DNA of 64,000 nucleotides, taken from positions 124,001 through 188,000 of the forward strand of contig CAMVLT010000003.1 of NCBI GenBank assembly GCA_947168395.1. The letters run 5' to 3'. This document shows, in pieces, positions 1 to 64,000 of the stretch; position 1 is the first letter of the stretch, and each line of letters begins with the position of its first letter. Both the position numbers and the translations under genes were made by a program. The notes beneath the pieces are model-generated. The model saw only the letters and a list, made by a program, of their open reading frames with translations. It had not been told where the DNA came from and ran no database searches. The stretch is from an uncultured Prevotellaceae bacterium. Lineage in GTDB: Bacteria > Bacteroidota > Bacteroidia > Bacteroidales > Bacteroidaceae.

Positions 1-600
1 CACATCGGAAGCCAGATTCTCGACATGGGCGACTTCCAGGCACTCTGCAACCGCATCAACGAACTGCAGGACGAACTGGAACGCCATCGCATCCGCCTGG
101 AGCACATTAACGTAGGCGGCGGACTCGGCGTGGACTACGAGCACCCCAACCGCCTGCCCATACCCGACTTCAAGGCTTACTTCGACACGTATGCCAAGAA
201 GCTAAAACTGCGTCCCGGCCAGTCGCTGCACTTCGAGCTGGGTCGTGCCGTTGTGGCACAATGCGGCTCGCTCCTCACGCGTACCTTATATATAAAGAAG
301 GGGGCTGTGAAGCAGTTTGCCATTGTCGACGCAGGTTTCACCGACCTCATACGCCCGGCACTCTATCAGGCATACCACAAAATCGAGAACATCAGCAGCG
401 ACGAAGCCACCGAATGCTACGATGTAGTAGGCCCCATCTGCGAGTCTACCGATGTCTTCGCCAAGCAGATTGACCTGAACGCTACCCATCGCGGCGACCT
501 GCTGGCCATCCGCTCGGCTGGAGCATACGGCGAAATCATGGCTTCGCAGTACAACTGCCGCCGGTTGCCCTTAGGCTATACCAGTGACGACCTGTTATGA
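1..600 (+). CDS. lysA: Diaminopimelate decarboxylase, C-terminal part (5' truncated by window edge)
   Basis: Frame open from base 1; HINVGGGLGVDY, HFELGRAVVAQCG, DAGFTDLIRPALYQAYH and CESTDVFA are LysA motifs. Confidence 0.93.
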   Translation, partial: HIGSQILDMGDFQALCNRINELQDELERHRIRLEHINVGGGLGVDYEHPNRLPIPDFKAYFDTYAKKLKLRPGQSLHFELGRAVVAQCGSLLTRTLYIKKGAVKQFAIVDAGFTDLIRPALYQAYHKIENISSDEATECYDVVGPICESTDVFAKQIDLNATHRGDLLAIRSAGAYGEIMASQYNCRRLPLGYTSDDLL

Positions 601-1067
601 AGACGCTGCTGATTCTCGTGGGCAAGACCACCGACCGCCATTTTGCGGCCGGCATTGGTGACTATGTGGAGCGCATAGGGCACTACATGCCCTTCGAGCT
701 GGTGACCATTCCCGAGCTGAAGAACACGAAGAGCCTCACGGAGGAGCAGCAAAAATGCCTTGAAGGGGAACTGATACTAAAGCAGCTGCAACCGACCGAC
801 ACCGTTGTACTGCTTGACGAACACGGCCGCGAGCTGCGCAGCATAGAGTTTGCACGCTGGCTGGAACAGAAAAGAAATACGGCCCGCCGACTGGCTTTTG
901 TTGTCGGGGGGCCGTATGGTTTTTCGCCTGCCGTCTATGCGCGGGCCAACGAGCAACTGTCGCTGTCGAAGATGACGTTCTCGCATCAGATGATTCGGCT
1001 CATTTTCACAGAACAGATTTATCGTGCCTGTACCATTATCAAAGGTGAGCCTTATCATCACGAGTAA
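597..1067 (+). CDS. rlmH: 23S rRNA (pseudouridine(1915)-N(3))-methyltransferase RlmH
   Basis: 156 aa; LLDEHGRELRSIEFA, FVVGGPYGFSPAVYARA and LSLSKMTFSHQMIRLIFTEQIYRA are the SPOUT/RlmH signature; overlaps the lysA stop. Confidence 0.95.
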   Translation: MKTLLILVGKTTDRHFAAGIGDYVERIGHYMPFELVTIPELKNTKSLTEEQQKCLEGELILKQLQPTDTVVLLDEHGRELRSIEFARWLEQKRNTARRLAFVVGGPYGFSPAVYARANEQLSLSKMTFSHQMIRLIFTEQIYRACTIIKGEPYHHE

Positions 1068-1071
1068 TCGC

Positions 1072-1142
1072 AAAAACTCCTAACCTCCTAACCTAATCTC
1101 TGGAAATGCCTTTGTACAAAGGGCTTTCGGGAGGTTAGGAGT
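1072..1142. repeat. Left inverted arm (71 bp) of the Rpn cassette, built of ACTCCTAACC words
   Basis: Reverse complement matches 2235-2305 at 67/71 positions; also a local hairpin (ACTCCTAACCTCC / GGAGGTTAGGAGT) containing the palindrome CCTTTGTACAAAGG. Confidence 0.95.
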
Positions 1143-1284
1143 TTGGCTGACTCCTAACCTACTCCTAACCCATCTTGTCTTCAGGCTGCCTCGCGAGGCA
1201 GATAATGTGGAAAAAAGCGTCGAAGTTTTGCAATTCTGCGAAATTATCGCTATTTTTGCACCACAATTTCAACGATATACGATT

Positions 1285-2177
1285 ATGGGAAAATATTTAG
1301 ACCCGAGAGCTGCCCTAACTTTCAAGAAGATATTCGGCGAGCACAAACACCTCCTCATTAGTCTGCTCAATGCCATGCTGCCGCTGAAAGAAGACGAGCA
1401 GGTGGAGAGCATCGAGTATTGGCCAGCCGAGAAAGTGCCCGACAGAATGCAAGCCGAAAAGGACAGTATTGTGGACGTGTGCTGCAAGGACAACAAGAAG
1501 CGTGAGTTCATCGTAGAAATGCAGATGACTTGGACAGATTCGTTCAAGAAGCGCGTGCTGCTTAACGCTTCTAAGGCATACGTGGCGCAGTCGAAAAAGG
1601 ACGATGACTATGAACTCTTGCAGCCTGTCTATGCGCTTAACTTCGTTAATGAGAATTTCATGGATGAAACAGATGACTACTATCACTATTTCCACCTCGT
1701 CCACGACAAGTACACCGAACAGGTGATTGACGGCCTGCACCTCATCTTTGTGGAACTGAAGAAGTTCAAGCCACAAACTTTCAGCGAAAAAAAATGCAGG
1801 TACTATGGCTCCGCTTCCTCACCGAAATCAACGACGAAACACGCGAAGTACCCATCGAATTGCTGGAGAATGCCGAAGTGAGCGAAGCCCTTGAAATCGT
1901 GGAACGTGCAGCTTTCAACGATGGTGAGATGCGAGCCTACGACAAGTTCTGGGACAACGTGAGTATCCAAAAAACATTAGACAATGCGCGCAAACGAGAG
2001 ATTAATGCGGTTAAACGGGAAGCAGAGAAAGCAATAGCAGATGCAAAAGAAGAAGCAAAATCATTGTTGAAGCAGAAGGACATTGATACCGCCCGTAAAC
2101 TGAAGGCAATCAACATTCCCACTACGAAGATTGCAGAAATAACTGGTCTCACCATCGAACAAATCGAAGCCCTATAA
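1285..2177 (+). pseudogene. Rpn family / PD-(D/E)XK nuclease-transposase-like protein, frame-interrupted (ORFs 1285-1881 and 1794-2177)
   Basis: MGKYLDPRAALTFKKIFGEHKHLLISLLNAMLP and VCCKDNKKREFIVEMQM fit PF12784/Rpn; C-terminal ARKLKAINIPTTKIAEITGLTIEQIEAL; the frames join if one base is added, or a -1 slip occurs, at the A8 run 1787-1794. Confidence 0.85.
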
Positions 2178-2234
2178 GTCACGAAGTCAGTTCTGGGTTA
2201 GGAGTTGGTTAGGAGTTGGTTAGGAGTTGCGGAC

Positions 2235-2305
2235 ACTCCTAACCTGCTGAAACCCCTTTCTACAAAGGCATTTCCAGAGATTAGGTTAGGAGGTTAGGAG
2301 TTTTT
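2235..2305. repeat. Right inverted arm (71 bp) of the Rpn cassette
   Basis: Inverted match to 1072-1142; further TAGGAGTTGGT words at 2197-2230. Confidence 0.95.
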
Positions 2306-2380
2306 TCGAAATCCATTTTCACTTCCGCATACTTATTCAGTTTTTGCATAAACATGCACTCCCCCACCCCCACCCGACTT

Positions 2381-2440
2381 TCCCTACGGTAAACCCGGAG
2401 TTTACCCTACCCAAACCCAGGGTTTACCCTACCCAAACTC
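2381..2440. repeat. GTTTACC 17-mer repeat locus A
   Basis: CTACGGTAAACCCGGAGTTTACCCTACCCAAACCCAGGGTTTACCCTACCCAAACTC; flanked by TGCATAAACATGCA at 2345-2358 and 2467-2480. Confidence 0.85.
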
Positions 2441-2669
2441 CCCCACCGCCCCGTCCAATCTGGAAGTGCATAAACATGCAAATGAAAATAATGACTGAAA
2501 GTTTGGAACTTTCGGCTTTTTTGATTAACTTTGCCAACGTAAAAGAAACATTCTATCATGCAGGGGCGGTTCGTGTGATCATTTCTAATCGGACTGATGG
2601 GAGCAATAGGGAGAACGTCAGAATAAACCTGAAATGAAAGATCAAAGGATGATGTCGAGCACTAAAACG

Positions 2670-2951
2670 TCACTTGTCATCATAATGGCCGTAGGCTCTC
2701 AGCACGAGCACCAATACTGCATCGTCGAAGATGTGGTAAACCAACCTGTGCTTCTTGGAGATTCGCCTGCTCCATCGACCTTGGGGCTCTCCTTTCAAGG
2801 GCTCGGGGTGACCAGTGCCAGTTTTGGGATGTTCCATCAGTTCAATAAGCATCTGTGTCATTTTCTGGAAAGCCTTTGGCTCATTGTGCTTCAGTTGCTG
2901 CATGTGCAACTTTGCCTCGTCAGTGTAATCAAGTCGATACATGATAATCAA
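2670..2951 (-). CDS. Txe/YoeB-family type II toxin
   Basis: MYRLDYTDEAKLHMQQLK...HPKTGTGHPEPLKGEPQGRWSRRISKKHRLVYHIFDDAVLVLVLRAYGHYDDK is the YoeB fold pattern; overlaps the antitoxin ORF. Confidence 0.9.
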   Translation of the reverse strand: MIIMYRLDYTDEAKLHMQQLKHNEPKAFQKMTQMLIELMEHPKTGTGHPEPLKGEPQGRWSRRISKKHRLVYHIFDDAVLVLVLRAYGHYDDK

Positions 2952-3196
2952 AGGCTACTGAGAAAATGGTTTAACTCCTCTACTGAGTTGATGCGATGTG
3001 TTTTGCCCTGGCGGTACTCTTCTTCGCCTTTGTCAAGACTGGCAAAGAATTCCTCCTTGGAAATCAGCGTGGGGTCTTCCTGCTTTTCGGCAACGAGCTT
3101 GCGCAGATATTTTGCCACACGCTTCAGCATGCTTTCATCCTCGGCAAGAGTGCCAAGGTTGCGGAGTATCTCGGCATTTAACTGTACGGCTGTCAT
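2948..3196 (-). CDS. Antitoxin partner of the YoeB-like toxin
   Basis: 82 aa, ATGA-overlap immediately upstream of the toxin; own TTAACTTTGC promoter-like site near 3220. Confidence 0.8.
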   Translation of the reverse strand: MTAVQLNAEILRNLGTLAEDESMLKRVAKYLRKLVAEKQEDPTLISKEEFFASLDKGEEEYRQGKTHRINSVEELNHFLSSL

Positions 3197-3242
3197 AACT
3201 TCAATTTTTTTTCCACTGCAAAGTTAAGCATAAATTCCGAAA

Positions 3243-3420
3243 TAACAAGTAAATGATCATAAAAAAGCTACGAACGACTATAAAATCATAGTAGAACAGA
3301 AAAACCAGACGGTGGCGGCGCACTACGAGGTGGAGCCCAAGCCGGCTGAGGTAAACATCGGGCATGGGTATTTGACTCAATGGAATGCAGGGTTCATAGA
3401 CAACGAAGAGCGCAAGCCTT
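3243..3420 (+). pseudogene. Short coding remnant with no start (...QKNQTVAAHYEVEPKPAEVNIGHGYLTQWNAGFIDNEERKP*)
   Basis: Protein-like composition in one frame, ending at a TGA inside a hairpin; no plausible start codon. Confidence 0.4.
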
Positions 3421-3434
3421 GACTTGCGCTCTTC
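3405..3434. terminator. Hairpin (12-bp stem GAAGAGCGCAAG/CTTGCGCTCTTC), probable terminator
   Basis: Perfect stem, 6-nt loop, lies just downstream of the minus-strand metallopeptidase. Confidence 0.65.
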
Positions 3435-3454
3435 ATTTGAATATATGTTCAACG

Positions 3455-4327
3455 TTACAGGTCGTTGTAGTTCTGGACGCTGAAGGTTGTCGTCCGCATG
3501 TCGCCCGTCTCGTAGCCACGCTTCAGCCAACGCTTGCGCTGGTCGCTGGTGCCGTGGGTGAACGATTCAGGCGTGGCACGTCCCTGAGCCTTCTTCTGCA
3601 GCCAGTCGTCGCCGATGGCCTTGGCCAGTTCCAGACCCTTCTCCAGGTCGCCATACTCCATTGAGCCGAACATCTCGTTGTCGTAGTGAGCCCACACGCC
3701 GGCATAGTAGTCGGCCAGCAGTTCCAGGCGCACGCTGATTTGGTTGGCACGCACCTTGTCGGTCTGACTCATGGCCTGATGAGCCTGGTTGAGCGTCCCC
3801 AACAGATACTCCACGTGGTGGCCTATCTCGTGGGCAATGACGTAGGCATAGGCGAAGTCGCCACCCTCAACACCCAATTGACGCTTCATCTGCGTGAAGA
3901 ACGACAGGTCGACATACAATTTCTGGTCACCCGAACAGTAGAAAGGACCCACGGCAGCCGTAGCCGAGCCACAAGCTGACTGAACCTGATTGGTGAACAG
4001 CACCAGCGTGGGCGACGTGTAGGTACGCCCCATCTGCTTGAACACCTCCGTCCAGACATCCTCCGTGCCGGCCAGAATCTGGCTCGACAGCTTGGCCAGT
4101 TGCTGTTCCTCCTCGGTGAACTCCTGTTCGTTCACCGTCTCGGTCTTCTGCGACATTTGTTCCTGTACTCCCTGTACAACAGCCTGCATAGGGTCGCCAC
4201 CACTCATATAGGCAAAGATGGCAGCAATGATAATACCTGCGATACCGCCAATACCGGCTTTTGCACCTCCGCTCAAACCGCGACGATCTTCGACGTTCGA
4301 GCTTTCTCTTCTTCCGCTTAACTTCAT
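3455..4327 (-). CDS. Neutral zinc metallopeptidase, YpfJ family
   Basis: MKLSGRRESSNVEDRRG, YVIAHEIGHHVEYLLGT (HEIGHH) and ARANQISVRLELLADYYAGVWAHY match PF04228. Confidence 0.93.
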   Translation of the reverse strand: MKLSGRRESSNVEDRRGLSGGAKAGIGGIAGIIIAAIFAYMSGGDPMQAVVQGVQEQMSQKTETVNEQEFTEEEQQLAKLSSQILAGTEDVWTEVFKQMGRTYTSPTLVLFTNQVQSACGSATAAVGPFYCSGDQKLYVDLSFFTQMKRQLGVEGGDFAYAYVIAHEIGHHVEYLLGTLNQAHQAMSQTDKVRANQISVRLELLADYYAGVWAHYDNEMFGSMEYGDLEKGLELAKAIGDDWLQKKAQGRATPESFTHGTSDQRKRWLKRGYETGDMRTTTFSVQNYNDL

Positions 4328-4407
4328 TGTTTTATTTGTTTAATTAGGTTTTTCTGCATGCAAAGTTAAGAAAAAAAATATAAAATGACAAATTCGCACA
4401 CATTTTC

Positions 4408-4439
4408 TTTGCTGTTCGCCTGCTTTTTTGTATTTTTGC
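4408..4439 (+). promoter_or_regulatory. Bacteroidetes-type promoter for serS (TTTG-N19-TATTTTTG)
   Basis: TTTG 4408-4411, 19-nt spacer, TATTTTTG 4431-4438. Confidence 0.65.
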
Positions 4440-4490
4440 AGTCAAATTGTAAATAGTAAATAGTAAATTTGTAAATAGTAATTTGTCTTT

Positions 4491-5810
4491 ATGTTAACAC
4501 TCAAACTCATCAGCGAGGAAACTGAACGTGTGGTTCGTGGCCTCGAAAAGAAGCACTTCAAAGGTGCTCGTGAGGCAATTGAACAAGTGCTGGCCGTCGA
4601 CAAGCGTCGTCGCGAAGCCCAGCAGCAGTTGGATAGCAACCTGAACGAAGCAAAGAAGCTGGCTGCTCAGATTGGTGCCCTTATGAAAGAAGGAAAAAAG
4701 GACGAAGCCAACGCCATCAAGGAGTCGGTATCGAAAATGAAGGAAACCAACAAGCAGTTGGAGGAAACTATGAACCAGGCTCAGGAGGAGATGACCACCC
4801 TGCTCTGCCAGATTCCGAATATCCCTTACGACGAAGTGCCAGAGGGTACTGCCGCCGAGGACAACCGTGTGGTGAAGTCGAACCTGAAGGAATGCACGGC
4901 TGACGACACCGTCGGCAACTGGGATGTCAATCCGCAGTTGGGTATCGAGAATCCCCTTCCCCACTGGGAACTGGCCAAGAAGTACAACCTCATCGACTTC
5001 GACCTGGGTGTGAAGATTACGGGTGCAGGCTTCCCTGTCTACATCGGCAAGGGTGCCCAACTGCAGCGTGCCCTCATCAACTTCTTTCTGGCCGAGGCTG
5101 CCAAGAGCGGTTACACGGAGATAATGCCGCCCACGGTGGTCAACGCCGCCTCGGGCTACGGCACAGGCCAGCTCCCCGACAAGGAGGGCCAAATGTACCA
5201 CTGCGAGGTGGACGACTTCTATCTCATCCCCACCGCCGAGGTTCCTGTGACCAACATCTACCGCGACGTCATTCTCGACGAGGCCCAGCTGCCTATCAAG
5301 AACTGCGCCTATACTGAGTGTTTCCGTCGCGAGGCAGGCAGCTACGGCAAGGACGTTCGTGGTCTGAACCGCCTGCACGAGTTCTCGAAGATTGAGATTG
5401 TCCGCATCGACAAGCCCGAACACTCGAAGGAGAGCCACCGTGAAATGTTGGAGCACGTCGAGGGGCTGCTCAAGAAGTTAGAGCTTCCCTACCGTATTTT
5501 GCTGTTATGCGGTGGTGACCAGAGCTTTACCAGTGCTATCTGCTACGACTTCGAAGTCTACTCCGAAGCTCAAGGCCGCTGGCTCGAGGTATCATCAGTC
5601 AGCAACTTCGACACCTACCAGGCTAACCGTCTGAAGTGCCGCTTCCGCAATGCCGAGACCAAAAAGCCCGAGCTCTGCCACACCCTGAACGGCTCTGCTC
5701 TTGCCCTTCCTCGCATCGTTGCAGCACTCTTGGAGAACAACCAGACGCCCGAAGGCATCCGTATACCCAAAGCCCTCGTGCCCTACACTGGTTTCGAGAT
5801 TATCGACTAA
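4491..5810 (+). CDS. serS: Seryl-tRNA synthetase
   Basis: Coiled-coil N-terminus plus TECFRREAGSYGKDVRGLNRLHEF, EVSSVSNFDTYQANRLKCRFR and HTLNGSALALPRIVAALLENNQ. Confidence 0.98.
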   Translation: MLTLKLISEETERVVRGLEKKHFKGAREAIEQVLAVDKRRREAQQQLDSNLNEAKKLAAQIGALMKEGKKDEANAIKESVSKMKETNKQLEETMNQAQEEMTTLLCQIPNIPYDEVPEGTAAEDNRVVKSNLKECTADDTVGNWDVNPQLGIENPLPHWELAKKYNLIDFDLGVKITGAGFPVYIGKGAQLQRALINFFLAEAAKSGYTEIMPPTVVNAASGYGTGQLPDKEGQMYHCEVDDFYLIPTAEVPVTNIYRDVILDEAQLPIKNCAYTECFRREAGSYGKDVRGLNRLHEFSKIEIVRIDKPEHSKESHREMLEHVEGLLKKLELPYRILLLCGGDQSFTSAICYDFEVYSEAQGRWLEVSSVSNFDTYQANRLKCRFRNAETKKPELCHTLNGSALALPRIVAALLENNQTPEGIRIPKALVPYTGFEIID

Positions 5811-5834
5811 CAATAACATAAAAAACGAATAAGT

Positions 5835-6479
5835 ATGGACAAAAATCAGAAATTCGTTATCACGATCAATCGTGAACTGGGAAGCGGTGGACGCACAGTC
5901 GGCAAAAAGCTGGCCGAGAAGCTGAACGTTCCTTATTATGACAAGTTGCTCATCCAGTCGTTGCAGGAAAAGTATAAGCTTAGCGTCGAAGATATTGAGA
6001 AGGAAAAGGGCAAAAAGCACCAGTGGCTGGACGACCTGAAAAAAGCTTTCGTGGCAATCAATCAGAATAAGGACGAACTCTGGTACTACCAGATGGTCAA
6101 CGGCGAGGCAGGCGATATGGTGACGAGCGAGGAAATGTTCAAGGTGGAGCAGGAAATCCTGAAGGAGGCTGCCGAGGAGCAGTCGTGCGTCGTGGCCGGC
6201 CGTTCAGGTTTTTATGTGTTCGCCAACCATCCCAACCATCTGAGCATCATGATTCAGGCACCGATGGAACAGCGCATAGCGCGTGTCATGAAGAAGCAGG
6301 GTCTGGACTATGAGGAAGCCAAGAAGGCCATCAAGAACGTCGACAAGATGCGCGAGAACTATGTGACTAAGTACACAGGCTCCTCACGCTACGATACCCG
6401 CAACTACGACCTCGTAATCTCCATGAACGGAAAGACTGAGGACGAAGTGGTAGAGATGATTCTTAGCTACATCAGATAA
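5835..6479 (+). CDS. Cytidylate kinase-like family protein
   Basis: ITINRELGSGGRTVGKKLAEKLNVPYYDKLLI; VVAGRSGFYVF. Confidence 0.88.
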   Translation: MDKNQKFVITINRELGSGGRTVGKKLAEKLNVPYYDKLLIQSLQEKYKLSVEDIEKEKGKKHQWLDDLKKAFVAINQNKDELWYYQMVNGEAGDMVTSEEMFKVEQEILKEAAEEQSCVVAGRSGFYVFANHPNHLSIMIQAPMEQRIARVMKKQGLDYEEAKKAIKNVDKMRENYVTKYTGSSRYDTRNYDLVISMNGKTEDEVVEMILSYIR

Positions 6480-6517
6480 GACCATCCTTACCATAATTGA
6501 TACCAACAAATACAGTT

Positions 6518-8875
6518 ATGAATAAAATTGTCAGAAAAGAACAGTTCTCTGAGAAGGTTTTTCTCTTTGAGATTGAGGCTCCGCTGATAGCCAAGAGCCG
6601 TAAGGCAGGCAACTTTGTCATCGTTCGCGTCGACCAGAAAGGTGAGCGCATGCCGCTGACCATCGCCGGTGCGGACATCGACAAGGGCACCATCACGCTG
6701 GTTGTGCAGATGGTGGGCCTGTCAAGTAAAAAGCTCTGTGCGCTGAACGAAGGCGAGTATGTGGCCGACGTGGTAGGTCCGTTAGGCAACCCCACCCACA
6801 TTGAAAACTACGGCACCGTGGTCTGTGCTGGCGGTGGTTTGGGTGTGGCCCCGATGCTGCCTATCATCCAGGCACTGAAGAAAGCTGGCTGCCGCGTGCT
6901 GTCGGTTATGGCAGGCCGCTCAAAGGACCTGATTATATTAGAAGATAAGGTACGCGAGAGCTCGGACGAGGTCATCATCATGACCGACGATGGCTCGTAT
7001 GGCGAAAAGGGCGTAGTGACCGTCGGCATTGAGAAGTTCATTGAGCAGGAGCACGTCGACAAAGTCTTTGCCATTGGCCCTCCCATTATGATGAAGTTCT
7101 CGAACCTGACAGCCCAGAAGCACGGCATTCCCTGCGAAGTATCGCTGAACACCATCATGGTGGATGGTACGGGTATGTGCGGTGCCTGCCGACTGACTAT
7201 TGGCGGCAAGACGAAGTTCGTCTGCATCGACGGTCCCGAGTTCGATGGTGCTCTCGTTGACTGGGACGAGATGTTCAAGCGCATGGGTACCTTCAAGCGT
7301 GCTGAGCAGGAGGAGCTGGAGCACTACGAAGAGCACTTGATGGCTAACGCCACCGTGCCCGAGGCTTCTTCCTCGGGAACCACCGACATCGTCATGGACA
7401 ACGACCCCACCAACGACACCATCGACGTACTGACCGACAAGAAAGCCGCCTGGCGCCAGGAGCTGCGCACGGCTATGAAACCCAAGGAGCGTATGCAGAT
7501 AGAGCGCGTCGTAATGCCTGAGCTTGACCCCGTCTATCGTGCTACCACCCGTACAGAGGAGGTGAACATTGGCCTGACGAAAGAGTTGGCCATGCAGGAA
7601 GCCAAGCGCTGTCTGGACTGCCCGAAGCCATCGTGCATCGAGGGCTGCCCCGTGAGCATCGACATCCCCTCGTTCATCAAGAATATTGAGCGCGGACAGT
7701 TCCTGGCTGCTGCCAAGGTGTTGAAGAACACGTCGTCGCTGCCCGCCGTCTGCGGCCGCGTCTGTCCGCAGGAGAAGCAGTGCGAGAGCAAGTGCGTTCA
7801 CCTGAAGAGCGGCGGCAAGGCCGTGGCCATCGGCTACTTAGAGCGCTTCGCTGCCGACTATGAGCGCGAGAGCGGAAACATCAGCCTGCCCGAGATTGCG
7901 CCGTCGAACGGCATCAAGGTGGCCGTTGTGGGTTCAGGCCCTGCTGGTCTGTCGTTTGCTGGCGATATGGTGAAGAAGGGCTACGACGTCTACGTCTTCG
8001 AGGCCCTGCACGAGATTGGCGGCGTGCTGAAATACGGTATTCCCGAATTCCGCCTGCCCAACAAGATTGTGGACGTTGAGATACAGAATCTGGCCAAGAT
8101 GGGTGTCCACTTCCAGACCGACGTCATCGTGGGCAAAACCATTAGCGTTGAGCAACTTGAGCAAGAAGGGTTCAAGGGCATTTTCGTGGGTTCCGGAGCC
8201 GGTCTGCCCAACTTCATGAACATTCCTGGCGAGAACGCTATCAACATCATGTCGTCGAACGAGTACCTGACCCGTGTGAACCTGATGGACGCTGCCAACC
8301 CCACCACCGATACGCCTATCAACTTCGGCAAGAACGTGCTCGTGGTAGGCGGTGGTAACACAGCTATGGATTCCTGCCGCACAGCCAAGCGCTTAGGTGG
8401 CAACGTCACGCTGGTCTACCGCCGTTCGGAGCAGGAGATGCCCGCCCGACTGGAGGAGGTGAAGCACGCCAAGGAGGAAGGCATCAACTTCCTGACGCTG
8501 CACAACCCCATCGAGTACAAGGCTGACGAGACAGGAGCCGTCTGTCAGGCCGTGCTGCAGGTGATGGAGCTTGGCGAACCCGATGCCTCTGGCCGCCGGA
8601 GTCCTGTACCCGTTGAGGGCAAGACGGTGACGCTCGACGTCGACCAGGTCATTGTGGCTGTCGGCGTAAGTCCCAACCCGTTAGTGCCGAAGTCAATCCA
8701 AGGCCTCGAACTGGGTCGCAAGAACACCATCGCCGTGAACGACGGCATGCAGTCCTCGCGTCTGGAAATCTTCGCTGGCGGCGACATCGTGCGTGGTGGA
8801 GCAACGGTCATCCTCGCTATGGGTGACGGTCGCCGTGCTGCTCAGAACATGGACGAATACCTGCAGAAGAAATGA
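6518..8875 (+). CDS. Fused ferredoxin-NADP reductase-like (PyrK/NfnB-like) + GltD-like (NfnA) protein
   Basis: N-terminal FAD/NAD domain with GTGMCGACR; C-terminal AKRCLDCPKPSCIEGCPVSIDIPSFI and VAVVGSGPAGLSFAGDMVKKGYDVYVFEA. Confidence 0.92.
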   Translation: MNKIVRKEQFSEKVFLFEIEAPLIAKSRKAGNFVIVRVDQKGERMPLTIAGADIDKGTITLVVQMVGLSSKKLCALNEGEYVADVVGPLGNPTHIENYGTVVCAGGGLGVAPMLPIIQALKKAGCRVLSVMAGRSKDLIILEDKVRESSDEVIIMTDDGSYGEKGVVTVGIEKFIEQEHVDKVFAIGPPIMMKFSNLTAQKHGIPCEVSLNTIMVDGTGMCGACRLTIGGKTKFVCIDGPEFDGALVDWDEMFKRMGTFKRAEQEELEHYEEHLMANATVPEASSSGTTDIVMDNDPTNDTIDVLTDKKAAWRQELRTAMKPKERMQIERVVMPELDPVYRATTRTEEVNIGLTKELAMQEAKRCLDCPKPSCIEGCPVSIDIPSFIKNIERGQFLAAAKVLKNTSSLPAVCGRVCPQEKQCESKCVHLKSGGKAVAIGYLERFAADYERESGNISLPEIAPSNGIKVAVVGSGPAGLSFAGDMVKKGYDVYVFEALHEIGGVLKYGIPEFRLPNKIVDVEIQNLAKMGVHFQTDVIVGKTISVEQLEQEGFKGIFVGSGAGLPNFMNIPGENAINIMSSNEYLTRVNLMDAANPTTDTPINFGKNVLVVGGGNTAMDSCRTAKRLGGNVTLVYRRSEQEMPARLEEVKHAKEEGINFLTLHNPIEYKADETGAVCQAVLQVMELGEPDASGRRSPVPVEGKTVTLDVDQVIVAVGVSPNPLVPKSIQGLELGRKNTIAVNDGMQSSRLEIFAGGDIVRGGATVILAMGDGRRAAQNMDEYLQKK

Positions 8876-9240
8876 ACGGACTATATACCATTTTGCTGCT
8901 CATACTAAGCAACGTCTTCATGACGCTTGCTTGGTATGGGCATCTTAAATTATCAGAGTCGGGCGTCAGCTCGAACTGGCCGCTGCTGGGTGTCATCGTA
9001 TTCTCGTGGGGCATTGCCTTCTTCGAGTACTGCTGCCAGGTGCCGGCCAACCGTCTGGGCTTTGTCGATAACGGTGGCCCCTTCAGCCTCATCCAGCTGA
9101 AGGTCATCCAGGAGTGTATCTCGCTGGCCGTCTTCTGCGTCATTGCCAACATCATGTTTCAGGGCACACACTTGCACTGGAACCACATTTTAGCCTTTCT
9201 CTTCATCATCTTAGCCGTCTATCTGGTCTTCATGAAGTAA
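8872..9240 (+). CDS. DMT family protein (DUF486)
   Basis: LILSNVFMTLAWYGHLK, FFEYCCQVPANRLG and FSLIQLKVIQECISLAVF; ATGA overlap with previous gene. Confidence 0.9.
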   Translation: MNGLYTILLLILSNVFMTLAWYGHLKLSESGVSSNWPLLGVIVFSWGIAFFEYCCQVPANRLGFVDNGGPFSLIQLKVIQECISLAVFCVIANIMFQGTHLHWNHILAFLFIILAVYLVFMK

Positions 9241-9241
9241 T

Positions 9242-9258
9242 TTGGCACACTTTTTGCA
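9242..9258 (+). promoter_or_regulatory. Sigma54-like -24/-12 element upstream of htpG (TTGGCACA-CTTT-TTGCA)
   Basis: Matches TTGGCACR-N4-TTGCW; 35 nt upstream of the htpG ATG and directly after the preceding stop codon. Confidence 0.65.
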
Positions 9259-9293
9259 TAGGCATTGACAACGAAACCAATTCGAACAAGTAT

Positions 9294-11354
9294 ATGCAAA
9301 AAGGTAACATCGGGGTTACGACTGAGAACATCTTCCCCGTCATCAAAAAGTTTCTCTACAGTGATCATGAGATTTTCCTTCGCGAAATGGTCTCCAACGC
9401 CGTTGATGCCACCCAGAAGCTGAAGACACTTCAGCAGAAGGGCGACTTCAAGGGCGAACTGGGCGACATCACCGTGCGCATCAACTTCGATGCCGACAAG
9501 GGCACCATCACCATCAGCGACCACGGTATCGGCATGACCGAGGAGGAAATAGACAAGTACATCAACCAGATTGCATTCTCGGGTGTAACCGACTTCTTGG
9601 AGAAGTACAAAGACAACGCCAACAACATCATCGGACACTTCGGACTGGGCTTCTACTCGTCGTTCATGGTGTCGAAGAAGGTGGAAATCATCACCAAGTC
9701 GTACAAGGAGGATGCCAAGGCCGTGAAGTGGAGTTGCGATGGTTCTCCAGCTTACGAGATTGACGAGGCCGAGCGTGCAGAGCGCGGTACTGACATCATC
9801 CTCTACATCGACGACGAATCAAAGGAATTCCTTGACAAGAACAAGCTGGAGGGACTGCTCAACAAGTATTGCAAGTTCCTGGCCGTGCCTGTAGCTTTCG
9901 GCAAGAAGCAGGAGTGGTCGAGCGACCAGAAGAAGATGGTAGACACCCAGGAGGACAACATCATCAACAACGTGGAGCCGCTGTGGACCAAGACTCCTTC
10001 GACGCTGAAGGACGAGGACTACAAGTCGTTTTATCGCACGCTCTACCCCATGAGCGATGAGCCGCTGTTCTGGATTCACCTGAACGTGGACTATCCCTTC
10101 AACCTGACGGGTATTCTGTACTTCCCGAAAATCAAGTCGAACATCGAGTTGCAGCGCAACAAGATACAGCTCTACTGCAACCAGGTGTTTGTCACCGACC
10201 AGGTGGAGGGTATCGTTCCTGAATTCCTGACCCTGCTGCACGGTGTCATCGACTCGCCGGACATTCCGCTGAACGTGAGCCGTTCGTACCTGCAGAGTGA
10301 CCGCGAGGTGAAGAAAATCTCGACGTACATCACCAAGAAGGTGGCCGACCGCCTGAAGGCCATCTTCAACGAGAACCGCAAAGAGTACGAGGAGAAGTGG
10401 GACGACCTGAAGCTCTTCATTAACTACGGCATACTCAGCGAGGATGGTTTCTACGACCGCGCTAAGGACTTCGCGCTGATGAAGGACGTGGACGGCAAGT
10501 ACTTCACCTTCGACGAATACAAGAAGCTAATAGAGGCTTCGCAGAAAGACAAGGACGACACGCTCATCTACCTCTATGCCACCGACAAGGAGGAGCAGTA
10601 CAGCTACATCAAGGGTGCCCAGGACAAAGGCTACTCGGTGCTGCTGCTCGACGGCCAGCTTGACGTGCCCACCATCCAGACCCTGGAGCAGAAGTTCGAG
10701 AAGAGCCGCTTCACCCGTGTTGACAGCGACATCATCGACCGCCTTATCGTGAAGAGCGATGCGCCTAAGAACACGCTGGACGAGGGTGACAGTGACAATT
10801 TGTCAGCCGTATTCAAGTCACAACTGCCAAAACTTGACAAGAGCGAATTTATGGTGCAGGTTGACGCTCTTGGCCAGGAGGCCCGTCCGGTTGTCATCAC
10901 CCAAAACGAGTGGATGCGCCGCATGAAGGAGATGAGCAAGTTCCAGCAGGGCATGAACTTCTACGGCCAGATGCCTGACTCGTTCAACATCGTGCTCAAC
11001 AGCGACCACCCGTTGGTGAAGCGCATACTCGACGACACGAAGGCTGCCACGACTGAGGCCCTGAAGCCTATAGAATCAGAGTTGAAGGGACAAGAAGCCC
11101 GACTGGCCGCCATCCGTCAGCAGCAGGACAAGAAGAAGTACGACGAACTGACGCAGGAGGACAAGGACCTGAAGGCTGAGGCCGAGAAGGCTGTGCAGGA
11201 GCAGAAGGACAAGAAGCAGGCTGTGCTGGCCGACTATGCCCAGAAGAACGACCTGATTCACCAGCTCATAGACCTCGCCCTATTGCAGAACGGCATGCTG
11301 AAAGGCGAAGCTCTCGACAAGTTCTTGAAGCGTTCGGTTGACCTGATTAAGTAA
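9294..11354 (+). CDS. htpG: Molecular chaperone HtpG (Hsp90)
   Basis: NIGVTTENIFPVIKKFLYSDHEIFLREMVSNAVDATQK; DHGIGMTEEEIDKYINQIAFSG; GHFGLGFYSSFMVS; the ORF start at 9114 is upstream read-through. Confidence 0.98.
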   Translation: MQKGNIGVTTENIFPVIKKFLYSDHEIFLREMVSNAVDATQKLKTLQQKGDFKGELGDITVRINFDADKGTITISDHGIGMTEEEIDKYINQIAFSGVTDFLEKYKDNANNIIGHFGLGFYSSFMVSKKVEIITKSYKEDAKAVKWSCDGSPAYEIDEAERAERGTDIILYIDDESKEFLDKNKLEGLLNKYCKFLAVPVAFGKKQEWSSDQKKMVDTQEDNIINNVEPLWTKTPSTLKDEDYKSFYRTLYPMSDEPLFWIHLNVDYPFNLTGILYFPKIKSNIELQRNKIQLYCNQVFVTDQVEGIVPEFLTLLHGVIDSPDIPLNVSRSYLQSDREVKKISTYITKKVADRLKAIFNENRKEYEEKWDDLKLFINYGILSEDGFYDRAKDFALMKDVDGKYFTFDEYKKLIEASQKDKDDTLIYLYATDKEEQYSYIKGAQDKGYSVLLLDGQLDVPTIQTLEQKFEKSRFTRVDSDIIDRLIVKSDAPKNTLDEGDSDNLSAVFKSQLPKLDKSEFMVQVDALGQEARPVVITQNEWMRRMKEMSKFQQGMNFYGQMPDSFNIVLNSDHPLVKRILDDTKAATTEALKPIESELKGQEARLAAIRQQQDKKKYDELTQEDKDLKAEAEKAVQEQKDKKQAVLADYAQKNDLIHQLIDLALLQNGMLKGEALDKFLKRSVDLIK

Positions 11355-11376
11355 GCAACAGTAACCTAACAAACCC

Positions 11377-11420
11377 AAGCCCGGACTTCCTGTTGACGGA
11401 AATCCGGGCTTCTGTTGTTA
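11377..11420 (+). terminator. Intrinsic-type terminator after htpG
   Basis: AAGCCCGGA...TCCGGGCTT stem followed by T-rich sequence. Confidence 0.8.
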
Positions 11421-11493
11421 TTTATATCAGAGTTTTCGGACAGTCTCCCCCTCAAAACATACCCATTGGGCTGGGGCTCAAATGCAAAATGGG

Positions 11494-13293
11494 TTACGGA
11501 GTGATTGGGGTTAACGGATAGACAAGATTCACAATGAGGATGTTGGCGGCGAGGATAATAATGTTCATCAGCAAGCCGATGCGCATGAAGTCGCTGAAGC
11601 GGTAGCCACCCGGGCCGTATACCAGCATGTGGGTGGGCGAACCGATAGGCGTGGCAAAGCTGCTGCTGACGCTGATCATCAGGGCGACGAGGAACGGGAA
11701 TGGCTCGTAGCCCAGTTGCTCGGCCGCTTCGTACATAATGGGGAAGAACATAGCACCCGCCGCTGTGTTGGAAATAAACTCGGTGATAAATGTTCCCACT
11801 AAACAGATGGCCGTCATCACCACAAGGGGATTGGTGCCACAGACATCGAGGATGCCGTAAGCGAGCCGTTCGGCGATACCCGTCTTCTCAATAGCCAAAC
11901 CCAGCGCGACGGAACCAGCAAATACCATGAGGATTTCCCAGTTGATGGCCTTCATGGCCTGCTCGCTGGTACAGCAGCGGAAAAGCAGCATGGCGGCAGC
12001 GGCAATGAATGCAGATTGCAGCAGTGGGAGTACGCCGAGTGCCGAAAGTGCTATCATGGCAATCATGATGGTGCTGGAAACAATGGTTCTCGGACCAATG
12101 GTGACCACTTCGGACGAGTCAGAGAATTGGAGCTGCGAGGACAGGAGCGCCGTATGCAGATTGATACGCGGCGGACAGGCAAAGAGCAGGGTGTCGCCTG
12201 CCTGCAACACCACGTCGCGGGGCGACTGCTTGATGCGCTCACCATTGCGCGCTACAGCTACCAGAATCATGTTGTTGTCTTTCTCAAACGTACTGCCACC
12301 TATCTTTGTGCCGATAAGTTTGCTGCCGAATTTGACGTAGGCTGTACGCAACTGTCGGTTCCTGTCTTCCTCGCTCATGGTGAACAAGTGGTGATCGGCA
12401 CTCACCAGCCCGTGACTCTTCTTCACATTGAAAATCTCATCAATCTGTCCGGCAAACACCAGACGGTCGCCACCCAAAATAGGCTCGTCATCAATGGCGG
12501 GAGTAATCATCTCGTCGTAATGGATGATTTCTATCAGATGGCCACCCGGTATATTGGTCAGTCCAGCCTCGGCAACGGTCTCGCCGATATGGGGGTTGTC
12601 GGATGGCACCATCAGTTCTACGGTATAGTCGCCGGTCGATTCGAAGGCCGACTCTGAGCTTTTGCGGTTGGGCAGCAACTTGCGCATGGCAATGACGCTG
12701 AGTACGCCTATGAACAGGCAGAAGAGGCCGGGGATGGTGGTGGTAAGCACGTTCATCGCGATGCCCGTTTTCTCGGCATAGAGCCCCGAGATAATCATGT
12801 TGGGCGGCGTACCAATCAGCGTACAGACGCCACCCATGCCCGAGGCATAGCTCAGCGGGATGAGCAGCTTGGAGGGCGAGACGTTCAGTTTCTTGGCCCA
12901 TACCTTCACAACGCCCACAAACAATGCCACGATGGTGGTATTGCTGAGGAACGAACTGAGCACAGCCACCGGCAACATCATCCGGACAATGGCCTTCGTG
13001 TAGGTCTTAGGCTGTCCCAACAGGTGTTTGGAAATCCATTGCAACACACCCGTTTGCGTCAGTCCTGCTACTACTACAAAGAGTACCCCGATAACGATGA
13101 CCGAAGTAGAACTGAAGCCCGAGAAGGCTTCTTTTGCATCGAGCACCCCCGTCACAAAAAGGAAACCGACGGCACCCAGGAAAACCATGTCGGTGCGGAG
13201 CTTAGTGAAAAGCATGATGGTGAACATAGTGAGCACCGTAGCAATGGTAATCCATGCATAGAGGTTGAACCCCCAAAAAACAATTGAGTCCAT
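11494..13293 (-). CDS. SLC13/DASS family permease with TrkA-C domains
   Basis: ASGMGGVCTLIGTPPNMIISG; two RCK-C-like segments; SVSSSFATPIGSPTHMLVYGPGGYRFSDF. Confidence 0.9.
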   Translation of the reverse strand: MDSIVFWGFNLYAWITIATVLTMFTIMLFTKLRTDMVFLGAVGFLFVTGVLDAKEAFSGFSSTSVIVIGVLFVVVAGLTQTGVLQWISKHLLGQPKTYTKAIVRMMLPVAVLSSFLSNTTIVALFVGVVKVWAKKLNVSPSKLLIPLSYASGMGGVCTLIGTPPNMIISGLYAEKTGIAMNVLTTTIPGLFCLFIGVLSVIAMRKLLPNRKSSESAFESTGDYTVELMVPSDNPHIGETVAEAGLTNIPGGHLIEIIHYDEMITPAIDDEPILGGDRLVFAGQIDEIFNVKKSHGLVSADHHLFTMSEEDRNRQLRTAYVKFGSKLIGTKIGGSTFEKDNNMILVAVARNGERIKQSPRDVVLQAGDTLLFACPPRINLHTALLSSQLQFSDSSEVVTIGPRTIVSSTIMIAMIALSALGVLPLLQSAFIAAAAMLLFRCCTSEQAMKAINWEILMVFAGSVALGLAIEKTGIAERLAYGILDVCGTNPLVVMTAICLVGTFITEFISNTAAGAMFFPIMYEAAEQLGYEPFPFLVALMISVSSSFATPIGSPTHMLVYGPGGYRFSDFMRIGLLMNIIILAANILIVNLVYPLTPITP

Positions 13294-13296
13294 ATA

Positions 13297-13836
13297 CTAT
13301 ATTTTACCCTTTTCCCGCTCCTCGAGGAACTCGCTTACTTGCTCCTGTTTGCCACGGGTAACGGCTATGCGGCCACTGCGGGTGTACTGGAAGACGCAAT
13401 CGAATGCGTCGAGAGCGCGGAACAATTCAATAATCTGCTCAGTCACACCATTCTTCATGACGATGGTGTAGGTGGGATTCACCTCGGTGATGCTGGCATC
13501 AAACTTACGGATGGTGCGCGAAATCTCGGGGTTCTGCAGCACCTTCTCCGTCGAGAGTTTATAGAGCCCTGTCTCACGGATAAACAGTTGATCGTCGGTG
13601 AAGTAGTTGGCCTTCACCACGTCAATTTTCTTTTCTATCTGTCGGGTAATCTTAATAATCTGGTCTTCGTCGCTCCAAGCGGTGATGGTATATTTATGCA
13701 CACCGGGAATGCTCGATGCCGACACATTCAGGCTCTCGATGTTCACCTGACGGCGGGTGAAGACGGCGGTAATCTGGTTCAGAATACCGGCCACGTTCTC
13801 GGAATAGACCAGTAAGGTATAGAGCTTATCTTTCAT
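13297..13836 (-). CDS. ilvN: Acetolactate synthase small subunit
   Basis: YTLLVYSENVAGILNQITAVFTRRQVNIESLNVS ACT domain; adjacent to ilvB. Confidence 0.95.
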   Translation of the reverse strand: MKDKLYTLLVYSENVAGILNQITAVFTRRQVNIESLNVSASSIPGVHKYTITAWSDEDQIIKITRQIEKKIDVVKANYFTDDQLFIRETGLYKLSTEKVLQNPEISRTIRKFDASITEVNPTYTIVMKNGVTEQIIELFRALDAFDCVFQYTRSGRIAVTRGKQEQVSEFLEEREKGKI

Positions 13837-13849
13837 CTGTAATTACGAA

Positions 13850-15568
13850 TTACAATTCCAACATCATATCATTCACATTCATGCCCGGCGGCGTCATCGG
13901 CAGCACATTGTCTTCCTCCTTGATGGCACACTCCATGATGAAGGGGCCGTCGGTGTGGAGCATCTTCTCAACAGCAGCAGCAAGGTCCTTGCGGTCGGTA
14001 ACAGCCACGTAGGGAATACCATAGCCCTGAGCTATCAGTTCGTAGCAGGGGTTCATCATCTTGGTGAACGACTTGCGGCGCATCCAGAACATATCCTGCC
14101 ACTGGCGCACGTTGCCGAGGTAGTGGTTGTTCATCAGTATCATCTTTACCGGCGACTTCTGCTCCATGATGGTGCCCAGCTCCTCGATGCACATCTGGAA
14201 ACCGCCGTCGCCCATGAAGCAGCATACCTGACGGTCAGGAGCGCCGAAGGTGGCTCCAATGGCAGCTGGCATGCCATAACCCATAGTACCCAAGCCGCCG
14301 CTGGTGCAGATACTGCGCTTGTGGTGATACTTGAAGTAACGTGTGGCAAACAACTGATTCTGACCGACATCCGTTACAAGAATGGCATCGTCGGCAGCCT
14401 GACAAGCTACAGCGTTGACCACCTCGCCCATCAGCAACGGGCCTTCCGTCGGATGGATAGCAGGCTCGATAACCTTCGCACGTTCCTTCTCGTCGAGTTC
14501 ACGGAACGAGTTGCGCCATTCGGTGTGCTTAGCCTTATTGAGCAACGCGGTAATGGCGGGCAGCGACTCCTTGCAGTCGGCCACGACGGCCACGTCGGTC
14601 TTAACGTTCTTGTCAATCTCGCTGCGGTCGATGTCCAAATGGATAATCTTTGCCTGGCGGGCGTATGTCTTCAGGTTGCCCGTCACGCGGTCGGAGAAGC
14701 GCATGCCGATGGCAATGAGCACATCGCACTCCTGCTCCTTCAGGTTGACGGCGTAGTTGCCGTGCATGCCGAGCATACCGGCATTGAGCGGATGGTTGGA
14801 GGGCAATGCCGAGAGTCCTAACATAGTGCGACCGGCGGGTATGTCAGCCTTTTCGAGGAAGGTCTTCAGTTCCTCCTGCGCGTTACCCAACTCTACCCCC
14901 TGCCCTACCAAGGCCAAGGGGCGCTTGGCATTGTTAATCAGTTCGGCAGCCTGGCTAACAGTCATAGCGTCGAGCTTGGGGAAAGGCACGTAAGAGCGGA
15001 TGAAGTCAACCTTACGAGGCTCCCAGTCAATCTCCTCGACCTGCGCGTTCTTGGCGAAGTCGAGAACGACGGGACCAGGCCGCCCTGTGCGGGCAATGTA
15101 GAAGGCACGGCTGACTGCCCACGCCACATCCTCGGCCCTACGTATCTGGTACGACCATTTCGAAATAGGCTGTGAAACACCTACGAGGTCAACCTCCTGG
15201 AAGGCGTCGGTACCGAGTGCCGTAATGGGCACCTGTCCGGCAATCACGATGATGGGAGTAGAGTCGAGCATGGCGTCGGCAATGCCCGTCAGCGTGTTGG
15301 TCACGCCGGGGCCGCTGGTCACCAAGGCAACGCCCACCTCACCGCTGACGCGGGCATAGCCCTCGGCGGCATGGGTGGCACCCTGCTCGTGACGCACCAG
15401 AATGTGGTCAAAGCATTTCTTCTCTCCTCGAGTGTAGTCGAACAGCGCGTCGTAGACGGGCATGATGCTGCCGCCCGGGTAGCCGAAGATGGTCTTTACG
15501 CCCTCGGCCTGCAATGCTCTCATCAGCGCTTTCGAGCCTGTTATTCTGTCTCTCATTTCAATTGTCAA
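13850..15568 (-). CDS. ilvB: Acetolactate synthase large subunit, biosynthetic type
   Basis: GVKTIFGYPGGSIMPVYDAL; RHEQGATHAAEGYAR; GDGGFQMCIEELGTI; GNVRQWQDMFW. Confidence 0.97.
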   Translation of the reverse strand: MTIEMRDRITGSKALMRALQAEGVKTIFGYPGGSIMPVYDALFDYTRGEKKCFDHILVRHEQGATHAAEGYARVSGEVGVALVTSGPGVTNTLTGIADAMLDSTPIIVIAGQVPITALGTDAFQEVDLVGVSQPISKWSYQIRRAEDVAWAVSRAFYIARTGRPGPVVLDFAKNAQVEEIDWEPRKVDFIRSYVPFPKLDAMTVSQAAELINNAKRPLALVGQGVELGNAQEELKTFLEKADIPAGRTMLGLSALPSNHPLNAGMLGMHGNYAVNLKEQECDVLIAIGMRFSDRVTGNLKTYARQAKIIHLDIDRSEIDKNVKTDVAVVADCKESLPAITALLNKAKHTEWRNSFRELDEKERAKVIEPAIHPTEGPLLMGEVVNAVACQAADDAILVTDVGQNQLFATRYFKYHHKRSICTSGGLGTMGYGMPAAIGATFGAPDRQVCCFMGDGGFQMCIEELGTIMEQKSPVKMILMNNHYLGNVRQWQDMFWMRRKSFTKMMNPCYELIAQGYGIPYVAVTDRKDLAAAVEKMLHTDGPFIMECAIKEEDNVLPMTPPGMNVNDMMLEL

Positions 15569-15593
15569 TTATCAATTGTCAATTATCAATTAT
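15558..15593. repeat. Short tandem word (CAATTATCAATTGT) in the ilvD-ilvB junction
   Basis: CAATTGTCAATTATCAATTGTCAATTATCAATTATC. Confidence 0.85.
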
Positions 15594-17384
15594 CCTCACG
15601 CCTCCCTTATCGGCACTCGAAACGCTCTGTGCGTAAGCTCTTAATGCCTTGCTGACCACGCGGTTGCGACGCAGGGGCTGCTGGGGACGAGCAGCCAACT
15701 CCTCGTCAGTAAGCTTCACTTTGATGGAACGCGAAGGAATGTCGATGACGATAATGTCGCCATCCACAATCTTGCCGATGTTGCCACCGTTGGCAGCCTC
15801 GGGCGAGATATGGCCGATGGAGAGGCCGCTGGTGCCGCCCGAGAAGCGGCCATCGGTAATGAGGGCGCACTCCTTGCCCATGTGCATACTCTTTATATAA
15901 GAGGTGGGATAAAGCATCTCCTGCATGCCGGGGCCGCCCTTCGGTCCTTCGTGGGTGATAACCACGCAGTCGCCTTTCTTCACCTTGCCACCGAGGATGC
16001 CCTCACAAGCGTCTTCCTGAGAGTCGAACACCACAGCGGGACCCTCGAAGTGCCACAGACTCTCGTCCACGCCGGCCGTCTTCACTACGCAGCCGTCCTG
16101 AGCGATATTACCAAAGAGCACGGCCAGTCCGCCATCCTTGGTGTAGGCGTGCTCTATGTCGCGGATGCAGCCGTTGGCACGGTCAGTATCGAACGAGGGG
16201 TAAAGCTCGCTCTGACTTCCCATCTTCGTGGAGAATCGTCCACCGGGAGCTGACAGGTAGATACTGGTCTCTCCCGTTGGGGAGAGGTTGGGAGTGAGGC
16301 TGTACTTGTCCATCGCCTCTGCCAGCGTCATGCCATCCACACGAATGGCCGAGCCGTCGATGAGGCCGCCCTTGTTGAGTTCGTTGAGGATACCGAGGAT
16401 GCCGCCTGCACGACCACACTCCTGCACGCTGTACTTCTGGGTATTAGGTGCCAACTTGCAGAGGCACGGGGTCTTACGGCTCAGTTCGTCAATATCCTTC
16501 ATGGTGAAGTCTACGCCAGCCTCCTGGGCAACGGCCAACAGGTGGAGCACGGTGTTAGTAGAACCGCCCATAGCGATGTCAAGCGTCATAGCGTTGAGGA
16601 AAGCCTTGCGGGTAGCGATGCTGCGCGGCAATACCGACTCGTCGCCGTTCTCATAGTAAGCCAGCGCGTTCTTCACCACCTGGCGGGCTGCCTGACGGAA
16701 GAGTTCTACACGGTTGGTATGGGTGGCAAGGATAGTGCCGTTGCCGGGCAGGCTCAGGCCGATGGCCTCTGTCAGCGAGTTCATGCTGTTGGCGGTGAAC
16801 ATGCCTGAGCATGAGCCACAACCGGGACAGGCACAGCCTTCCAGTTCCTTGATTTCCTCGTCGCTGACCTCAGGGTCGGCACCCTTCACCATCGCCGTAA
16901 TGAGGTCGGCATTCTCGCCGCGCCAGCGCCCGGCCTCCATCGGGCCTCCTGAGCAGAACACGGCAGGTATGTTGAGACGCATGGCAGCCATCAGCATACC
17001 AGGCGTCACCTTGTCGCAGTTGGAGATGCAGATCATGGCGTCGGCCTTGTGGGCGTTGACCATATATTCCACCGAGTCGGCAATGATGTCACGACTGGGC
17101 AGCGAGTAGAGCATGCCGTCGTGCCCCATCGCGATACCATCGTCGATGGCAATAGTGTTGAACTCGGCAGCATAGCACCCCATCTTCTCAATCTCCTCGC
17201 GGACAATCTGGCCTATTTCGTGCAGATGGGTATGACCCGGCACAAACTGGGTAAACGAATTGACGATGGCAATAATGGGCTTGCCAAACTGCTCATGCTT
17301 CATGCCCGTGGCCACCCACAGGGCACGTGCTCCCGCCATGCGGCGGCCTTCTGTGCACACGGCACTACGTAATGTGTGTATCAT
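15579..17384 (-). CDS. ilvD: Dihydroxy-acid dehydratase
   Basis: [62 protein letters not shown]. Confidence 0.97.
16268..16299 (-). repeat. Intragenic copy of the CCCACCCCCAACCCCTCCCC repeat within ilvD
   Basis: Minus strand CCTCACTCCCAACCTCTCCCCAACGGGAGAG aligns to ACCCACCCCCAACCCCTCCCCAAGGGGAGTG at 25/31 positions; encodes [11 protein letters not shown]. Confidence 0.6.
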
Positions 17385-17535
17385 TTTGCTACTGTTTACT
17401 TTGATTTAGGGCGCAAAGTTAACCCTTTTTCGGTGAATAACCAACATTTTTCATAATAATTTGATGGTTTTTCTGATAATTGTTGTAATTTTGCAGCGCA
17501 TAAACTGTTAAACATTAACCAATGAAAAAAAGAAA

Positions 17536-18618
17536 ATGAAAAAACAAGCAATGAAAAGCCTGACGCTGGCAGTGGTTCTGGCAGCATTCAGCAGCACGGC
17601 TGCTATGGGGCAAAAGAAGCAGGACTCGGATTGGATGAAAAACCTCACCAGCCGAATCACGTTAAATGGTTATGCACAGGGAGGATGGTCCTACCAAGAT
17701 CCCGGCGGCGAAAAAACAAACAGTTACAACCTCAAGCGAACGCTTCTCTGGGCTAAGGCCCGCATCACAGACCGTTGGTCGTTTCTGTTTATGCACGATT
17801 TCAGTAGCGTAGTCCAAGAATTCTACACCGACTACCGAATTACCAAAGACAATTCGCTCACCGTCCGCTTAGGACAATTCAAGCACGCCTTCACGATGGA
17901 GAACCCCATGTCGCCCACGCAGCTGGAGCTCATCGACGTCTACTCGCAGGCTGTGCTCTATCTGGCCGGCGAAGGCCCCGACCCCCTGAACGGTGTGAAC
18001 TATGGCCGTGACATGGGTCTGCAGCTATTCGGCGACCTGCTCAACCAGAAACTACACTATGAACTGGCATTGATGAGCGGACAGGGTATCAACCGCAAAG
18101 ACCGCAACAACCAGAAGGACTTTATCGCCAGGCTCGAGGTGCGTCCCATCGAAGGCCTACGTATCGTCGGTTCCGGCTACTTAGGCACGGGCAACGCTGT
18201 GAACGTAGCAGCCTGGAACCCAGACATCAAAGTCGGCGACAACTATAAGCGCAACCGCTACAGCGTAGGTGCCGAGTACAAGACCCGCCCCTACTCTGAA
18301 GGACAATACAAGGAGGCACGTCCCGCCAGCATCCGTGCTGAATGGCTCGGCGGTGAGGACGGCGACGTCGGCTCACGCGGTGGTTATGCCACCTTCTGCA
18401 TCCCCGTCTATGATGCCCTTGATGTTATTGCATCGGGCGAGACCTTCGACCGCAACACGAAGGTGGACGGCTGGGACCAGACCAACCTGACCGTCGGTCT
18501 GCAGTACTGGTACTACAAGAAGTGCCGTCTGCAGCTGCAGTACACCCGCTGCTTCTGTGGCGAAATGTTAGGCAAGGACTATAACTGGCTGCAAGCTCAA
18601 GTACAGGTAGCATTCTAA
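17536..18618 (+). CDS. Phosphate-selective-porin-like (OprP/OprO-type) outer membrane protein
   Basis: Signal peptide; RITLNGYAQGGW; VRLGQFKHAFTMENPMSPTQLELIDVYSQA; AEWLGGEDG; terminal aromatic QVQVAF. Confidence 0.82.
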   Translation: MKKQAMKSLTLAVVLAAFSSTAAMGQKKQDSDWMKNLTSRITLNGYAQGGWSYQDPGGEKTNSYNLKRTLLWAKARITDRWSFLFMHDFSSVVQEFYTDYRITKDNSLTVRLGQFKHAFTMENPMSPTQLELIDVYSQAVLYLAGEGPDPLNGVNYGRDMGLQLFGDLLNQKLHYELALMSGQGINRKDRNNQKDFIARLEVRPIEGLRIVGSGYLGTGNAVNVAAWNPDIKVGDNYKRNRYSVGAEYKTRPYSEGQYKEARPASIRAEWLGGEDGDVGSRGGYATFCIPVYDALDVIASGETFDRNTKVDGWDQTNLTVGLQYWYYKKCRLQLQYTRCFCGEMLGKDYNWLQAQVQVAF

Positions 18619-18770
18619 AACCCACCCCCTACCCCTCCCGATCGGGAGGGGAGTCTGAATAGACTTGGAGGTGGAATAACAAATTGGATTCATTTTATAA
18701 TTAAGGTTGCTTGGAACCCCCTAATCTAACCAAGCGCCACTCCCCTTGGGGAGGGGTTGGGGGTGGGTTA
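18619..18770. repeat. Paired-hairpin G/C-rich element, copy 1 (fills the intergenic gap)
   Basis: AACCCACCCCCTACCCCTCCCGATCGGGAGGGG ... CACTCCCCTTGGGGAGGGGTTGGGGGTGGGTT outer inverted repeat; paralogous to 36601-36748. Confidence 0.85.
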
Positions 18771-18773
18771 AAT

Positions 18774-20303
18774 ATGGTAATAAAAGTTCTTTTAACTATA
18801 ATCTTCCTGGCCGTGATGATTGGTGTGGGTATCTATACCCGCAAGCAGGCCAGTAGTGTTGACGGTTTCGTACTCGGCGGTCGCGCCGTGGGTCCCTGGC
18901 TTACAGCCTTTGCCTTCGGAACCTCCTATTTCTCCGCCGTGGTCTTCGTGGGCTACGCTGGACAGTTCGGTTGGAAATACGGCCTCTCGAGTGCTTGGAT
19001 TGGCATAGGCAACGCCGTCATTGGCTCGCTCTTAGCCTGGATTATCCTGGGCAAGCGCACCAAGCTGATGACACAGCACATTGAGAGCCGCACCATGCCC
19101 GACTTCTTCGGCACCCGATTCTCTGACCAGGGACTACGTGTGGCAGCCTCTATCATTGCCTTCGTGTTCCTTATTCCTTATACCGCAGGCGTGTATAGCG
19201 GCATATCGCGACTCTTCGAGATGGGCTTCAACATCCCCTACGAGTACTGCGTCGTCATCATGTCCATCCTCACCGCCGTCTACGTCATCCTCGGTGGATA
19301 CAAGGCCACGGCCATGAACGACTTCATACAGGGCATTATCATGCTCTTTGGCATCGTGGCCGTTATCGCAGCCGTTCTCTCGGCCCAAGGTGGTCTGACC
19401 GAGGCTGTCAACAAACTCGCCACATTGCCTGCCGACGGTTCCACCGAAGCGGGCAGCGGTATGTTTGCTACATGGTTCGGCCCCGACCCGTGGGGACTGC
19501 TTGGTGTCATCGTGCTTACCTCGCTTGGCACTATGGGACTGCCCCAGATGGTGGGCAAGTTCTACAGCATCACCGACGAGTCAGCCATCAAGCGCGGCAC
19601 CGTCATCTCCACCATCTTCGCCTTCATCGTAGCTGGCGGCTGCTACTTCCTGGGTGGCTTCGGACGTCTCTACGACCCAGTCATCAATGAAGCAACAGGC
19701 AAGATAGCCTTCGACTCCATCGTGCCCGCCATGCTGGTCACCCTGCCCGACGTGCTCATAGCCCTTGTCGTGTTGCTGGTACTCTCGGCCTCCATGTCCA
19801 CGCTGGCCTCGCTTGTGCTAACCTCATCGTCGACCATGACCCTCGACCTCATCTACCGCGACAAGAAATCACTCCCCGGCGAAGTGGAGGACGGTACCAT
19901 CGACGACATCGTGGCCGAGAAGATTGAGCGCCGCAAGGTGGTTGTCATGCGCGTGCTTATCATGTTCTTCATCGCTATCTCGCTGCTCATAGCCCTGAAT
20001 CCCCCGACGTTCATTGCCCAGCTTATGGGTATCTCGTGGGGTGCCCTGGCCGGTGCTTTCCTGGCTCCGTTTATGTTGGGCCTCTACTGGCGTGGTGTCA
20101 CCACCGCCAGCGTCTGGGCATGCTTCATCTGGGGTGTCGGACTTACGGTCATCAACATGCTTGCCGGCAATCCCATCAACCCTATCAACTGTGGCGCCAT
20201 CGCTATGGTCGGTGGTTTCCCCATCGTTTGTATAGTCAGTCTGCTAAGCAAGAAGCTGCCAGAAAAGACCATCGACAGCATCTTTGAGTGCTACAACAAA
20301 TAA
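18774..20303 (+). CDS. Sodium:solute symporter family transporter
   Basis: Multi-TM; RKQASSVDGFVLGGRAVGPWLTAFAFGTSYFSAVVFVGYAGQFGWKYGLS; GTMGLPQMVGKFYSI; start after the repeat element. Confidence 0.93.
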   Translation: MVIKVLLTIIFLAVMIGVGIYTRKQASSVDGFVLGGRAVGPWLTAFAFGTSYFSAVVFVGYAGQFGWKYGLSSAWIGIGNAVIGSLLAWIILGKRTKLMTQHIESRTMPDFFGTRFSDQGLRVAASIIAFVFLIPYTAGVYSGISRLFEMGFNIPYEYCVVIMSILTAVYVILGGYKATAMNDFIQGIIMLFGIVAVIAAVLSAQGGLTEAVNKLATLPADGSTEAGSGMFATWFGPDPWGLLGVIVLTSLGTMGLPQMVGKFYSITDESAIKRGTVISTIFAFIVAGGCYFLGGFGRLYDPVINEATGKIAFDSIVPAMLVTLPDVLIALVVLLVLSASMSTLASLVLTSSSTMTLDLIYRDKKSLPGEVEDGTIDDIVAEKIERRKVVVMRVLIMFFIAISLLIALNPPTFIAQLMGISWGALAGAFLAPFMLGLYWRGVTTASVWACFIWGVGLTVINMLAGNPINPINCGAIAMVGGFPIVCIVSLLSKKLPEKTIDSIFECYNK

Positions 20304-20317
20304 GATACGGAAACAAG

Positions 20318-20360
20318 AGCAAATCCCCCCGAAGGCTGCTGACCTTCGGGGGGATTTGCT
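20318..20360. terminator. Strong bidirectional terminator between convergent genes
   Basis: AGCAAATCCCCCCGAAGG ... CCTTCGGGGGGATTTGCT perfect stem. Confidence 0.9.
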
Positions 20361-20363
20361 TTG

Positions 20364-21812
20364 TTACGCTTCGCCAAGTTTTCGGGCGAGGCGGGAAATG
20401 TCGTCGGCACTATCCTGCATGCGTCCGGTGATATCAGCAAGCTCTTCGGGCGGCAGGTCTTGGTAGCTGGCAATCAGCACCTGTGCAAAGCCGTTGATGA
20501 TATTGAGTGGCGTTCGTATCTCGTGATACATCTCCTGTATGAAAGCGGCTTTTTTGCGATTGGTTTCCAACTTCACCTGATAAGCGTGGGTCAGCTCGTC
20601 GTTCTGTTGCTGCAACTCAGCGTTGACGCGCTGGATGTTGCTGACGCTCTCGGCCAGCGACTGCTGCATCAGAATGAAGCTGTTGGTGAGACGTCCTACA
20701 CTATCGCGACGGGGACTCTTGGGCAGAGGCTCGTCGAAGTGTCCGGCGGCTATACGCTGTGCCTGACGGTCAAGCTGATTCAGCGGCTGCATAGCACGTC
20801 GGACTGTCTGGTAGCAGAAGAGCATCAAGAGGAGCAGTCCGATGCCGATAATGGTCCACGCGATGACAAGCAGTCGGTTATATCGTGCAAAGACATCGTT
20901 CGCGGAGCAGACGATGGCAATGCTCCATCCTGTGCGCTGCAGAGGACGGTAGAAGATGAAGGCATCGTGTCCGTCGACGATGGTCTGAGTCATACCGCTG
21001 TGGCCGGCAAGCATCGACTTGCCCATCGCGTTGATATCAGCCTGGGCCTCGGGGGCTGCGTCGCTGAAGATGTTCTCATGGTATAGCTTTGCCGTGTCGG
21101 GATGAACAATGTAGGTGCCGTCACGCCCCATCATGATAGCCGAGGAGTTGGGATAGGGTTTCAGAGCGGTTACGGCCTCCGAAAGCCACTTCAAGGAAAG
21201 GCTGGCGGTGACGGAGCCAATATAACGTCCCTCGGCATCGCGCATGGGACAGCAGTACGAAGTCAGATAGTCGGGCGAGGAAAGCGTTCCCTCATTATAG
21301 TCGTCGAAGGCATCGACCCAGCAGGAGGTGCCAAGTGTGCGCGGCGTCTTGTACCACACGGCGTCGAAGTACTCGAACGGCCCCTCTCGCACGGTGGTGA
21401 TGCTGTCCAGGTCGTCGGTCGTCCAGCATCGCAGCGAGTATGCCGAATAGTAGCGGCCCATTTCGGGGAAGTAATATGGTTCCATCGAAATGGCCATACC
21501 AGTAAGGAACGAGTTCTCGGCAACGGCACGGCGGCTGAAGACAAGCAGCGAGTCGGGATGCAGACTGTGAGGAACGGTAACGGCCAAGAAGTTGGTCACG
21601 AGTTCTGTCTCTTCCATAATGCCGTCGATGTGCTCCACCGTATTATCGAGCAATTGCACGGCACGGTCGATGGCGGCATGCTGTACATATTGCTTACAGC
21701 GGTAGAACAGGAAATCGAATAGCATGATGAACACCACCATGATGATGAGCACAATCATTAGGCCAAGGCGGAGTTCGAGCCGTTGTTGGATGTATTTGAA
21801 GAGTCGTTTCAT
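20364..21812 (-). CDS. Membrane sensor with Cache-like region, HAMP and HisKA (DHp) domain, no HATPase domain
   Basis: YYSAYSLRCWTTDDL...FEYFDAVWYKTPR sensor; HAMP; FIQEMYHEIRTPLNIINGFAQVL H-box; ends about 45 aa later at a terminator. Confidence 0.85.
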   Translation of the reverse strand: MKRLFKYIQQRLELRLGLMIVLIIMVVFIMLFDFLFYRCKQYVQHAAIDRAVQLLDNTVEHIDGIMEETELVTNFLAVTVPHSLHPDSLLVFSRRAVAENSFLTGMAISMEPYYFPEMGRYYSAYSLRCWTTDDLDSITTVREGPFEYFDAVWYKTPRTLGTSCWVDAFDDYNEGTLSSPDYLTSYCCPMRDAEGRYIGSVTASLSLKWLSEAVTALKPYPNSSAIMMGRDGTYIVHPDTAKLYHENIFSDAAPEAQADINAMGKSMLAGHSGMTQTIVDGHDAFIFYRPLQRTGWSIAIVCSANDVFARYNRLLVIAWTIIGIGLLLLMLFCYQTVRRAMQPLNQLDRQAQRIAAGHFDEPLPKSPRRDSVGRLTNSFILMQQSLAESVSNIQRVNAELQQQNDELTHAYQVKLETNRKKAAFIQEMYHEIRTPLNIINGFAQVLIASYQDLPPEELADITGRMQDSADDISRLARKLGEA

Positions 21813-22846
21813 GAGGCTGCAGGGTCTTTGATGAGTTGGTCAAGCAGTTCTGTAATGGTCTCGGTACCCTGCATGATATCGGCTTGAAGGGAGGCTATAT
21901 CTTCCTTCGAGAGTTTCGTGTAGTCGCGGCAGATGGTTTGGGTACTGAGACAGAGCAGCTCCACCGGCACGACCATGCGGTCGGTCATCTTTTGCAGGAA
22001 CTTTGCCTTCAGCTCCTCATAAGCCTGCGCCTCGCCGTAAGCCGTCTGCAGCTCGGCATTCTGTTGGCTCAGCGTTGCCCGCTTCTGCTGCATCTCGTCC
22101 ATGTAGGCCTTCTGCGACTGTTGCATCTTTTTCAGGCTCATCTGCAGCCGGCCCGCTTCATGCTGGTGATGCGCATCGGGAATCGGCGTGTTCAGGTTTC
22201 CGGCTGCTATACTCTCAGCCGCATCGGCCAGCAGGTGTAACGGGCGCAGGTGGCGGGCTATGACGAAGTAGAGCACGACAAGCAGGGCAAGTATGACGGC
22301 AATGCCACTCGACAACAAGTGCCACTGCTTTTTGGAATACTTGCCAAAGAGGTCCTCGGCGGGACACACCACACCAAGGCTGAACTGGCGGTCGCCCAAG
22401 GGTTGCGAGAATAAATAGACGTCCTTGTCGTCGTACTCCATCCGCCGGTAGCCGCCCGTGCCTCCCGTGATATACATGTCGAACTGGCTACTGTCACGAC
22501 GAGTGACAAATAGTTGTGCGTTGGGCAGCAACTGCCGTAGTGTGGCTTGCGCCCCACTCTCCTCGACGAGCTGTTCTATGCGCATACGATTCAGTTGCAG
22601 CGGCTGGTGCTCCAACCGTGCCGTCATTTCTGTCTGCCTAAGCGTGTTGTTGATGCGTAATGCAGTGTTCTCCAACGCCTGCATGGTGGCATCGGTTGTC
22701 TCGTCATGAATGACGTTCTGCGAGAATCGTACCAACAGCAAGAGAACCACGCCTGAGATAACAAGCACGAAAGCCGCCACCCACGACATCAGCTGCGTAG
22801 TGAACGATGTTCGAATCTTCTGTAGTATCTTCATGCGTCTATTCAT
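21809..22846 (-). CDS. Membrane HAMP/DHp-like sensor, H-box histidine absent, no HATPase domain
   Basis: Two TM segments, HAMP (LADAAESIAAGNLNTPIP), FLQKMTDRMVVPVELLCL aligns with the H-box but lacks His; ATGA overlap with next gene. Confidence 0.8.
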   Translation of the reverse strand: MNRRMKILQKIRTSFTTQLMSWVAAFVLVISGVVLLLLVRFSQNVIHDETTDATMQALENTALRINNTLRQTEMTARLEHQPLQLNRMRIEQLVEESGAQATLRQLLPNAQLFVTRRDSSQFDMYITGGTGGYRRMEYDDKDVYLFSQPLGDRQFSLGVVCPAEDLFGKYSKKQWHLLSSGIAVILALLVVLYFVIARHLRPLHLLADAAESIAAGNLNTPIPDAHHQHEAGRLQMSLKKMQQSQKAYMDEMQQKRATLSQQNAELQTAYGEAQAYEELKAKFLQKMTDRMVVPVELLCLSTQTICRDYTKLSKEDIASLQADIMQGTETITELLDQLIKDPAAS

Positions 22847-22881
22847 TCTTTAGTTATGCTATTGGATTATTATTGCATCGT

Positions 22882-25053
22882 TCAGAATGACCATTCATCG
22901 CGCCAGGGTATGACGGGCTTTCCGTCCTCAAACTCGATGGGCAGCCAGATGTAGCGGGCATCACGAGGATGGCGGGGACGCCAGATGTCGGCCATGAAGA
23001 TGTATTTTGACTCGTGCCTCGTGTCATCATCAAGCGCCAGTATGAAGGTGCTCTGCCCGCCAAAGGTCTTGTCGGCCTTGGGACCACGGCAGGGATTCGG
23101 ATGCTGCGTCCAGGGACCCCAGATGCTGGGTGCCGAGAACATGCGGGCCTCGTTGGGCTCCCATCCTGTGCAGCCTGAGGTAATCATCCAGTAGGTGCCG
23201 TCGTGCTTGAAGATGGCGGGAGCCTCGTTGTGGCCGGCAGGAGCCACACGGACGTAGCGCCCCGTATGGTGCAGATAGTCACCCGTCAGCTCTGCGATGT
23301 GCAGCGTCAGATTCTCCTCCGACGAGAATATGTGGTAGGCATTCCCGTCGTCATCGACATAGAGCGTCATGTCGCGTGACATCTGGCCAGCGCCGAAGTC
23401 GCGTTTCACGAAGAGGCCCTGGTCAACGGCTTTCCGCCAGGCAGGAGTCCAGTCCTTGTAATGGTTAGCGTCCAGCGTGTCGGCCACTCCGCACTCTTTC
23501 TCGCCGAAGTCTTTCGGCCACGTTCCCGCATCGGCACGCTGCGAGTACAGGAACTTGTATGGTCCCTCGGGACGGTCGGCAACGGCCACGCCATAGCGGG
23601 CAGCATTGTAGCCCTGACCCTTCAGTTCGAGGTGGAACCACATGCAGAACTTCTTTGTCACCTTATTATATATAACCTTCGGACGCTCCAGGATGCAGCC
23701 GCGCTCAATGTCGGAGCCTGTCGTCGCGCCGCGCCTCATGCGCTGACCATTGCCCTGACCGGCAGCCGGCTCCGTAACGCTGAGGGCCACTCCGCAGTTG
23801 CGCCAGTTCACCAGGTCGTTCGATGCATAGCACATCACGCCTACCAATGCGTCCGAGGTGCGGTCGTCCTTGTGCTCGCCAAACCAGTAGTAGGTGTCGC
23901 CGTACTTCATGATGCCGCCGCCGTGGGCGTTGATGTGGCGTCCGTCGCTGTCATACCACAGCTCGCCGCTGCGTATGGTCTTCTTTTTCTTCTGCTGCTC
24001 ACTCCAGTAGTTCTCCAGGCGCTTAGCCTCGGCCTTGGTGATGTGGATAACCGAGCCATGCTTGGGCGACGTGAAGTTGGTCATCTTCATCTTGCCCTCG
24101 CCAAAGCGGCCAAGCGGCGTGAACGTCTTGAAGTCAGTCGTCTCCACAAAACCGAAGTTGTTGGGACGGATGCTGAACACGTCGTACATCACCACCCATT
24201 TCTTCTCGCCTATGCGCTTCCACACGTTCGGAGCCTCACAGGCACCGTTCTCGGCGTCAATCTGCTCGGCGTGGTAGTCGTCGAAGTGGTTGATGCGGTC
24301 GCTTATCATATACTTGATGCCGCCCGGATTCTCCTGATACACATAGCTCATGAAGTAACGCCCGTCGGGCATCGGGCAGATGTCGGCGTCGAGCACCTGG
24401 ATCGTCGTGTCGGGACATTCGAACAGCAGCTGCGGCTCGGTCTCCAAGGTGGTGAAGGCCTCGTCGGCATAGCTGTAGTACAGCTTGGTACGCCCGCCCG
24501 CCTGCTGACGGATGGTGAAGTACACCATTGGCTTGCCCACCTGGGGGTCCCAGATGGTTTGAGGTGCCCATGCGCACGACACCCCGCCAAACCGCTCGGG
24601 AAACAGCTTGTCGATACGGGCCACATGGTGCGTCCAGTGTATCAGGTCGTCAGAGGCCATCATCACCAGCCCCCGGTTGTTGCCCCATCCGTACTCGTCG
24701 GGGCGTTCCCACTGGGTGGTACGTATGCCTTTAGTCTTGCCGAAGATGTGCAGGTCGGTCATGGCAATGTAGAACTTGCCGTTCGGCGCACGGTAGATGT
24801 GCGGGTCGCGTATGCCGTGCTGCTCGGCAATGCTGTCGCCCGAGATTATCGGCTCGGCGTTGTTTACTGCCGTAAATGTGTAGCCATCGTAGCTGACGGC
24901 CATGTAGAGGGCATGCGTAGGGTCGCTGAAGAAGGTGAAGAGGTAGGCCCCCATGTCCTTCTCCGTGAGCGGCTTTGTCTTGGCCCTTACAGGCACAACG
25001 GCAAGGGTAGTCAGGGCAACCCCTGCCAGTAGTCTAATCATTGCTTTCCTCAT
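22882..25053 (-). CDS. Secreted protein with two tandem GH43-like glycoside hydrolase domains
   Basis: Signal MRKAMIRLLAGVALTTLAVVPVRA; GIRDPHIYRAPNGKFYIAMTD; second domain INAHGGGIMKYGDTYYWFGEHK...EAPAIFKHDGTYWMITSGCTGWEPN. Confidence 0.88.
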   Translation of the reverse strand: MRKAMIRLLAGVALTTLAVVPVRAKTKPLTEKDMGAYLFTFFSDPTHALYMAVSYDGYTFTAVNNAEPIISGDSIAEQHGIRDPHIYRAPNGKFYIAMTDLHIFGKTKGIRTTQWERPDEYGWGNNRGLVMMASDDLIHWTHHVARIDKLFPERFGGVSCAWAPQTIWDPQVGKPMVYFTIRQQAGGRTKLYYSYADEAFTTLETEPQLLFECPDTTIQVLDADICPMPDGRYFMSYVYQENPGGIKYMISDRINHFDDYHAEQIDAENGACEAPNVWKRIGEKKWVVMYDVFSIRPNNFGFVETTDFKTFTPLGRFGEGKMKMTNFTSPKHGSVIHITKAEAKRLENYWSEQQKKKKTIRSGELWYDSDGRHINAHGGGIMKYGDTYYWFGEHKDDRTSDALVGVMCYASNDLVNWRNCGVALSVTEPAAGQGNGQRMRRGATTGSDIERGCILERPKVIYNKVTKKFCMWFHLELKGQGYNAARYGVAVADRPEGPYKFLYSQRADAGTWPKDFGEKECGVADTLDANHYKDWTPAWRKAVDQGLFVKRDFGAGQMSRDMTLYVDDDGNAYHIFSSEENLTLHIAELTGDYLHHTGRYVRVAPAGHNEAPAIFKHDGTYWMITSGCTGWEPNEARMFSAPSIWGPWTQHPNPCRGPKADKTFGGQSTFILALDDDTRHESKYIFMADIWRPRHPRDARYIWLPIEFEDGKPVIPWRDEWSF

Positions 25054-25170
25054 AGTCAGTATAATTTGATTTCTTGTGTTTAAGGTTTTTGGTGCAAAGA
25101 TAATAAAAAAAAGTAAAAACACAAAACAAATAGGGGGTAAATGTGACGTTGTGACAATTTCTTTTAAAAG

Positions 25171-25259
25171 GTAAGCCTGGGATTCAGCGTTGCCCAGTAT
25201 GCCGCTGACGTGGCCAACGAACTGCTCTGGGCGCTGGAAGGCCTGGTAGAGGAAGAGTG
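25171..25259 (+). pseudogene. Short C-terminal coding remnant (SLGFSVAQYAADVANELLWALEGLVEEE*)
   Basis: Coding-like frame without a start, between the GH43 promoter and a palindrome. Confidence 0.35.
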
Positions 25260-25267
25260 AAAACTGA

Positions 25268-25420
25268 AATCTTACAGTTTACAGTTCTTACAATTAAAAA
25301 AAGGGGGGCTATACTTTCTTATATTGTTATATAACTTATTGATATATAAATAGTTATATATATAATAAAGAAAAGCACACCCCTTAAAAAAGAACTGTAA
25401 GAACTGTAATCTGTAAGATT
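25268..25420. repeat. 153-bp imperfect palindrome, ACAGTT-word arms around an AT-rich core
   Basis: AATCTTACAGTTTACAGTTCTTACAATTAAAAAAAGGGGGG...CACCCCTTAAAAAAGAACTGTAAGAACTGTAATCTGTAAGATT. Confidence 0.9.
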
Positions 25421-25660
25421 CTGCAAGTGTAATTCTTCTAAAAAGCTAATAATCAATGAGTTACAACATTAGTAAACACAAGGCACCCGAGATGCCGAGC
25501 CTCGGAAAGGGCACAGAATGCCTCAAATTACGCTCTCAAAGGCCTCAAAAGACATGCACGAACCCCTCGTTCCGATGCTTTTCCCCTCATTTGCCGCACA
25601 TATCAGCGATGCAGAATTTCAGTATCCTGACCGCAATTGGAAGGAAATGTGCGGATAAAT

Positions 25661-25725
25661 GGGTTTAAGTAGGGTAAACCGGGGGTTTAGTTACGGTAAA
25701 CTCCACGTTTACCCTACCTAAACTC
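25661..25725. repeat. GTTTACC 17-mer repeat locus B
   Basis: GTTTAAGTAGGGTAAAC CGGGG GTTTAGTTACGGTAAAC TCCAC GTTTACCCTACCTAAAC. Confidence 0.9.
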
Positions 25726-25837
25726 GGACGCACGTTATTTAGGGTATGTTTTAACAAACATTTATTGCTCACATCGGAAAAAAATAGTAACTTTGTACGC
25801 GAATGTGCGAAACATAAAACGGAAAAGACAAAAGAGT

Positions 25838-26593
25838 ATGAACAAGATTGTACTGATTACGGGGGCGACGAGTGGCATTGGCCTGAGCTGTGCCCACAAA
25901 TTTGCTGAGAATGGCGAACATCTGATTCTGACGGGTCGCAACGAGAAACGGCTGGCCGAAATCGGCAAGGAGCTGGAGGCCAAAGGCACGAAGGTGATGA
26001 TACTGGCCTTCGACGTGCGCGACGCTGAAAAGGCAAAAGAACACATCGGCAACCTGCCGGAGCAATGGCGCGACATCGACGTGCTGGTGAACAACGCCGG
26101 ACTGGCTCTCGGGCTGGAACCTGAGTACGAGGGCGACCCCGACGACTGGTCGACGATGATTGACACCAACATCAAGGGACTGCTGACAATGACGCGCCTC
26201 GTGGTGCCCGGCATGGTGGAGCGCAACAGGGGCCACATCATCAATGTAGGCTCGGTGGCTGGCGATGCTGCATACGCCGGCGGCAACGTGTACTGCGCCA
26301 CGAAAGCGGCCGTGAAAGCCCTGTCGGACGGACTACGCATCGACGTGGCTAACACGGCCATTCGCGTGACGAATCTGAAGCCGGGACTGGTAGAGACGAA
26401 TTTCAGCAACGTGCGCTTTCATGGCGATACCGACCGTGCTGCCAACGTCTATAAGGGCATCGTGCCGCTGACGGGCGACGATATAGCCGACGTGGCCGTC
26501 TATGCCGCCAATGCTCCAGCCCACGTACAGATAGCCGAGGTGCTGATACTGGCAACACACCAGGCCAGCGGTAGCGTGATTGTGAGGAAGTAA
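25838..26593 (+). CDS. SDR family NAD(P)-dependent oxidoreductase (YdfG-like)
   Basis: MNKIVLITGATSGIG; DVLVNNAGLALG; INVGSVAGDAAYAGGNVYCATKAAVKAL. Confidence 0.94.
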   Translation: MNKIVLITGATSGIGLSCAHKFAENGEHLILTGRNEKRLAEIGKELEAKGTKVMILAFDVRDAEKAKEHIGNLPEQWRDIDVLVNNAGLALGLEPEYEGDPDDWSTMIDTNIKGLLTMTRLVVPGMVERNRGHIINVGSVAGDAAYAGGNVYCATKAAVKALSDGLRIDVANTAIRVTNLKPGLVETNFSNVRFHGDTDRAANVYKGIVPLTGDDIADVAVYAANAPAHVQIAEVLILATHQASGSVIVRK

Positions 26594-26597
26594 TGCC

Positions 26598-29012
26598 TTA
26601 CTTCATCTGCTCCAGCAGCCGGGCAAGGTTTTCGAGGTCGCGGGCGTCGACCTTCAGGTCGAGCAGGTTGCCGTTGCGGTCGAACAGCTTGTAGGTAGGC
26701 CAGCTGTGGACGTCAAGGTGGCGCTCGATGGCGCTTTGCTGTTCGGCGGGCAGGTTATAGTGGGCCACGTTCGGTCCGCTGACGTTATACTCCTTGATGA
26801 CGTTCTCCCACGACGTCTGCGGACTACTGTTGGCTAAGTAGAGGAACTCGATGTCGAAGTCCTTCAGCCGGGCGTACTCCTCGGTGGAGTGGCTGAGCGC
26901 CTCCTTGCAGGGGCCGCACCACGTGCCCCAGATGTCCAAGAGCACGAACTTGCCCTTGAACGGCTCAATAATCTTCTTCAGCAGCGCCTCGCCCTCGCTG
27001 AGGTCAGCCAGATTGTCGGACGATTTGAGCACCAGCTTGTCAAACTCGCGGTTCTCGATGGCGAGGTATCGGTCGTTCAGTTTCTCTATCTGCGCAATGG
27101 CAAGGGGATTGGCGGTCATGGCCTTCAGCGTGTCGATGATGGCGGGCGACAAGGCCGTGCGGCTGTGGTCAATCTCGTCGTAAACCATCTTGGAGAGGTA
27201 GATGTCCTTGATGAATGGAGAGGTGTGGAGCGAGTCGAGCGTCTTCCGGCCGTCTTTCAGTCGGAGATTCAGCAGATGTCCCCTTACCAGCTTTGAGGCT
27301 TTCGGCGCGTTGAGAATCTTCTCGGCACTCTTGATCAGGTCGGCATTCTTCTCGTTCAGTTCCTCGGCTATCTTCTGTTTCTCCTCATCGGTGGGAGCAG
27401 CCATCACCTTGGCCTGGGCGTCGGTGAGCCAGTCCTTCCAGCGGTTGAGTAGTGCCAGCTCTTCGTCGTTCGAGGCTATCTCGTCCACGAGGTCCAGATA
27501 GCTGACGGTGAACGTAGAATTGCGTCCACGTTCGGCATCGTCCAAGTAATCGCGGACAAACGTCCGCAGGTCGCGGTAGAGCGTGTAGGGGAAGGAACCG
27601 TCAAGCTTCGTCCAGAACGTGTCGTGGGCATAGCTTCGGGCGCTGGCTGACAGTTGGAAATCCTTTGTCATGAAACGGGCCTGTCCCAATTCGCGCGCCT
27701 GATTCCAGAGCATAAGCCCCTTCACAATCAGATTGAAGCGCGTCGAGAGCGTGGGCTGTGCCTGGCTGTGGGCATCGACGTCGGCATTATACGACTTGAG
27801 CAGGCTGTCAACGGATGCGACATAGCGGTCGAGGCGTTCCGGCGTGACTCTTCCTTCCGACCGCAACTCGTCAAGCATTTGGTTTCCCTGAAACATCGCT
27901 CCGCCACGCCAGTCGTAGATACTCTTGGCCAGCTCGTTCTGCAGTCGGCAGTCGTCGCCCATGAAGTAGCGGCGGCCCTCCTTGTAGTCGCAGAGCATGA
28001 AGTAGGTCTTGCCCGCCTCGAGTATGGTGTTGATGTAGCTGCGGCCCCAGTCGCAGTAGAACTCTGAACTGTTGAGCACGGGAATCTTCGCTGTGAAGCG
28101 GCCCAGGGAGTCCATGTCGGCATAGACCGACTCCTCGTCGTCGGTGAAGAAGTTCTGAACGGTGAACTCAAAGGTGTTCCCGCGCTTCAGCGCCTCGGGC
28201 ATGTCCTTCAGCCAGCCCACGACGGTCACGGTGTCCTCCCTGTAGCCCGTGTCGGCAAAGCTGGTGCGCGTGTCCTTCGTCGGGTAGTCGGGCACGTAGC
28301 GGCTGTTCATCATCGCGAGCACAGCCTTGCGGCCGCCAATCTCCATCGTGCGCGTTCCTTTCTTATCCTTGCCCACCGTGACCTTCAGTTCGTCGTTGCC
28401 GTTAGTCAGCAGCAGCTCGGCCTCGCCCGTCTTCGGGTTCACGTTGCGCTGCTTATAGTCCCAGAAACGGCAGTCGTAGACGGCGCAGTCTTCTGTGAAT
28501 GCTATCACCCAGTCGCCCGTCTGCGGGTTGCGCCAGTACGAGGGGAACAACTGCTTCCAGCGCTCCTCAACGGGCTTGACGCCCCTGAACTGGAAGGCCC
28601 GGTCGCCGTCGCCCTCGATGAAGTCGAACGAGCGGGTGCCCAGCGGCAGCGGCTGGAAGTGGAAGGCCATGTCGAGCTTGCAGTCCTTGCCGGTATAAGT
28701 TTCTGTGTCGAGCTCAATGCCGTCGGCCTTTGTGAGGGCATAGCGGCGGTCCCCCGCCTTCAGGTAGGTGTCGCCGGCAAACCGGAACCAGTTGCCGCGC
28801 CCGGGAAACGATATTTGTCGCGCCGTGATGTACACCACCGTCTCCGTGTCCTTCAGCTCCACCTTTGTGATGTCGAGCGAGAGGCTGGTGGCTCCGTCGC
28901 CGTAGGCGTTTCCATACTCGGTGGTGGGATTATCCCACACTTGTGATTTTTCTTTCGCTTGTCCCGCCAACGTGATGAGGGCAAGCAGCATGGTAATAAT
29001 GGTTTTGTTCAT
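26598..29012 (-). CDS. Large secreted TlpA-like thioredoxin-fold protein
   Basis: N-terminal signal; C-terminal FVLLDIWGTWCGPCKEALSHSTEEYARLKDFDIEFLYL. Confidence 0.85.
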   Translation of the reverse strand: MNKTIITMLLALITLAGQAKEKSQVWDNPTTEYGNAYGDGATSLSLDITKVELKDTETVVYITARQISFPGRGNWFRFAGDTYLKAGDRRYALTKADGIELDTETYTGKDCKLDMAFHFQPLPLGTRSFDFIEGDGDRAFQFRGVKPVEERWKQLFPSYWRNPQTGDWVIAFTEDCAVYDCRFWDYKQRNVNPKTGEAELLLTNGNDELKVTVGKDKKGTRTMEIGGRKAVLAMMNSRYVPDYPTKDTRTSFADTGYREDTVTVVGWLKDMPEALKRGNTFEFTVQNFFTDDEESVYADMDSLGRFTAKIPVLNSSEFYCDWGRSYINTILEAGKTYFMLCDYKEGRRYFMGDDCRLQNELAKSIYDWRGGAMFQGNQMLDELRSEGRVTPERLDRYVASVDSLLKSYNADVDAHSQAQPTLSTRFNLIVKGLMLWNQARELGQARFMTKDFQLSASARSYAHDTFWTKLDGSFPYTLYRDLRTFVRDYLDDAERGRNSTFTVSYLDLVDEIASNDEELALLNRWKDWLTDAQAKVMAAPTDEEKQKIAEELNEKNADLIKSAEKILNAPKASKLVRGHLLNLRLKDGRKTLDSLHTSPFIKDIYLSKMVYDEIDHSRTALSPAIIDTLKAMTANPLAIAQIEKLNDRYLAIENREFDKLVLKSSDNLADLSEGEALLKKIIEPFKGKFVLLDIWGTWCGPCKEALSHSTEEYARLKDFDIEFLYLANSSPQTSWENVIKEYNVSGPNVAHYNLPAEQQSAIERHLDVHSWPTYKLFDRNGNLLDLKVDARDLENLARLLEQMK

Positions 29013-29063
29013 GGTTTGATGAAAAAGAGCCCGCCACATATCTGGCAGGCTCCCGATGGATGA

Positions 29064-29711
29064 TTAAAGCTTGAACTTGTAGCCGACGGTAATCTGGAAC
29101 ACTTGGTTCTTATATGACTCATCAGAATGCTTCACAACGTTGGTCAAGCCGATGTTGTAGCGGGCGTCGATGACGATGGGCACTTTGAACTGGTAGGAAA
29201 CGCCAACGGGAATCGAGAAATCGAACTTCTCGAATTGATCCTTCATATCTTCATCTGTCTCTACTGTTGTACTCCCTGTTTTCTTAGTTAGCTTATAGCT
29301 GGCATTGGTTAAAAAGCCGAACTGTGCACCCGTCTTCACGGCGAAGCCACGGAACAAATAAATATTAGCAACAATTGGAACGGTGATGTAGCCTAATTCA
29401 ATCTTCCGGTCTTTATAATCTACGCCTAAGAAAGAAATATCTTCCCATGCAGTACCTTGCATAGAGTAATTAACTCCAGCAGCAAGGCTTAACATATTCA
29501 TAAGCTGATATTCGGCTTCAGCACCAATAATGCCACCACCGTTAGCAGTTTTATCGGCCTTAATACCACTAAACTCATAATCTGACATGTTGCTTAACAT
29601 AGAGCCGACACCACCCAGCTTGGGCTGGATACTGAATGTTCCCGGTTCAAACTGTGCGTTGGCACTCACAGCAGCCACCATCATGGCGGCAATCACAAAA
29701 AACTTTTTCAT
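29064..29711 (-). CDS. Outer membrane beta-barrel protein (PorT-like)
   Basis: Signal peptide, EAEYQLMNMLSLAAGVNYSMQG, terminal VGYKFKL. Confidence 0.8.
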   Translation of the reverse strand: MKKFFVIAAMMVAAVSANAQFEPGTFSIQPKLGGVGSMLSNMSDYEFSGIKADKTANGGGIIGAEAEYQLMNMLSLAAGVNYSMQGTAWEDISFLGVDYKDRKIELGYITVPIVANIYLFRGFAVKTGAQFGFLTNASYKLTKKTGSTTVETDEDMKDQFEKFDFSIPVGVSYQFKVPIVIDARYNIGLTNVVKHSDESYKNQVFQITVGYKFKL

Positions 29712-29753
29712 ACGTTTTACGTTTAAAGGGTTAATACTATAGTAATGATATGA

Positions 29754-31346
29754 TCAAAATTCGGAGGTAAAGTGGAACTGTATGTGCTCGAAGTCCTGCT
29801 GCGCCATAGAGAGCATATAGCCTGAGTCAGCAAGGAAGACATCGCGGCCCTCCTTGTCCTTGGCCATGTACTGGTACTTGCGTTTCTTGAAGGCTTCCAG
29901 TTCTTTTTCGTCGTCGGAGGAAATCCAGCAGGCCTTGTAGAGGTGGACGGGCTCCCAGCGGCAGCGGGCGTTGTACTCGTTCTCCAAGCGGTACTGGATG
30001 ACCTCGAACTGCAGTTGGCCGACGGTTCCGATAATCTTGCGGTTGTTGAACTGGTTGACGAAGAGCTGGGCGACGCCCTCGTCCATCAACTGGTCGATGC
30101 CCTTCTGCAGCTGCTTGGCCTTCATGGGGTCGTCGTTCTCAATGTATTTAAAGAGTTCCGGCGAGAACGAGGGCAGTCCGCGGAAGTGCAGCTGCTCGCC
30201 CTCGGTGATGGTGTCGCCAATCTTGAAGATGCCGCCTGTGTCGGGCAGTCCGACGATGTCGCCTGGCCACGCCTCGTCGATGGTCGACTTGCGCTGGGCC
30301 ATGAACTGCGTGGGCGAAGTGAAGCGCATGGTCTTGCCCTGACGCACATGGAGGTAGGGCTGGTTGCGCTGGAACTTGCCTGAGCAGACCTTGCAGAAGG
30401 CGATGCACGAGCGGTGGTTGGGGTCGATGTTGGCAGTAATCTTGAAGATGAAGCCGGTGAACTTCGGCTCCTCGGGCTGCACCTCGCGCTCCTCGGCCTT
30501 CGTGGGACGAGGCGACGGGGCAATCTCGACAAAGCAGTTCAGCAATTCCTGCACGCCGAAGTTGTTGAGAGCTGAGCCGAAGAAGACGGGAGCCACCTCG
30601 GCCTGACGGTAGGTCTCGACGTCGAACTCAGGGTAGACGCCGTCTACCAGTTCCAGGTCTTCGCGCAGCTTCTCGGCATTGTCGTCCCCTACTTTCTCGT
30701 TAAGCTCGGGGGAACCGAGCTCCACACTGACCTTCTCGGTGACGCGCTGCTTGTCGGGGGTGAAGAGGTCAAGCTTCTGCTCGTAGATGTTGTAGACCCC
30801 CTTAAACTTGGCACCCTGGTTGATGGGCCAGCTGAGCGGGCGCACCTTGATTTCCAGTTCCTGTTCCAGTTCGTCGAGCAGGTCGAAGGGGTCGCGGCCC
30901 TCGCGGTCCATCTTATTGATGAAGATGATGACAGGGGTCTTACGCATACGGCAGACGGTCATCAGCTTGCGGGTCTGGGTCTCCACGCCCTTGGCACCAT
31001 CGACCACGATGATGGCTGAGTCAACGGCGGTCAGCGTGCGGAAGGTGTCCTCGGCAAAGTCCTGGTGACCCGGGGTATCGAGGATATTCACTTTGTACTC
31101 GATGTCCTTACCGTCTGGCGTATAGTCAAACTCCATGACTGACGTAGAGACCGAGATACCACGCTGTTTCTCGATGTCCATCCAGTCGCTGGTAGCGGTC
31201 TTCTTAATCTTATTGTTCTTCACAGCGCCAGCCACTTGTATCTGTCCGCCGAAAAGCAGGAACTTCTCGGTCAGGGTGGTCTTACCGGCGTCAGGGTGCG
31301 ATATAATCGCAAACGTCCTTCTTCTTTCTATTTCTTGATTCATCAT
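29754..31346 (-). CDS. prfC: Peptide chain release factor 3
   Basis: [60 protein letters not shown]. Confidence 0.97.
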
Positions 31347-31351
31347 ATCTG

Positions 31352-31410
31352 TTTTGGCACGGATTACACGGATTACTCTTGTTCTTTTACCGTGTATCGT
31401 TTATTTTCTG
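31352..31410. repeat. Extra (solo) end of a GxxExxY cassette
   Basis: TTTTGGCACGGATTACACGGATTACTCTTGTTCTTTTACCGTGTATCGTTTATTTTCTG, direct copy of 31416-31483 lacking one 9-mer. Confidence 0.9.
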
Positions 31411-31414
31411 TTTT

Positions 31415-31449
31415 ATTTTGGCACGGATTACACGGATTAACACGGATTT
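31415..31449. repeat. Left arm of a 35-bp perfect inverted repeat (CACGGATTA words)
   Basis: ATTTTGGCACGGATTACACGGATTAACACGGATTT = exact reverse complement of 31848-31882. Confidence 0.97.
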
Positions 31450-31844
31450 TCTTGTTCTTTTACCGTGTACCGCTTATTATCTGTTTGTATCTTTCTCTTT
31501 ACTTTCACAGAGTGACCGAAATTGATAAGCAGGCCTATCTCTTTATGACAAGCTATTAAATAATTCACCAGTTGCCATTCGTGTTCTGGTCGTAAATCTG
31601 CAACCGCTTTTAATTCAATAATCACTTTGTCCTCGACTATCATGTCGGGAATATAATGCCCAACCACCTCTCCTTTATAATATACATCTATCGGTTTCTG
31701 ACACTCACACTTCATACCACGTCTTGACAATTCCTTATACAGTGCATTCCCATAGACCGCCTCCAAGAAGCCAAATCCAAGCTCCCTGTGCACCTCCTGT
31801 GCTGCACCGATAATCTTTCTTGTTATTTCTTCATCGTACAACAT
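31437..31844 (-). CDS. GxxExxY protein (PDDEXK_3 family)
   Basis: GFGFLEAVYGNAL (GFLEAVY = GxxExxY); VVGHYIPDMIVEDKVIIELKAV (PD...ExK); CHKEIGLLINFG; last codons ENPC* come from the inverted repeat. Confidence 0.95.
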   Translation of the reverse strand: MLYDEEITRKIIGAAQEVHRELGFGFLEAVYGNALYKELSRRGMKCECQKPIDVYYKGEVVGHYIPDMIVEDKVIIELKAVADLRPEHEWQLVNYLIACHKEIGLLINFGHSVKVKRKIQTDNKRYTVKEQENPC

Positions 31845-31847
31845 AAT

Positions 31848-31882
31848 AAATCCGTGTTAATCCGTGTAATCCGTGCCAAAAT
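31848..31882. repeat. Right arm of the 35-bp perfect inverted repeat
   Basis: AAATCCGTGTTAATCCGTGTAATCCGTGCCAAAAT, 3 nt from the GxxExxY start codon. Confidence 0.97.
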
Positions 31883-31900
31883 CTTATCCACCCCGGGCGA

Positions 31901-33433
31901 TTACTCCCCTCTTGCGTTAACGTAATGTCCGTCGGGGCCGATTTCGCGGCTTTGGATGTTCTTGTCGAGCGGGTTTTCGGAGAAAAAGTTCTTGGCTCCC
32001 GGTTGGTCACAGAGGTTCATTGTACCGAGGTTCTGCGTGGGGTGATAGACGGCACAACCCATCAGTATGAACTCACGGTCGAAGCTGAACAGCGCCGCAT
32101 CGCCCCAGTTGGCAAAGAAGCGGCAGTCCTCGAACACCGTACCCACACAGCCCTGACTCTCGATGAGGGCATACTCACGGTTGTTGAAGAAGTCGCAATG
32201 GGTAGAGTGAACGGCCTCGCAGTTACGCAGCTGCATAATGCCGTAGGTGCAGTCGTGGATGTTGCTGGAGTAGAGCGAGAAGCTGTTAGTGCCCTCGAGT
32301 TCAAGGCCGTAAGTGCCGCAGCCGTAGAGGTCGCTGTTGATGACCATATTCCTCCAGCCACGTGTTACGCCGATAACGCCGCCCTGACAATAGCCGCCCT
32401 CGGTATGGCCGATGGTGAGGTTGCTGACGGTACACTGGCTGCAGTCGACGAAGCGCAGGCAGAAGGCGTAGCGAGGGTCAACCACGATGCGCGAGTTCTG
32501 CTCACCCTCGATAAGGAGCTGCTTCATGTTGACGAGCGTCAGCTGACGGCCGTCGAACACCTCCTCGCTGACCACCGTCTCACGACCGCCGGCGACGCCG
32601 CTCGAAGCGTCGGGCATCCACATCTTGTAACGGGTGCGGAAACGGCTCTGGTCGTTAAGTATCGGCGTGAGGTTGATTTCCGTGTTCTTGGCTACCAGCA
32701 CGTTGCGGTTCGAGCCAAGAGCGTTGAGGAACTGCTCGGCGGTGTAGACGCGGATATAGTCGTCGTCCTTGTACTTGATGTTCTCGCCGAAGCTGCCGGT
32801 GTGTGCCGGAGCCGAAACCTGTACGTTGCCAGCCGGACGGCCCAACTGCTCCTGGTCGAACTTGGCACCATTCCACTTCATCAGTATCTGCACCTCCTGT
32901 TGGGCATGGATGGTGGCCATGATGTCCTTGCCGGCCTGCGGCAAGGCGTAGGTCACCTCCGGCCTGACGTGAATGCCGGCACCGAGTTCGGTGTTCAAGG
33001 TTTGTGTCATTCTTTTTGTCTGGTTGTCGTAGGTATAGAACTTCAGTCCGGTGAACTGTGCGGTCACGGGCTTCCCCTGCTCTATGCAGCCACGGTTCAC
33101 GCCCAAGAGCTTGTGCTTGCCGTCCTTGCAGTTCCAGAAACAGAACTCTGTGTAGCTATACGTATTGGCCGTGTAGCGCTTGTCGTAACGGATAAAGCCG
33201 TTTTTCACGTCGACGGTAAAGGAAGCACCATTGCTCAACGCCTTGCCCTGTTGGCGTGACTCCCAGTCTTCCCAGATGCCTTTTATCATTTCTTCATCGT
33301 CTTCCTGCGACAAGTAGGTTGTCACAAAATCAGCAATGGTAGGCGTTGCGCCCTTGTAATTGACGCGGATGCCCTGTGCCTGCATTGCCATCCCCATCAT
33401 CATGAAGATGGCTAAAAGAATGGTTCTGTTCAT
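31901..33433 (-). CDS. Secreted right-handed parallel beta-helix repeat protein
   Basis: Signal peptide; NLTIGHTEGGYCQGGVIGVTRGWRNMVINSDLYGCGTYGLELEGTNSFSLYSSNIHDCTYGIMQLRNC repeats. Confidence 0.82.
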   Translation of the reverse strand: MNRTILLAIFMMMGMAMQAQGIRVNYKGATPTIADFVTTYLSQEDDEEMIKGIWEDWESRQQGKALSNGASFTVDVKNGFIRYDKRYTANTYSYTEFCFWNCKDGKHKLLGVNRGCIEQGKPVTAQFTGLKFYTYDNQTKRMTQTLNTELGAGIHVRPEVTYALPQAGKDIMATIHAQQEVQILMKWNGAKFDQEQLGRPAGNVQVSAPAHTGSFGENIKYKDDDYIRVYTAEQFLNALGSNRNVLVAKNTEINLTPILNDQSRFRTRYKMWMPDASSGVAGGRETVVSEEVFDGRQLTLVNMKQLLIEGEQNSRIVVDPRYAFCLRFVDCSQCTVSNLTIGHTEGGYCQGGVIGVTRGWRNMVINSDLYGCGTYGLELEGTNSFSLYSSNIHDCTYGIMQLRNCEAVHSTHCDFFNNREYALIESQGCVGTVFEDCRFFANWGDAALFSFDREFILMGCAVYHPTQNLGTMNLCDQPGAKNFFSENPLDKNIQSREIGPDGHYVNARGE

Positions 33434-34296
33434 GATTCATTAGTTAATAGCAATTGTGAAATACACTCCCTCAACGACTCCTCCCAGTAAGGAATTTCAA
33501 GACCGTAGGTCTGTTTGATTTTGGTCTTGTCGAGCACGGAGTAGTGCGGACGGGCGGCAGGAGTGGGATACTCTGAGGTATGCAGCGGTCGGACGTGGCA
33601 GGTGGTGATGCCAGCTATGCGGTGAATGGCTTTGGTGAAATCATACCACGATATAACGCCCTCATTGCTAAAGTGATAAACGCCAGGATTAACGCCTTGG
33701 TTAATAGCCTCAAAGATAGCTACTGCCAAATCGCGGGCGTAGGTCGGAGTACCTATCTGATCGAAGATGACTCCCAACTCGGACTTTTCCTTGCCCAACC
33801 GTATCATCGTCTTCACGAAGTTGTTGCCAAACGTGGAGTAGAGCCATGCCGTACGAATAATCATGGTACGGCTGCAGGCCTGCTGCGCCGCCTGTTCGCC
33901 TGCCAACTTCGTGCGGCCATAGACGCTGTTGGGACAGACGGGGTCGCTCTCAACGTATGGAGTGTGGTTCGTGCCGTCGAATACGTAATCGGTGCTGATT
34001 TGTATCAGCCAGCCACCACGCAGCTCAACAGCCTCAGCCAGATAGCCGGGAGCCACGCGGTTCAGCAGGTCACACAACTCAACGTTACTCTCGGCCTTGT
34101 CCACAGCAGTATAGGCAGCACAGTTGACGATACCGTCCACGTGGTTCTCGTTCACAAACTGTAGGATGGCTTCGCGGTCGGTGATGTCAAGCTCGGCCAC
34201 ATCCGTATTAAAATAGGTATGCTGGGGATTCTCCTTCTCCAGCAACTGCATTTCATTTCCTAATTGGCCATTACAGCCAGTAATCAAAATGTTCAT
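33430..34296 (-). CDS. rfbD: dTDP-4-dehydrorhamnose reductase
   Basis: MNILITGCNGQLGNEMQ; VNCAAYTAVDKAE; ISTDYVFDGTNHTPYVESDPVCPNSVYGRTKLAGEQ. Confidence 0.96.
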   Translation of the reverse strand: MNILITGCNGQLGNEMQLLEKENPQHTYFNTDVAELDITDREAILQFVNENHVDGIVNCAAYTAVDKAESNVELCDLLNRVAPGYLAEAVELRGGWLIQISTDYVFDGTNHTPYVESDPVCPNSVYGRTKLAGEQAAQQACSRTMIIRTAWLYSTFGNNFVKTMIRLGKEKSELGVIFDQIGTPTYARDLAVAIFEAINQGVNPGVYHFSNEGVISWYDFTKAIHRIAGITTCHVRPLHTSEYPTPAARPHYSVLDKTKIKQTYGLEIPYWEESLRECISQLLLTNES

Positions 34297-34841
34297 TATT
34301 CAAACTTTAATCCTTCTTCTTTGTCTTTCTTGTAATAATCACTCAGCATGCCGATGAACGTCGAGATTTCCTTGACGGCATGCTGGGTATTAGGGGTAAT
34401 CTCTTTCTTCTGTAAGCGTAGCATCATAACACCGTAGAGCGAGTTGAAACAGGTTTCAATCTCGTTCTCCTGCTTGTTGGCTCCTCGGTTGCGCAGTTCG
34501 ACGATGAACGGCAGCACCTTGTAGTAGGCCGTGTTGTAGAAAGGGAACTTCGGCGATTCCAGCAGCTGTGTGTGCAAATCAATCAGCATCTGTAGCGTCA
34601 CCTTATTGATTTGGAGGTGTCCCTGTTCGCGGCATCCCTCCTGGTTCATCATCCGGATGAGGTTGCCAAACCAGTCGAGTTCCTCCTCCTTCTGCTCATC
34701 GCTGTAGTCGAAGCGCTCCACATACTCCCGCTTGATAAGAGGCAGGGAGCAGCCGAAAGCACGTATCGTGTCCTCTATCTGCCACATATACAGCAGATAC
34801 TCAGCAATGTTACTCTTTCGTAATTCGTGTGCAATAAACAT
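34296..34841 (-). CDS. DUF4924 family protein
   Basis: MFIAHELRKSNIAEYLLYMWQIEDTIRAF. Confidence 0.8.
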   Translation of the reverse strand: MFIAHELRKSNIAEYLLYMWQIEDTIRAFGCSLPLIKREYVERFDYSDEQKEEELDWFGNLIRMMNQEGCREQGHLQINKVTLQMLIDLHTQLLESPKFPFYNTAYYKVLPFIVELRNRGANKQENEIETCFNSLYGVMMLRLQKKEITPNTQHAVKEISTFIGMLSDYYKKDKEEGLKFE

Positions 34842-34846
34842 TGTTT

Positions 34847-35509
34847 TTAAAATCTTAACAGGTTCGTGGTCGTACCTAATAGCATGATAATGCTGCCGAT
34901 AATCACAGCTACGCCAATAAATTGATTGATAATCCTGATGCCATTGTTGTCGAACTTCATACGGATTTTGTCAACCAGCCACGTCAGCCCCCACCACCAC
35001 AGCAACGCGCCGCCCACAATGCTGGCAAAGCCCACCAACATCTCGAATGGGTGGTCGGGCAGCACGAAGGCAAACTGTGCATACATGGCCAGGAACAAGA
35101 AGATAATCAGCGGATTGGAGAACGTCACCAAGAAAGCCGTCCACGTATTGTACCACAACGTTCCTTTCTGCTGCCCCGAAACGTGCATCTTGCGCGTCGG
35201 GTCGGAATGATAGGTATAATAGCCGAAACACATCAGCATGACACTACCAGCTATCTGAAGGTAGAAGCGGTTCTGGTCGTTGTTGATTAAGTCCATGACG
35301 AACGACATGCCAAAGCCCGCAAAGCCGGCATAGAGGATGTCGCTAATGGCTGCCCCCACACCTGTGGCAAGACCATACCAGCGTCCTTTGTTCAGCGTTC
35401 GTTGCACACAAAGTAAGCCCACCGGACCCATTGGAGCCGATGCTATCATCCCTATGAGCATGCCCTTGAAGATGAAGTCCAATATGTTAATTGGCATGTG
35501 AAATGGCAT
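34847..35509 (-). CDS. LysE family translocator
   Basis: FKGMLIGMIASAPMGPVGLLCVQRTLNKGRWYGLATGVGAAISD; NPLIIFLFLAMYAQF; start at MPFHMPIN. Confidence 0.9.
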   Translation of the reverse strand: MPFHMPINILDFIFKGMLIGMIASAPMGPVGLLCVQRTLNKGRWYGLATGVGAAISDILYAGFAGFGMSFVMDLINNDQNRFYLQIAGSVMLMCFGYYTYHSDPTRKMHVSGQQKGTLWYNTWTAFLVTFSNPLIIFLFLAMYAQFAFVLPDHPFEMLVGFASIVGGALLWWWGLTWLVDKIRMKFDNNGIRIINQFIGVAVIIGSIIMLLGTTTNLLRF

Positions 35510-35617
35510 AGCGAGTGCAAAGTTACGAAAAAAATAATAAAATAGGCAACACGTTTGGGATTTTTTTCGTACCTTTGCAACTAAATTACGTAAAACCAAT
35601 AAAAACATAAGACTATT

Positions 35618-36601
35618 ATGAACGAACAGCAAGGAATGAAGCCATACGTTATTGGCTTGGATTTAGGAGGAACGAACTCCGTGTTTGGAATCGTTGACGC
35701 CCGAGGCGACATCAAAGCTACGACGGCCATCAAGACCGGCGGCTTTGCCAATGCCGACGATTATGTGGACGCATGTATTGAGGCTCTGCAGGTCATCATC
35801 GAGCAGGTGGGCGGCCTTGAGAAAATCAAGGCGATGGGCATCGGTGCTCCTAACGGTAATTACTATAACGGCACTATAGAGTTTGCGCCGAACCTGCCGT
35901 GGGCTCACGATTGTGTTGTGCCTCTGGCCAAGATGTTCAGCGACCGATTAGGTGGCATCCCCGTGGCACTTACCAACGATGCCAACGCTGCTGCCTTAGG
36001 CGAAATGGTCTATGGCGTTGCGCGCGGCATGAAGAACTTCATCGTCATCACCTTGGGAACTGGTGTGGGATCTGGAATCGTGGTGAACGGACAGTTGCTT
36101 TATGGTCACGACGGTTTTGCCGGTGAACTGGGCCATGTGACGATGGTGCGTGGTGCTGAGGGACGCAGTTGTGGTTGCGGACGCACGGGCTGCCTGGAGG
36201 CTTACTGTTCGGCAACCGGCGTGGCCCGCACAGCTCGCGAACTATTAACCCAAACAACCCGTCCCAGCCTCCTGCGTGAGATGAACCCCGAGGACATTAC
36301 CTCTTTGGATGTCTCTATTGCTGCCGGAAAGGGTGACGAACTGGCCAACGAAATCTACCAGTTCACAGGTAAGATGCTTGGCGAAGCCTGCGCCGACTTC
36401 GCAGCCTTCTCCTCGCCCGAGGCTTTTATTTTCTTCGGTGGCATGGTCAAGGCCGGCGAACTGATTATGAAGCCTATCCGTGAGGCTTACAACAAGCACG
36501 TCATGAACGTGTTCAAGGGCAAGGCTAAGTTCCTGGTCAGTGGTCTCGATGGCGCAAGTGCTGCTGTGCTTGGTGCCTCGGCTATCGGATGGGAAATCTG
36601 A
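35618..36601 (+). CDS. ROK family glucokinase
   Basis: VIGLDLGGTNSVFGIVD; GTGVGSGIVVNGQLLYGHDGFAGELGHVTM; CGCGRTGCLEAYCS. Confidence 0.95.
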   Translation: MNEQQGMKPYVIGLDLGGTNSVFGIVDARGDIKATTAIKTGGFANADDYVDACIEALQVIIEQVGGLEKIKAMGIGAPNGNYYNGTIEFAPNLPWAHDCVVPLAKMFSDRLGGIPVALTNDANAAALGEMVYGVARGMKNFIVITLGTGVGSGIVVNGQLLYGHDGFAGELGHVTMVRGAEGRSCGCGRTGCLEAYCSATGVARTARELLTQTTRPSLLREMNPEDITSLDVSIAAGKGDELANEIYQFTGKMLGEACADFAAFSSPEAFIFFGGMVKAGELIMKPIREAYNKHVMNVFKGKAKFLVSGLDGASAAVLGASAIGWEI

Positions 36602-36748
36602 ACCCACCCCGCCCCTCCCGCATGGGAGGAGAGTCTGGATAGATGGTGGAAGGACAAACAAGAATCAATGTTTAACATTTAAATAAATGAAAGCCCCCTA
36701 AGGGAAACCAAGCGCCCCTCCAGTCAGGAGGGGATGGGGGCGGGTAAG
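36601..36748. repeat. Paired-hairpin G/C-rich element, copy 2 (fills the intergenic gap)
   Basis: AACCCACCCCGCCCCTCCCGCATGGGAGGAGAGTCTGGATAGA...GCCCCCTAAGGGAAACCAAGCGCCCCTCCAGTCAGGAGGGGATGGGGGCGGGTAA. Confidence 0.85.
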
Positions 36749-36751
36749 ATT

Positions 36752-38356
36752 ATGGAAAAGAAACTATTGTTGGGCGACGAAGCCATCGCATTGGGAGCAC
36801 TCCATGCCGGACTATCCGGCGTGTATGCTTATCCTGGCACTCCGTCCACAGAAATCACAGAGTTTATTCAGGGTAACCAGCTGGCCAAGGAACGCGGTGT
36901 TCACAGCCGCTGGAGTACTAACGAGAAGACCGCCATGGAAGCTGCCCTCGGCATGTCGTTCATGGGCAAGCGTGCCTTGGTCTGTATGAAGCACGTCGGA
37001 CTAAACGTTTGTGCTGACCCGTTCGTCAACAGCGGAATGACGGGCGTCAACGGCGGTGTTGTGGTGCTGGTTGCCGACGATCCGTCGATGCACTCCTCGC
37101 AGGACGAGCAGGACAGCCGCTTCTACGGCAAGTTTGCGCTTATCCCTACATTCGAACCTTCGAACCAACAGGAAGCCTACGACATGATGGCCGTGGCGTT
37201 CGACTACTCCGAGCGCATTTGCCTGCCGGTGCTGATGCGTGTCACCACCCGCATGGCACACAGTCGTGCCGTCGTCCAATGTGCAGACGAGCCACGTCAG
37301 CAGAACGAGCTGAACTACAACGCTGTTGCCGCTAACTGGGTGTTGCTGCCCGCCAATGCAAAGAAGCGCAACGATGTAGTGACTGCACAGCAAGCACAAT
37401 TAGAGCAGGACGCTGCCGCTTCACCTTATAATATATATAAGGAGGGCACCGACAAGTCGGTTGGCATCCTGGCCAGCGGCATCGGCTATAACTACGTCAA
37501 CGAGTGTTTCCCCGAAGGTTGCCCCTACCCCATCTTGAAGATTTCGCAGTATCCGCTGCCCAAGCAGCTGGTTCGCCGACTGATGGACGAATGTGAGCAA
37601 GTGCTCATCGTCGAGGAGGGCCAACCCTTTATCGAGGATATGGTCCGAGGCGTCTTCGACCTGAAGACCGTCCACGGCAAGCTCGACGGTACATTGCCCC
37701 GCACGGGTGAGTTGAACCCCGACATTGTGAAGAAGGCCCTCGGCATGGAGTGCGGACAATGCTTCGACCCATGCGCCGATGTGGCTCCGCGCCCCCCCGC
37801 ATTGTGCCAGGGCTGCGGCCACCGCGATGTCTATGCTGCTCTGAACGAGGTTCTGAAGGAGTATGACAACCCTCGCGTCTTCGGCGACATCGGTTGCTAC
37901 ACATTAGGTTTCCTGCCCCCGTTCCGCGCCATCCACTCGTGTGTCGACATGGGTGCCTCCATCACGATGGCCAAGGGTGCTGCCGATGCAGGTCAGTGGC
38001 CTGCCGTAGCCATCATCGGCGACTCCACCTTTACCCACAGCGGCATGACGGGACTGTTGGATGCCATCAACGAGAACGCCAACATCACCGTCATTATCTC
38101 CGACAACCTCACTACGGGTATGACTGGCGGACAGGACTCCGCCGGCACCAATAAGTTTGAGGCCATCTGCCGCGGCTTAGGACTCTCCGACGAGCACTTG
38201 AAGGTGGTTGTTCCCCTGCCCAAGAACATGCCGGAAATTACGCAGACCATCCGCGACGAGATAAACTACAAAGGAACCAGTGTCATTATTCCACGCCGTG
38301 AGTGCATGCAGACGCTACAGCGGCACCTGAAGCAAAAGAAAGCCAGTAAATCGTAA
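36752..38356 (+). CDS. iorA: Indolepyruvate ferredoxin oxidoreductase alpha subunit
   Basis: LLLGDEAIALGALHAGLSGVYAYPGTPSTEI; ALCQGCGHRDVYAAL; GDSTFTHSGMTGLLDAINENANITVIISDN. Confidence 0.93.
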   Translation: MEKKLLLGDEAIALGALHAGLSGVYAYPGTPSTEITEFIQGNQLAKERGVHSRWSTNEKTAMEAALGMSFMGKRALVCMKHVGLNVCADPFVNSGMTGVNGGVVVLVADDPSMHSSQDEQDSRFYGKFALIPTFEPSNQQEAYDMMAVAFDYSERICLPVLMRVTTRMAHSRAVVQCADEPRQQNELNYNAVAANWVLLPANAKKRNDVVTAQQAQLEQDAAASPYNIYKEGTDKSVGILASGIGYNYVNECFPEGCPYPILKISQYPLPKQLVRRLMDECEQVLIVEEGQPFIEDMVRGVFDLKTVHGKLDGTLPRTGELNPDIVKKALGMECGQCFDPCADVAPRPPALCQGCGHRDVYAALNEVLKEYDNPRVFGDIGCYTLGFLPPFRAIHSCVDMGASITMAKGAADAGQWPAVAIIGDSTFTHSGMTGLLDAINENANITVIISDNLTTGMTGGQDSAGTNKFEAICRGLGLSDEHLKVVVPLPKNMPEITQTIRDEINYKGTSVIIPRRECMQTLQRHLKQKKASKS

Positions 38357-38380
38357 TAACGTTATAACGTAATAACGAAA

Positions 38381-38950
38381 ATGAAAACAGACATCATACT
38401 TTGCGGCGTGGGAGGACAAGGCATCCTCTCGATAGCCACTATCATCGGCGAAGCCGCCATGAACGAGAATCTATACATCAAGCAGGCCGAGGTACACGGC
38501 ATGAGTCAGCGCGGCGGTGATGTGCAGTCAAACCTGCGCATCTCGTCAGACCCCATTGCCAGCGACCTTATTGCCAAAGGCAGTGCCGACGTCATCATCT
38601 CGATGGAGCCTATGGAGGCTCTGCGCTATCTGCCCTATCTGAAGAAGGACGGGTGGATTATTACTTCGGCAACGCCATTCGTGAACATCCCCAACTATCC
38701 CGACATGGCCGTTATCAATGCCGACCTCGACAAGCTTCCTAACGTCATCAAGCTGGACATCGAGCAGATGGCCCGCGACAACGGCGTGCCCCGTTCGGCT
38801 AACGTCATCCTATTAGGTGCTGCCCAAAAGGCCCTCGGCATCGAGTACCACAAGTTAGAGGATGCCATCCGTCGCGTCTTCGGCCGCAAGGGTGAAGCCA
38901 TTGTCGAAGCCAACATCAAGGCTTTAGCATTAGGACGCAATGAAGGCTAA
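38381..38950 (+). CDS. iorB: Indolepyruvate ferredoxin oxidoreductase beta subunit
   Basis: DIILCGVGGQGILSIATIIGEAAM; AEVHGMSQRGGDVQSNLRI. Confidence 0.93.
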   Translation: MKTDIILCGVGGQGILSIATIIGEAAMNENLYIKQAEVHGMSQRGGDVQSNLRISSDPIASDLIAKGSADVIISMEPMEALRYLPYLKKDGWIITSATPFVNIPNYPDMAVINADLDKLPNVIKLDIEQMARDNGVPRSANVILLGAAQKALGIEYHKLEDAIRRVFGRKGEAIVEANIKALALGRNEG

Positions 38951-39956
38951 GTATCTGCTAATAGCTGCGGTGGTGTGCCTGTTAGCCATCTTAGGGCTCG
39001 GCTACTATTTCTTCCTGACCACCTTCTCGGCTGCATCGGAGGTACGCTACGTGTTGATTGACGATGACGACACGATTGACTCCGTCATGACCAAGCTCCG
39101 GCCTATAGCCACCGAGCATGGCCTGTCAGGATTCAGCACGCTGATACGTCATACAGACTATGCCGATGATCCAAGGACAGGCCGTTACGCCATCGAACCC
39201 GACATGAGCACATGGGAGGTGATGCGCAAGCTGAAGAACGGTCATCAGCAGGCTTTGATGCTGACCATTCCCGAGTCGCGCACGATGGAGAAGTTAGCTG
39301 GCAACCTGTCACGCCGTCTGATGATGGACTCGGTGGAGATATCCGCAGCACTAATTGACGAACCATACTGCGAGCGATGGGGCTACGATACGTGTACCAT
39401 CGCCGCATTGTTCGTTCCCAACACCTACGAAGTGTACTGGAATGTGACGCTGGATCACTTCATGGAGCGCATGGTGAAGGAGCACGACAACTTCTGGACC
39501 CCAGAGCGGCGCTCAAAGGCCGAGGCCGCCGGACTGACCCCCAACGAAGTATGTACGCTGGCCAGTATCATCGACGAAGAGACAGCCAACAACGACGAAA
39601 AGCCCATGATAGCAGGCATGTACCTGAACCGTCTGCACACGGGCATGCCGTTGCAGGCCGACCCTACGGTGAAATTTGCGCTGAAGGACTTCGGATTGCG
39701 CCGCATCTACCACGACATGTTGTTCTTTGACAGTCCCTACAACACCTACCGCAACCTCGGACTGCCTCCCGGCCCTATCAAGATTGCCTCGGTAAAAGGC
39801 ATCGATGCCGTACTGAACTACGTGAAACACAATTATCTCTATATGTGTGCCAAAGAGGATTTCTCCGGCTCCCACAACTTTGCCGTCACCTACGGCGAGC
39901 ACCTTCGTAATGCCGCAAAGTATGCGAAGGCACTCAACGAAAGGGGCATCAAGTAA
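38940..39956 (+). CDS. mltG: Endolytic transglycosylase MltG
   Basis: VCTLASIIDEETANNDEKPMIAGMYLNRLHTGMPLQADPTVKFAL; YNTYRNLGLPPGPI. Confidence 0.95.
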   Translation: MKAKYLLIAAVVCLLAILGLGYYFFLTTFSAASEVRYVLIDDDDTIDSVMTKLRPIATEHGLSGFSTLIRHTDYADDPRTGRYAIEPDMSTWEVMRKLKNGHQQALMLTIPESRTMEKLAGNLSRRLMMDSVEISAALIDEPYCERWGYDTCTIAALFVPNTYEVYWNVTLDHFMERMVKEHDNFWTPERRSKAEAAGLTPNEVCTLASIIDEETANNDEKPMIAGMYLNRLHTGMPLQADPTVKFALKDFGLRRIYHDMLFFDSPYNTYRNLGLPPGPIKIASVKGIDAVLNYVKHNYLYMCAKEDFSGSHNFAVTYGEHLRNAAKYAKALNERGIK

Positions 39957-39965
39957 GCGACGCCA

Positions 39966-41516
39966 TTAAGATTGCTGTAGATACTGGGCACACATCTCGG
40001 CACAACGTTCGCCGTCTACACCAGCGGAAACGATACCACCAGCATAGCCGGCGCCTTCTCCACAAGGGAAGAGGCCGGCTATTCTTATGTGCTGTAGGGT
40101 ATCGGGACAACGGACGATGCGAACGGGACTGCTGGTACGGGTCTCGACAGCTATGAGGACCGCCTCGTTGGTGAGGAATCCGTGTGCCTGACGGCCGAAA
40201 GCCTTGAAGCCTTCCTGCAGACGGCGGCCTATCATCGGCGGCAGCCAGAAGTGCAGGGGGCTGGAGATAAGCCCAGGGGCATAACTGCTGCGGGGCAGGT
40301 CGTAGCTCAGACGGTTGTTGACAAAGTCGGCCATTCGTTGCGACGGAGCCGTCTGCTTTCTGTTGCCCTGCTGCCAGCAAAGCCGCTCCAACTCCTCCTG
40401 AAAATGCATGACACGCAGTATGTCGTCCCCTTCAATGTCTTCCGGTCGTGTCTCCACCACCATACCACTATTCGACCACGCAGTACCTCGATTGGCGGGA
40501 CTCATGCCATTGACGACAATCTGCTCGGGACCTGTGGCGGCGGGAATGACAAAGCCGCCAGGACACATGCAGAAAGAATAGACACCGCGCCCGTCAACCT
40601 GAGTGACGAAGGAGTACTCTGCGGCAGGCAGGAACTTGCCGCGCCCTTGACGGGAGTGATACTGAATCTGGTCAATCAACTGCGAGGGATGCTCCAAGCG
40701 CACACCAACAGCTATGCCTTTGGCCTCAATCTCAATCTTCGCTTCGGCCAAATAACGATAGACGTCGCGGGCTGAGTGGCCTGTGGCGAGTATAACGGGC
40801 CCTCGGTATTCCTTGTCGGCAGCGATACAGCCGACCACGCTATTGGCGGAGACGACGAGCTGGGTCATCTTCGTCTGGAAGTGTACCTCGCCACCACAGC
40901 GCAAGATAGTGTTGCGCATGTTCTCGATGACTTTCGGCAACCGGTCGGTGCCGATGTGCGGATGGGCATCAGCCAAAATGGCAGTCGAGGCTCCATGCTG
41001 ACAGAATACGTTCAGGATTTTGTCGATGTTGCCGCGCTTCTTCGAGCGGGTATATAGCTTGCCGTCCGAGTAGGCCCCTGCCCCACCCTCGCCGAAGCAG
41101 TAATTGCTTTCAGCGTCCACCTGTTGTGTCCGCGAGATTTCGGCCAGGTCGCGCTTGCGGTCATGTACGTTCTTGCCCCGTTCCAGCACGATGGGCCGGA
41201 ATCCGAGTTCTATCAGGCGTAGGGCGGCAAAGAGTCCACCGGGACCGGCCCCAACGACGATGACCTGCGGACGGTCTGAGACGTCGCCATACTCAGTACG
41301 CACAAATTCATCGTCGGCAGGTTCCTCACCCACATAGACACGTACTTTCAGGTTGACGAATATAGTGCGCTGGCGGGCATCGATACTCCGCTTGAGTATG
41401 CGCACACCCTTGCAAGTGCGCATATCGAAGCCATATTCGTCGGCCAGCCACGCCTTCAGACTCTGCTCGTTGGCCGCAACCTGGGGCAGCACCCGTATCT
41501 GATACTCGCTGGTCAT
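39966..41516 (-). CDS. NAD(P)/FAD-dependent oxidoreductase (COG2509-like)
   Basis: QVIVVGAGPGGLFAALRLIELGFRPIVLERG; NYCFGEGGAGAYSDGKLYTRSKKRG. Confidence 0.92.
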   Translation of the reverse strand: MTSEYQIRVLPQVAANEQSLKAWLADEYGFDMRTCKGVRILKRSIDARQRTIFVNLKVRVYVGEEPADDEFVRTEYGDVSDRPQVIVVGAGPGGLFAALRLIELGFRPIVLERGKNVHDRKRDLAEISRTQQVDAESNYCFGEGGAGAYSDGKLYTRSKKRGNIDKILNVFCQHGASTAILADAHPHIGTDRLPKVIENMRNTILRCGGEVHFQTKMTQLVVSANSVVGCIAADKEYRGPVILATGHSARDVYRYLAEAKIEIEAKGIAVGVRLEHPSQLIDQIQYHSRQGRGKFLPAAEYSFVTQVDGRGVYSFCMCPGGFVIPAATGPEQIVVNGMSPANRGTAWSNSGMVVETRPEDIEGDDILRVMHFQEELERLCWQQGNRKQTAPSQRMADFVNNRLSYDLPRSSYAPGLISSPLHFWLPPMIGRRLQEGFKAFGRQAHGFLTNEAVLIAVETRTSSPVRIVRCPDTLQHIRIAGLFPCGEGAGYAGGIVSAGVDGERCAEMCAQYLQQS

Positions 41517-41665
41517 CTCAGGTAGAAATAATACACCACGGCCAGCAATACGGCCAGCACGATGAGCACAACCGACTTGACAACGCAGGTCGTCACCTTT
41601 TTAATAATAAGGAAGGCCACGATGACGGCGGCCAACAGGAAGAGGTAATAGCCGATATTTTCCAT
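41513..41665 (-). CDS. 50-aa single-TM hypothetical protein
   Basis: MENIGYYLFLLAAVIVAFLIIKKVTTCVVKSVVLIVLAVLLAVVYYFYLR*, ATGA overlap with the downstream oxidoreductase. Confidence 0.55.
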   Translation of the reverse strand: MENIGYYLFLLAAVIVAFLIIKKVTTCVVKSVVLIVLAVLLAVVYYFYLR

Positions 41666-41671
41666 AAGCAA

Positions 41672-42568
41672 TTATTTAAACAGTTTCCGGAACGCTACGG
41701 GAATGGGGGTCTCGAACTCCATAGGCTGTCCCGTAGCGGGATGGGTGAAGCAAAGCAGCCTGGCGTGCAGACAGAGACGGTGCAGCGGATCGTCGCCATT
41801 ACCATATTTGGTGTCGCCGCAGACGGGATGCCCCATGTCGGCTGAGTGTACACGAATCTGGTTCTTGCGCCCCGTCTCCAACCGATACTCCACCAGGGAG
41901 TGCTCAGTGGTGCGGTCGAGCACATGGAAGTGGGTCACGGCGTACTTGCCGCCATTGTCGGTTGGCGACGAATAGGTGACGTAGGCCTTGTTGTCCTTCA
42001 GCCAGTTGGCAATGGTGCCCTCGTCCTGCTCCATCTCGCCGCTGACCACCGCCACATAGCGGCGGTCGTAGACGATGTCGTGCCAGTTGTGCTCCAATAT
42101 CTGCTCTGTCTCCATATCCTTGGCATAGACCATCAGCCCGCTGGTGTCGCGGTCCAGCCGATGCACCACGTGGGCCGTACACTTCTGGTGCGATTTCTTG
42201 AAATAGTCGTCGAGCACCGACTTGACGTTCAGCGTTGAGTGGCCGGCCGCCATCGAAAGTATGCCTACATCTTTCTCCACGACGATAAGCCAGCGGTCTT
42301 CGTAGACGATACGCACATAGCGGCTCTTGAAGCCCTGCTGGTTGCGTTTTGTATTCGACACGGCCACCTTCATGCCCGGCTCCAAGGGGAAATCAAACTG
42401 AGAGACGGTCTTGCCGTTCACCTTCACGCCCCGCCCCTGCAGGGTGGCCTTAATCTTCGAGCGGGTCTGCTGCACATGCTTGAGCAGCCACTCCAGCAGC
42501 GGCGCAGCTTCCTCCACCGTGTAGTGGCTATAGTCGCCCGGCGTATTCAGTCCAGTATTCATTCTCAT
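41672..42568 (-). CDS. RluA family pseudouridine synthase
   Basis: AHVVHRLDRDTSGLMVYAKDMETEQ; LETGRKNQIRVHSADMGHPVCGDTKYG. Confidence 0.94.
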   Translation of the reverse strand: MRMNTGLNTPGDYSHYTVEEAAPLLEWLLKHVQQTRSKIKATLQGRGVKVNGKTVSQFDFPLEPGMKVAVSNTKRNQQGFKSRYVRIVYEDRWLIVVEKDVGILSMAAGHSTLNVKSVLDDYFKKSHQKCTAHVVHRLDRDTSGLMVYAKDMETEQILEHNWHDIVYDRRYVAVVSGEMEQDEGTIANWLKDNKAYVTYSSPTDNGGKYAVTHFHVLDRTTEHSLVEYRLETGRKNQIRVHSADMGHPVCGDTKYGNGDDPLHRLCLHARLLCFTHPATGQPMEFETPIPVAFRKLFK

Positions 42569-42571
42569 AAT

Positions 42572-43900
42572 CTATTCTGTTTTATCATTCTTCACTATGG
42601 TAATGGAAAGCACCTTTCGGGTGGCATCTCCTACGGCAAAACGCTGGTCGGTACGTTCGCCTACAAGCCACACTATCTGCCCGTCGGCGCTACAGATGGC
42701 CAACTGGCGGCGCTTCTCGAAGATGGTGCGCTTCCGGTCGGTCAGGTAGTCACTCACCAGCCGACTGCCCTTCATGCCGAAGGGACAGAATCGGTCGCCC
42801 GTCTGCACAGGCCGTATGGTGACAGGGAACTTCAGCACATCGGCATCGAGCGTAGCACAATCGGGCGACTTGCTGGCCTCCCTTCCTTCCTTTATCTCGA
42901 AGCGGAACTTAACGTCGCCGTAGCAATACGTACCCGTCTCGGGAATCCGAAGCGCAGCAGGCTGTTCGTGCCGCTTTTCAACAACAATCCGCCCGCGGTC
43001 GATGGCCAACTCATGGGTTTCCGACCGGAACACACGGCCCGTCTGGCCACCGAGACTGTCGTACAACTGCTCAACCTGTGTCGGCGTAAAGCCTCGGGGC
43101 GTCAGCAATTCATAAAGCAGATACTCGGGCGAAGGCTGCTCAAGCAGCTGCTGAATATCCACCGTATTATCTGTGAACAACGTCGAAAGTGCCGATTCCA
43201 CCGACTGATTGAACACACGCTCGACCTCCGCCATGCAGCGGGCCGTCTTGACGATATTGGCCGAGACGGCAGGGTTGATAGTGCGCAGCAGGGGCAGCAC
43301 TTCGAGGCGTAACTTGTTGCGTACCACATCGGGCACAAGGTTGGTGCTGTCAGTAACGTAAGATTGTCCGATGGAATCGAGGAAACTGACTATTTCGGCT
43401 CGACTGACACAGAGCAGCGGCCTCACCACATGGCCGTTACGGGGGCGTATGCCCGTCAGTCCGTGAATGCCCGTCCCTCGCACCAAGTTCATCAGCAGCG
43501 TTTCTACGGCATCGTCCTGGTGATGGGCCACGCAGACCATTCCGGCACCAATGTCCTGCCGCAATTGTTCGAAATAGTCATAGCGCAACTGTCTTGCAGC
43601 CATTTCAATGCTTACTTGATGCACCTCGGCGTATATCTTTGTGTCAAAGTGGATTAAGTGCAGCCTGACCGACTGCTCCTGACAGAGTTTCACCACAAAC
43701 TGCTCATCGCGGTCGGACTCGGCATCTCTCAAGCGGAAGTTACAATGAGCAGCCTCCACATCGTAGCCCAAACGCCGTAAGACCAGCATCAAGGCCACGC
43801 TGTCGGCTCCGCCACTCACGGCCACAAGGTGCTTTGCCTCGCGGTCGAGCAACCGATTGCCTGCGATGAAAGCAGCCACTTTATTCAACATAGAGCACAA
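42572..43900 (-). CDS. tilS: tRNA(Ile)-lysidine synthase
   Basis: HLVAVSGGADSVALMLVLRRLGYDVEAAHCNFRLR; VAHHQDDAVETLLMNLVRGTG. Confidence 0.96.
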   Translation of the reverse strand: MCSMLNKVAAFIAGNRLLDREAKHLVAVSGGADSVALMLVLRRLGYDVEAAHCNFRLRDAESDRDEQFVVKLCQEQSVRLHLIHFDTKIYAEVHQVSIEMAARQLRYDYFEQLRQDIGAGMVCVAHHQDDAVETLLMNLVRGTGIHGLTGIRPRNGHVVRPLLCVSRAEIVSFLDSIGQSYVTDSTNLVPDVVRNKLRLEVLPLLRTINPAVSANIVKTARCMAEVERVFNQSVESALSTLFTDNTVDIQQLLEQPSPEYLLYELLTPRGFTPTQVEQLYDSLGGQTGRVFRSETHELAIDRGRIVVEKRHEQPAALRIPETGTYCYGDVKFRFEIKEGREASKSPDCATLDADVLKFPVTIRPVQTGDRFCPFGMKGSRLVSDYLTDRKRTIFEKRRQLAICSADGQIVWLVGERTDQRFAVGDATRKVLSITIVKNDKTE

Positions 43901-45065
43901 GTCCCTTCAGGTACTCCCCCTCCGGATGATAGATGTTGATAGGATGGTCGGCAGGCTGGTGCAGCTGATGCAGTATGCGCACCTTCCTGCGGGCCAATGC
44001 TGCCGCCGTGAATACGGCGTTGCGGAAGTTGTCCTTTGTCACTACCTGCGAACAGGAGAACGTAAAGAGTATTCCGCCTGGGGCAATAATCTGCATTGCC
44101 TTCTGGTTCAGGCGGGTATAGCCCTTCAGCGCATTGTGCAACGCCCCTCTATGCTTGGCAAAGGCCGGCGGGTCGAGCACTACGAGGTCGTACGGAACGT
44201 TATCCGCCGGCACATTATCCATATATTTGAAAGCATCCTCGCAAAAGGCCTGGTGGCGCTGGTCGCCTGGGAAGTTCAGCTCCACGTTGCGGTTGGTCAG
44301 TTCAATGGCCTTGGCGCTGGAGTCGACAGAGTGTACCAGTTCGGCCCCGCCTCGCATGGCATAGAACGAGAAGCCGCCCGTATAGCAGAACATATTGAGC
44401 ACGCGGCGGCCACGGGCATACTGCTGCAGCAGCAGGCGGTTTTCGCGCTGGTCGACGAAGAAGCCCGTCTTCTGGCCACGCAGCCAGTCGACATAGAACT
44501 TCAGTCCGTTTTCCAAAGCCACGTTGTCGTTGCTGCCGCCATAGAGAAAACCATTCTCAAGTTCCATATAGGGCAACGTGGTCTCGCTTTTGTAGTAGAC
44601 ATGCTGCAGCCGCTCTCCCATCACCTTCACCAGCTGGACGGCTATCTGCTTGCGACACAGGTGCATACCGATGCTGTGGGCCTGCATCACGGCCGTCTTT
44701 CCGTACACGTCGATGATGAGTCCGGGCAAGTGGTCGCCCTCGCCGTGGACCAGGCGGTAGGTGTTATTCGTGGGCGAGTCGGCCAGTCCGATGGCCAGGC
44801 GCATACCGAGTGCCGACCGTAACCGCGACTCCCAGTAGGCATCGTCGATGGCCACGTCGCTGAACGACAGCACGCGAACGGCAATAGAGCCTTGCTGGTA
44901 ATGGCCGACGGCAATAAACTCGCCCGTGGAGGTTACTACACGCACGATGTCGCCCTCCTCCAAGTCGCTGTCTGTCTGATGGATAGCCCCAGAGAACACC
45001 CAGGGGTGGAAACGGCGCAGGCTCTCCTCCTTGCCACGCTTCAGTTGTATGATTCTGTATGCCAT
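43881..45065 (-). CDS. Class I SAM-dependent rRNA methyltransferase (RlmI-like)
   Basis: RRFHPWVFSGAI PUA region; FFVDQRENRLLLQQYARGRRVLNMFCYTGGFS; DLVVLDPPAFAK. Confidence 0.94.
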   Translation of the reverse strand: MAYRIIQLKRGKEESLRRFHPWVFSGAIHQTDSDLEEGDIVRVVTSTGEFIAVGHYQQGSIAVRVLSFSDVAIDDAYWESRLRSALGMRLAIGLADSPTNNTYRLVHGEGDHLPGLIIDVYGKTAVMQAHSIGMHLCRKQIAVQLVKVMGERLQHVYYKSETTLPYMELENGFLYGGSNDNVALENGLKFYVDWLRGQKTGFFVDQRENRLLLQQYARGRRVLNMFCYTGGFSFYAMRGGAELVHSVDSSAKAIELTNRNVELNFPGDQRHQAFCEDAFKYMDNVPADNVPYDLVVLDPPAFAKHRGALHNALKGYTRLNQKAMQIIAPGGILFTFSCSQVVTKDNFRNAVFTAAALARRKVRILHQLHQPADHPINIYHPEGEYLKGLVLYVE

Positions 45066-45076
45066 ATCATTCTTTA

Positions 45077-45697
45077 CTATTGTTGTTCAACCAAGGTATA
45101 GTCTCCCGTTGTCTTCAGCCGCTGCAACTCCTCGTATATACGGATACAAGCCCAAGCATCGGTAGCCGCATAGAGTTTCTGCTTCTCGTTCAGGATGTCG
45201 CACTCCCAGTTGGTCAGCCGCTGTGCCTTGCTGATGTACTGTCCGAACAGATTTGCATAGAGTTTCTGGAGGCTCAGGTCCTCAATGCCAATCTCGCAAA
45301 CGTGGTCCTGAATGTCGATGAAACTGCCATTATTGAACTTTCCCAGCTTATGCAATCCTAATAAGTCGTCGTGCCACGAAAGGCCGATTTTGGGCACCGT
45401 CGTGTCCTCCAACAGGCGGACGATGGCTGGCGTCATGCCAATGACATTGAGCCTGAACAGGAAACACTGGTCGTAGGTGGCCACCTGCAGCAGGGCGACA
45501 TGGTAGAATGTGCCACGAGTAAAGGCTGGTCGCGTCTCCGTGTCAAGCCCGAGGATAGGCTGCGTCAGCAGGTAATTGACTGCCCGCTCGGCCTGCGTGC
45601 GGGAAATAATGACGTGGATTTTACCCTCGAACACAGCTCTCGGCAGCGATGAAACCGCGCTTTTATCGAATTTGTTATATATCAGCTTATTCATCAT
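45077..45697 (-). CDS. 3'-5' exonuclease (RNase D-like DEDD)
   Basis: ILGLDTETRPAF; DIQDHVCEIGIEDLSLQKLYANLFG; YAATDAWACIRIYEEL. Confidence 0.92.
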   Translation of the reverse strand: MMNKLIYNKFDKSAVSSLPRAVFEGKIHVIISRTQAERAVNYLLTQPILGLDTETRPAFTRGTFYHVALLQVATYDQCFLFRLNVIGMTPAIVRLLEDTTVPKIGLSWHDDLLGLHKLGKFNNGSFIDIQDHVCEIGIEDLSLQKLYANLFGQYISKAQRLTNWECDILNEKQKLYAATDAWACIRIYEELQRLKTTGDYTLVEQQ

Positions 45698-45883
45698 AAC
45701 GTGTTTACGAGGTGCAAAATTACAAAAAATAATTCAAACAGCCATACATTCCCTCGTTTTTTACTACTTTTATAGTGATGGGGCATCATGGGCACCGCGA
45801 CACACGACCGAGTGATTTTGTCAACTATTTTCGCTTCGCCTCAAAACAGCCGAAACACAGCGAAAACGCCCCAAAAAGGGGTC

Positions 45884-45977
45884 TCTGAGTTTACCGTAAG
45901 TAAACCCGGAGTTTACCCTACCGAAACCCCGGGTTTACCCTACTGAAACTCCAGGTTTAATCCGGGCAAACTCAGAG
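45884..45977. repeat. GTTTACC 17-mer repeat locus C, with terminal inverted repeat CTCTGAGTTT
   Basis: GTTTACCGTAAGTAAAC CCGGA GTTTACCCTACCGAAAC CCCGG GTTTACCCTACTGAAAC TCCAG GTTTAATCCGGGCAAAC TCAGAG. Confidence 0.92.
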
Positions 45978-46103
45978 AGCATCGAGGGGTAATTTTCTCT
46001 GTAAACAAATTTCATAAAGAATATCCAAATTGACATATCTGAAGTAAGAGTAAATAATATGGTTAATCTTCTGAAATTGTTTTCGTGTTACAGACTTTTT
46101 TAG

Positions 46104-46111
46104 TACTTTTG
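46104..46111 (+). promoter_or_regulatory. Bacteroidetes -7 element (TACTTTTG) upstream of ftsK
   Basis: TTTTTTAGTACTTTTGCACTGG, 28 nt upstream of the ATG. Confidence 0.55.
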
Positions 46112-46138
46112 CACTGGAATTCAAGAGAAGACAAAGAA

Positions 46139-48592
46139 ATGGCAAAGAAAAAGACCCAGAAAACCAAGGCGGAAAAGCCCGCAGTCAACCTGTCGGAGGC
46201 TTTAGGCATAGACAAGATACTGAACAACGAGCGACTGAACTTCTTCGTAGGACTGCTGCTATTCATAGTGGCTATCTACATGACGCTGTCGTTCGTATCC
46301 TTCTTCACGACAGGTGCTGCCGACCAGAGTTACATTGAGGAACTGCGTGCAGGCGAGCTGCGCAATCTGAATCACGAGTTTTCCAATTCGTGCGGCTCGC
46401 TTGGTGCCTACACGGCGTGGTATTTCATCAAGCGCTGCTTCGGCATTTCGGCATTCCTCATTCCGGTGTTCCTGTTCATCACGTCACTCAACCTGATGAA
46501 GGCCTACCGCATCAAGCTGCTGAAGTGGTTTCTCTCGATGATGGTCATCATGATTTGGAGCTCCATCACGCTGGCCAAGTTCCTGTCTCCGCTGTTTGCC
46601 GAGTCGCACTTCAACCCGGGCGGCGACCACGGCCGCTTCATCTGCCAGCAAATAGAGGGACTCATCGGTACACCCGGCCTGACGGCCATCCTGGCTTTGG
46701 TGGCCATCGCGTTCCTTACTTATATTAGTGCCGAGACCATCTACATCATCCGCAAGCTGCTGAACCCGAAGAAATTCTTCGACACGGTGAAGTTCAAGAT
46801 TACGAATAACGACCCCGACGAACCCATAGAATCCTACGAGAGCCAGATACAGACGCTGGAAGACCCGGAAGTGTTTGACGACCCCTCGGAGCAAGTGGTG
46901 ACTTTCGAAATGACGAATGTGACGAATGAGCCTCATGAGTCAGATGAGCCACACGAGGCCAGCAAACCCCAAGAGCCCCATGACTCGGAACCAGGCTTTG
47001 AGGTGGAAACCGTGAAAAACGAGGAAACGGCCGACCAGAAAACGCTGGTGCAGGTGGGAGAGCAGGAGCTGGAGCCTTACGACCCCAAGCGCGACTTGGA
47101 GAACTACCACTACCCCACCCTGGACCTGCTGAAGAAGTACGACAACGACGGCAAGCCCTATATCGACATGGAGGAGCAGACGAAAAACAAGAACCGCATC
47201 GTGGAGGTGCTGCGCACGTTCGGTGTGGAGATTTCAACCATCAAGGCTACTGTCGGCCCCACCATCACCCTGTACGAGATAACGCTGGCTCCGGGTGTGC
47301 GCATCTCGAAGGTGCGCTCGCTGGAGGACGACATCGCCCTGAGCCTCTCGGCCTTGGGCATCCGTATCATCGCGCCTATTCCCGGCAAGGGTACCATCGG
47401 TATTGAGGTGCCTAACGCCAAGCCCTCAATTGTGTCGATGGAGTCGATACTGAACTCGAAGAAGTTCCAGGAGTCGACTATGGAGCTGCCCTGCGCCATC
47501 GGTAAGACCATTACCAACGAGGTGTTCATGTTCGACCTGGCCAAGGCGCCCCACCTGTTGGTAGCTGGTGCTACGGGTCAAGGTAAGTCGGTAGGTCTGA
47601 ACGCCATTATCACCTCTTTATTATATAAGAAGCATCCTGCCGAGATGAAAATCGTGCTGGTTGACCCCAAGAAGGTGGAGTTCTCCATCTACAACCCGCT
47701 TGTCAACCACTTCCTGGCCAAGGTGCCCGACGAGGACTCCGACCCCATCATCACCGACGTGACAAAGGTGGTGCGCACGCTGAACTCGCTCTGCAAGGAG
47801 ATGGACACGCGCTACGACCTGCTGAAGCTGGCTGGCGCACGCAACATCAAGGAATACAACAAGAAATTCATTGAGCGCCGCCTCAATCCCAACAACGGCC
47901 ACCGCTACATGCCTTACATCGTGGTCATCATCGACGAGTTCGGCGACCTCATCATGACAGCCGGCAAGGAGATTGAGCTGCCCATTGCCCGCATTGCCCA
48001 GCTGGCCCGTGCCGTGGGTATTCACATGGTCATTGCCACGCAACGTCCGACGACCACCATCATCACGGGTAACATCAAGGCCAACTTCCCAGGACGTATT
48101 GCCTTCAAGGTGTCGGCCGGCATCGACTCGAAGACCATTCTCGACCGCACGGGAGCCCAGCAGCTCATCGGTCGCGGCGACATGCTGTTCCTCGCCGGCT
48201 CGGAACCGGTACGTGTGCAATGCGCCTTTGTCGACACGCCCGAGGTGGAGCACATCAACGACTTCATAGCCCAGCAGCAGAGCTACAACATGCCGTTCGA
48301 ACTGCCGGAGCCTGACGTTGCCGACGGTGACTTGGGCGGCGAGTCGCACGACGTGGACATGACGCACCTCGACCCGATGTTCGAGGATGCTGCCCGACTG
48401 ATTGTCATCAACCAAAGTGGCTCCACATCGCTCATCCAGCGCAAATTCTCGATTGGCTACAACCGTGCCGGCCGCCTGATGGACCAGATGGAGAAGGCTG
48501 GCGTGGTGGGCCCCGCCGTGGGCTCGAAGCCGCGTGAGGTATTGATACAGGACGAAGTAACGCTGAATAACCTGATTAGCAACTTAAAATAA
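46139..48592 (+). CDS. ftsK: DNA translocase FtsK/SpoIIIE
   Basis: 4 TM N-terminus; APHLLVAGATGQGKSVGLNAIITSLLYKKHPAEMKIVLVDPKKVEFS; C-terminal gamma winged helix. Confidence 0.97.
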   Translation: MAKKKTQKTKAEKPAVNLSEALGIDKILNNERLNFFVGLLLFIVAIYMTLSFVSFFTTGAADQSYIEELRAGELRNLNHEFSNSCGSLGAYTAWYFIKRCFGISAFLIPVFLFITSLNLMKAYRIKLLKWFLSMMVIMIWSSITLAKFLSPLFAESHFNPGGDHGRFICQQIEGLIGTPGLTAILALVAIAFLTYISAETIYIIRKLLNPKKFFDTVKFKITNNDPDEPIESYESQIQTLEDPEVFDDPSEQVVTFEMTNVTNEPHESDEPHEASKPQEPHDSEPGFEVETVKNEETADQKTLVQVGEQELEPYDPKRDLENYHYPTLDLLKKYDNDGKPYIDMEEQTKNKNRIVEVLRTFGVEISTIKATVGPTITLYEITLAPGVRISKVRSLEDDIALSLSALGIRIIAPIPGKGTIGIEVPNAKPSIVSMESILNSKKFQESTMELPCAIGKTITNEVFMFDLAKAPHLLVAGATGQGKSVGLNAIITSLLYKKHPAEMKIVLVDPKKVEFSIYNPLVNHFLAKVPDEDSDPIITDVTKVVRTLNSLCKEMDTRYDLLKLAGARNIKEYNKKFIERRLNPNNGHRYMPYIVVIIDEFGDLIMTAGKEIELPIARIAQLARAVGIHMVIATQRPTTTIITGNIKANFPGRIAFKVSAGIDSKTILDRTGAQQLIGRGDMLFLAGSEPVRVQCAFVDTPEVEHINDFIAQQQSYNMPFELPEPDVADGDLGGESHDVDMTHLDPMFEDAARLIVINQSGSTSLIQRKFSIGYNRAGRLMDQMEKAGVVGPAVGSKPREVLIQDEVTLNNLISNLK

Positions 48593-48595
48593 GGA

Positions 48596-49195
48596 ATGAA
48601 TATGAAAAAGATTGTTTTTGTGATGTCATTACTGCTGACCACCGCCCTCGCTTTCGGCCAGTCAGCTAAGAGCGTGCTCGACAAGACGGCCTCAGTTGTC
48701 AGCAATAAAAGCGGTGTGCAGGCCAACTTCACCATGTCGGGCGGCATGGGCAACGTCAGCGGGACGATAGCCGTAAAAGGACGTAAGTTCCACGCTACCA
48801 CGCCCGTAGCCACTATGTGGTTTGACGGGAAGACCATGTGGACGTACATGAAGAAGAATGAGGAAGTGAACGTCACGACGCCCAACGAGACGCAGTTGCA
48901 GAAAATCAATCCCTACAACTTCATCAATCTCTACAAGCAGGGCTACGACATGACAATGAGTCAGTCGGACAAGTCGTACACCGTACACCTGACCGCCCAG
49001 AAGACCGGAAAGATAGCCGAACTGTTCATCACCGTTGACAAGAAGTCGTACCACCCCACGCAGGTAAAGATGCTGCAAGGCAATAAGTGGACCGTATTCG
49101 ACATCAGCAACCTGAAGGCACAGGCTATCAGCGATGCCACATTTACGTTCAATGCCAAAGACTTCCCTTCGGCCGAGGTGATTGACCTGCGATAG
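48596..49195 (+). CDS. LolA-like outer-membrane lipoprotein carrier family protein
   Basis: Signal peptide; GTIAVKGRKFHATTPVATMWFDGKTMWTYMKKNEEVNVTTPNE. Confidence 0.85.
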   Translation: MNMKKIVFVMSLLLTTALAFGQSAKSVLDKTASVVSNKSGVQANFTMSGGMGNVSGTIAVKGRKFHATTPVATMWFDGKTMWTYMKKNEEVNVTTPNETQLQKINPYNFINLYKQGYDMTMSQSDKSYTVHLTAQKTGKIAELFITVDKKSYHPTQVKMLQGNKWTVFDISNLKAQAISDATFTFNAKDFPSAEVIDLR

Positions 49196-49202
49196 TAACG
49201 AC

Positions 49203-49562
49203 ATGAAGAAATTTGTTTTCACCATTCTGATAGCGATGGGCAGCTGCCTGGCAGGTTACGCCGATGACGGCAAGGTGGTGACCGTCAACGGGCAGACCAC
49301 CAGCAAGCCCGTCACCAAACTGACGTTCAGCGGCGACAACATCGTGCTGCACTTCAACGACGGCACTACCCAGGCTGTTGATATGAGCAACGTGGTCATC
49401 ACGTTCAACATCACCGATGCTGTCAAAGCCCTGGCCTCGGAGCCGAAGGATGCTCCCGTCAGTTATTTCGATCTGAACGGCCGTCAGCTGAAAAGTGCGC
49501 CCAAGAAGGGTAGCTACATGATGAGGAAGGGCAACAAAGTGGTGAAACTCCTTACCAAGTAG
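49203..49562 (+). CDS. Small secreted hypothetical protein with C-terminal YFDLNGRQL..KGSYMM.KGNKVVK motif
   Basis: Signal peptide and typical Bacteroidetes C-terminal domain pattern. Confidence 0.65.
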   Translation: MKKFVFTILIAMGSCLAGYADDGKVVTVNGQTTSKPVTKLTFSGDNIVLHFNDGTTQAVDMSNVVITFNITDAVKALASEPKDAPVSYFDLNGRQLKSAPKKGSYMMRKGNKVVKLLTK

Positions 49563-49571
49563 GCTTTGACG

Positions 49572-51416
49572 ATGAAGAAACTCCTACTGCTTTTGGCCAT
49601 CGTGGCGACGGGCACCAACATCCGTGCTCAGCAGGCTGCTGTGTCTAAAAACGCGGATGCCAACCAGGCCTGTGTCAAACTGACAGACAACAGCGTGAGG
49701 TATTACAATACCGACGACCTGAAGAGCATCGACTTCGACGCGGCAACCAGCCGTGTTACTTTCACCACCCTGACGGACGCTACCGACACCTACGATGACA
49801 ACATACAAAGTATCGGATTCAGCAAACGGGCCGCAGGCGACATCGTGAACGATGGCCTGAACATCACCGAGTCGAGGGCCTGGTTAGAGTCGCTGTACGC
49901 CAAATGGGAGCCGGTAGCAGAGGCCAAGGGCTACAACGTCTATGTGAAAGGCGGACAGTATACCGACTTTACGAAGATTGATGACCAGCTGGTGCGCAAC
50001 TACGGCACTTACGTCCGGGCTGATGCCGTCGGGCTGAGAGCGGGCGTCTATGAGCTGAAGGTGGTTGCCGTGGATGCCGCCGGACAAGAGACCTCATACG
50101 CAGGTACCGTCAGCAACCTGAACGTCACGAACTACAGCCGTCAGGGCTACGCCCACTTCAACTACACGGCGGGCGTGGGAGCCTATAACGACGACGGTAC
50201 GCTGAAGAGCGGGGCCAAAGTGTTCTACGTGACGAAGGAAACGGCCAAGACCATCCAGACAAGCGTCGTTACGTCGAGCAAAGGTGCAAAGACTGATTGT
50301 ACGGGGTGGCAGGCCATATTGGCAGCTTACGAGAAAGGCTACGACAAGACACCCATGACGTTCCGCATCATTGGACTGGTAACCAAAGACGACTTGGACG
50401 CCACGGGCAGCAAGGAGGAAGGCCTGCAGCTGAAAGGCAAGCAAGCCGACAGCGAACTGAACATCACGATTGAGGGTATTGGCGACGACGCCACCGTCAG
50501 AGGCTTCGGCTTCCTCGTCAGGAAGAGCCGCAGCGTGGAGTTCCGCAATTTCGGCATCATGCGCTGCATGGACGACGGCATTTCGTTAGATACCGACAAT
50601 GCTAATATCTGGATTCACCACTTGGACGTCTTCTACGGCCCAAACGGTAGTGGAGACCACGCCAAAGGCGACGGGTCGGTGGACGTGAAGAGCGACTCGA
50701 AGTACGTGAGCATCAGCTACTGCCACTACTGGGACACGGGCAAGACCAACATGTTGGGCATGAAAAGCGAAAGCGGCCCCAACTACGTGAGCTACGACCA
50801 CAACTGGTTCGACCACTCCGACTCCCGTCATCCCCGCATTCGCACGATGAGCGTCCATGTGTGGAACAACTACTTCGACAACGTTGCCAAATACGGCGTC
50901 GGAGCCACTACCGCCAGCAGCGTGTTCGTGGAGAGCAACTACTTCCTGAACACCAAAAAGCCCATACTAAGTTCGGGACAGGGCACCGATGCTCTAGGCA
51001 GCGGCACCTTCTCGGGCGAGGACGGAGGCATGATAAAGGCATACGGCAACTACTTCGACCGCACGGCCAAGAACTTCAAGTACTATACGCAACAGAATCC
51101 TGCCGCCACGGGCTACGACGCCTACGAGACCAGCAGCCGTGAGGAACAGGTGCCCGAAACGGAGGTTACTCGGAAGGGAGGCACAACCTACAACAATTTC
51201 GATACTGACGAAAAGAAGATATACCCTTACGTGGCGGATGCCGCACAAGATGTACCTGCCATCGTGACGGGTTACTACGGGGCCGGGCGCATGAATCACG
51301 GCGATTTCCGATATACTTTCAGCGACAATGTAGGCGACGACAACGCCGATTCTGCCTACGATGCAAAGCTGGGGTTGATGCTCGACAGTTACGAAACCAA
51401 GCTGATTGTTTGGTAA
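49572..51416 (+). CDS. Secreted pectate lyase (PL1-like)
   Basis: ITIEGIGDDATVRGFGFLVRKSRSVEFRNFGIMRCMDDGISLDTDNANIWIHHLDVFYG; SYDHNWFDHSDSRHPRIR. Confidence 0.92.
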   Translation: MKKLLLLLAIVATGTNIRAQQAAVSKNADANQACVKLTDNSVRYYNTDDLKSIDFDAATSRVTFTTLTDATDTYDDNIQSIGFSKRAAGDIVNDGLNITESRAWLESLYAKWEPVAEAKGYNVYVKGGQYTDFTKIDDQLVRNYGTYVRADAVGLRAGVYELKVVAVDAAGQETSYAGTVSNLNVTNYSRQGYAHFNYTAGVGAYNDDGTLKSGAKVFYVTKETAKTIQTSVVTSSKGAKTDCTGWQAILAAYEKGYDKTPMTFRIIGLVTKDDLDATGSKEEGLQLKGKQADSELNITIEGIGDDATVRGFGFLVRKSRSVEFRNFGIMRCMDDGISLDTDNANIWIHHLDVFYGPNGSGDHAKGDGSVDVKSDSKYVSISYCHYWDTGKTNMLGMKSESGPNYVSYDHNWFDHSDSRHPRIRTMSVHVWNNYFDNVAKYGVGATTASSVFVESNYFLNTKKPILSSGQGTDALGSGTFSGEDGGMIKAYGNYFDRTAKNFKYYTQQNPAATGYDAYETSSREEQVPETEVTRKGGTTYNNFDTDEKKIYPYVADAAQDVPAIVTGYYGAGRMNHGDFRYTFSDNVGDDNADSAYDAKLGLMLDSYETKLIVW

Positions 51417-51432
51417 TACGGAATATTTTTCG

Positions 51433-51440
51433 TACCTTTG
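51433..51440 (+). promoter_or_regulatory. Bacteroidetes -7 element (TACCTTTG) upstream of the ABC-F gene
   Basis: TTTTTCGTACCTTTGCACC. Confidence 0.55.
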
Positions 51441-51469
51441 CACCCTGTTAAATATAATAAGGTATATAA

Positions 51470-53089
<1,620 letters not shown>

Positions 53090-53119
53090 TTTGCGAAATG
53101 AGATTTGAGAATTGATATT

Positions 53120-53136
53120 TCGGCACGGTTTTTGCT
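53120..53136 (+). promoter_or_regulatory. Sigma54-like -24/-12 element upstream of grpE (TCGGCACG-GTTT-TTGCT)
   Basis: One mismatch to TTGGCACG-N4-TTGCW; 34 nt before the grpE ATG. Confidence 0.6.
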
Positions 53137-53169
53137 GGATAAACAATAAATCTACAAACATTTGCTATT

Positions 53170-53742
53170 ATGGAAGAAAAAGATATCAACATCGAAGAGA
53201 GTGAGACTCTGAATGAGGCTCCCGTAGAAGAGACGGAAGAAAAGAACGAGACTGAGACGGAGACTTCGACCGAGACTGAATTTGAGGAAGCTGAAGAAAT
53301 CAGTAAGCTGCAGTCTCAGATCGCAATCCTGAATGACAAATACCTGCGTTCGGTAGCTGAGTTCGACAATTACCGCAAACGCACCCTGAAAGAGCGCGCC
53401 GAACTGATACTGAACGGCGGCGAGAAGGTGATAACTGCCATTTTGCCAGTTGTTGACGACATGGAACGCGCCATCGACAACGGCACAAAGACCGACGATC
53501 CGCAGGTACTACGCGAAGGCATGGAACTGATTTACCATAAACTGATGAAAGTGCTTGAGAGCCAAGGGGTCAGTATCATCAAAACCGAAGAAGAAGACTT
53601 CGATACCGATGTTCACGAGGCTGTGGCAATGGTTCCTGGCATGGGTGACGACAAGAAAGGCAAGGTCATCGACTGCCTGCAAAAGGGATACAAACTGAAT
53701 GACAAAGTAATACGCCACGCCAAAGTGGCAGTAGGACAATAA
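53170..53742 (+). CDS. grpE: Nucleotide exchange factor GrpE
   Basis: [57 protein letters not shown]. Confidence 0.95.
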
Positions 53743-53744
53743 CA

Positions 53745-54896
53745 ATGGCACAAAAAAGAGACTACTACGAGGTGCTGGGCGTCGATAAAGGCGCATCAGA
53801 AGACGAAATCAAAAAGGCGTATCGTAAGATAGCCATCAAATACCATCCTGACCGTAACCCCGGTGACAAGAACGCTGAGGAAAAGTTCAAGGAGGCAGCT
53901 GAAGCCTACGACGTGCTGCACGACCCGCAGAAGCGTCAGCAGTACGACCGGTTCGGATTCGACGGCCCCTTAGGCGGAGGCTTCGGAGGCTTCGGAGGGG
54001 CCAGCATGAATATGGACGACATCTTCTCGATGTTCGGCGACATATTCGGCGGTCACGGTTTCGGAGGCTTCGGAGGTGGTACACGCCATGCACAGCAGCA
54101 CCAAGGCAGCAACCTGCGCTTGAAGGTGAGGCTGACTCTGGAGGAAATCAACCAAGGCGTCACCAAGAAGTTCAAGGTTCGCAAGGACATTGTATGCAGC
54201 CACTGCCAAGGCACAGGTGCCGAGAAGGGTTCGGTCAACGAGCAATGCCCAACGTGTCACGGCTCGGGTGTCATCACCCACACCACGCAGAGCATCTTTG
54301 GCATGATGCAGACTCAGGGCGTATGTCCCACCTGTGGCGGTGAAGGCACAGTCATCAAGAACAAATGCCATGAGTGCGGCGGCGAAGGTGTGGTCAAGGG
54401 CGAGGAAGTCGTTGAGATCAAAATACCCGCTGGCGTGGCCGAAGGTATGGTAGTCAACGTACCAGGCAAGGGTAACGCTGGTCGTCGTAACGGTGTCAAT
54501 GGTGACATACAGGTTTTCATCGAAGAGGAGCGTCACGATACCTTTATCCGTGATGGTAACGACCTTATATACAACTTATTGCTCGACTTCCCTACAGCAG
54601 CACTTGGCGGTGAAATAGAAATACCCACCATCGAAGGCAACAAGCTCAAAGTGAAGATAGAGAACGGTACGCAGCCTGGCAAGACGCTGCGGCTACGCGG
54701 CAAGGGACTGCCCGTGGTACAAGGCTACGGCAGCGGCAAGGGCGACATGGTGGTCAACATCAGCGTGTACATACCCAAAACGTTAAGCCGCGACGAGAAG
54801 GAAGCTGTGCAACGATTCAAGGACAGCGACAACTTCAAGGGCGACAAGCAGACGAAGGAAACTATTTTCCAACGCTTCAAAAACTACTTCAACTGA
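53745..54896 (+). CDS. dnaJ: Molecular chaperone DnaJ
   Basis: J domain [38 protein letters not shown]; four CxxCxGxG-like zinc repeats. Confidence 0.98.
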
Positions 54897-54930
54897 GTAA
54901 ATAGTAAACAGTCAAATTGTACATACCCCG

Positions 54931-56250
54931 ATGACCTACGCCGAAACCTGTAACTGGCTATTCAACCTCACGGCCAACTATGAAAGCCAAGGAAAGAACG
55001 GATACAAGCCCGGACTCGAAACCATGCTGAAGCTGGACGAGCACTACGACATGCCGCACCAGAACTTCAAGTCCATTCACATTGCCGGTACCAACGGTAA
55101 GGGTTCCGTTTCTCACACCTTGGCCTCGTTCTTACAGGTTTGCGGCTACAGGGTAGGTTTATACACATCCCCTCACTTGCTTGACTTCAGCGAGAGAATC
55201 CGTATCAACGGAATGCCCATCGACGAGAACTACGTCGTCAATTTTGTGGAGGAAGACCAGGAGCTGTTCAAGTCTCTCGGTGCTACGTTCTTCGAGATTA
55301 CCACTATCATGGCCTTCAAGTACTTCAGCGACAACGATGTGGATATTGCCATCATTGAAGTAGGCTTGGGCGGCCGGCTCGACAGCACCAATATCATTAC
55401 ACCTATCTTATCAATTATCACAAACATCAGTCTTGACCACACACAGTTACTCGGCAACTCTGTTGAGATGATAGCCTTGGAGAAAGGTGGCATCATCAAG
55501 CCTGAAGTACCAGTGGTAATCGGCGAGACACAGCCTGAGACGCGGTCCGTATTCAAGGCCATTGCAGCGGAACGCAACGCCCCCATCGTCTTTGCCGAGG
55601 AAGACGAGGAGCTGTTGGAGTCGCAGTTCATGCCCGATAACTACGGCATCTACTACAAGACACGTCACTACGGTGAATTCAAGGGACAGCTTTGCGGTCA
55701 CTATCAGGCCAACAACACCCGCACCATATTGTCATCACTCCTCGAACTGATGAAGTTGGACATAATCTGTCAACCCACCAACCACGAAACGGAGCAGTTC
55801 ATGCATCGCGAACTGAGTGAGGCATTCCTGCACGTTTGTGACTTTACTGGGTTGAAGGGACGCTGGCAGACTGTCCGCACCTCACCCACCGTTATCTGCG
55901 ACATCGGCCACAACGTTGCCGCCTGGCAGTATCTCAGTCTGCAACTCGAAGCCGTCAAATGCAAGAATATGCACATCATCTTCGGCATGCTCGACGACAA
56001 AGACATCTACAACATCATGTCGATACTGCCCAAGAATGCCACCTACTATTTCACCAAAGCAAATACCAAGCGGGCATTGCCTGAGCAGTCACTCATGGTT
56101 TTTGGGCAACAATTCGGACTGAATGGCTCCAGCTACCCCGATGTGGCATCTGCCTACTCGGCAGCCATAAAAGTAGCAGAAAAAGAGGACTTTATCTTCG
56201 TCGGAGGCAGCAATTATGTAGTCGCAGAATTCCTGAAATCGAGGGTTTAG
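54931..56250 (+). CDS. folC: Bifunctional folylpolyglutamate synthase/dihydrofolate synthase
   Basis: SIHIAGTNGKGSVSHTLASFLQ; VGLYTSPHLLDFSERIRING; EVGLGGRLDSTNII. Confidence 0.95.
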   Translation: MTYAETCNWLFNLTANYESQGKNGYKPGLETMLKLDEHYDMPHQNFKSIHIAGTNGKGSVSHTLASFLQVCGYRVGLYTSPHLLDFSERIRINGMPIDENYVVNFVEEDQELFKSLGATFFEITTIMAFKYFSDNDVDIAIIEVGLGGRLDSTNIITPILSIITNISLDHTQLLGNSVEMIALEKGGIIKPEVPVVIGETQPETRSVFKAIAAERNAPIVFAEEDEELLESQFMPDNYGIYYKTRHYGEFKGQLCGHYQANNTRTILSSLLELMKLDIICQPTNHETEQFMHRELSEAFLHVCDFTGLKGRWQTVRTSPTVICDIGHNVAAWQYLSLQLEAVKCKNMHIIFGMLDDKDIYNIMSILPKNATYYFTKANTKRALPEQSLMVFGQQFGLNGSSYPDVASAYSAAIKVAEKEDFIFVGGSNYVVAEFLKSRV

Positions 56251-56355
56251 GTGTTTTTAACACTCACGTAAACGTTTTTTTAGTCGTTTCATTCGTTTGT
56301 TTGATTTATTTTTTGTTACTTTGTAAGCAAATTCTTTAACTTAAAACAAACAGTT

Positions 56356-57447
56356 ATGGCGAACACTACAGAAAATGCGAATCTTTGTGGTCTGAAGCGT
56401 GAAGACTTCCAGGCCACTATCAACGGTAAGAAAACCGATTTGTACATCCTGCGCAACCGTAAAGGTTACGAAGTTGCAATCTCAAATTATGGCGGTGCTA
56501 TCTGTGCCATCATGGTGCCCGACAAGGACGGCAACGTGGGTAACGTCATTCAGGGACACGCCAACATCCAGCAGCTGACCAGCGGCGATGAGCCTTACCT
56601 CTCTACACTGATAGGCCGTTGGGGCAACCGTATCTGCAAAGGACAGTTCACGCTGAATGGCAAAGAGTATCAGCTGGCCATCAACAACGGACCTAACCAC
56701 CTGCACGGCGGTCTCAAAGGCTTCAATGCCAAGATTTGGGATGCCCGTCAGATGGGTCCCCGCTCGCTGGCCTTGCACCGCATCTCCAGCTATGGTGAAG
56801 AGGGTTATACAGGCGAACTTGACATTACCGTGGAGTTCACCTTTACCGACCTCAACGAATTGGTTATTGAGTATTTGGCAACAACCAACAAGAAAACCAT
56901 CGTCAACCTGACGCACCACGCTTTCTTCTCATTGGCAGGCACCGCAGATCCCACTCCTACAATTGATGACCTGATCTGCGAGATTAACGCTGACTTCTAT
57001 CTGCCTACCGACGACACCGCCATTCCTACTGGCGAGATTCTGAAGGTTGAAGGCACACCGTTCGACTTCCGCACCCCGAAAGCTATCGGCAAGGAAATCG
57101 ATGCTGACAATGAGCAGATTAAGTTTGGCAACGGCTACGACCACAACTACGTGCTGAACAAGAAGGAAGAAGGTGAAATGAGCTTTGCTGCCAGACTGAC
57201 CGACCCGAAGAGCGGACGTACGCTGGAGTGCTACACCACCGAACCTGGCATGCAGCTTTATACGGGTAACTACTTGTGCGGCTACAAGGGCGCCAACGGT
57301 GCAACGTTCCCCCGCCGTTCGGCTGTATGCTTAGAGACCCAGCACTTCCCCGACACGCCCAACCGTCCGTACTTCCCCAGTGTCGTGCTGAATCCCGGTG
57401 AGCGTTACAAGCAGAAGACTATCTACAGATTCGGTATAGCCGAATAG
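56356..57447 (+). CDS. galM: Aldose 1-epimerase (galactose mutarotase)
   Basis: LIGRWGNRICKGQFTLNGKEYQLAINNGPNHLHGGLKGFNAKIW; NLTHHAFFSLAG; adjacent to galK. Confidence 0.95.
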   Translation: MANTTENANLCGLKREDFQATINGKKTDLYILRNRKGYEVAISNYGGAICAIMVPDKDGNVGNVIQGHANIQQLTSGDEPYLSTLIGRWGNRICKGQFTLNGKEYQLAINNGPNHLHGGLKGFNAKIWDARQMGPRSLALHRISSYGEEGYTGELDITVEFTFTDLNELVIEYLATTNKKTIVNLTHHAFFSLAGTADPTPTIDDLICEINADFYLPTDDTAIPTGEILKVEGTPFDFRTPKAIGKEIDADNEQIKFGNGYDHNYVLNKKEEGEMSFAARLTDPKSGRTLECYTTEPGMQLYTGNYLCGYKGANGATFPRRSAVCLETQHFPDTPNRPYFPSVVLNPGERYKQKTIYRFGIAE

Positions 57448-57459
57448 GATTTGAGTATC

Positions 57460-57512
57460 GAGGTTTGAGATTTGGGATTTGTCAAATAAGACAGTCGCAC
57501 ATCTCAAACCTC
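57460..57512. repeat. Intercistronic hairpin GAGGTTTGAGAT / ATCTCAAACCTC
   Basis: Perfect 12-bp inverted repeat between galM and the transporter. Confidence 0.8.
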
Positions 57513-57549
57513 AAAAATTATTAGTATTAACACAAACCTCAAATTAAAT

Positions 57550-58788
57550 ATGAAACAAACACAGAACTATCTGTTCCCGTTGATAATTGTGTTCATCGTT
57601 TGCTTCCTCATCGGATTCATCACAACGATGAACAACTCTATGATAGCCTTCCTGTCTGAGGCTTTCCACCTGTCGGCTCAGCAAGGTCAGTATGTCAACA
57701 CCGCCTTCTATGGTGCCTATCTGTTGGCTATTCCCTTTGCCATGCTCATGAGCAAGATTGGCTATAAGGGCACCTTGTTGCTCGGTCTTGCCGTTGCTGG
57801 TATCGGATTCGTTATCAATTCGTTTGGTATCAACGCTGCAATCTCTGCTGGAAGCAATGTCTACATCGTATTCCTGCTCTCTATGTGTATTGTGGCAATG
57901 GGTGTGGTGATGCTGCAGAACGTTGCCAATCCTTACGTGATGGTGCTGGGTAAGCCCGAAAGCGGTGCTTTCCGCATGACTCTCTCACAGGCACTGAACT
58001 CGGTAGCAACAACCGTTGCACCTATTTTTATCACCACCGTCATCATTGCCGGTAAGGCTCCTACCCCCGATGCTGTTCCTGGACCGTTCCTCGGACTGGG
58101 TATCTTCACGCTGATTATCTGCGGTATTCTGGTATTCCTGAAGCTCCCGAAGATTGACGAGGGCAAGCAGGCTGAAGAGGAGTCTGGCGAAAAGAAGGAA
58201 TACAAATCGAGCGTATTCAAGTACACCCATGTATGGCTTGGCGCATTGGCCATCTTCATGTATATGGGTGTTGAGATTGGCGTGCCCTCGATGCTGCCTT
58301 ACCGCTTCTCATTGCTCTATCCCGAGATGAATCCCGCTGAGTGTGCATCGATGGCTACGGGCTATCTGTCATTCTACTGGGGCGGTATGATGGTCGGCCG
58401 TTTCGTGGGTGCTGGTATTCTGACCAAGTTCGAGCCCCGTAAGCTGCTGACGGCCTGCCTGTGTCTCGGTGCTCTGTGCATCGCCCTGTCGCTTATTATG
58501 TCATCGTCGATGATTGGCATTTGGCTGATGCTTGCTGCCGGTCTGTTCCACTCTGTGATGTGGCCCCTTATCTTCAACCTCGGACTGCAGGAGCTTGGTC
58601 CTCACACGAAGGCAGCCTCTGGTGTCATCAACACGGGTGTCATCGGTGGTGCGCTGCTCATGCCGGTCATGGGTGCTATGGTCGATGCAGCAGGTGTTAT
58701 CATCGCCCTCTGCGCCATGTTCGTGTTCTACGCCTACATCATCTGGTTCTGCAACTTCGGTAGCAAAATCGGTATAAGCGCCAAATAA
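57550..58788 (+). CDS. MFS sugar permease (FucP/GluP-like, probable galactose importer)
   Basis: 12 TM; FLIGFITTMNNSMIAFLSEAFHLSAQQGQYVNTAFYGAYLLAIPFAMLM; embedded in gal operon. Confidence 0.9.
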   Translation: MKQTQNYLFPLIIVFIVCFLIGFITTMNNSMIAFLSEAFHLSAQQGQYVNTAFYGAYLLAIPFAMLMSKIGYKGTLLLGLAVAGIGFVINSFGINAAISAGSNVYIVFLLSMCIVAMGVVMLQNVANPYVMVLGKPESGAFRMTLSQALNSVATTVAPIFITTVIIAGKAPTPDAVPGPFLGLGIFTLIICGILVFLKLPKIDEGKQAEEESGEKKEYKSSVFKYTHVWLGALAIFMYMGVEIGVPSMLPYRFSLLYPEMNPAECASMATGYLSFYWGGMMVGRFVGAGILTKFEPRKLLTACLCLGALCIALSLIMSSSMIGIWLMLAAGLFHSVMWPLIFNLGLQELGPHTKAASGVINTGVIGGALLMPVMGAMVDAAGVIIALCAMFVFYAYIIWFCNFGSKIGISAK

Positions 58789-58848
58789 GCCAAATAGTTC
58801 ATTAATAAAATAAACAGTTAATTGTAAATCATTAAATCGCAAAACAAC

Positions 58849-60015
58849 ATGATCGACATTGAATTTGTAAGAAGCCGCTTCATCAAGCACTTTGACGGAA
58901 AAACTGGTAATGTCTACACATCGCCCGGTCGTATCAACCTGATTGGTGAGCACACCGATTATAACGGTGGATTTGTATTCCCCGGAGCAGTAGATAAGGG
59001 TATCACCGCAGAAATGCGCGTCAACGGTACGGAAGACACCGTCATGGCCTACGCCATCGACCTGAAGGACCGCGTGGACTTCCACCTCAACGACCCCGCT
59101 GGCCCCAAGGCCTCTTGGGCACGCTACATCTACGGCATTGCCAAGGAGTTCCAGAAACTCGGCGTCGACGTCAAGGGCTTCAACATCGCCTTCGCCGGCG
59201 ACGTGCCCCTCGGTGCCGGTATGTCTTCAAGTGCCGCTATGGAGAGCTGCTTTGCCTGCGGCTTGAACGACCTCTTCGGCGAGAACAAGGTTTCTCAGTG
59301 GGATATGGTGCTGGCCGGACAGGCTACCGAGCACAACTACTGCGGCGTGAACTGCGGTATCATGGACCAGTTCGCCTCCGTCTTCGGCAAGGCAGGCTGC
59401 CTGATGCGCCTCGACTGCCGCAGCCGCGAGTTCGAGTATTTCCCCTTCAAGCCCGATGGCTACAGGCTGGTGCTGCTTAACAGTAAGGTGAAGCACGAGC
59501 TGGCAGGCTCGCCCTACAACGACCGCCGCAACTCCTGCGAGAACGTGGTGAAGCACATTGCCGCCAAGCATCCGGAGGGTAAGTTCGAGACCCTGCGCGA
59601 CTGCACCTGGGAGCAGTTGGAGGAAGTCCGTGCCGAGGTGGGCGAAGAGGATTACACCCGTGCTCACTTCGTACTTGGTGAGAAGGATCGCGTGCTCGCT
59701 GTCTGCGATGCCCTGTTAGCTGGCGACTACGAGACCGTTGGCCAGAAGATGTTCGAGACCCACTACGGACTGTCTAAGGAATACGAGGTAAGCTGCGAAG
59801 AGCTCGACTACTTGAACGACCTCGCCAAGGAGAACGGCGTCACCGGTTCACGTATCATGGGTGGCGGCTTCGGCGGTTGCACCATCAACCTCGTGCGTGC
59901 CGACCTCTACAGCAAGTTCATTGCCGACGCAAAGCAGAAGTTTGCAGCCAAGTTCGGCCATGAGCCCGAAGTCATCGACGTTGTCATCGGCGATGGTTCG
60001 CGCCGTCTCTGCTAA
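58849..60015 (+). CDS. galK: Galactokinase
   Basis: SPGRINLIGEHTDYNGGFVFPGAVDKG; VPLGAGMSSSAAMESC; GSRIMGGGFGGCTINLV. Confidence 0.97.
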   Translation: MIDIEFVRSRFIKHFDGKTGNVYTSPGRINLIGEHTDYNGGFVFPGAVDKGITAEMRVNGTEDTVMAYAIDLKDRVDFHLNDPAGPKASWARYIYGIAKEFQKLGVDVKGFNIAFAGDVPLGAGMSSSAAMESCFACGLNDLFGENKVSQWDMVLAGQATEHNYCGVNCGIMDQFASVFGKAGCLMRLDCRSREFEYFPFKPDGYRLVLLNSKVKHELAGSPYNDRRNSCENVVKHIAAKHPEGKFETLRDCTWEQLEEVRAEVGEEDYTRAHFVLGEKDRVLAVCDALLAGDYETVGQKMFETHYGLSKEYEVSCEELDYLNDLAKENGVTGSRIMGGGFGGCTINLVRADLYSKFIADAKQKFAAKFGHEPEVIDVVIGDGSRRLC

Positions 60016-60063
60016 TATGAGGAATTACACCTATTTATATATAATAACAACCCTAACAACAAT

Positions 60064-62076
60064 ATGAACGATAATAAGGTAATGAATCGCGCAGCGGACA
60101 ACATCCGTATCTTGGCTGCTGCGATGGTGGAAAAGGCAAAGTCGGGTCACCCCGGCGGCGCTATGGGTGGTGCTGACTTCATCAACACCCTGTATAGTGA
60201 ATTTCTGGTTTACGACCCCGAGAATCCCGCATGGGAAGGTCGCGACCGTTTCTTCCTCGATCCGGGCCACATGGCTCCGATGCTCTACAGCCAGCTCTGC
60301 CTCATCGGCAAGTACACCTTAGAGGACCTGCAGAACCTGCGCCAGTGGGGTTCGGTGACTCCCGGTCACCCCGAGCGCGAGATTGAGCGTGGCATCGAGA
60401 ACACCAGCGGTCCCCTCGGCCAAGGTCACACCTTCGCCGTAGGTGCTGCCATCGCTGCCAAGTTCCTGAAGGCTCGTCTGGGCAACGTGATGAACCAGAC
60501 CATCTACGCCTACATCTCGGACGGTGGCGTACAGGAGGAAATTTCTCAGGGCGCAGGCCGTATTGCCGGCAACCTGGGTCTCGACAACCTCATCATGTTC
60601 TACGATGCCAACGACATCCAGCTCTCAACCCGCACCGAGGTTGTGACATGCGAGGACACCGCCAAGAAGTACGAGGCTTGGGGATGGTATGTGCAGAAGA
60701 TTGACGGCAACGACGTCGACCAGATTCGCGAGGCCATCAAGAAGGCACAGGCCGAAACTGAGCGTCCGTCGCTCATCATTGGCCATTGCATCATGGGTAA
60801 GGGTGCCCGCAAAGCCGACGGTTCTTCTTACGAGTCGAACTGCGCTACCCACGGTGCTCCCCTCGGCGGCGACAACTTTGTGCAGACCATGAAGAACCTC
60901 GGTGCCGACCCCGAGAATCCGTTCCAGATATTCCCCGAAGTGCAGGACCTCTATGCCAAGCGTGCCCAGGAACTGCGTCAAATTTGCGACCAGCGCTACG
61001 CCGAGAAGGCCGAGTGGGCCAAGGCTAATCCTGAGCAGGCCAAGCAGCTCGAAGAGTGGTTCAGCGGCAAGGCTCCTGTCATCGACTGGTCGAAGGTCGA
61101 GCAGAAGGCTGGCTCGGCTACCCGCAGCGCCTCGGCCGCCGTTCTCGGCCAGCTCGCCGAGCAGGTGCCCAACATGATTTGCGCATCGGCCGACCTTTCA
61201 AACTCCGACAACACCAACGGTTTCCTCAAGAAGACCAAGGACATTGTGAAGGGCGACTTCAGCGGCGCCTTCTTCGAGGCTGGTGTGGCCGAGCTGACGA
61301 TGGCTTGCTGCTGCATCGGTATGGCTCTGCACGGTGGCGTCATCCCCGCCTGCGGCACCTTCTTCGTATTCTCCGACTACATGAAGCCAGCCGTCCGCAT
61401 GGCCGCCCTCATGGAGCTGCCCGTGAAGTTCATCTGGACCCACGACGCCTTCCGCGTCGGTGAGGACGGTCCTACCCACGAGCCCGTTGAGCAAGAGGCA
61501 CAAATCCGCCTGATGGAGAAGCTGAAGAACCACCACGGCAAGAACTCGGTGCTCGTCGTACGTCCCGCCGATGCCGAGGAGACCACCGTCTGCTGGCGCA
61601 TGGCTATGGAGAACGTCGACACCCCGACCGCGCTCATCTTCTCGCGTCAGAACATTGAGATGCTGCCCGAGGGCAACGACTACACGCAGGCCACCAAGGG
61701 TGCTTATGTCGTCGCCGGCTCGGACGAGGACTACGATGTCATCTTGCTCGCCTCCGGTTCCGAGGTTTCGACCCTCGAAGCCGGTGCCAAGCTGCTCGCT
61801 GCCGACGGCATCAAGACGCGCGTGGTCAGCGTTCCTTCCGAAGGACTGTTCCGCAGCCAGCCGAAGGAGTACCAGCAGAGCGTATTGCCCGCAGGCAAGA
61901 AGAAGTTCGGCCTCACCGCCGGTCTGCCCGTCAACCTCGAGGGACTCGTAGGTGCCGACGGCTGCGTCTGGGGTCTCGAGAGCTTCGGCTTCTCAGCTCC
62001 CTACAAGGTGCTCGACGAGAAGCTCGGCTTCACCGGACAGAACGTCTACGACCAGGTCAAGAAGCTGCTCGCGTAA
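60064..62076 (+). CDS. tkt: Transketolase
   Basis: KAKSGHPGGAMGGADFINTLY; GPLGQGHTFAVGAAIAAKFL; THDAFRVGEDGPTHEPVEQEAQIR. Confidence 0.97.
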   Translation: MNDNKVMNRAADNIRILAAAMVEKAKSGHPGGAMGGADFINTLYSEFLVYDPENPAWEGRDRFFLDPGHMAPMLYSQLCLIGKYTLEDLQNLRQWGSVTPGHPEREIERGIENTSGPLGQGHTFAVGAAIAAKFLKARLGNVMNQTIYAYISDGGVQEEISQGAGRIAGNLGLDNLIMFYDANDIQLSTRTEVVTCEDTAKKYEAWGWYVQKIDGNDVDQIREAIKKAQAETERPSLIIGHCIMGKGARKADGSSYESNCATHGAPLGGDNFVQTMKNLGADPENPFQIFPEVQDLYAKRAQELRQICDQRYAEKAEWAKANPEQAKQLEEWFSGKAPVIDWSKVEQKAGSATRSASAAVLGQLAEQVPNMICASADLSNSDNTNGFLKKTKDIVKGDFSGAFFEAGVAELTMACCCIGMALHGGVIPACGTFFVFSDYMKPAVRMAALMELPVKFIWTHDAFRVGEDGPTHEPVEQEAQIRLMEKLKNHHGKNSVLVVRPADAEETTVCWRMAMENVDTPTALIFSRQNIEMLPEGNDYTQATKGAYVVAGSDEDYDVILLASGSEVSTLEAGAKLLAADGIKTRVVSVPSEGLFRSQPKEYQQSVLPAGKKKFGLTAGLPVNLEGLVGADGCVWGLESFGFSAPYKVLDEKLGFTGQNVYDQVKKLLA

Positions 62077-62111
62077 TAGTCACAGCTTCTAAACCATAAC
62101 TAATCGTGCAG

Positions 62112-62147
62112 GAGGTGAACACTTATCAGAGGTGTTCACCTCTTTGT
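62112..62147 (+). terminator. Terminator after tkt
   Basis: GAGGTGAACAC...GTGTTCACCTC stem followed by TTTGTGTT. Confidence 0.8.
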
Positions 62148-62161
62148 GTTATAAATACCCA

Positions 62162-62579
62162 CGCTGTCATCGCTGTCATCGTCATCGCTGTCATCGCTGT
62201 CATCGGTGAGAATGTATATTTATTCCAAAACCGCATAAACATCCACAACCTTCCCGACCGCAGTTTAGGTAGGGTAAAGTGGCAGTTTCATTACGGTAAA
62301 GGCAGCGTTTGCTTACGGTAAACCAAGCGTGCGAACGGCACTATCTTATACTGCATAAATATGCAAAACCACACACCTATCGATGACACCGATGACGATG
62401 ACACCGATGACAGTGAGGGTATTTATATTTTTGTGGCAGCAGGTTTAGTTCGATACAAGGCTCAATTTACAGAGCATTATTTATATATTATTATAATAAT
62501 ATATAATGACACTACAACCTACCCAACGATGACAAAAAATAGGCCGGTGTCATCGGTGTCATCGGTGTCATCGTCATCG
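62162..62579. repeat. TGTCATCG-word repeat island (three arrays, middle one inverted) with 26-bp AT palindrome
   Basis: Arrays at 62162-62206, 62381-62413 (inverted) and 62545-62579; TTATATATTATTATAATAATATATAA at 62481-62506. Confidence 0.9.
62260..62324. repeat. GTTTACC 17-mer repeat locus D
   Basis: GTTTAGGTAGGGTAAA, GTTTCATTACGGTAAA, GTTTGCTTACGGTAAAC; flanked by GCATAAACAT 62233-62242 and TGCATAAATATGCA 62352-62365. Confidence 0.85.
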
Positions 62580-62597
62580 TTTAGGGCGTCTGTCCTG

Positions 62598-62745
62598 TCA
62601 TTTTCCCTTCCTGTATGCTCTCGGACTAATGCCCTTCATCCTTGTGAAGAAACGGGTGAAGGAGGCGGTCTCGGAGAAGTGCAGACGATTGGCTATCTGG
62701 ACGATGGGAAGCGAGGTATGCAGCAACAGAGAAGTGGATTGACGG
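62598..62745 (-). pseudogene. AraC-family regulator C-terminal remnant
   Basis: Minus-strand QSTSLLLHTSLPIVQIANRLHFSETASFTRFFTRMKGISPRAYRKGK*, no upstream coding frame. Confidence 0.75.
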
Positions 62746-62753
62746 CGGGAAGT

Positions 62754-63518
62754 TCACGCTATTTCCACGACCTGTCCGTCGTAGGCTAACTGGATGTCGG
62801 GAGGAAGTAGGCGGTTGGTCTCTTCGTGAAGGCCAATGTGGTGGCTGCCGTGAATGAGGAACGTCCTGCTGGCGCCCACCCTGCGGGCAAAGGTGACGGC
62901 ATCGTCAATAGTCTGGTGCGAATGATGGGGCTGCGAGCGCAAGGCATTGACGACGAGAATCTGCGTTCCTTCCAAATAGGGAAGCTCGGCATCGTCTATG
63001 GTCTTCATGTCGGTGATGTAGGTGAGGGGGCCCAAGCGGTAGCCGGTAATGGGTAACTTGCCGTGCATCACCTGAAAGGGCATGATGGGGATGTCGCCAA
63101 TAGTAAAAGGCTGGTGGGCGTGGATTTCGTGGAGTCCGATTGCTGGTACGCCAGGATAGCGGTTCTCGGCAAAGCAGTAAGGCAGCATCTCGAGCAGTCC
63201 GCGGCGGGCTATGGGGTCGGCATAGACGTTGATTTCGCCAAACTGGCAATAGGGCCTGATGTCGTCCATACCGCCCATGTGGTCGTAGTGGGCGTGGGTA
63301 ATGAGGATGCCATCGATGCGCCGGAAGGGCTGGGGCATTATCTGCTGGCGGAAATCGGGGCCGCAGTCAATGAGTAGTCGCGTCTGGGCTGTCTCCACCA
63401 ATGCCGAGCAGCGCAGCCGCTTGTCCTTGGGGTCGGTACTCTGGCAGACGCGGCATTGGCAGCCGATGGTGGGTACGCCGCACGATGTTCCTGTGCCTAA
63501 GAAAGTGAGCTTCATCAC
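62754..63518 (-). CDS. MBL fold metallo-hydrolase (PhnP-like)
   Basis: MKLTFLGTGTSCGVPTIGCQCRVC; ITHAHYDHMGGMDDIRPYC; FLIHGSHHIGLHEE. Confidence 0.93.
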   Translation of the reverse strand: MMKLTFLGTGTSCGVPTIGCQCRVCQSTDPKDKRLRCSALVETAQTRLLIDCGPDFRQQIMPQPFRRIDGILITHAHYDHMGGMDDIRPYCQFGEINVYADPIARRGLLEMLPYCFAENRYPGVPAIGLHEIHAHQPFTIGDIPIMPFQVMHGKLPITGYRLGPLTYITDMKTIDDAELPYLEGTQILVVNALRSQPHHSHQTIDDAVTFARRVGASRTFLIHGSHHIGLHEETNRLLPPDIQLAYDGQVVEIA

Positions 63519-64000
63519 TAAACAATGTTTACTTCAGGGGTTAATTCTACGCCGAACTTTGCCTTGACATCGTGCTGGATGGCTTGGCAAAGGGTGACGA
63601 TTTCCTGGCCGGTGGCACCGCCGAGATTTACCAGCACAAGGGCCTGCTTGGAGTGGACTGCTGCACGTCCGAGGCTGCGTCCACGCCAGCCGCACTGGTC
63701 AATCATCCATGCGGCGGGAATCTTCTCGTGCTGCTCGTCAACGTGGTAGTGGGGCATGCCGGGATATTGTGCGGCCAGCGCTTCGTACTTGGCACGGCTG
63801 ACAACGGGGTTCATGAAGAAACTGCCGGCATTGCCTGTCACCTCGGGGTCGGGCAGCTTCTGGCGCCGTATGTCGATGATGACATCACGTAGCTGCTGGG
63901 CGGTGGGCTGGCTGATGCCTCGCTGTTCCAGTTCGGCGCGGATGTTGCCGTAGTCGAGACGGGGCACAAACTCGCGGCTCAGCCGAAAGTCGACTTGGGT
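63518..64000 (-). CDS. murB: UDP-N-acetylmuramate dehydrogenase, C-terminal part (runs off window)
   Basis: GNAGSFFMNPVVSRAKYEALAAQYPGMPHY; AAWMIDQCGWRGRSLGRAAVHSKQALVLVNLGGATGQEIV; frame open to base 64000. Confidence 0.93.
   Translation of the reverse strand, partial: TQVDFRLSREFVPRLDYGNIRAELEQRGISQPTAQQLRDVIIDIRRQKLPDPEVTGNAGSFFMNPVVSRAKYEALAAQYPGMPHYHVDEQHEKIPAAWMIDQCGWRGRSLGRAAVHSKQALVLVNLGGATGQEIVTLCQAIQHDVKAKFGVELTPEVNIV

Follow-up and report, generated by a model that had tools for sequence, protein, structure and literature searches.

A frameshifted rpn segment between the hairpin arms of a probable non-autonomous VapE element in the Prevotella genus group

Introduction

REPINs are inverted doublets of hairpin-forming repeats whose mobilisation depends on a parent gene acting in trans, the RAYT, and RAYTs are Y1 tyrosine nucleases. 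Parvovirus-type ITRs bring together hairpin ends, initiator-binding repeats and a helicase of the superfamily-3 type. The Rep-ori system of the staphylococcal islands (SaPI/PICI) is built around a self-loading helicase (PDB 7pds, PMC9894130, PMC10061031), and the SaPI origin consists of repeats in opposite orientations (PMC9894130). Among the MITEs, BrickBuilt of Porphyromonas gingivalis is characterised by IS5-type ends of ~12 nt and by tandem repeats of 23 nt (PMC4596501).

The locus described here occupies positions 1072-2305 of a 64,000-nucleotide stretch of DNA (the window) and is probably a non-autonomous copy, with a frameshifted rpn segment as cargo, of a VapE hairpin element that has a single gene and belongs to the Prevotella genus group. 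As in SaPIs and PICIs, the helicase of this element belongs to the VapE family, and an origin function of its arms is suggested by their layout and by the co-variation of their repeat words with a helicase domain. In contrast to those islands, helicase and origin-like arms are here the whole element, a single gene in ~1.6 kb lacking integrase, primase and packaging genes, and high-copy short derivatives accompany it. The short forms are, like MITEs including BrickBuilt, non-autonomous, intergenic, multicopy inverted-repeat elements, but they have ~100-nt hairpin ends, element-specific words and a helicase as partner gene, and kinship with BrickBuilt was rejected on ends and repeats. Inverted hairpin doublets with a parent gene also recall REPIN/RAYT, although VapE, a helicase, is the parent here and no Y1 gene was seen in the arm pairs read. 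Unlike the parvovirus system, the family is chromosomal, has no capsid gene, and its VapE contains no recognised HUH nicking domain.

Structure of the window element

The left outer arm (1072-1142, plus strand) and the reverse complement of the right outer arm (2235-2305, minus strand) agree at 67 of 71 positions, exactly as originally predicted; the mismatches fall at 1117, 1124, 1129 and 1131, and a one-base offset leaves an identity of only 28/71. The inverted similarity reaches 103 nt at 88% (1068-1170 / 2207-2309). Both arms were delimited by inverted similarity, word counts, fold and a covariance model, R1, which matches the left arm at C3:125072-125170 of the window's own genome (G000) with 102 bits and the right arm at C3:126207-126305 with 102.5 bits. 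Counting copies with at most one mismatch, the window contains the word ACTCCTAACC 13 times where 2.3 would be expected, and 11 of the 13 copies lie inside the element. In the left arm, on the plus strand, the outer words ACTCCTAACC (1076-1085 and 1084-1093) are followed by the core hairpin with CCTTTGTACAAAGG (1109-1122) and an inverted word (1133-1142), while on the minus strand the right arm has its inverted word at 2235-2244, its core CCTTTCTACAAAGG at 2255-2268 and its outer words at 2284-2293 and 2292-2301. Extra words had been predicted to continue inward on both sides and do so: two direct words on the left (1150-1159 and 1161-1170, plus strand, part 1150-1170), in an arrangement common to a cargo-free doublet (L052), and three on the right (2196-2205, 2207-2216 and 2218-2227, minus strand, part 2196-2227). 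Of the predicted hairpins, the left one was reproduced (-35 kcal/mol), whereas the right arm has one mismatch in the closing GGAGGTTAGGAGT and its predicted fold is slightly different, a core hairpin with a separate word hairpin.

The discrete element that the arms delimit is about 1.23 kb long, in line with the boundary first proposed. The region 2306-2480, to which no strand is assigned, is a probable one-sided extension of the window copy. It contains TTTACC/TAAACC tandem repeats (2376-2440) bracketed by copies of TGCATAAACATGCA at 2345-2358 and 2467-2480, and the equivalent region adjoins one arm in most of the G000 copies read and is also part of a duplicated 322-bp unit discussed below.

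The rpn gene and the ownership of the arms

The identification of the enclosed gene as Rpn was correct as regards family, with matches to PF12784/TIGR01784 and a profile score of 120 bits against the curated PF12784 cut-off of 27.4, but its frameshift had been missed. The loss of one base in a run of eight A residues (1787-1794, plus strand), where homologues read GAAAAGAAAATGCAG or similar, splits the gene into an N-terminal reading frame that matches the PF12784 PDDEXK_2 profile (1285-1881, plus strand) and a C-terminal part in the -1 frame with a weak match to the TIGR01784 C-terminus (1794-2177, plus strand). For 19 close homologues the sequence read includes both the start and the stop; 18 of them are open over 282-364 codons, and L109 meets a stop immediately in the frame read. 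Judged from these sequences the window gene is probably broken, the alternatives being that the A run was misread in sequencing or allows programmed slippage.

The original prediction saw in this locus a transposon bounded by the arms, with the Rpn nuclease as its driving enzyme. The position of rpn between the arms speaks for this, as do two more rpn genes of G000 (C14:72171-72842 and C14:54171-54815), each with one arm no more than about 600 bp away, an association that was not seen in other species. However, matching inverted arms were absent within 700 bp of 80 close rpn homologues (53-96% identical), nine homologue loci having flanks too short for this test; the top arm scores (L166 and L170) belong to unrelated or weak repeats, and model R1 found no match over 579 kb of homologue flanks. 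Arms missing around close homologues are what the prediction itself had named as evidence against it. Moreover, when the DNA of the entire element was searched against 399 genus genomes (398 besides its own), rpn matches were confined to query positions 143-1136 (window 1202-2195) and ended at the inner arm edges, and no match in other genomes spanned rpn plus either arm, arm matches coming separately. Given that rpn and arm matches never span both, the rpn segment is foreign content between the arms, the captured stretch (1202-2195, plus strand) comprising rpn and its own upstream region, as matched by the rpn loci of other genomes. Together with the frameshift, these results led to rejection of an element bounded by Rpn, and movement driven by Rpn is the most improbable of the readings considered here.

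The arm family and its parent gene

It had been proposed that the arm be sought elsewhere in the genome, and it does recur there, including in copies without rpn: G000 contains 45 BLAST matches and 64 covariance-model matches, mostly as inverted pairs of 230-260 bp. Across the genus the covariance model finds arms in 135 of 399 genomes, with a maximum of 43 in one genome other than G000, in searches which, like those for inverted repeats, were tuned on the G000 arms and the best VapE hits. An arm of this family begins with two outer words, which are followed by the core hairpin, one inverted word and then the inner direct words, of which there are two or three; the core is shared by related doublets whose words are different (TACCTCAT, GGGTGACAC, GGGTGTAAC). 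In cargo-free doublets, a spacer of a few dozen bases takes the place of the rpn segment of the window copy. These doublets, though not the rpn copy, are MITE-like in being short and multicopy with inverted terminal repeats and no coding gene, and there is a parent with the same ends, the arms of VapE elements in G000 being matched by the same covariance model. A search of Rfam with the arms gave no match near threshold, ruling out a known RNA family, and the arm family is apparently widespread in Prevotella and undescribed. G000 also holds a second doublet family of ~400 bp with the word GGGTGACAC, the core GATGTACAAAGG and TTTACC repeats inside (C1:179820-180241, C2:132666-133058 and C12:72889-73281), for which no parent gene was found.

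Arm pairs that stand 1.5-1.75 kb apart (in G000, G018 and G020) each enclose one VapE-like gene of ~400 aa. A protein search of 150 genus genomes gave VapE matches in 86, to a short form of ~400 aa or a long one of ~700 aa (~36% identical), and the long form is a fair control since it represents this protein family in another setting. Terminal inverted repeats were present at 37 of 39 unique short-VapE loci, a proportion that may fail for the most diverged short VapE because the loci read were mostly best-scoring hits; among the long-VapE controls, repeats of that score were reached in 1 of 12. From arm to arm these elements have a median length of 1640 bp, the right arm beginning a median of 4 bp past the stop codon. 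The protein matches PF05272, DUF3874 and phage helicase/primase families, and with an E value of 1.4e-12 it matches PDB 7pds, whose entry notes a similarity to vapE of D. nodosus; we take this structure to be the SaPI5 Rep helicase (Qiao et al. 2022).

No short-VapE relative was confirmed in IMG/VR, and a viral origin was rejected; nor was short VapE present at E<=1e-85 in the 294 other genomes of the order Bacteroidales that were sampled. A VapE bearing the word of the window copy was not found in G000, which is 88% complete. The arm pairs read contained VapE, cargo or nothing, and no nuclease, transposase or recombinase, so that the transposase or recombinase which insertion sequences and DNA transposons carry between their ends is missing. 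In the openly accessible literature searched, no VapE with such ends is described.

Co-variation of repeat words with the VapE C-terminal domain

Each element has a private repeat word that is used throughout both its arms. The repeated 7-mers common to the two arms of one element number 5.3 on average, against 0.43 across different elements, and in 32 of 38 elements the best partner of the left arm is its own right arm. Word similarity follows the identity of the C-terminal 63 residues of VapE (341-403) more closely than that of the remaining protein, with a Mantel r of 0.58; with the helicase core removed the partial r is 0.47 (P 0.0005), and the value for the N-terminus is 0.25, Mantel tests removing shared ancestry only in part. 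Two copies in genome G071 (L211 and L252) have 91% DNA identity through the gene and right-arm region and differ in all words on both arms, while the framework is kept. The words may change jointly through end-to-end copying of the hairpin arms, and the word switching in G071 offers a set of natural variants from which to learn how iterons are read by a DNA-binding domain.

The same observations bear on two simpler accounts. The arms may be ordinary intergenic palindromes or two-way terminators, with rpn lying between two of them by chance, and it is true that several copies begin right after stop codons and have T-runs at their ends; the fixed inverted layout and spacing, the words private to each pair and the bracketing of one gene family at nearly all short-VapE loci nevertheless make this quite unlikely. 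Recombinase att sites have a core with arm-type words, and the core palindrome between direct words resembles such anatomy, which would make the locus an invertible segment between recombinase sites. That is less likely still, in view of the high copy number, the co-variation with a helicase domain and the lack of a recombinase between the arms in the loci read. Because rpn relatives are armless, the arms recur, VapE lies between such arms and words co-vary with its C-terminal domain, the best reading of 1072-2305 is that it is a copy of the VapE element which is not autonomous.

Mobility and a proposed mechanism

A 322-bp unit, consisting of a 93 bp extension and a doublet, is 95.7% identical at two sites of G000 (C7 and C33) with unrelated flanks, and a conserved gene pair that is adjacent in G211 and in 5 of 6 other species is split by an element at G000 C16. 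From these dispersed copies and the interrupted gene pair it is suggested that the family is mobile. Copies C43 and C28 (L062 and L099) have about 40 bp of host flank in common beyond the plain arm, as if copying had been one-ended and one end had been copied through. Target-site duplications were not recognised in 11 copies, whose exact far end is uncertain, and comparison of element sites with relatives yielded no exact empty site, the flanks there being rearranged as well.

These data leave some room for the arms of VapE being the origin of an integrated satellite- or plasmid-like replicon, now decaying and inherited, with the doublets as leftover origins that never transposed. VapE is related to SaPI Rep and no integration enzyme was found; furthermore, the G000 C18 element and G083 have a long matching flank in common, so that some copies are inherited in place. 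However, without copying and re-insertion it is hard to explain why 322-bp units at unrelated sites are nearly identical and why genomes contain arms by the dozen, and other replicon genes are absent between the arms. A relic origin is accordingly improbable, though less so than terminators, and a VapE element that is copied and re-inserted is preferred.

Given that the arms have the layout of the opposite-orientation repeats of the SaPI origin, the following working is proposed. The autonomous member, about 1.6 kb from arm to arm, would consist of one VapE helicase of ~400 residues, of the SaPI Rep kind, between inverted arms. By analogy with SaPI Rep at its origin, VapE probably binds the words and then starts copying; binding would be through its C-terminal domain. 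Two helicase rings, loaded in opposite directions on the inverted arms, would open the element, the arms would fold on the exposed strands, and a host polymerase would copy the element. Entry of the copies into new sites would be a further step, one left without an agent because the element encodes neither a nuclease nor a transposase and target-site duplications were not recognised. In the window copy, VapE or the short spacer is replaced by a ~1 kb rpn segment, and since rpn occupies the place of VapE, its movement would need VapE in trans. While the arms, their family and its tie to VapE are matters of observation, as are the co-variation of words with the VapE domain, the dispersed copies and the foreign nature of rpn, it is rather doubtful that binding, unwinding, copying and insertion follow exactly this path.

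It is conceivable, and put forward tentatively, that these elements form a class of mobile element without a nuclease, in which an origin-type helicase is combined with hairpin ends, words are rewritten jointly on both ends with the helicase C-terminal domain, sister copies come to have separate specificities, and short derivatives take up foreign genes such as rpn. Should the elements move in this way, a transposable element would require no more than a replication helicase with its origin, and we know of no system in which these two alone make one. The locus also illustrates how orphan nuclease or toxin-type genes can come to lie between mobile ends, and it advises against reading Rpn as a transposase from such a context.

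Genes beside the arms

Small toxin-antitoxin or defence-like genes lie between or beside several G000 arms: a GNAT-type remnant (C17:1633-2497), MNT (C1:242200-243055), a HicAB-like gene (C9:98414-98512) and RhuM (C14:53894-53992). These are suggestive, but such genes are not claimed as regular cargo because four more arm pairs, in other species, contained no recognisable cargo. Immediately outside the right end of the window element lies a YoeB-type toxin gene together with a partner (2670-3196, minus strand), the latter weakly DUF2683-like with a score under the Pfam cut-off.

Follow-up and report, generated by a model that had tools for sequence, protein, structure and literature searches.

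Dispersed intergenic arrays of a 17-nt quasi-palindrome on a fixed 22-bp grid in Prevotella, possibly BIME-like protein-binding sites

The 64,000-nucleotide stretch of DNA analysed here (the window) belongs to the genome of an uncultured Prevotellaceae bacterium (G000, a rumen-type Prevotella; 4.07 Mb in 117 contigs). A first-pass annotation had noted a 17-nt quasi-palindrome at four loci, with three to four units each in either orientation and about 5 nt apart. All four loci were confirmed. Each contains three 17-nt units on either strand, the gap between units is exactly 5 nt, and the period is therefore exactly 22 bp (17+5; Table 1); a fourth unit is present only at 45884-45977 (array 3), where it is degenerate. 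The window holds 13 matches to the unit at two or fewer mismatches where 0.13 would be expected, a count reached in 0 of 100 shuffles, and one of the 13, an isolated two-mismatch match at 36862, is probably due to chance. The reported alternation of unit centres between CCCTACC and CCGTAAN is mostly accounted for by a single unit read in either orientation, together with sequence variants.

Table 1. Positions of array units and associated repeats in the window
Feature	Position	Strand	Details
Array 1	2378..2438		units 2378-2394 (-), 2400-2416 (+), 2422-2438 (+); period 22
Flanking palindrome TGCATAAACATGCA, left of array 1	2345..2358		recurs next to other subfamily F5 arrays
Flanking palindrome TGCATAAACATGCA, right of array 1	2467..2480
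Array 2	25663..25723		units 25663-25679 (-), 25685-25701 (-), 25707-25723 (+); period 22
Array 3	45889..45949	+	units 45889-45905, 45911-45927, 45933-45949; period 22
Degenerate fourth unit of array 3, GTTTAATCCGGGCAAAC	45955..45971	+	same register as the other three units
Inverted repeat around array 3	45882-45914 / 45946-45978		33 nt; 82% complementary
F4 element, left end motif TTTTGTCAACTATTTTCGC	45816..45834	+	from alignment of six G000 copies and L132
F4 element, right end motif CTCTGTAAACAAATTTCATAA	45997..46017	+	same orientation as left end motif
Array 4	62263..62323	-	units 62263-62279, 62285-62301, 62307-62323; period 22
Inverted repeat enclosing array 4 (subfamily F2), left arm	62150..62196		47 nt, 91%
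Inverted repeat enclosing array 4, right arm	62381..62427		47 nt

The arrays are accompanied by other repeats that differ between subfamilies. The terminal inverted repeat described previously at array 3 (CTCTGAGTTT/AAACTCAGAG) is present, but it is only the tip of a 33-nt pair, and array 3 is itself housed in an element of ~200 bp (F4). When TGTNAANNATTTYGNA was sought as an end motif shared by both sides of G000 arrays generally, with a pattern poorly aligned to the left F4 end, no enrichment was found (P 0.25), indicating that the ends of F4 are specific to that subfamily. The 47-nt inverted repeat of array 4 is a GTCATCG-type sequence with two more copies in G000. Several arrays (subfamily F1) adjoin a ~250-bp palindromic repeat made of 11-bp AGGTAGGTGTT-type repeats, which occurs at 2150-2310 in the window and at C7 88852, C7 118656, C2 213137 and C5 47727 in G000.

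A scan of the whole G000 genome returned 337 unit matches, versus 14 for the reversed pattern used as a control, so the unit neither lacks further copies nor occurs at the frequency of shuffled sequence. Examined contig by contig, 1.23 Mb of this genome contained 53 clusters, mostly triplets with units starting at 0, 22 and 44. Unit directions within triplets were outward in ~20 cases and all one way in ~13, with only 2 triplets directed inward. A count of three-member chains of near-palindromes (16-18 nt) gave 24 at a 5-nt gap, whereas shuffled sequence gave 4 and the other gaps tested (3 to 8 nt) gave 3 to 6, which singles out the 5-nt spacer.

Of 41 G000 arrays, none falls within a gene predicted by a simple custom gene finder. 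In tandem gaps, the array is closer to the stop than to the start in 27 of 34 cases (P 0.0004), and convergent gaps are over-represented in G000 (P 0.0006) and, to a weaker degree, in a congener, G218 (P 0.07). The copies are also spaced apart. The 80 copies on the 2.66-Mb contig C1 of G218 are separated by at least 5.98 kb, with no gap under 5 kb where 11 would be expected, and in a 520-kb stretch of the same genome the coefficient of variation (CV) of the spacing is 0.51 versus 0.94 (P 5e-5). Regularity is modest in G000 (CV 0.70 versus 0.91, P 0.036), where three gaps are shorter than 4 kb.

The anatomy of the arrays is clearest in G218, where 32 arrays were read in 520 kb and the array is a directional element of fixed length (~195 bp) with four units. 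Twenty-seven of these elements align without gaps over 165 positions, such that the motif positions are nearly invariant and the others are free to vary. Two similar motifs in one orientation, GAAATATCTTTACA and GAATTATTTTTACA, bound the element and, at one or fewer mismatches, are nearly confined to it. G/C content is phased at 11.0 bp over ~105 bp, with a power 6.4 times that of random intergenic DNA, and all 27 elements exceed the 95th percentile of random intergenic sequence. The phasing is weaker in G000, where only 28% of triplets rise above the 95th percentile of a background drawn from G218 intergenic DNA. An IHF-like sequence, WATCAANNNNTTR, is exact in only 6 of the 27 elements and is a hint at most.

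Of 398 Prevotella genomes, 138 contain the generic two-unit pattern GTTT-N9-AAAC-N5-GTTT-N9-AAAC, the number of doublets per genome reaching 298; a phylum-wide sample of 396 genomes yielded it in 5. Where the genome was named, two-unit matches were confined to Prevotella and to Bacteroidales or Prevotellaceae metagenome assemblies, mostly from rumen. Every match in a collection scan that permitted gaps of 4-6 nt had a gap of 5; centres and spacers are lineage-specific, and the 22-bp geometry is constant across species. The reversed pattern (CAAA-N9-TTTG) is also abundant in some congeners, and its arrays in G108 appear to keep to the same 6-5-6-5 grid, shifted to a different register; within the genus, therefore, the reversed pattern is not a clean control. 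A literature search, to which much subscription literature was inaccessible, yielded no description of this array family.

The sister species G113 and G351, which are 92.6% identical, carry arrays at the same two places, and changes between them affected 7 of 92 motif positions versus 16 of 79 other positions (P 0.023, a marginal value obtained by pooling the two arrays). Between more distant species array positions turn over, as around argB/topA, where G082 and G218 differ. Around topA in G113, G157 and G308 (L240, L243 and L244), the intergenic DNA has been largely rewritten and hairpin-rich 22-bp units persist. One G082 array (L204; C6 13960-14214) marks a break in gene order between G082 and G218: the neighbours on its two sides are far apart in G218.

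Palindromic sites with one-turn spacing could be operators of a transcription factor regulon, and two of the four window arrays do lie upstream of genes (SDR and ftsK). However, the genome-wide preference for stops over starts and for convergent gaps, the lack of relationship among the genes beside the window arrays, and the preservation of unit centres without symmetry make such a role highly improbable. The first-pass annotation also offered an RNA structure, and hairpins that terminate transcription or stabilise the 3' side of an mRNA, a role suggested for some REPs, would suit arrays situated near gene ends. Three of the four window arrays folded better than shuffled sequences (z -3.2 to -5.5), perfect hairpins occur in G157 and G082, and in a set from G082, G113, G157 and G351 hairpins exceeded those of column-shuffled alignments (z 3.4), although this is a mixed-species set in which cross-species shuffling may inflate the contrast. 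The fourth window array, by contrast, folded no better than shuffles (z 0.56 and -0.01), and the best hairpin per element showed no excess over column shuffles in G218 (P 0.25) or G000 (P 0.5), indicating that foldability there reflects column composition alone. Variable positions of the 27 G218 elements showed no pairing covariation, either long-range (z -1.1) or within units (z -2.9). Pairing in RNA or in a cruciform is thus not a conserved feature in G218 or G000, and we rejected both long-range and local hairpin readings. Because the direction of G218 elements relative to genes, compared end-to-end, is random (7 versus 7), a directional RNA leader was rejected as well. In addition, there is no terminator-like T run at 45690-46140 and no Rfam match in the window. 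Together, these data disfavour an RNA-level element, which we consider very unlikely.

Another possibility, also raised at the outset, is a miniature mobile element: a non-autonomous, MITE-like unit that spreads by transposition and whose array serves as the site bound by a transposase or recombinase. Conserved ends within unrelated flanks, seen in G000 subfamilies F1, F2 and F4, in G108 copies, and in L132 from another species (which also has F4), indicate that array copies moved or were copied. Some of these are discrete elements of ~200 bp (F4, G108), some G000 copies have long, near-identical flanks, copy number per congener ranges from 0 to ~300 doublets, and the exclusion spacing could be target immunity. 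A MITE-like history is possible to likely for some subfamilies. Against transposition as the general explanation, we saw no target duplication among G218 or G108 copies, no clean empty site when G308, G157 and G113 were compared, no autonomous copy with G218 element ends in 520 kb (where the end motif is virtually absent outside the elements), no transposase, and no array match in collections of plasmids, phages and viral contigs. L135 was considered as an empty site relative to G000 and was rejected since the intergenic regions could not be aligned. The orientation of the end motifs is inconsistent, being direct in G218 and F4 and inverted in F2 and in G108 (TGTAAAGATAATTC / GAAAAATATTTACA), and G218 copies vary freely off-motif yet retain motif and length, unlike decaying copies. 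Taken across the family, this explanation is possible but rather unlikely.

The arrays resemble several described systems in part. As in BIME/REP sequences of Enterobacteria, Pseudomonas and Stenotrophomonas, the palindromic units number in the hundreds, lie scattered between genes in short mosaics of either orientation near gene ends, and are intermixed with other palindromes. The arrays differ in that the Prevotella unit is 17 nt on a 22-bp grid without a foot plus hairpin, and in that its palindromes are not maintained by compensatory change in G218 or G000, excess foldability being confined to the four-genome set described above. The arrays lack two defining features of RAYT-linked REPs, a cognate flanked RAYT and palindromes preserved by complementary mutation. 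The only PF01797 match in G000 is a RAYT-like Y1 transposase gene (C1:89306-89761) flanked by REP-like palindromes of its own, GGCCTGAAAGGCC / CCCAGGGCATCGCCCTGGG, and not by the array unit, and G017, which has 118 doublets, gave no Y1 transposase match; a RAYT/REP origin was therefore rejected. REPINs, which are RAYT-dependent, have two REPs per unit, whereas the Prevotella arrays have three to four units on the 22-bp grid and show no connection to a RAYT. Common to both is the scattering of short inverted palindromes between genes, which in REPINs come in pairs (PMC3116915). The BrickBuilt MITE of Porphyromonas gingivalis, with 23-nt direct repeats in 1 to 23 copies at 19 loci, indels, and a leader and tail, likewise places a short tandem repeat between genes of a Bacteroidales genome, flanked by repeated sequence (PMC4596501). 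Identity with BrickBuilt was rejected, however, because the Prevotella period is exactly 22 bp and its palindromic units, three to four per array at fixed spacing, occur in either orientation.

Gyrase sites provide a further comparison. The E. coli gyrase motif spans 130 bp, is symmetric, and has a 10.75-bp G/C period, and gyrase itself is enriched downstream of transcription units (PMC6379681). Judged by published length, symmetry and period, strong gyrase sites (E. coli, Mu SGS) and the G218 elements appear alike in being symmetric, ~105-130 bp long and G/C-phased near one helical turn, with 11.0 bp in G218 elements versus 10.75 bp in the gyrase motif. The Prevotella arrays differ in following a strict sequence grammar in many copies and in being only weakly phased in G000. 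BIMEs themselves include IHF sites (BIME-1) and gyrase-binding sequences (BIME-2) (PMC2817692).

Of the three options proposed initially, a protein-binding array is the best supported: the geometry is kept despite sequence change, and in G218 there is no covariation, no preference for gene orientation, and an exclusion spacing. The array is most likely a bound chromosomal landmark rather than an RNA. More specifically, our tentative preference, held with somewhat less than even confidence, is that the arrays are BIME-like dispersed nucleoprotein sites that phase DNA for wrapping. Because G218 phasing resembles the gyrase motif and BIME-2 binds gyrase, gyrase or another DNA-wrapping protein is the leading candidate ligand. 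The inverted half-sites (GTTT... / ...AAAC) recur about once per helical turn, so that one side of the helix would present them all to a protein or complex, which could bend or wrap the DNA at the array. We infer protein binding, wrapping and gyrase as the ligand from sequence, and likewise that a protein recognises the symmetry one half-site at a time. The arrays would then work as E. coli BIMEs do, as bound sites across the chromosome and not as promoters or RNA elements, and would plausibly recruit topoisomerase or condensing activity. Counting against the landmark interpretation are the weak phasing and modest spacing in G000, the two window arrays between divergent genes (25663 and 45889), and the hairpin set with z 3.4; the strict pattern is also missing from 65% of sampled congeners, which would be odd for a core chromosomal function. 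A broader version, in which Prevotella has a landmark system of wrapped, fixed-geometry sites kilobases apart, whose reader protein keeps the GTTT/AAAC contacts and an 11-bp half-site grid and shifts its adjacent specificity by species, is speculative and distinctly unlikely as formulated. If the arrays are wrapped nucleoprotein sites, they would provide a visible map of topological landmarks for Prevotella, which are abundant rumen and gut bacteria, and would show BIME-like function in a system that does without REP hairpins and RAYTs; mobile arrays would instead represent an element of new internal grammar carried by a putative mover.

Other dispersed near-palindromes in G000 (AATTCTCTCGAGAATT, TAAAACAAGTTGTTTTA and GTTCCCCCTATGGGAAC) lie 5 nt away from array units, at C1 30972, 148060 and 180009, C2 143560 and 103761, C5 18808, C3 34970 and C4 16711. 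Judging from these 5-nt neighbours, it is as if several classes of unit obey one common spacing rule.
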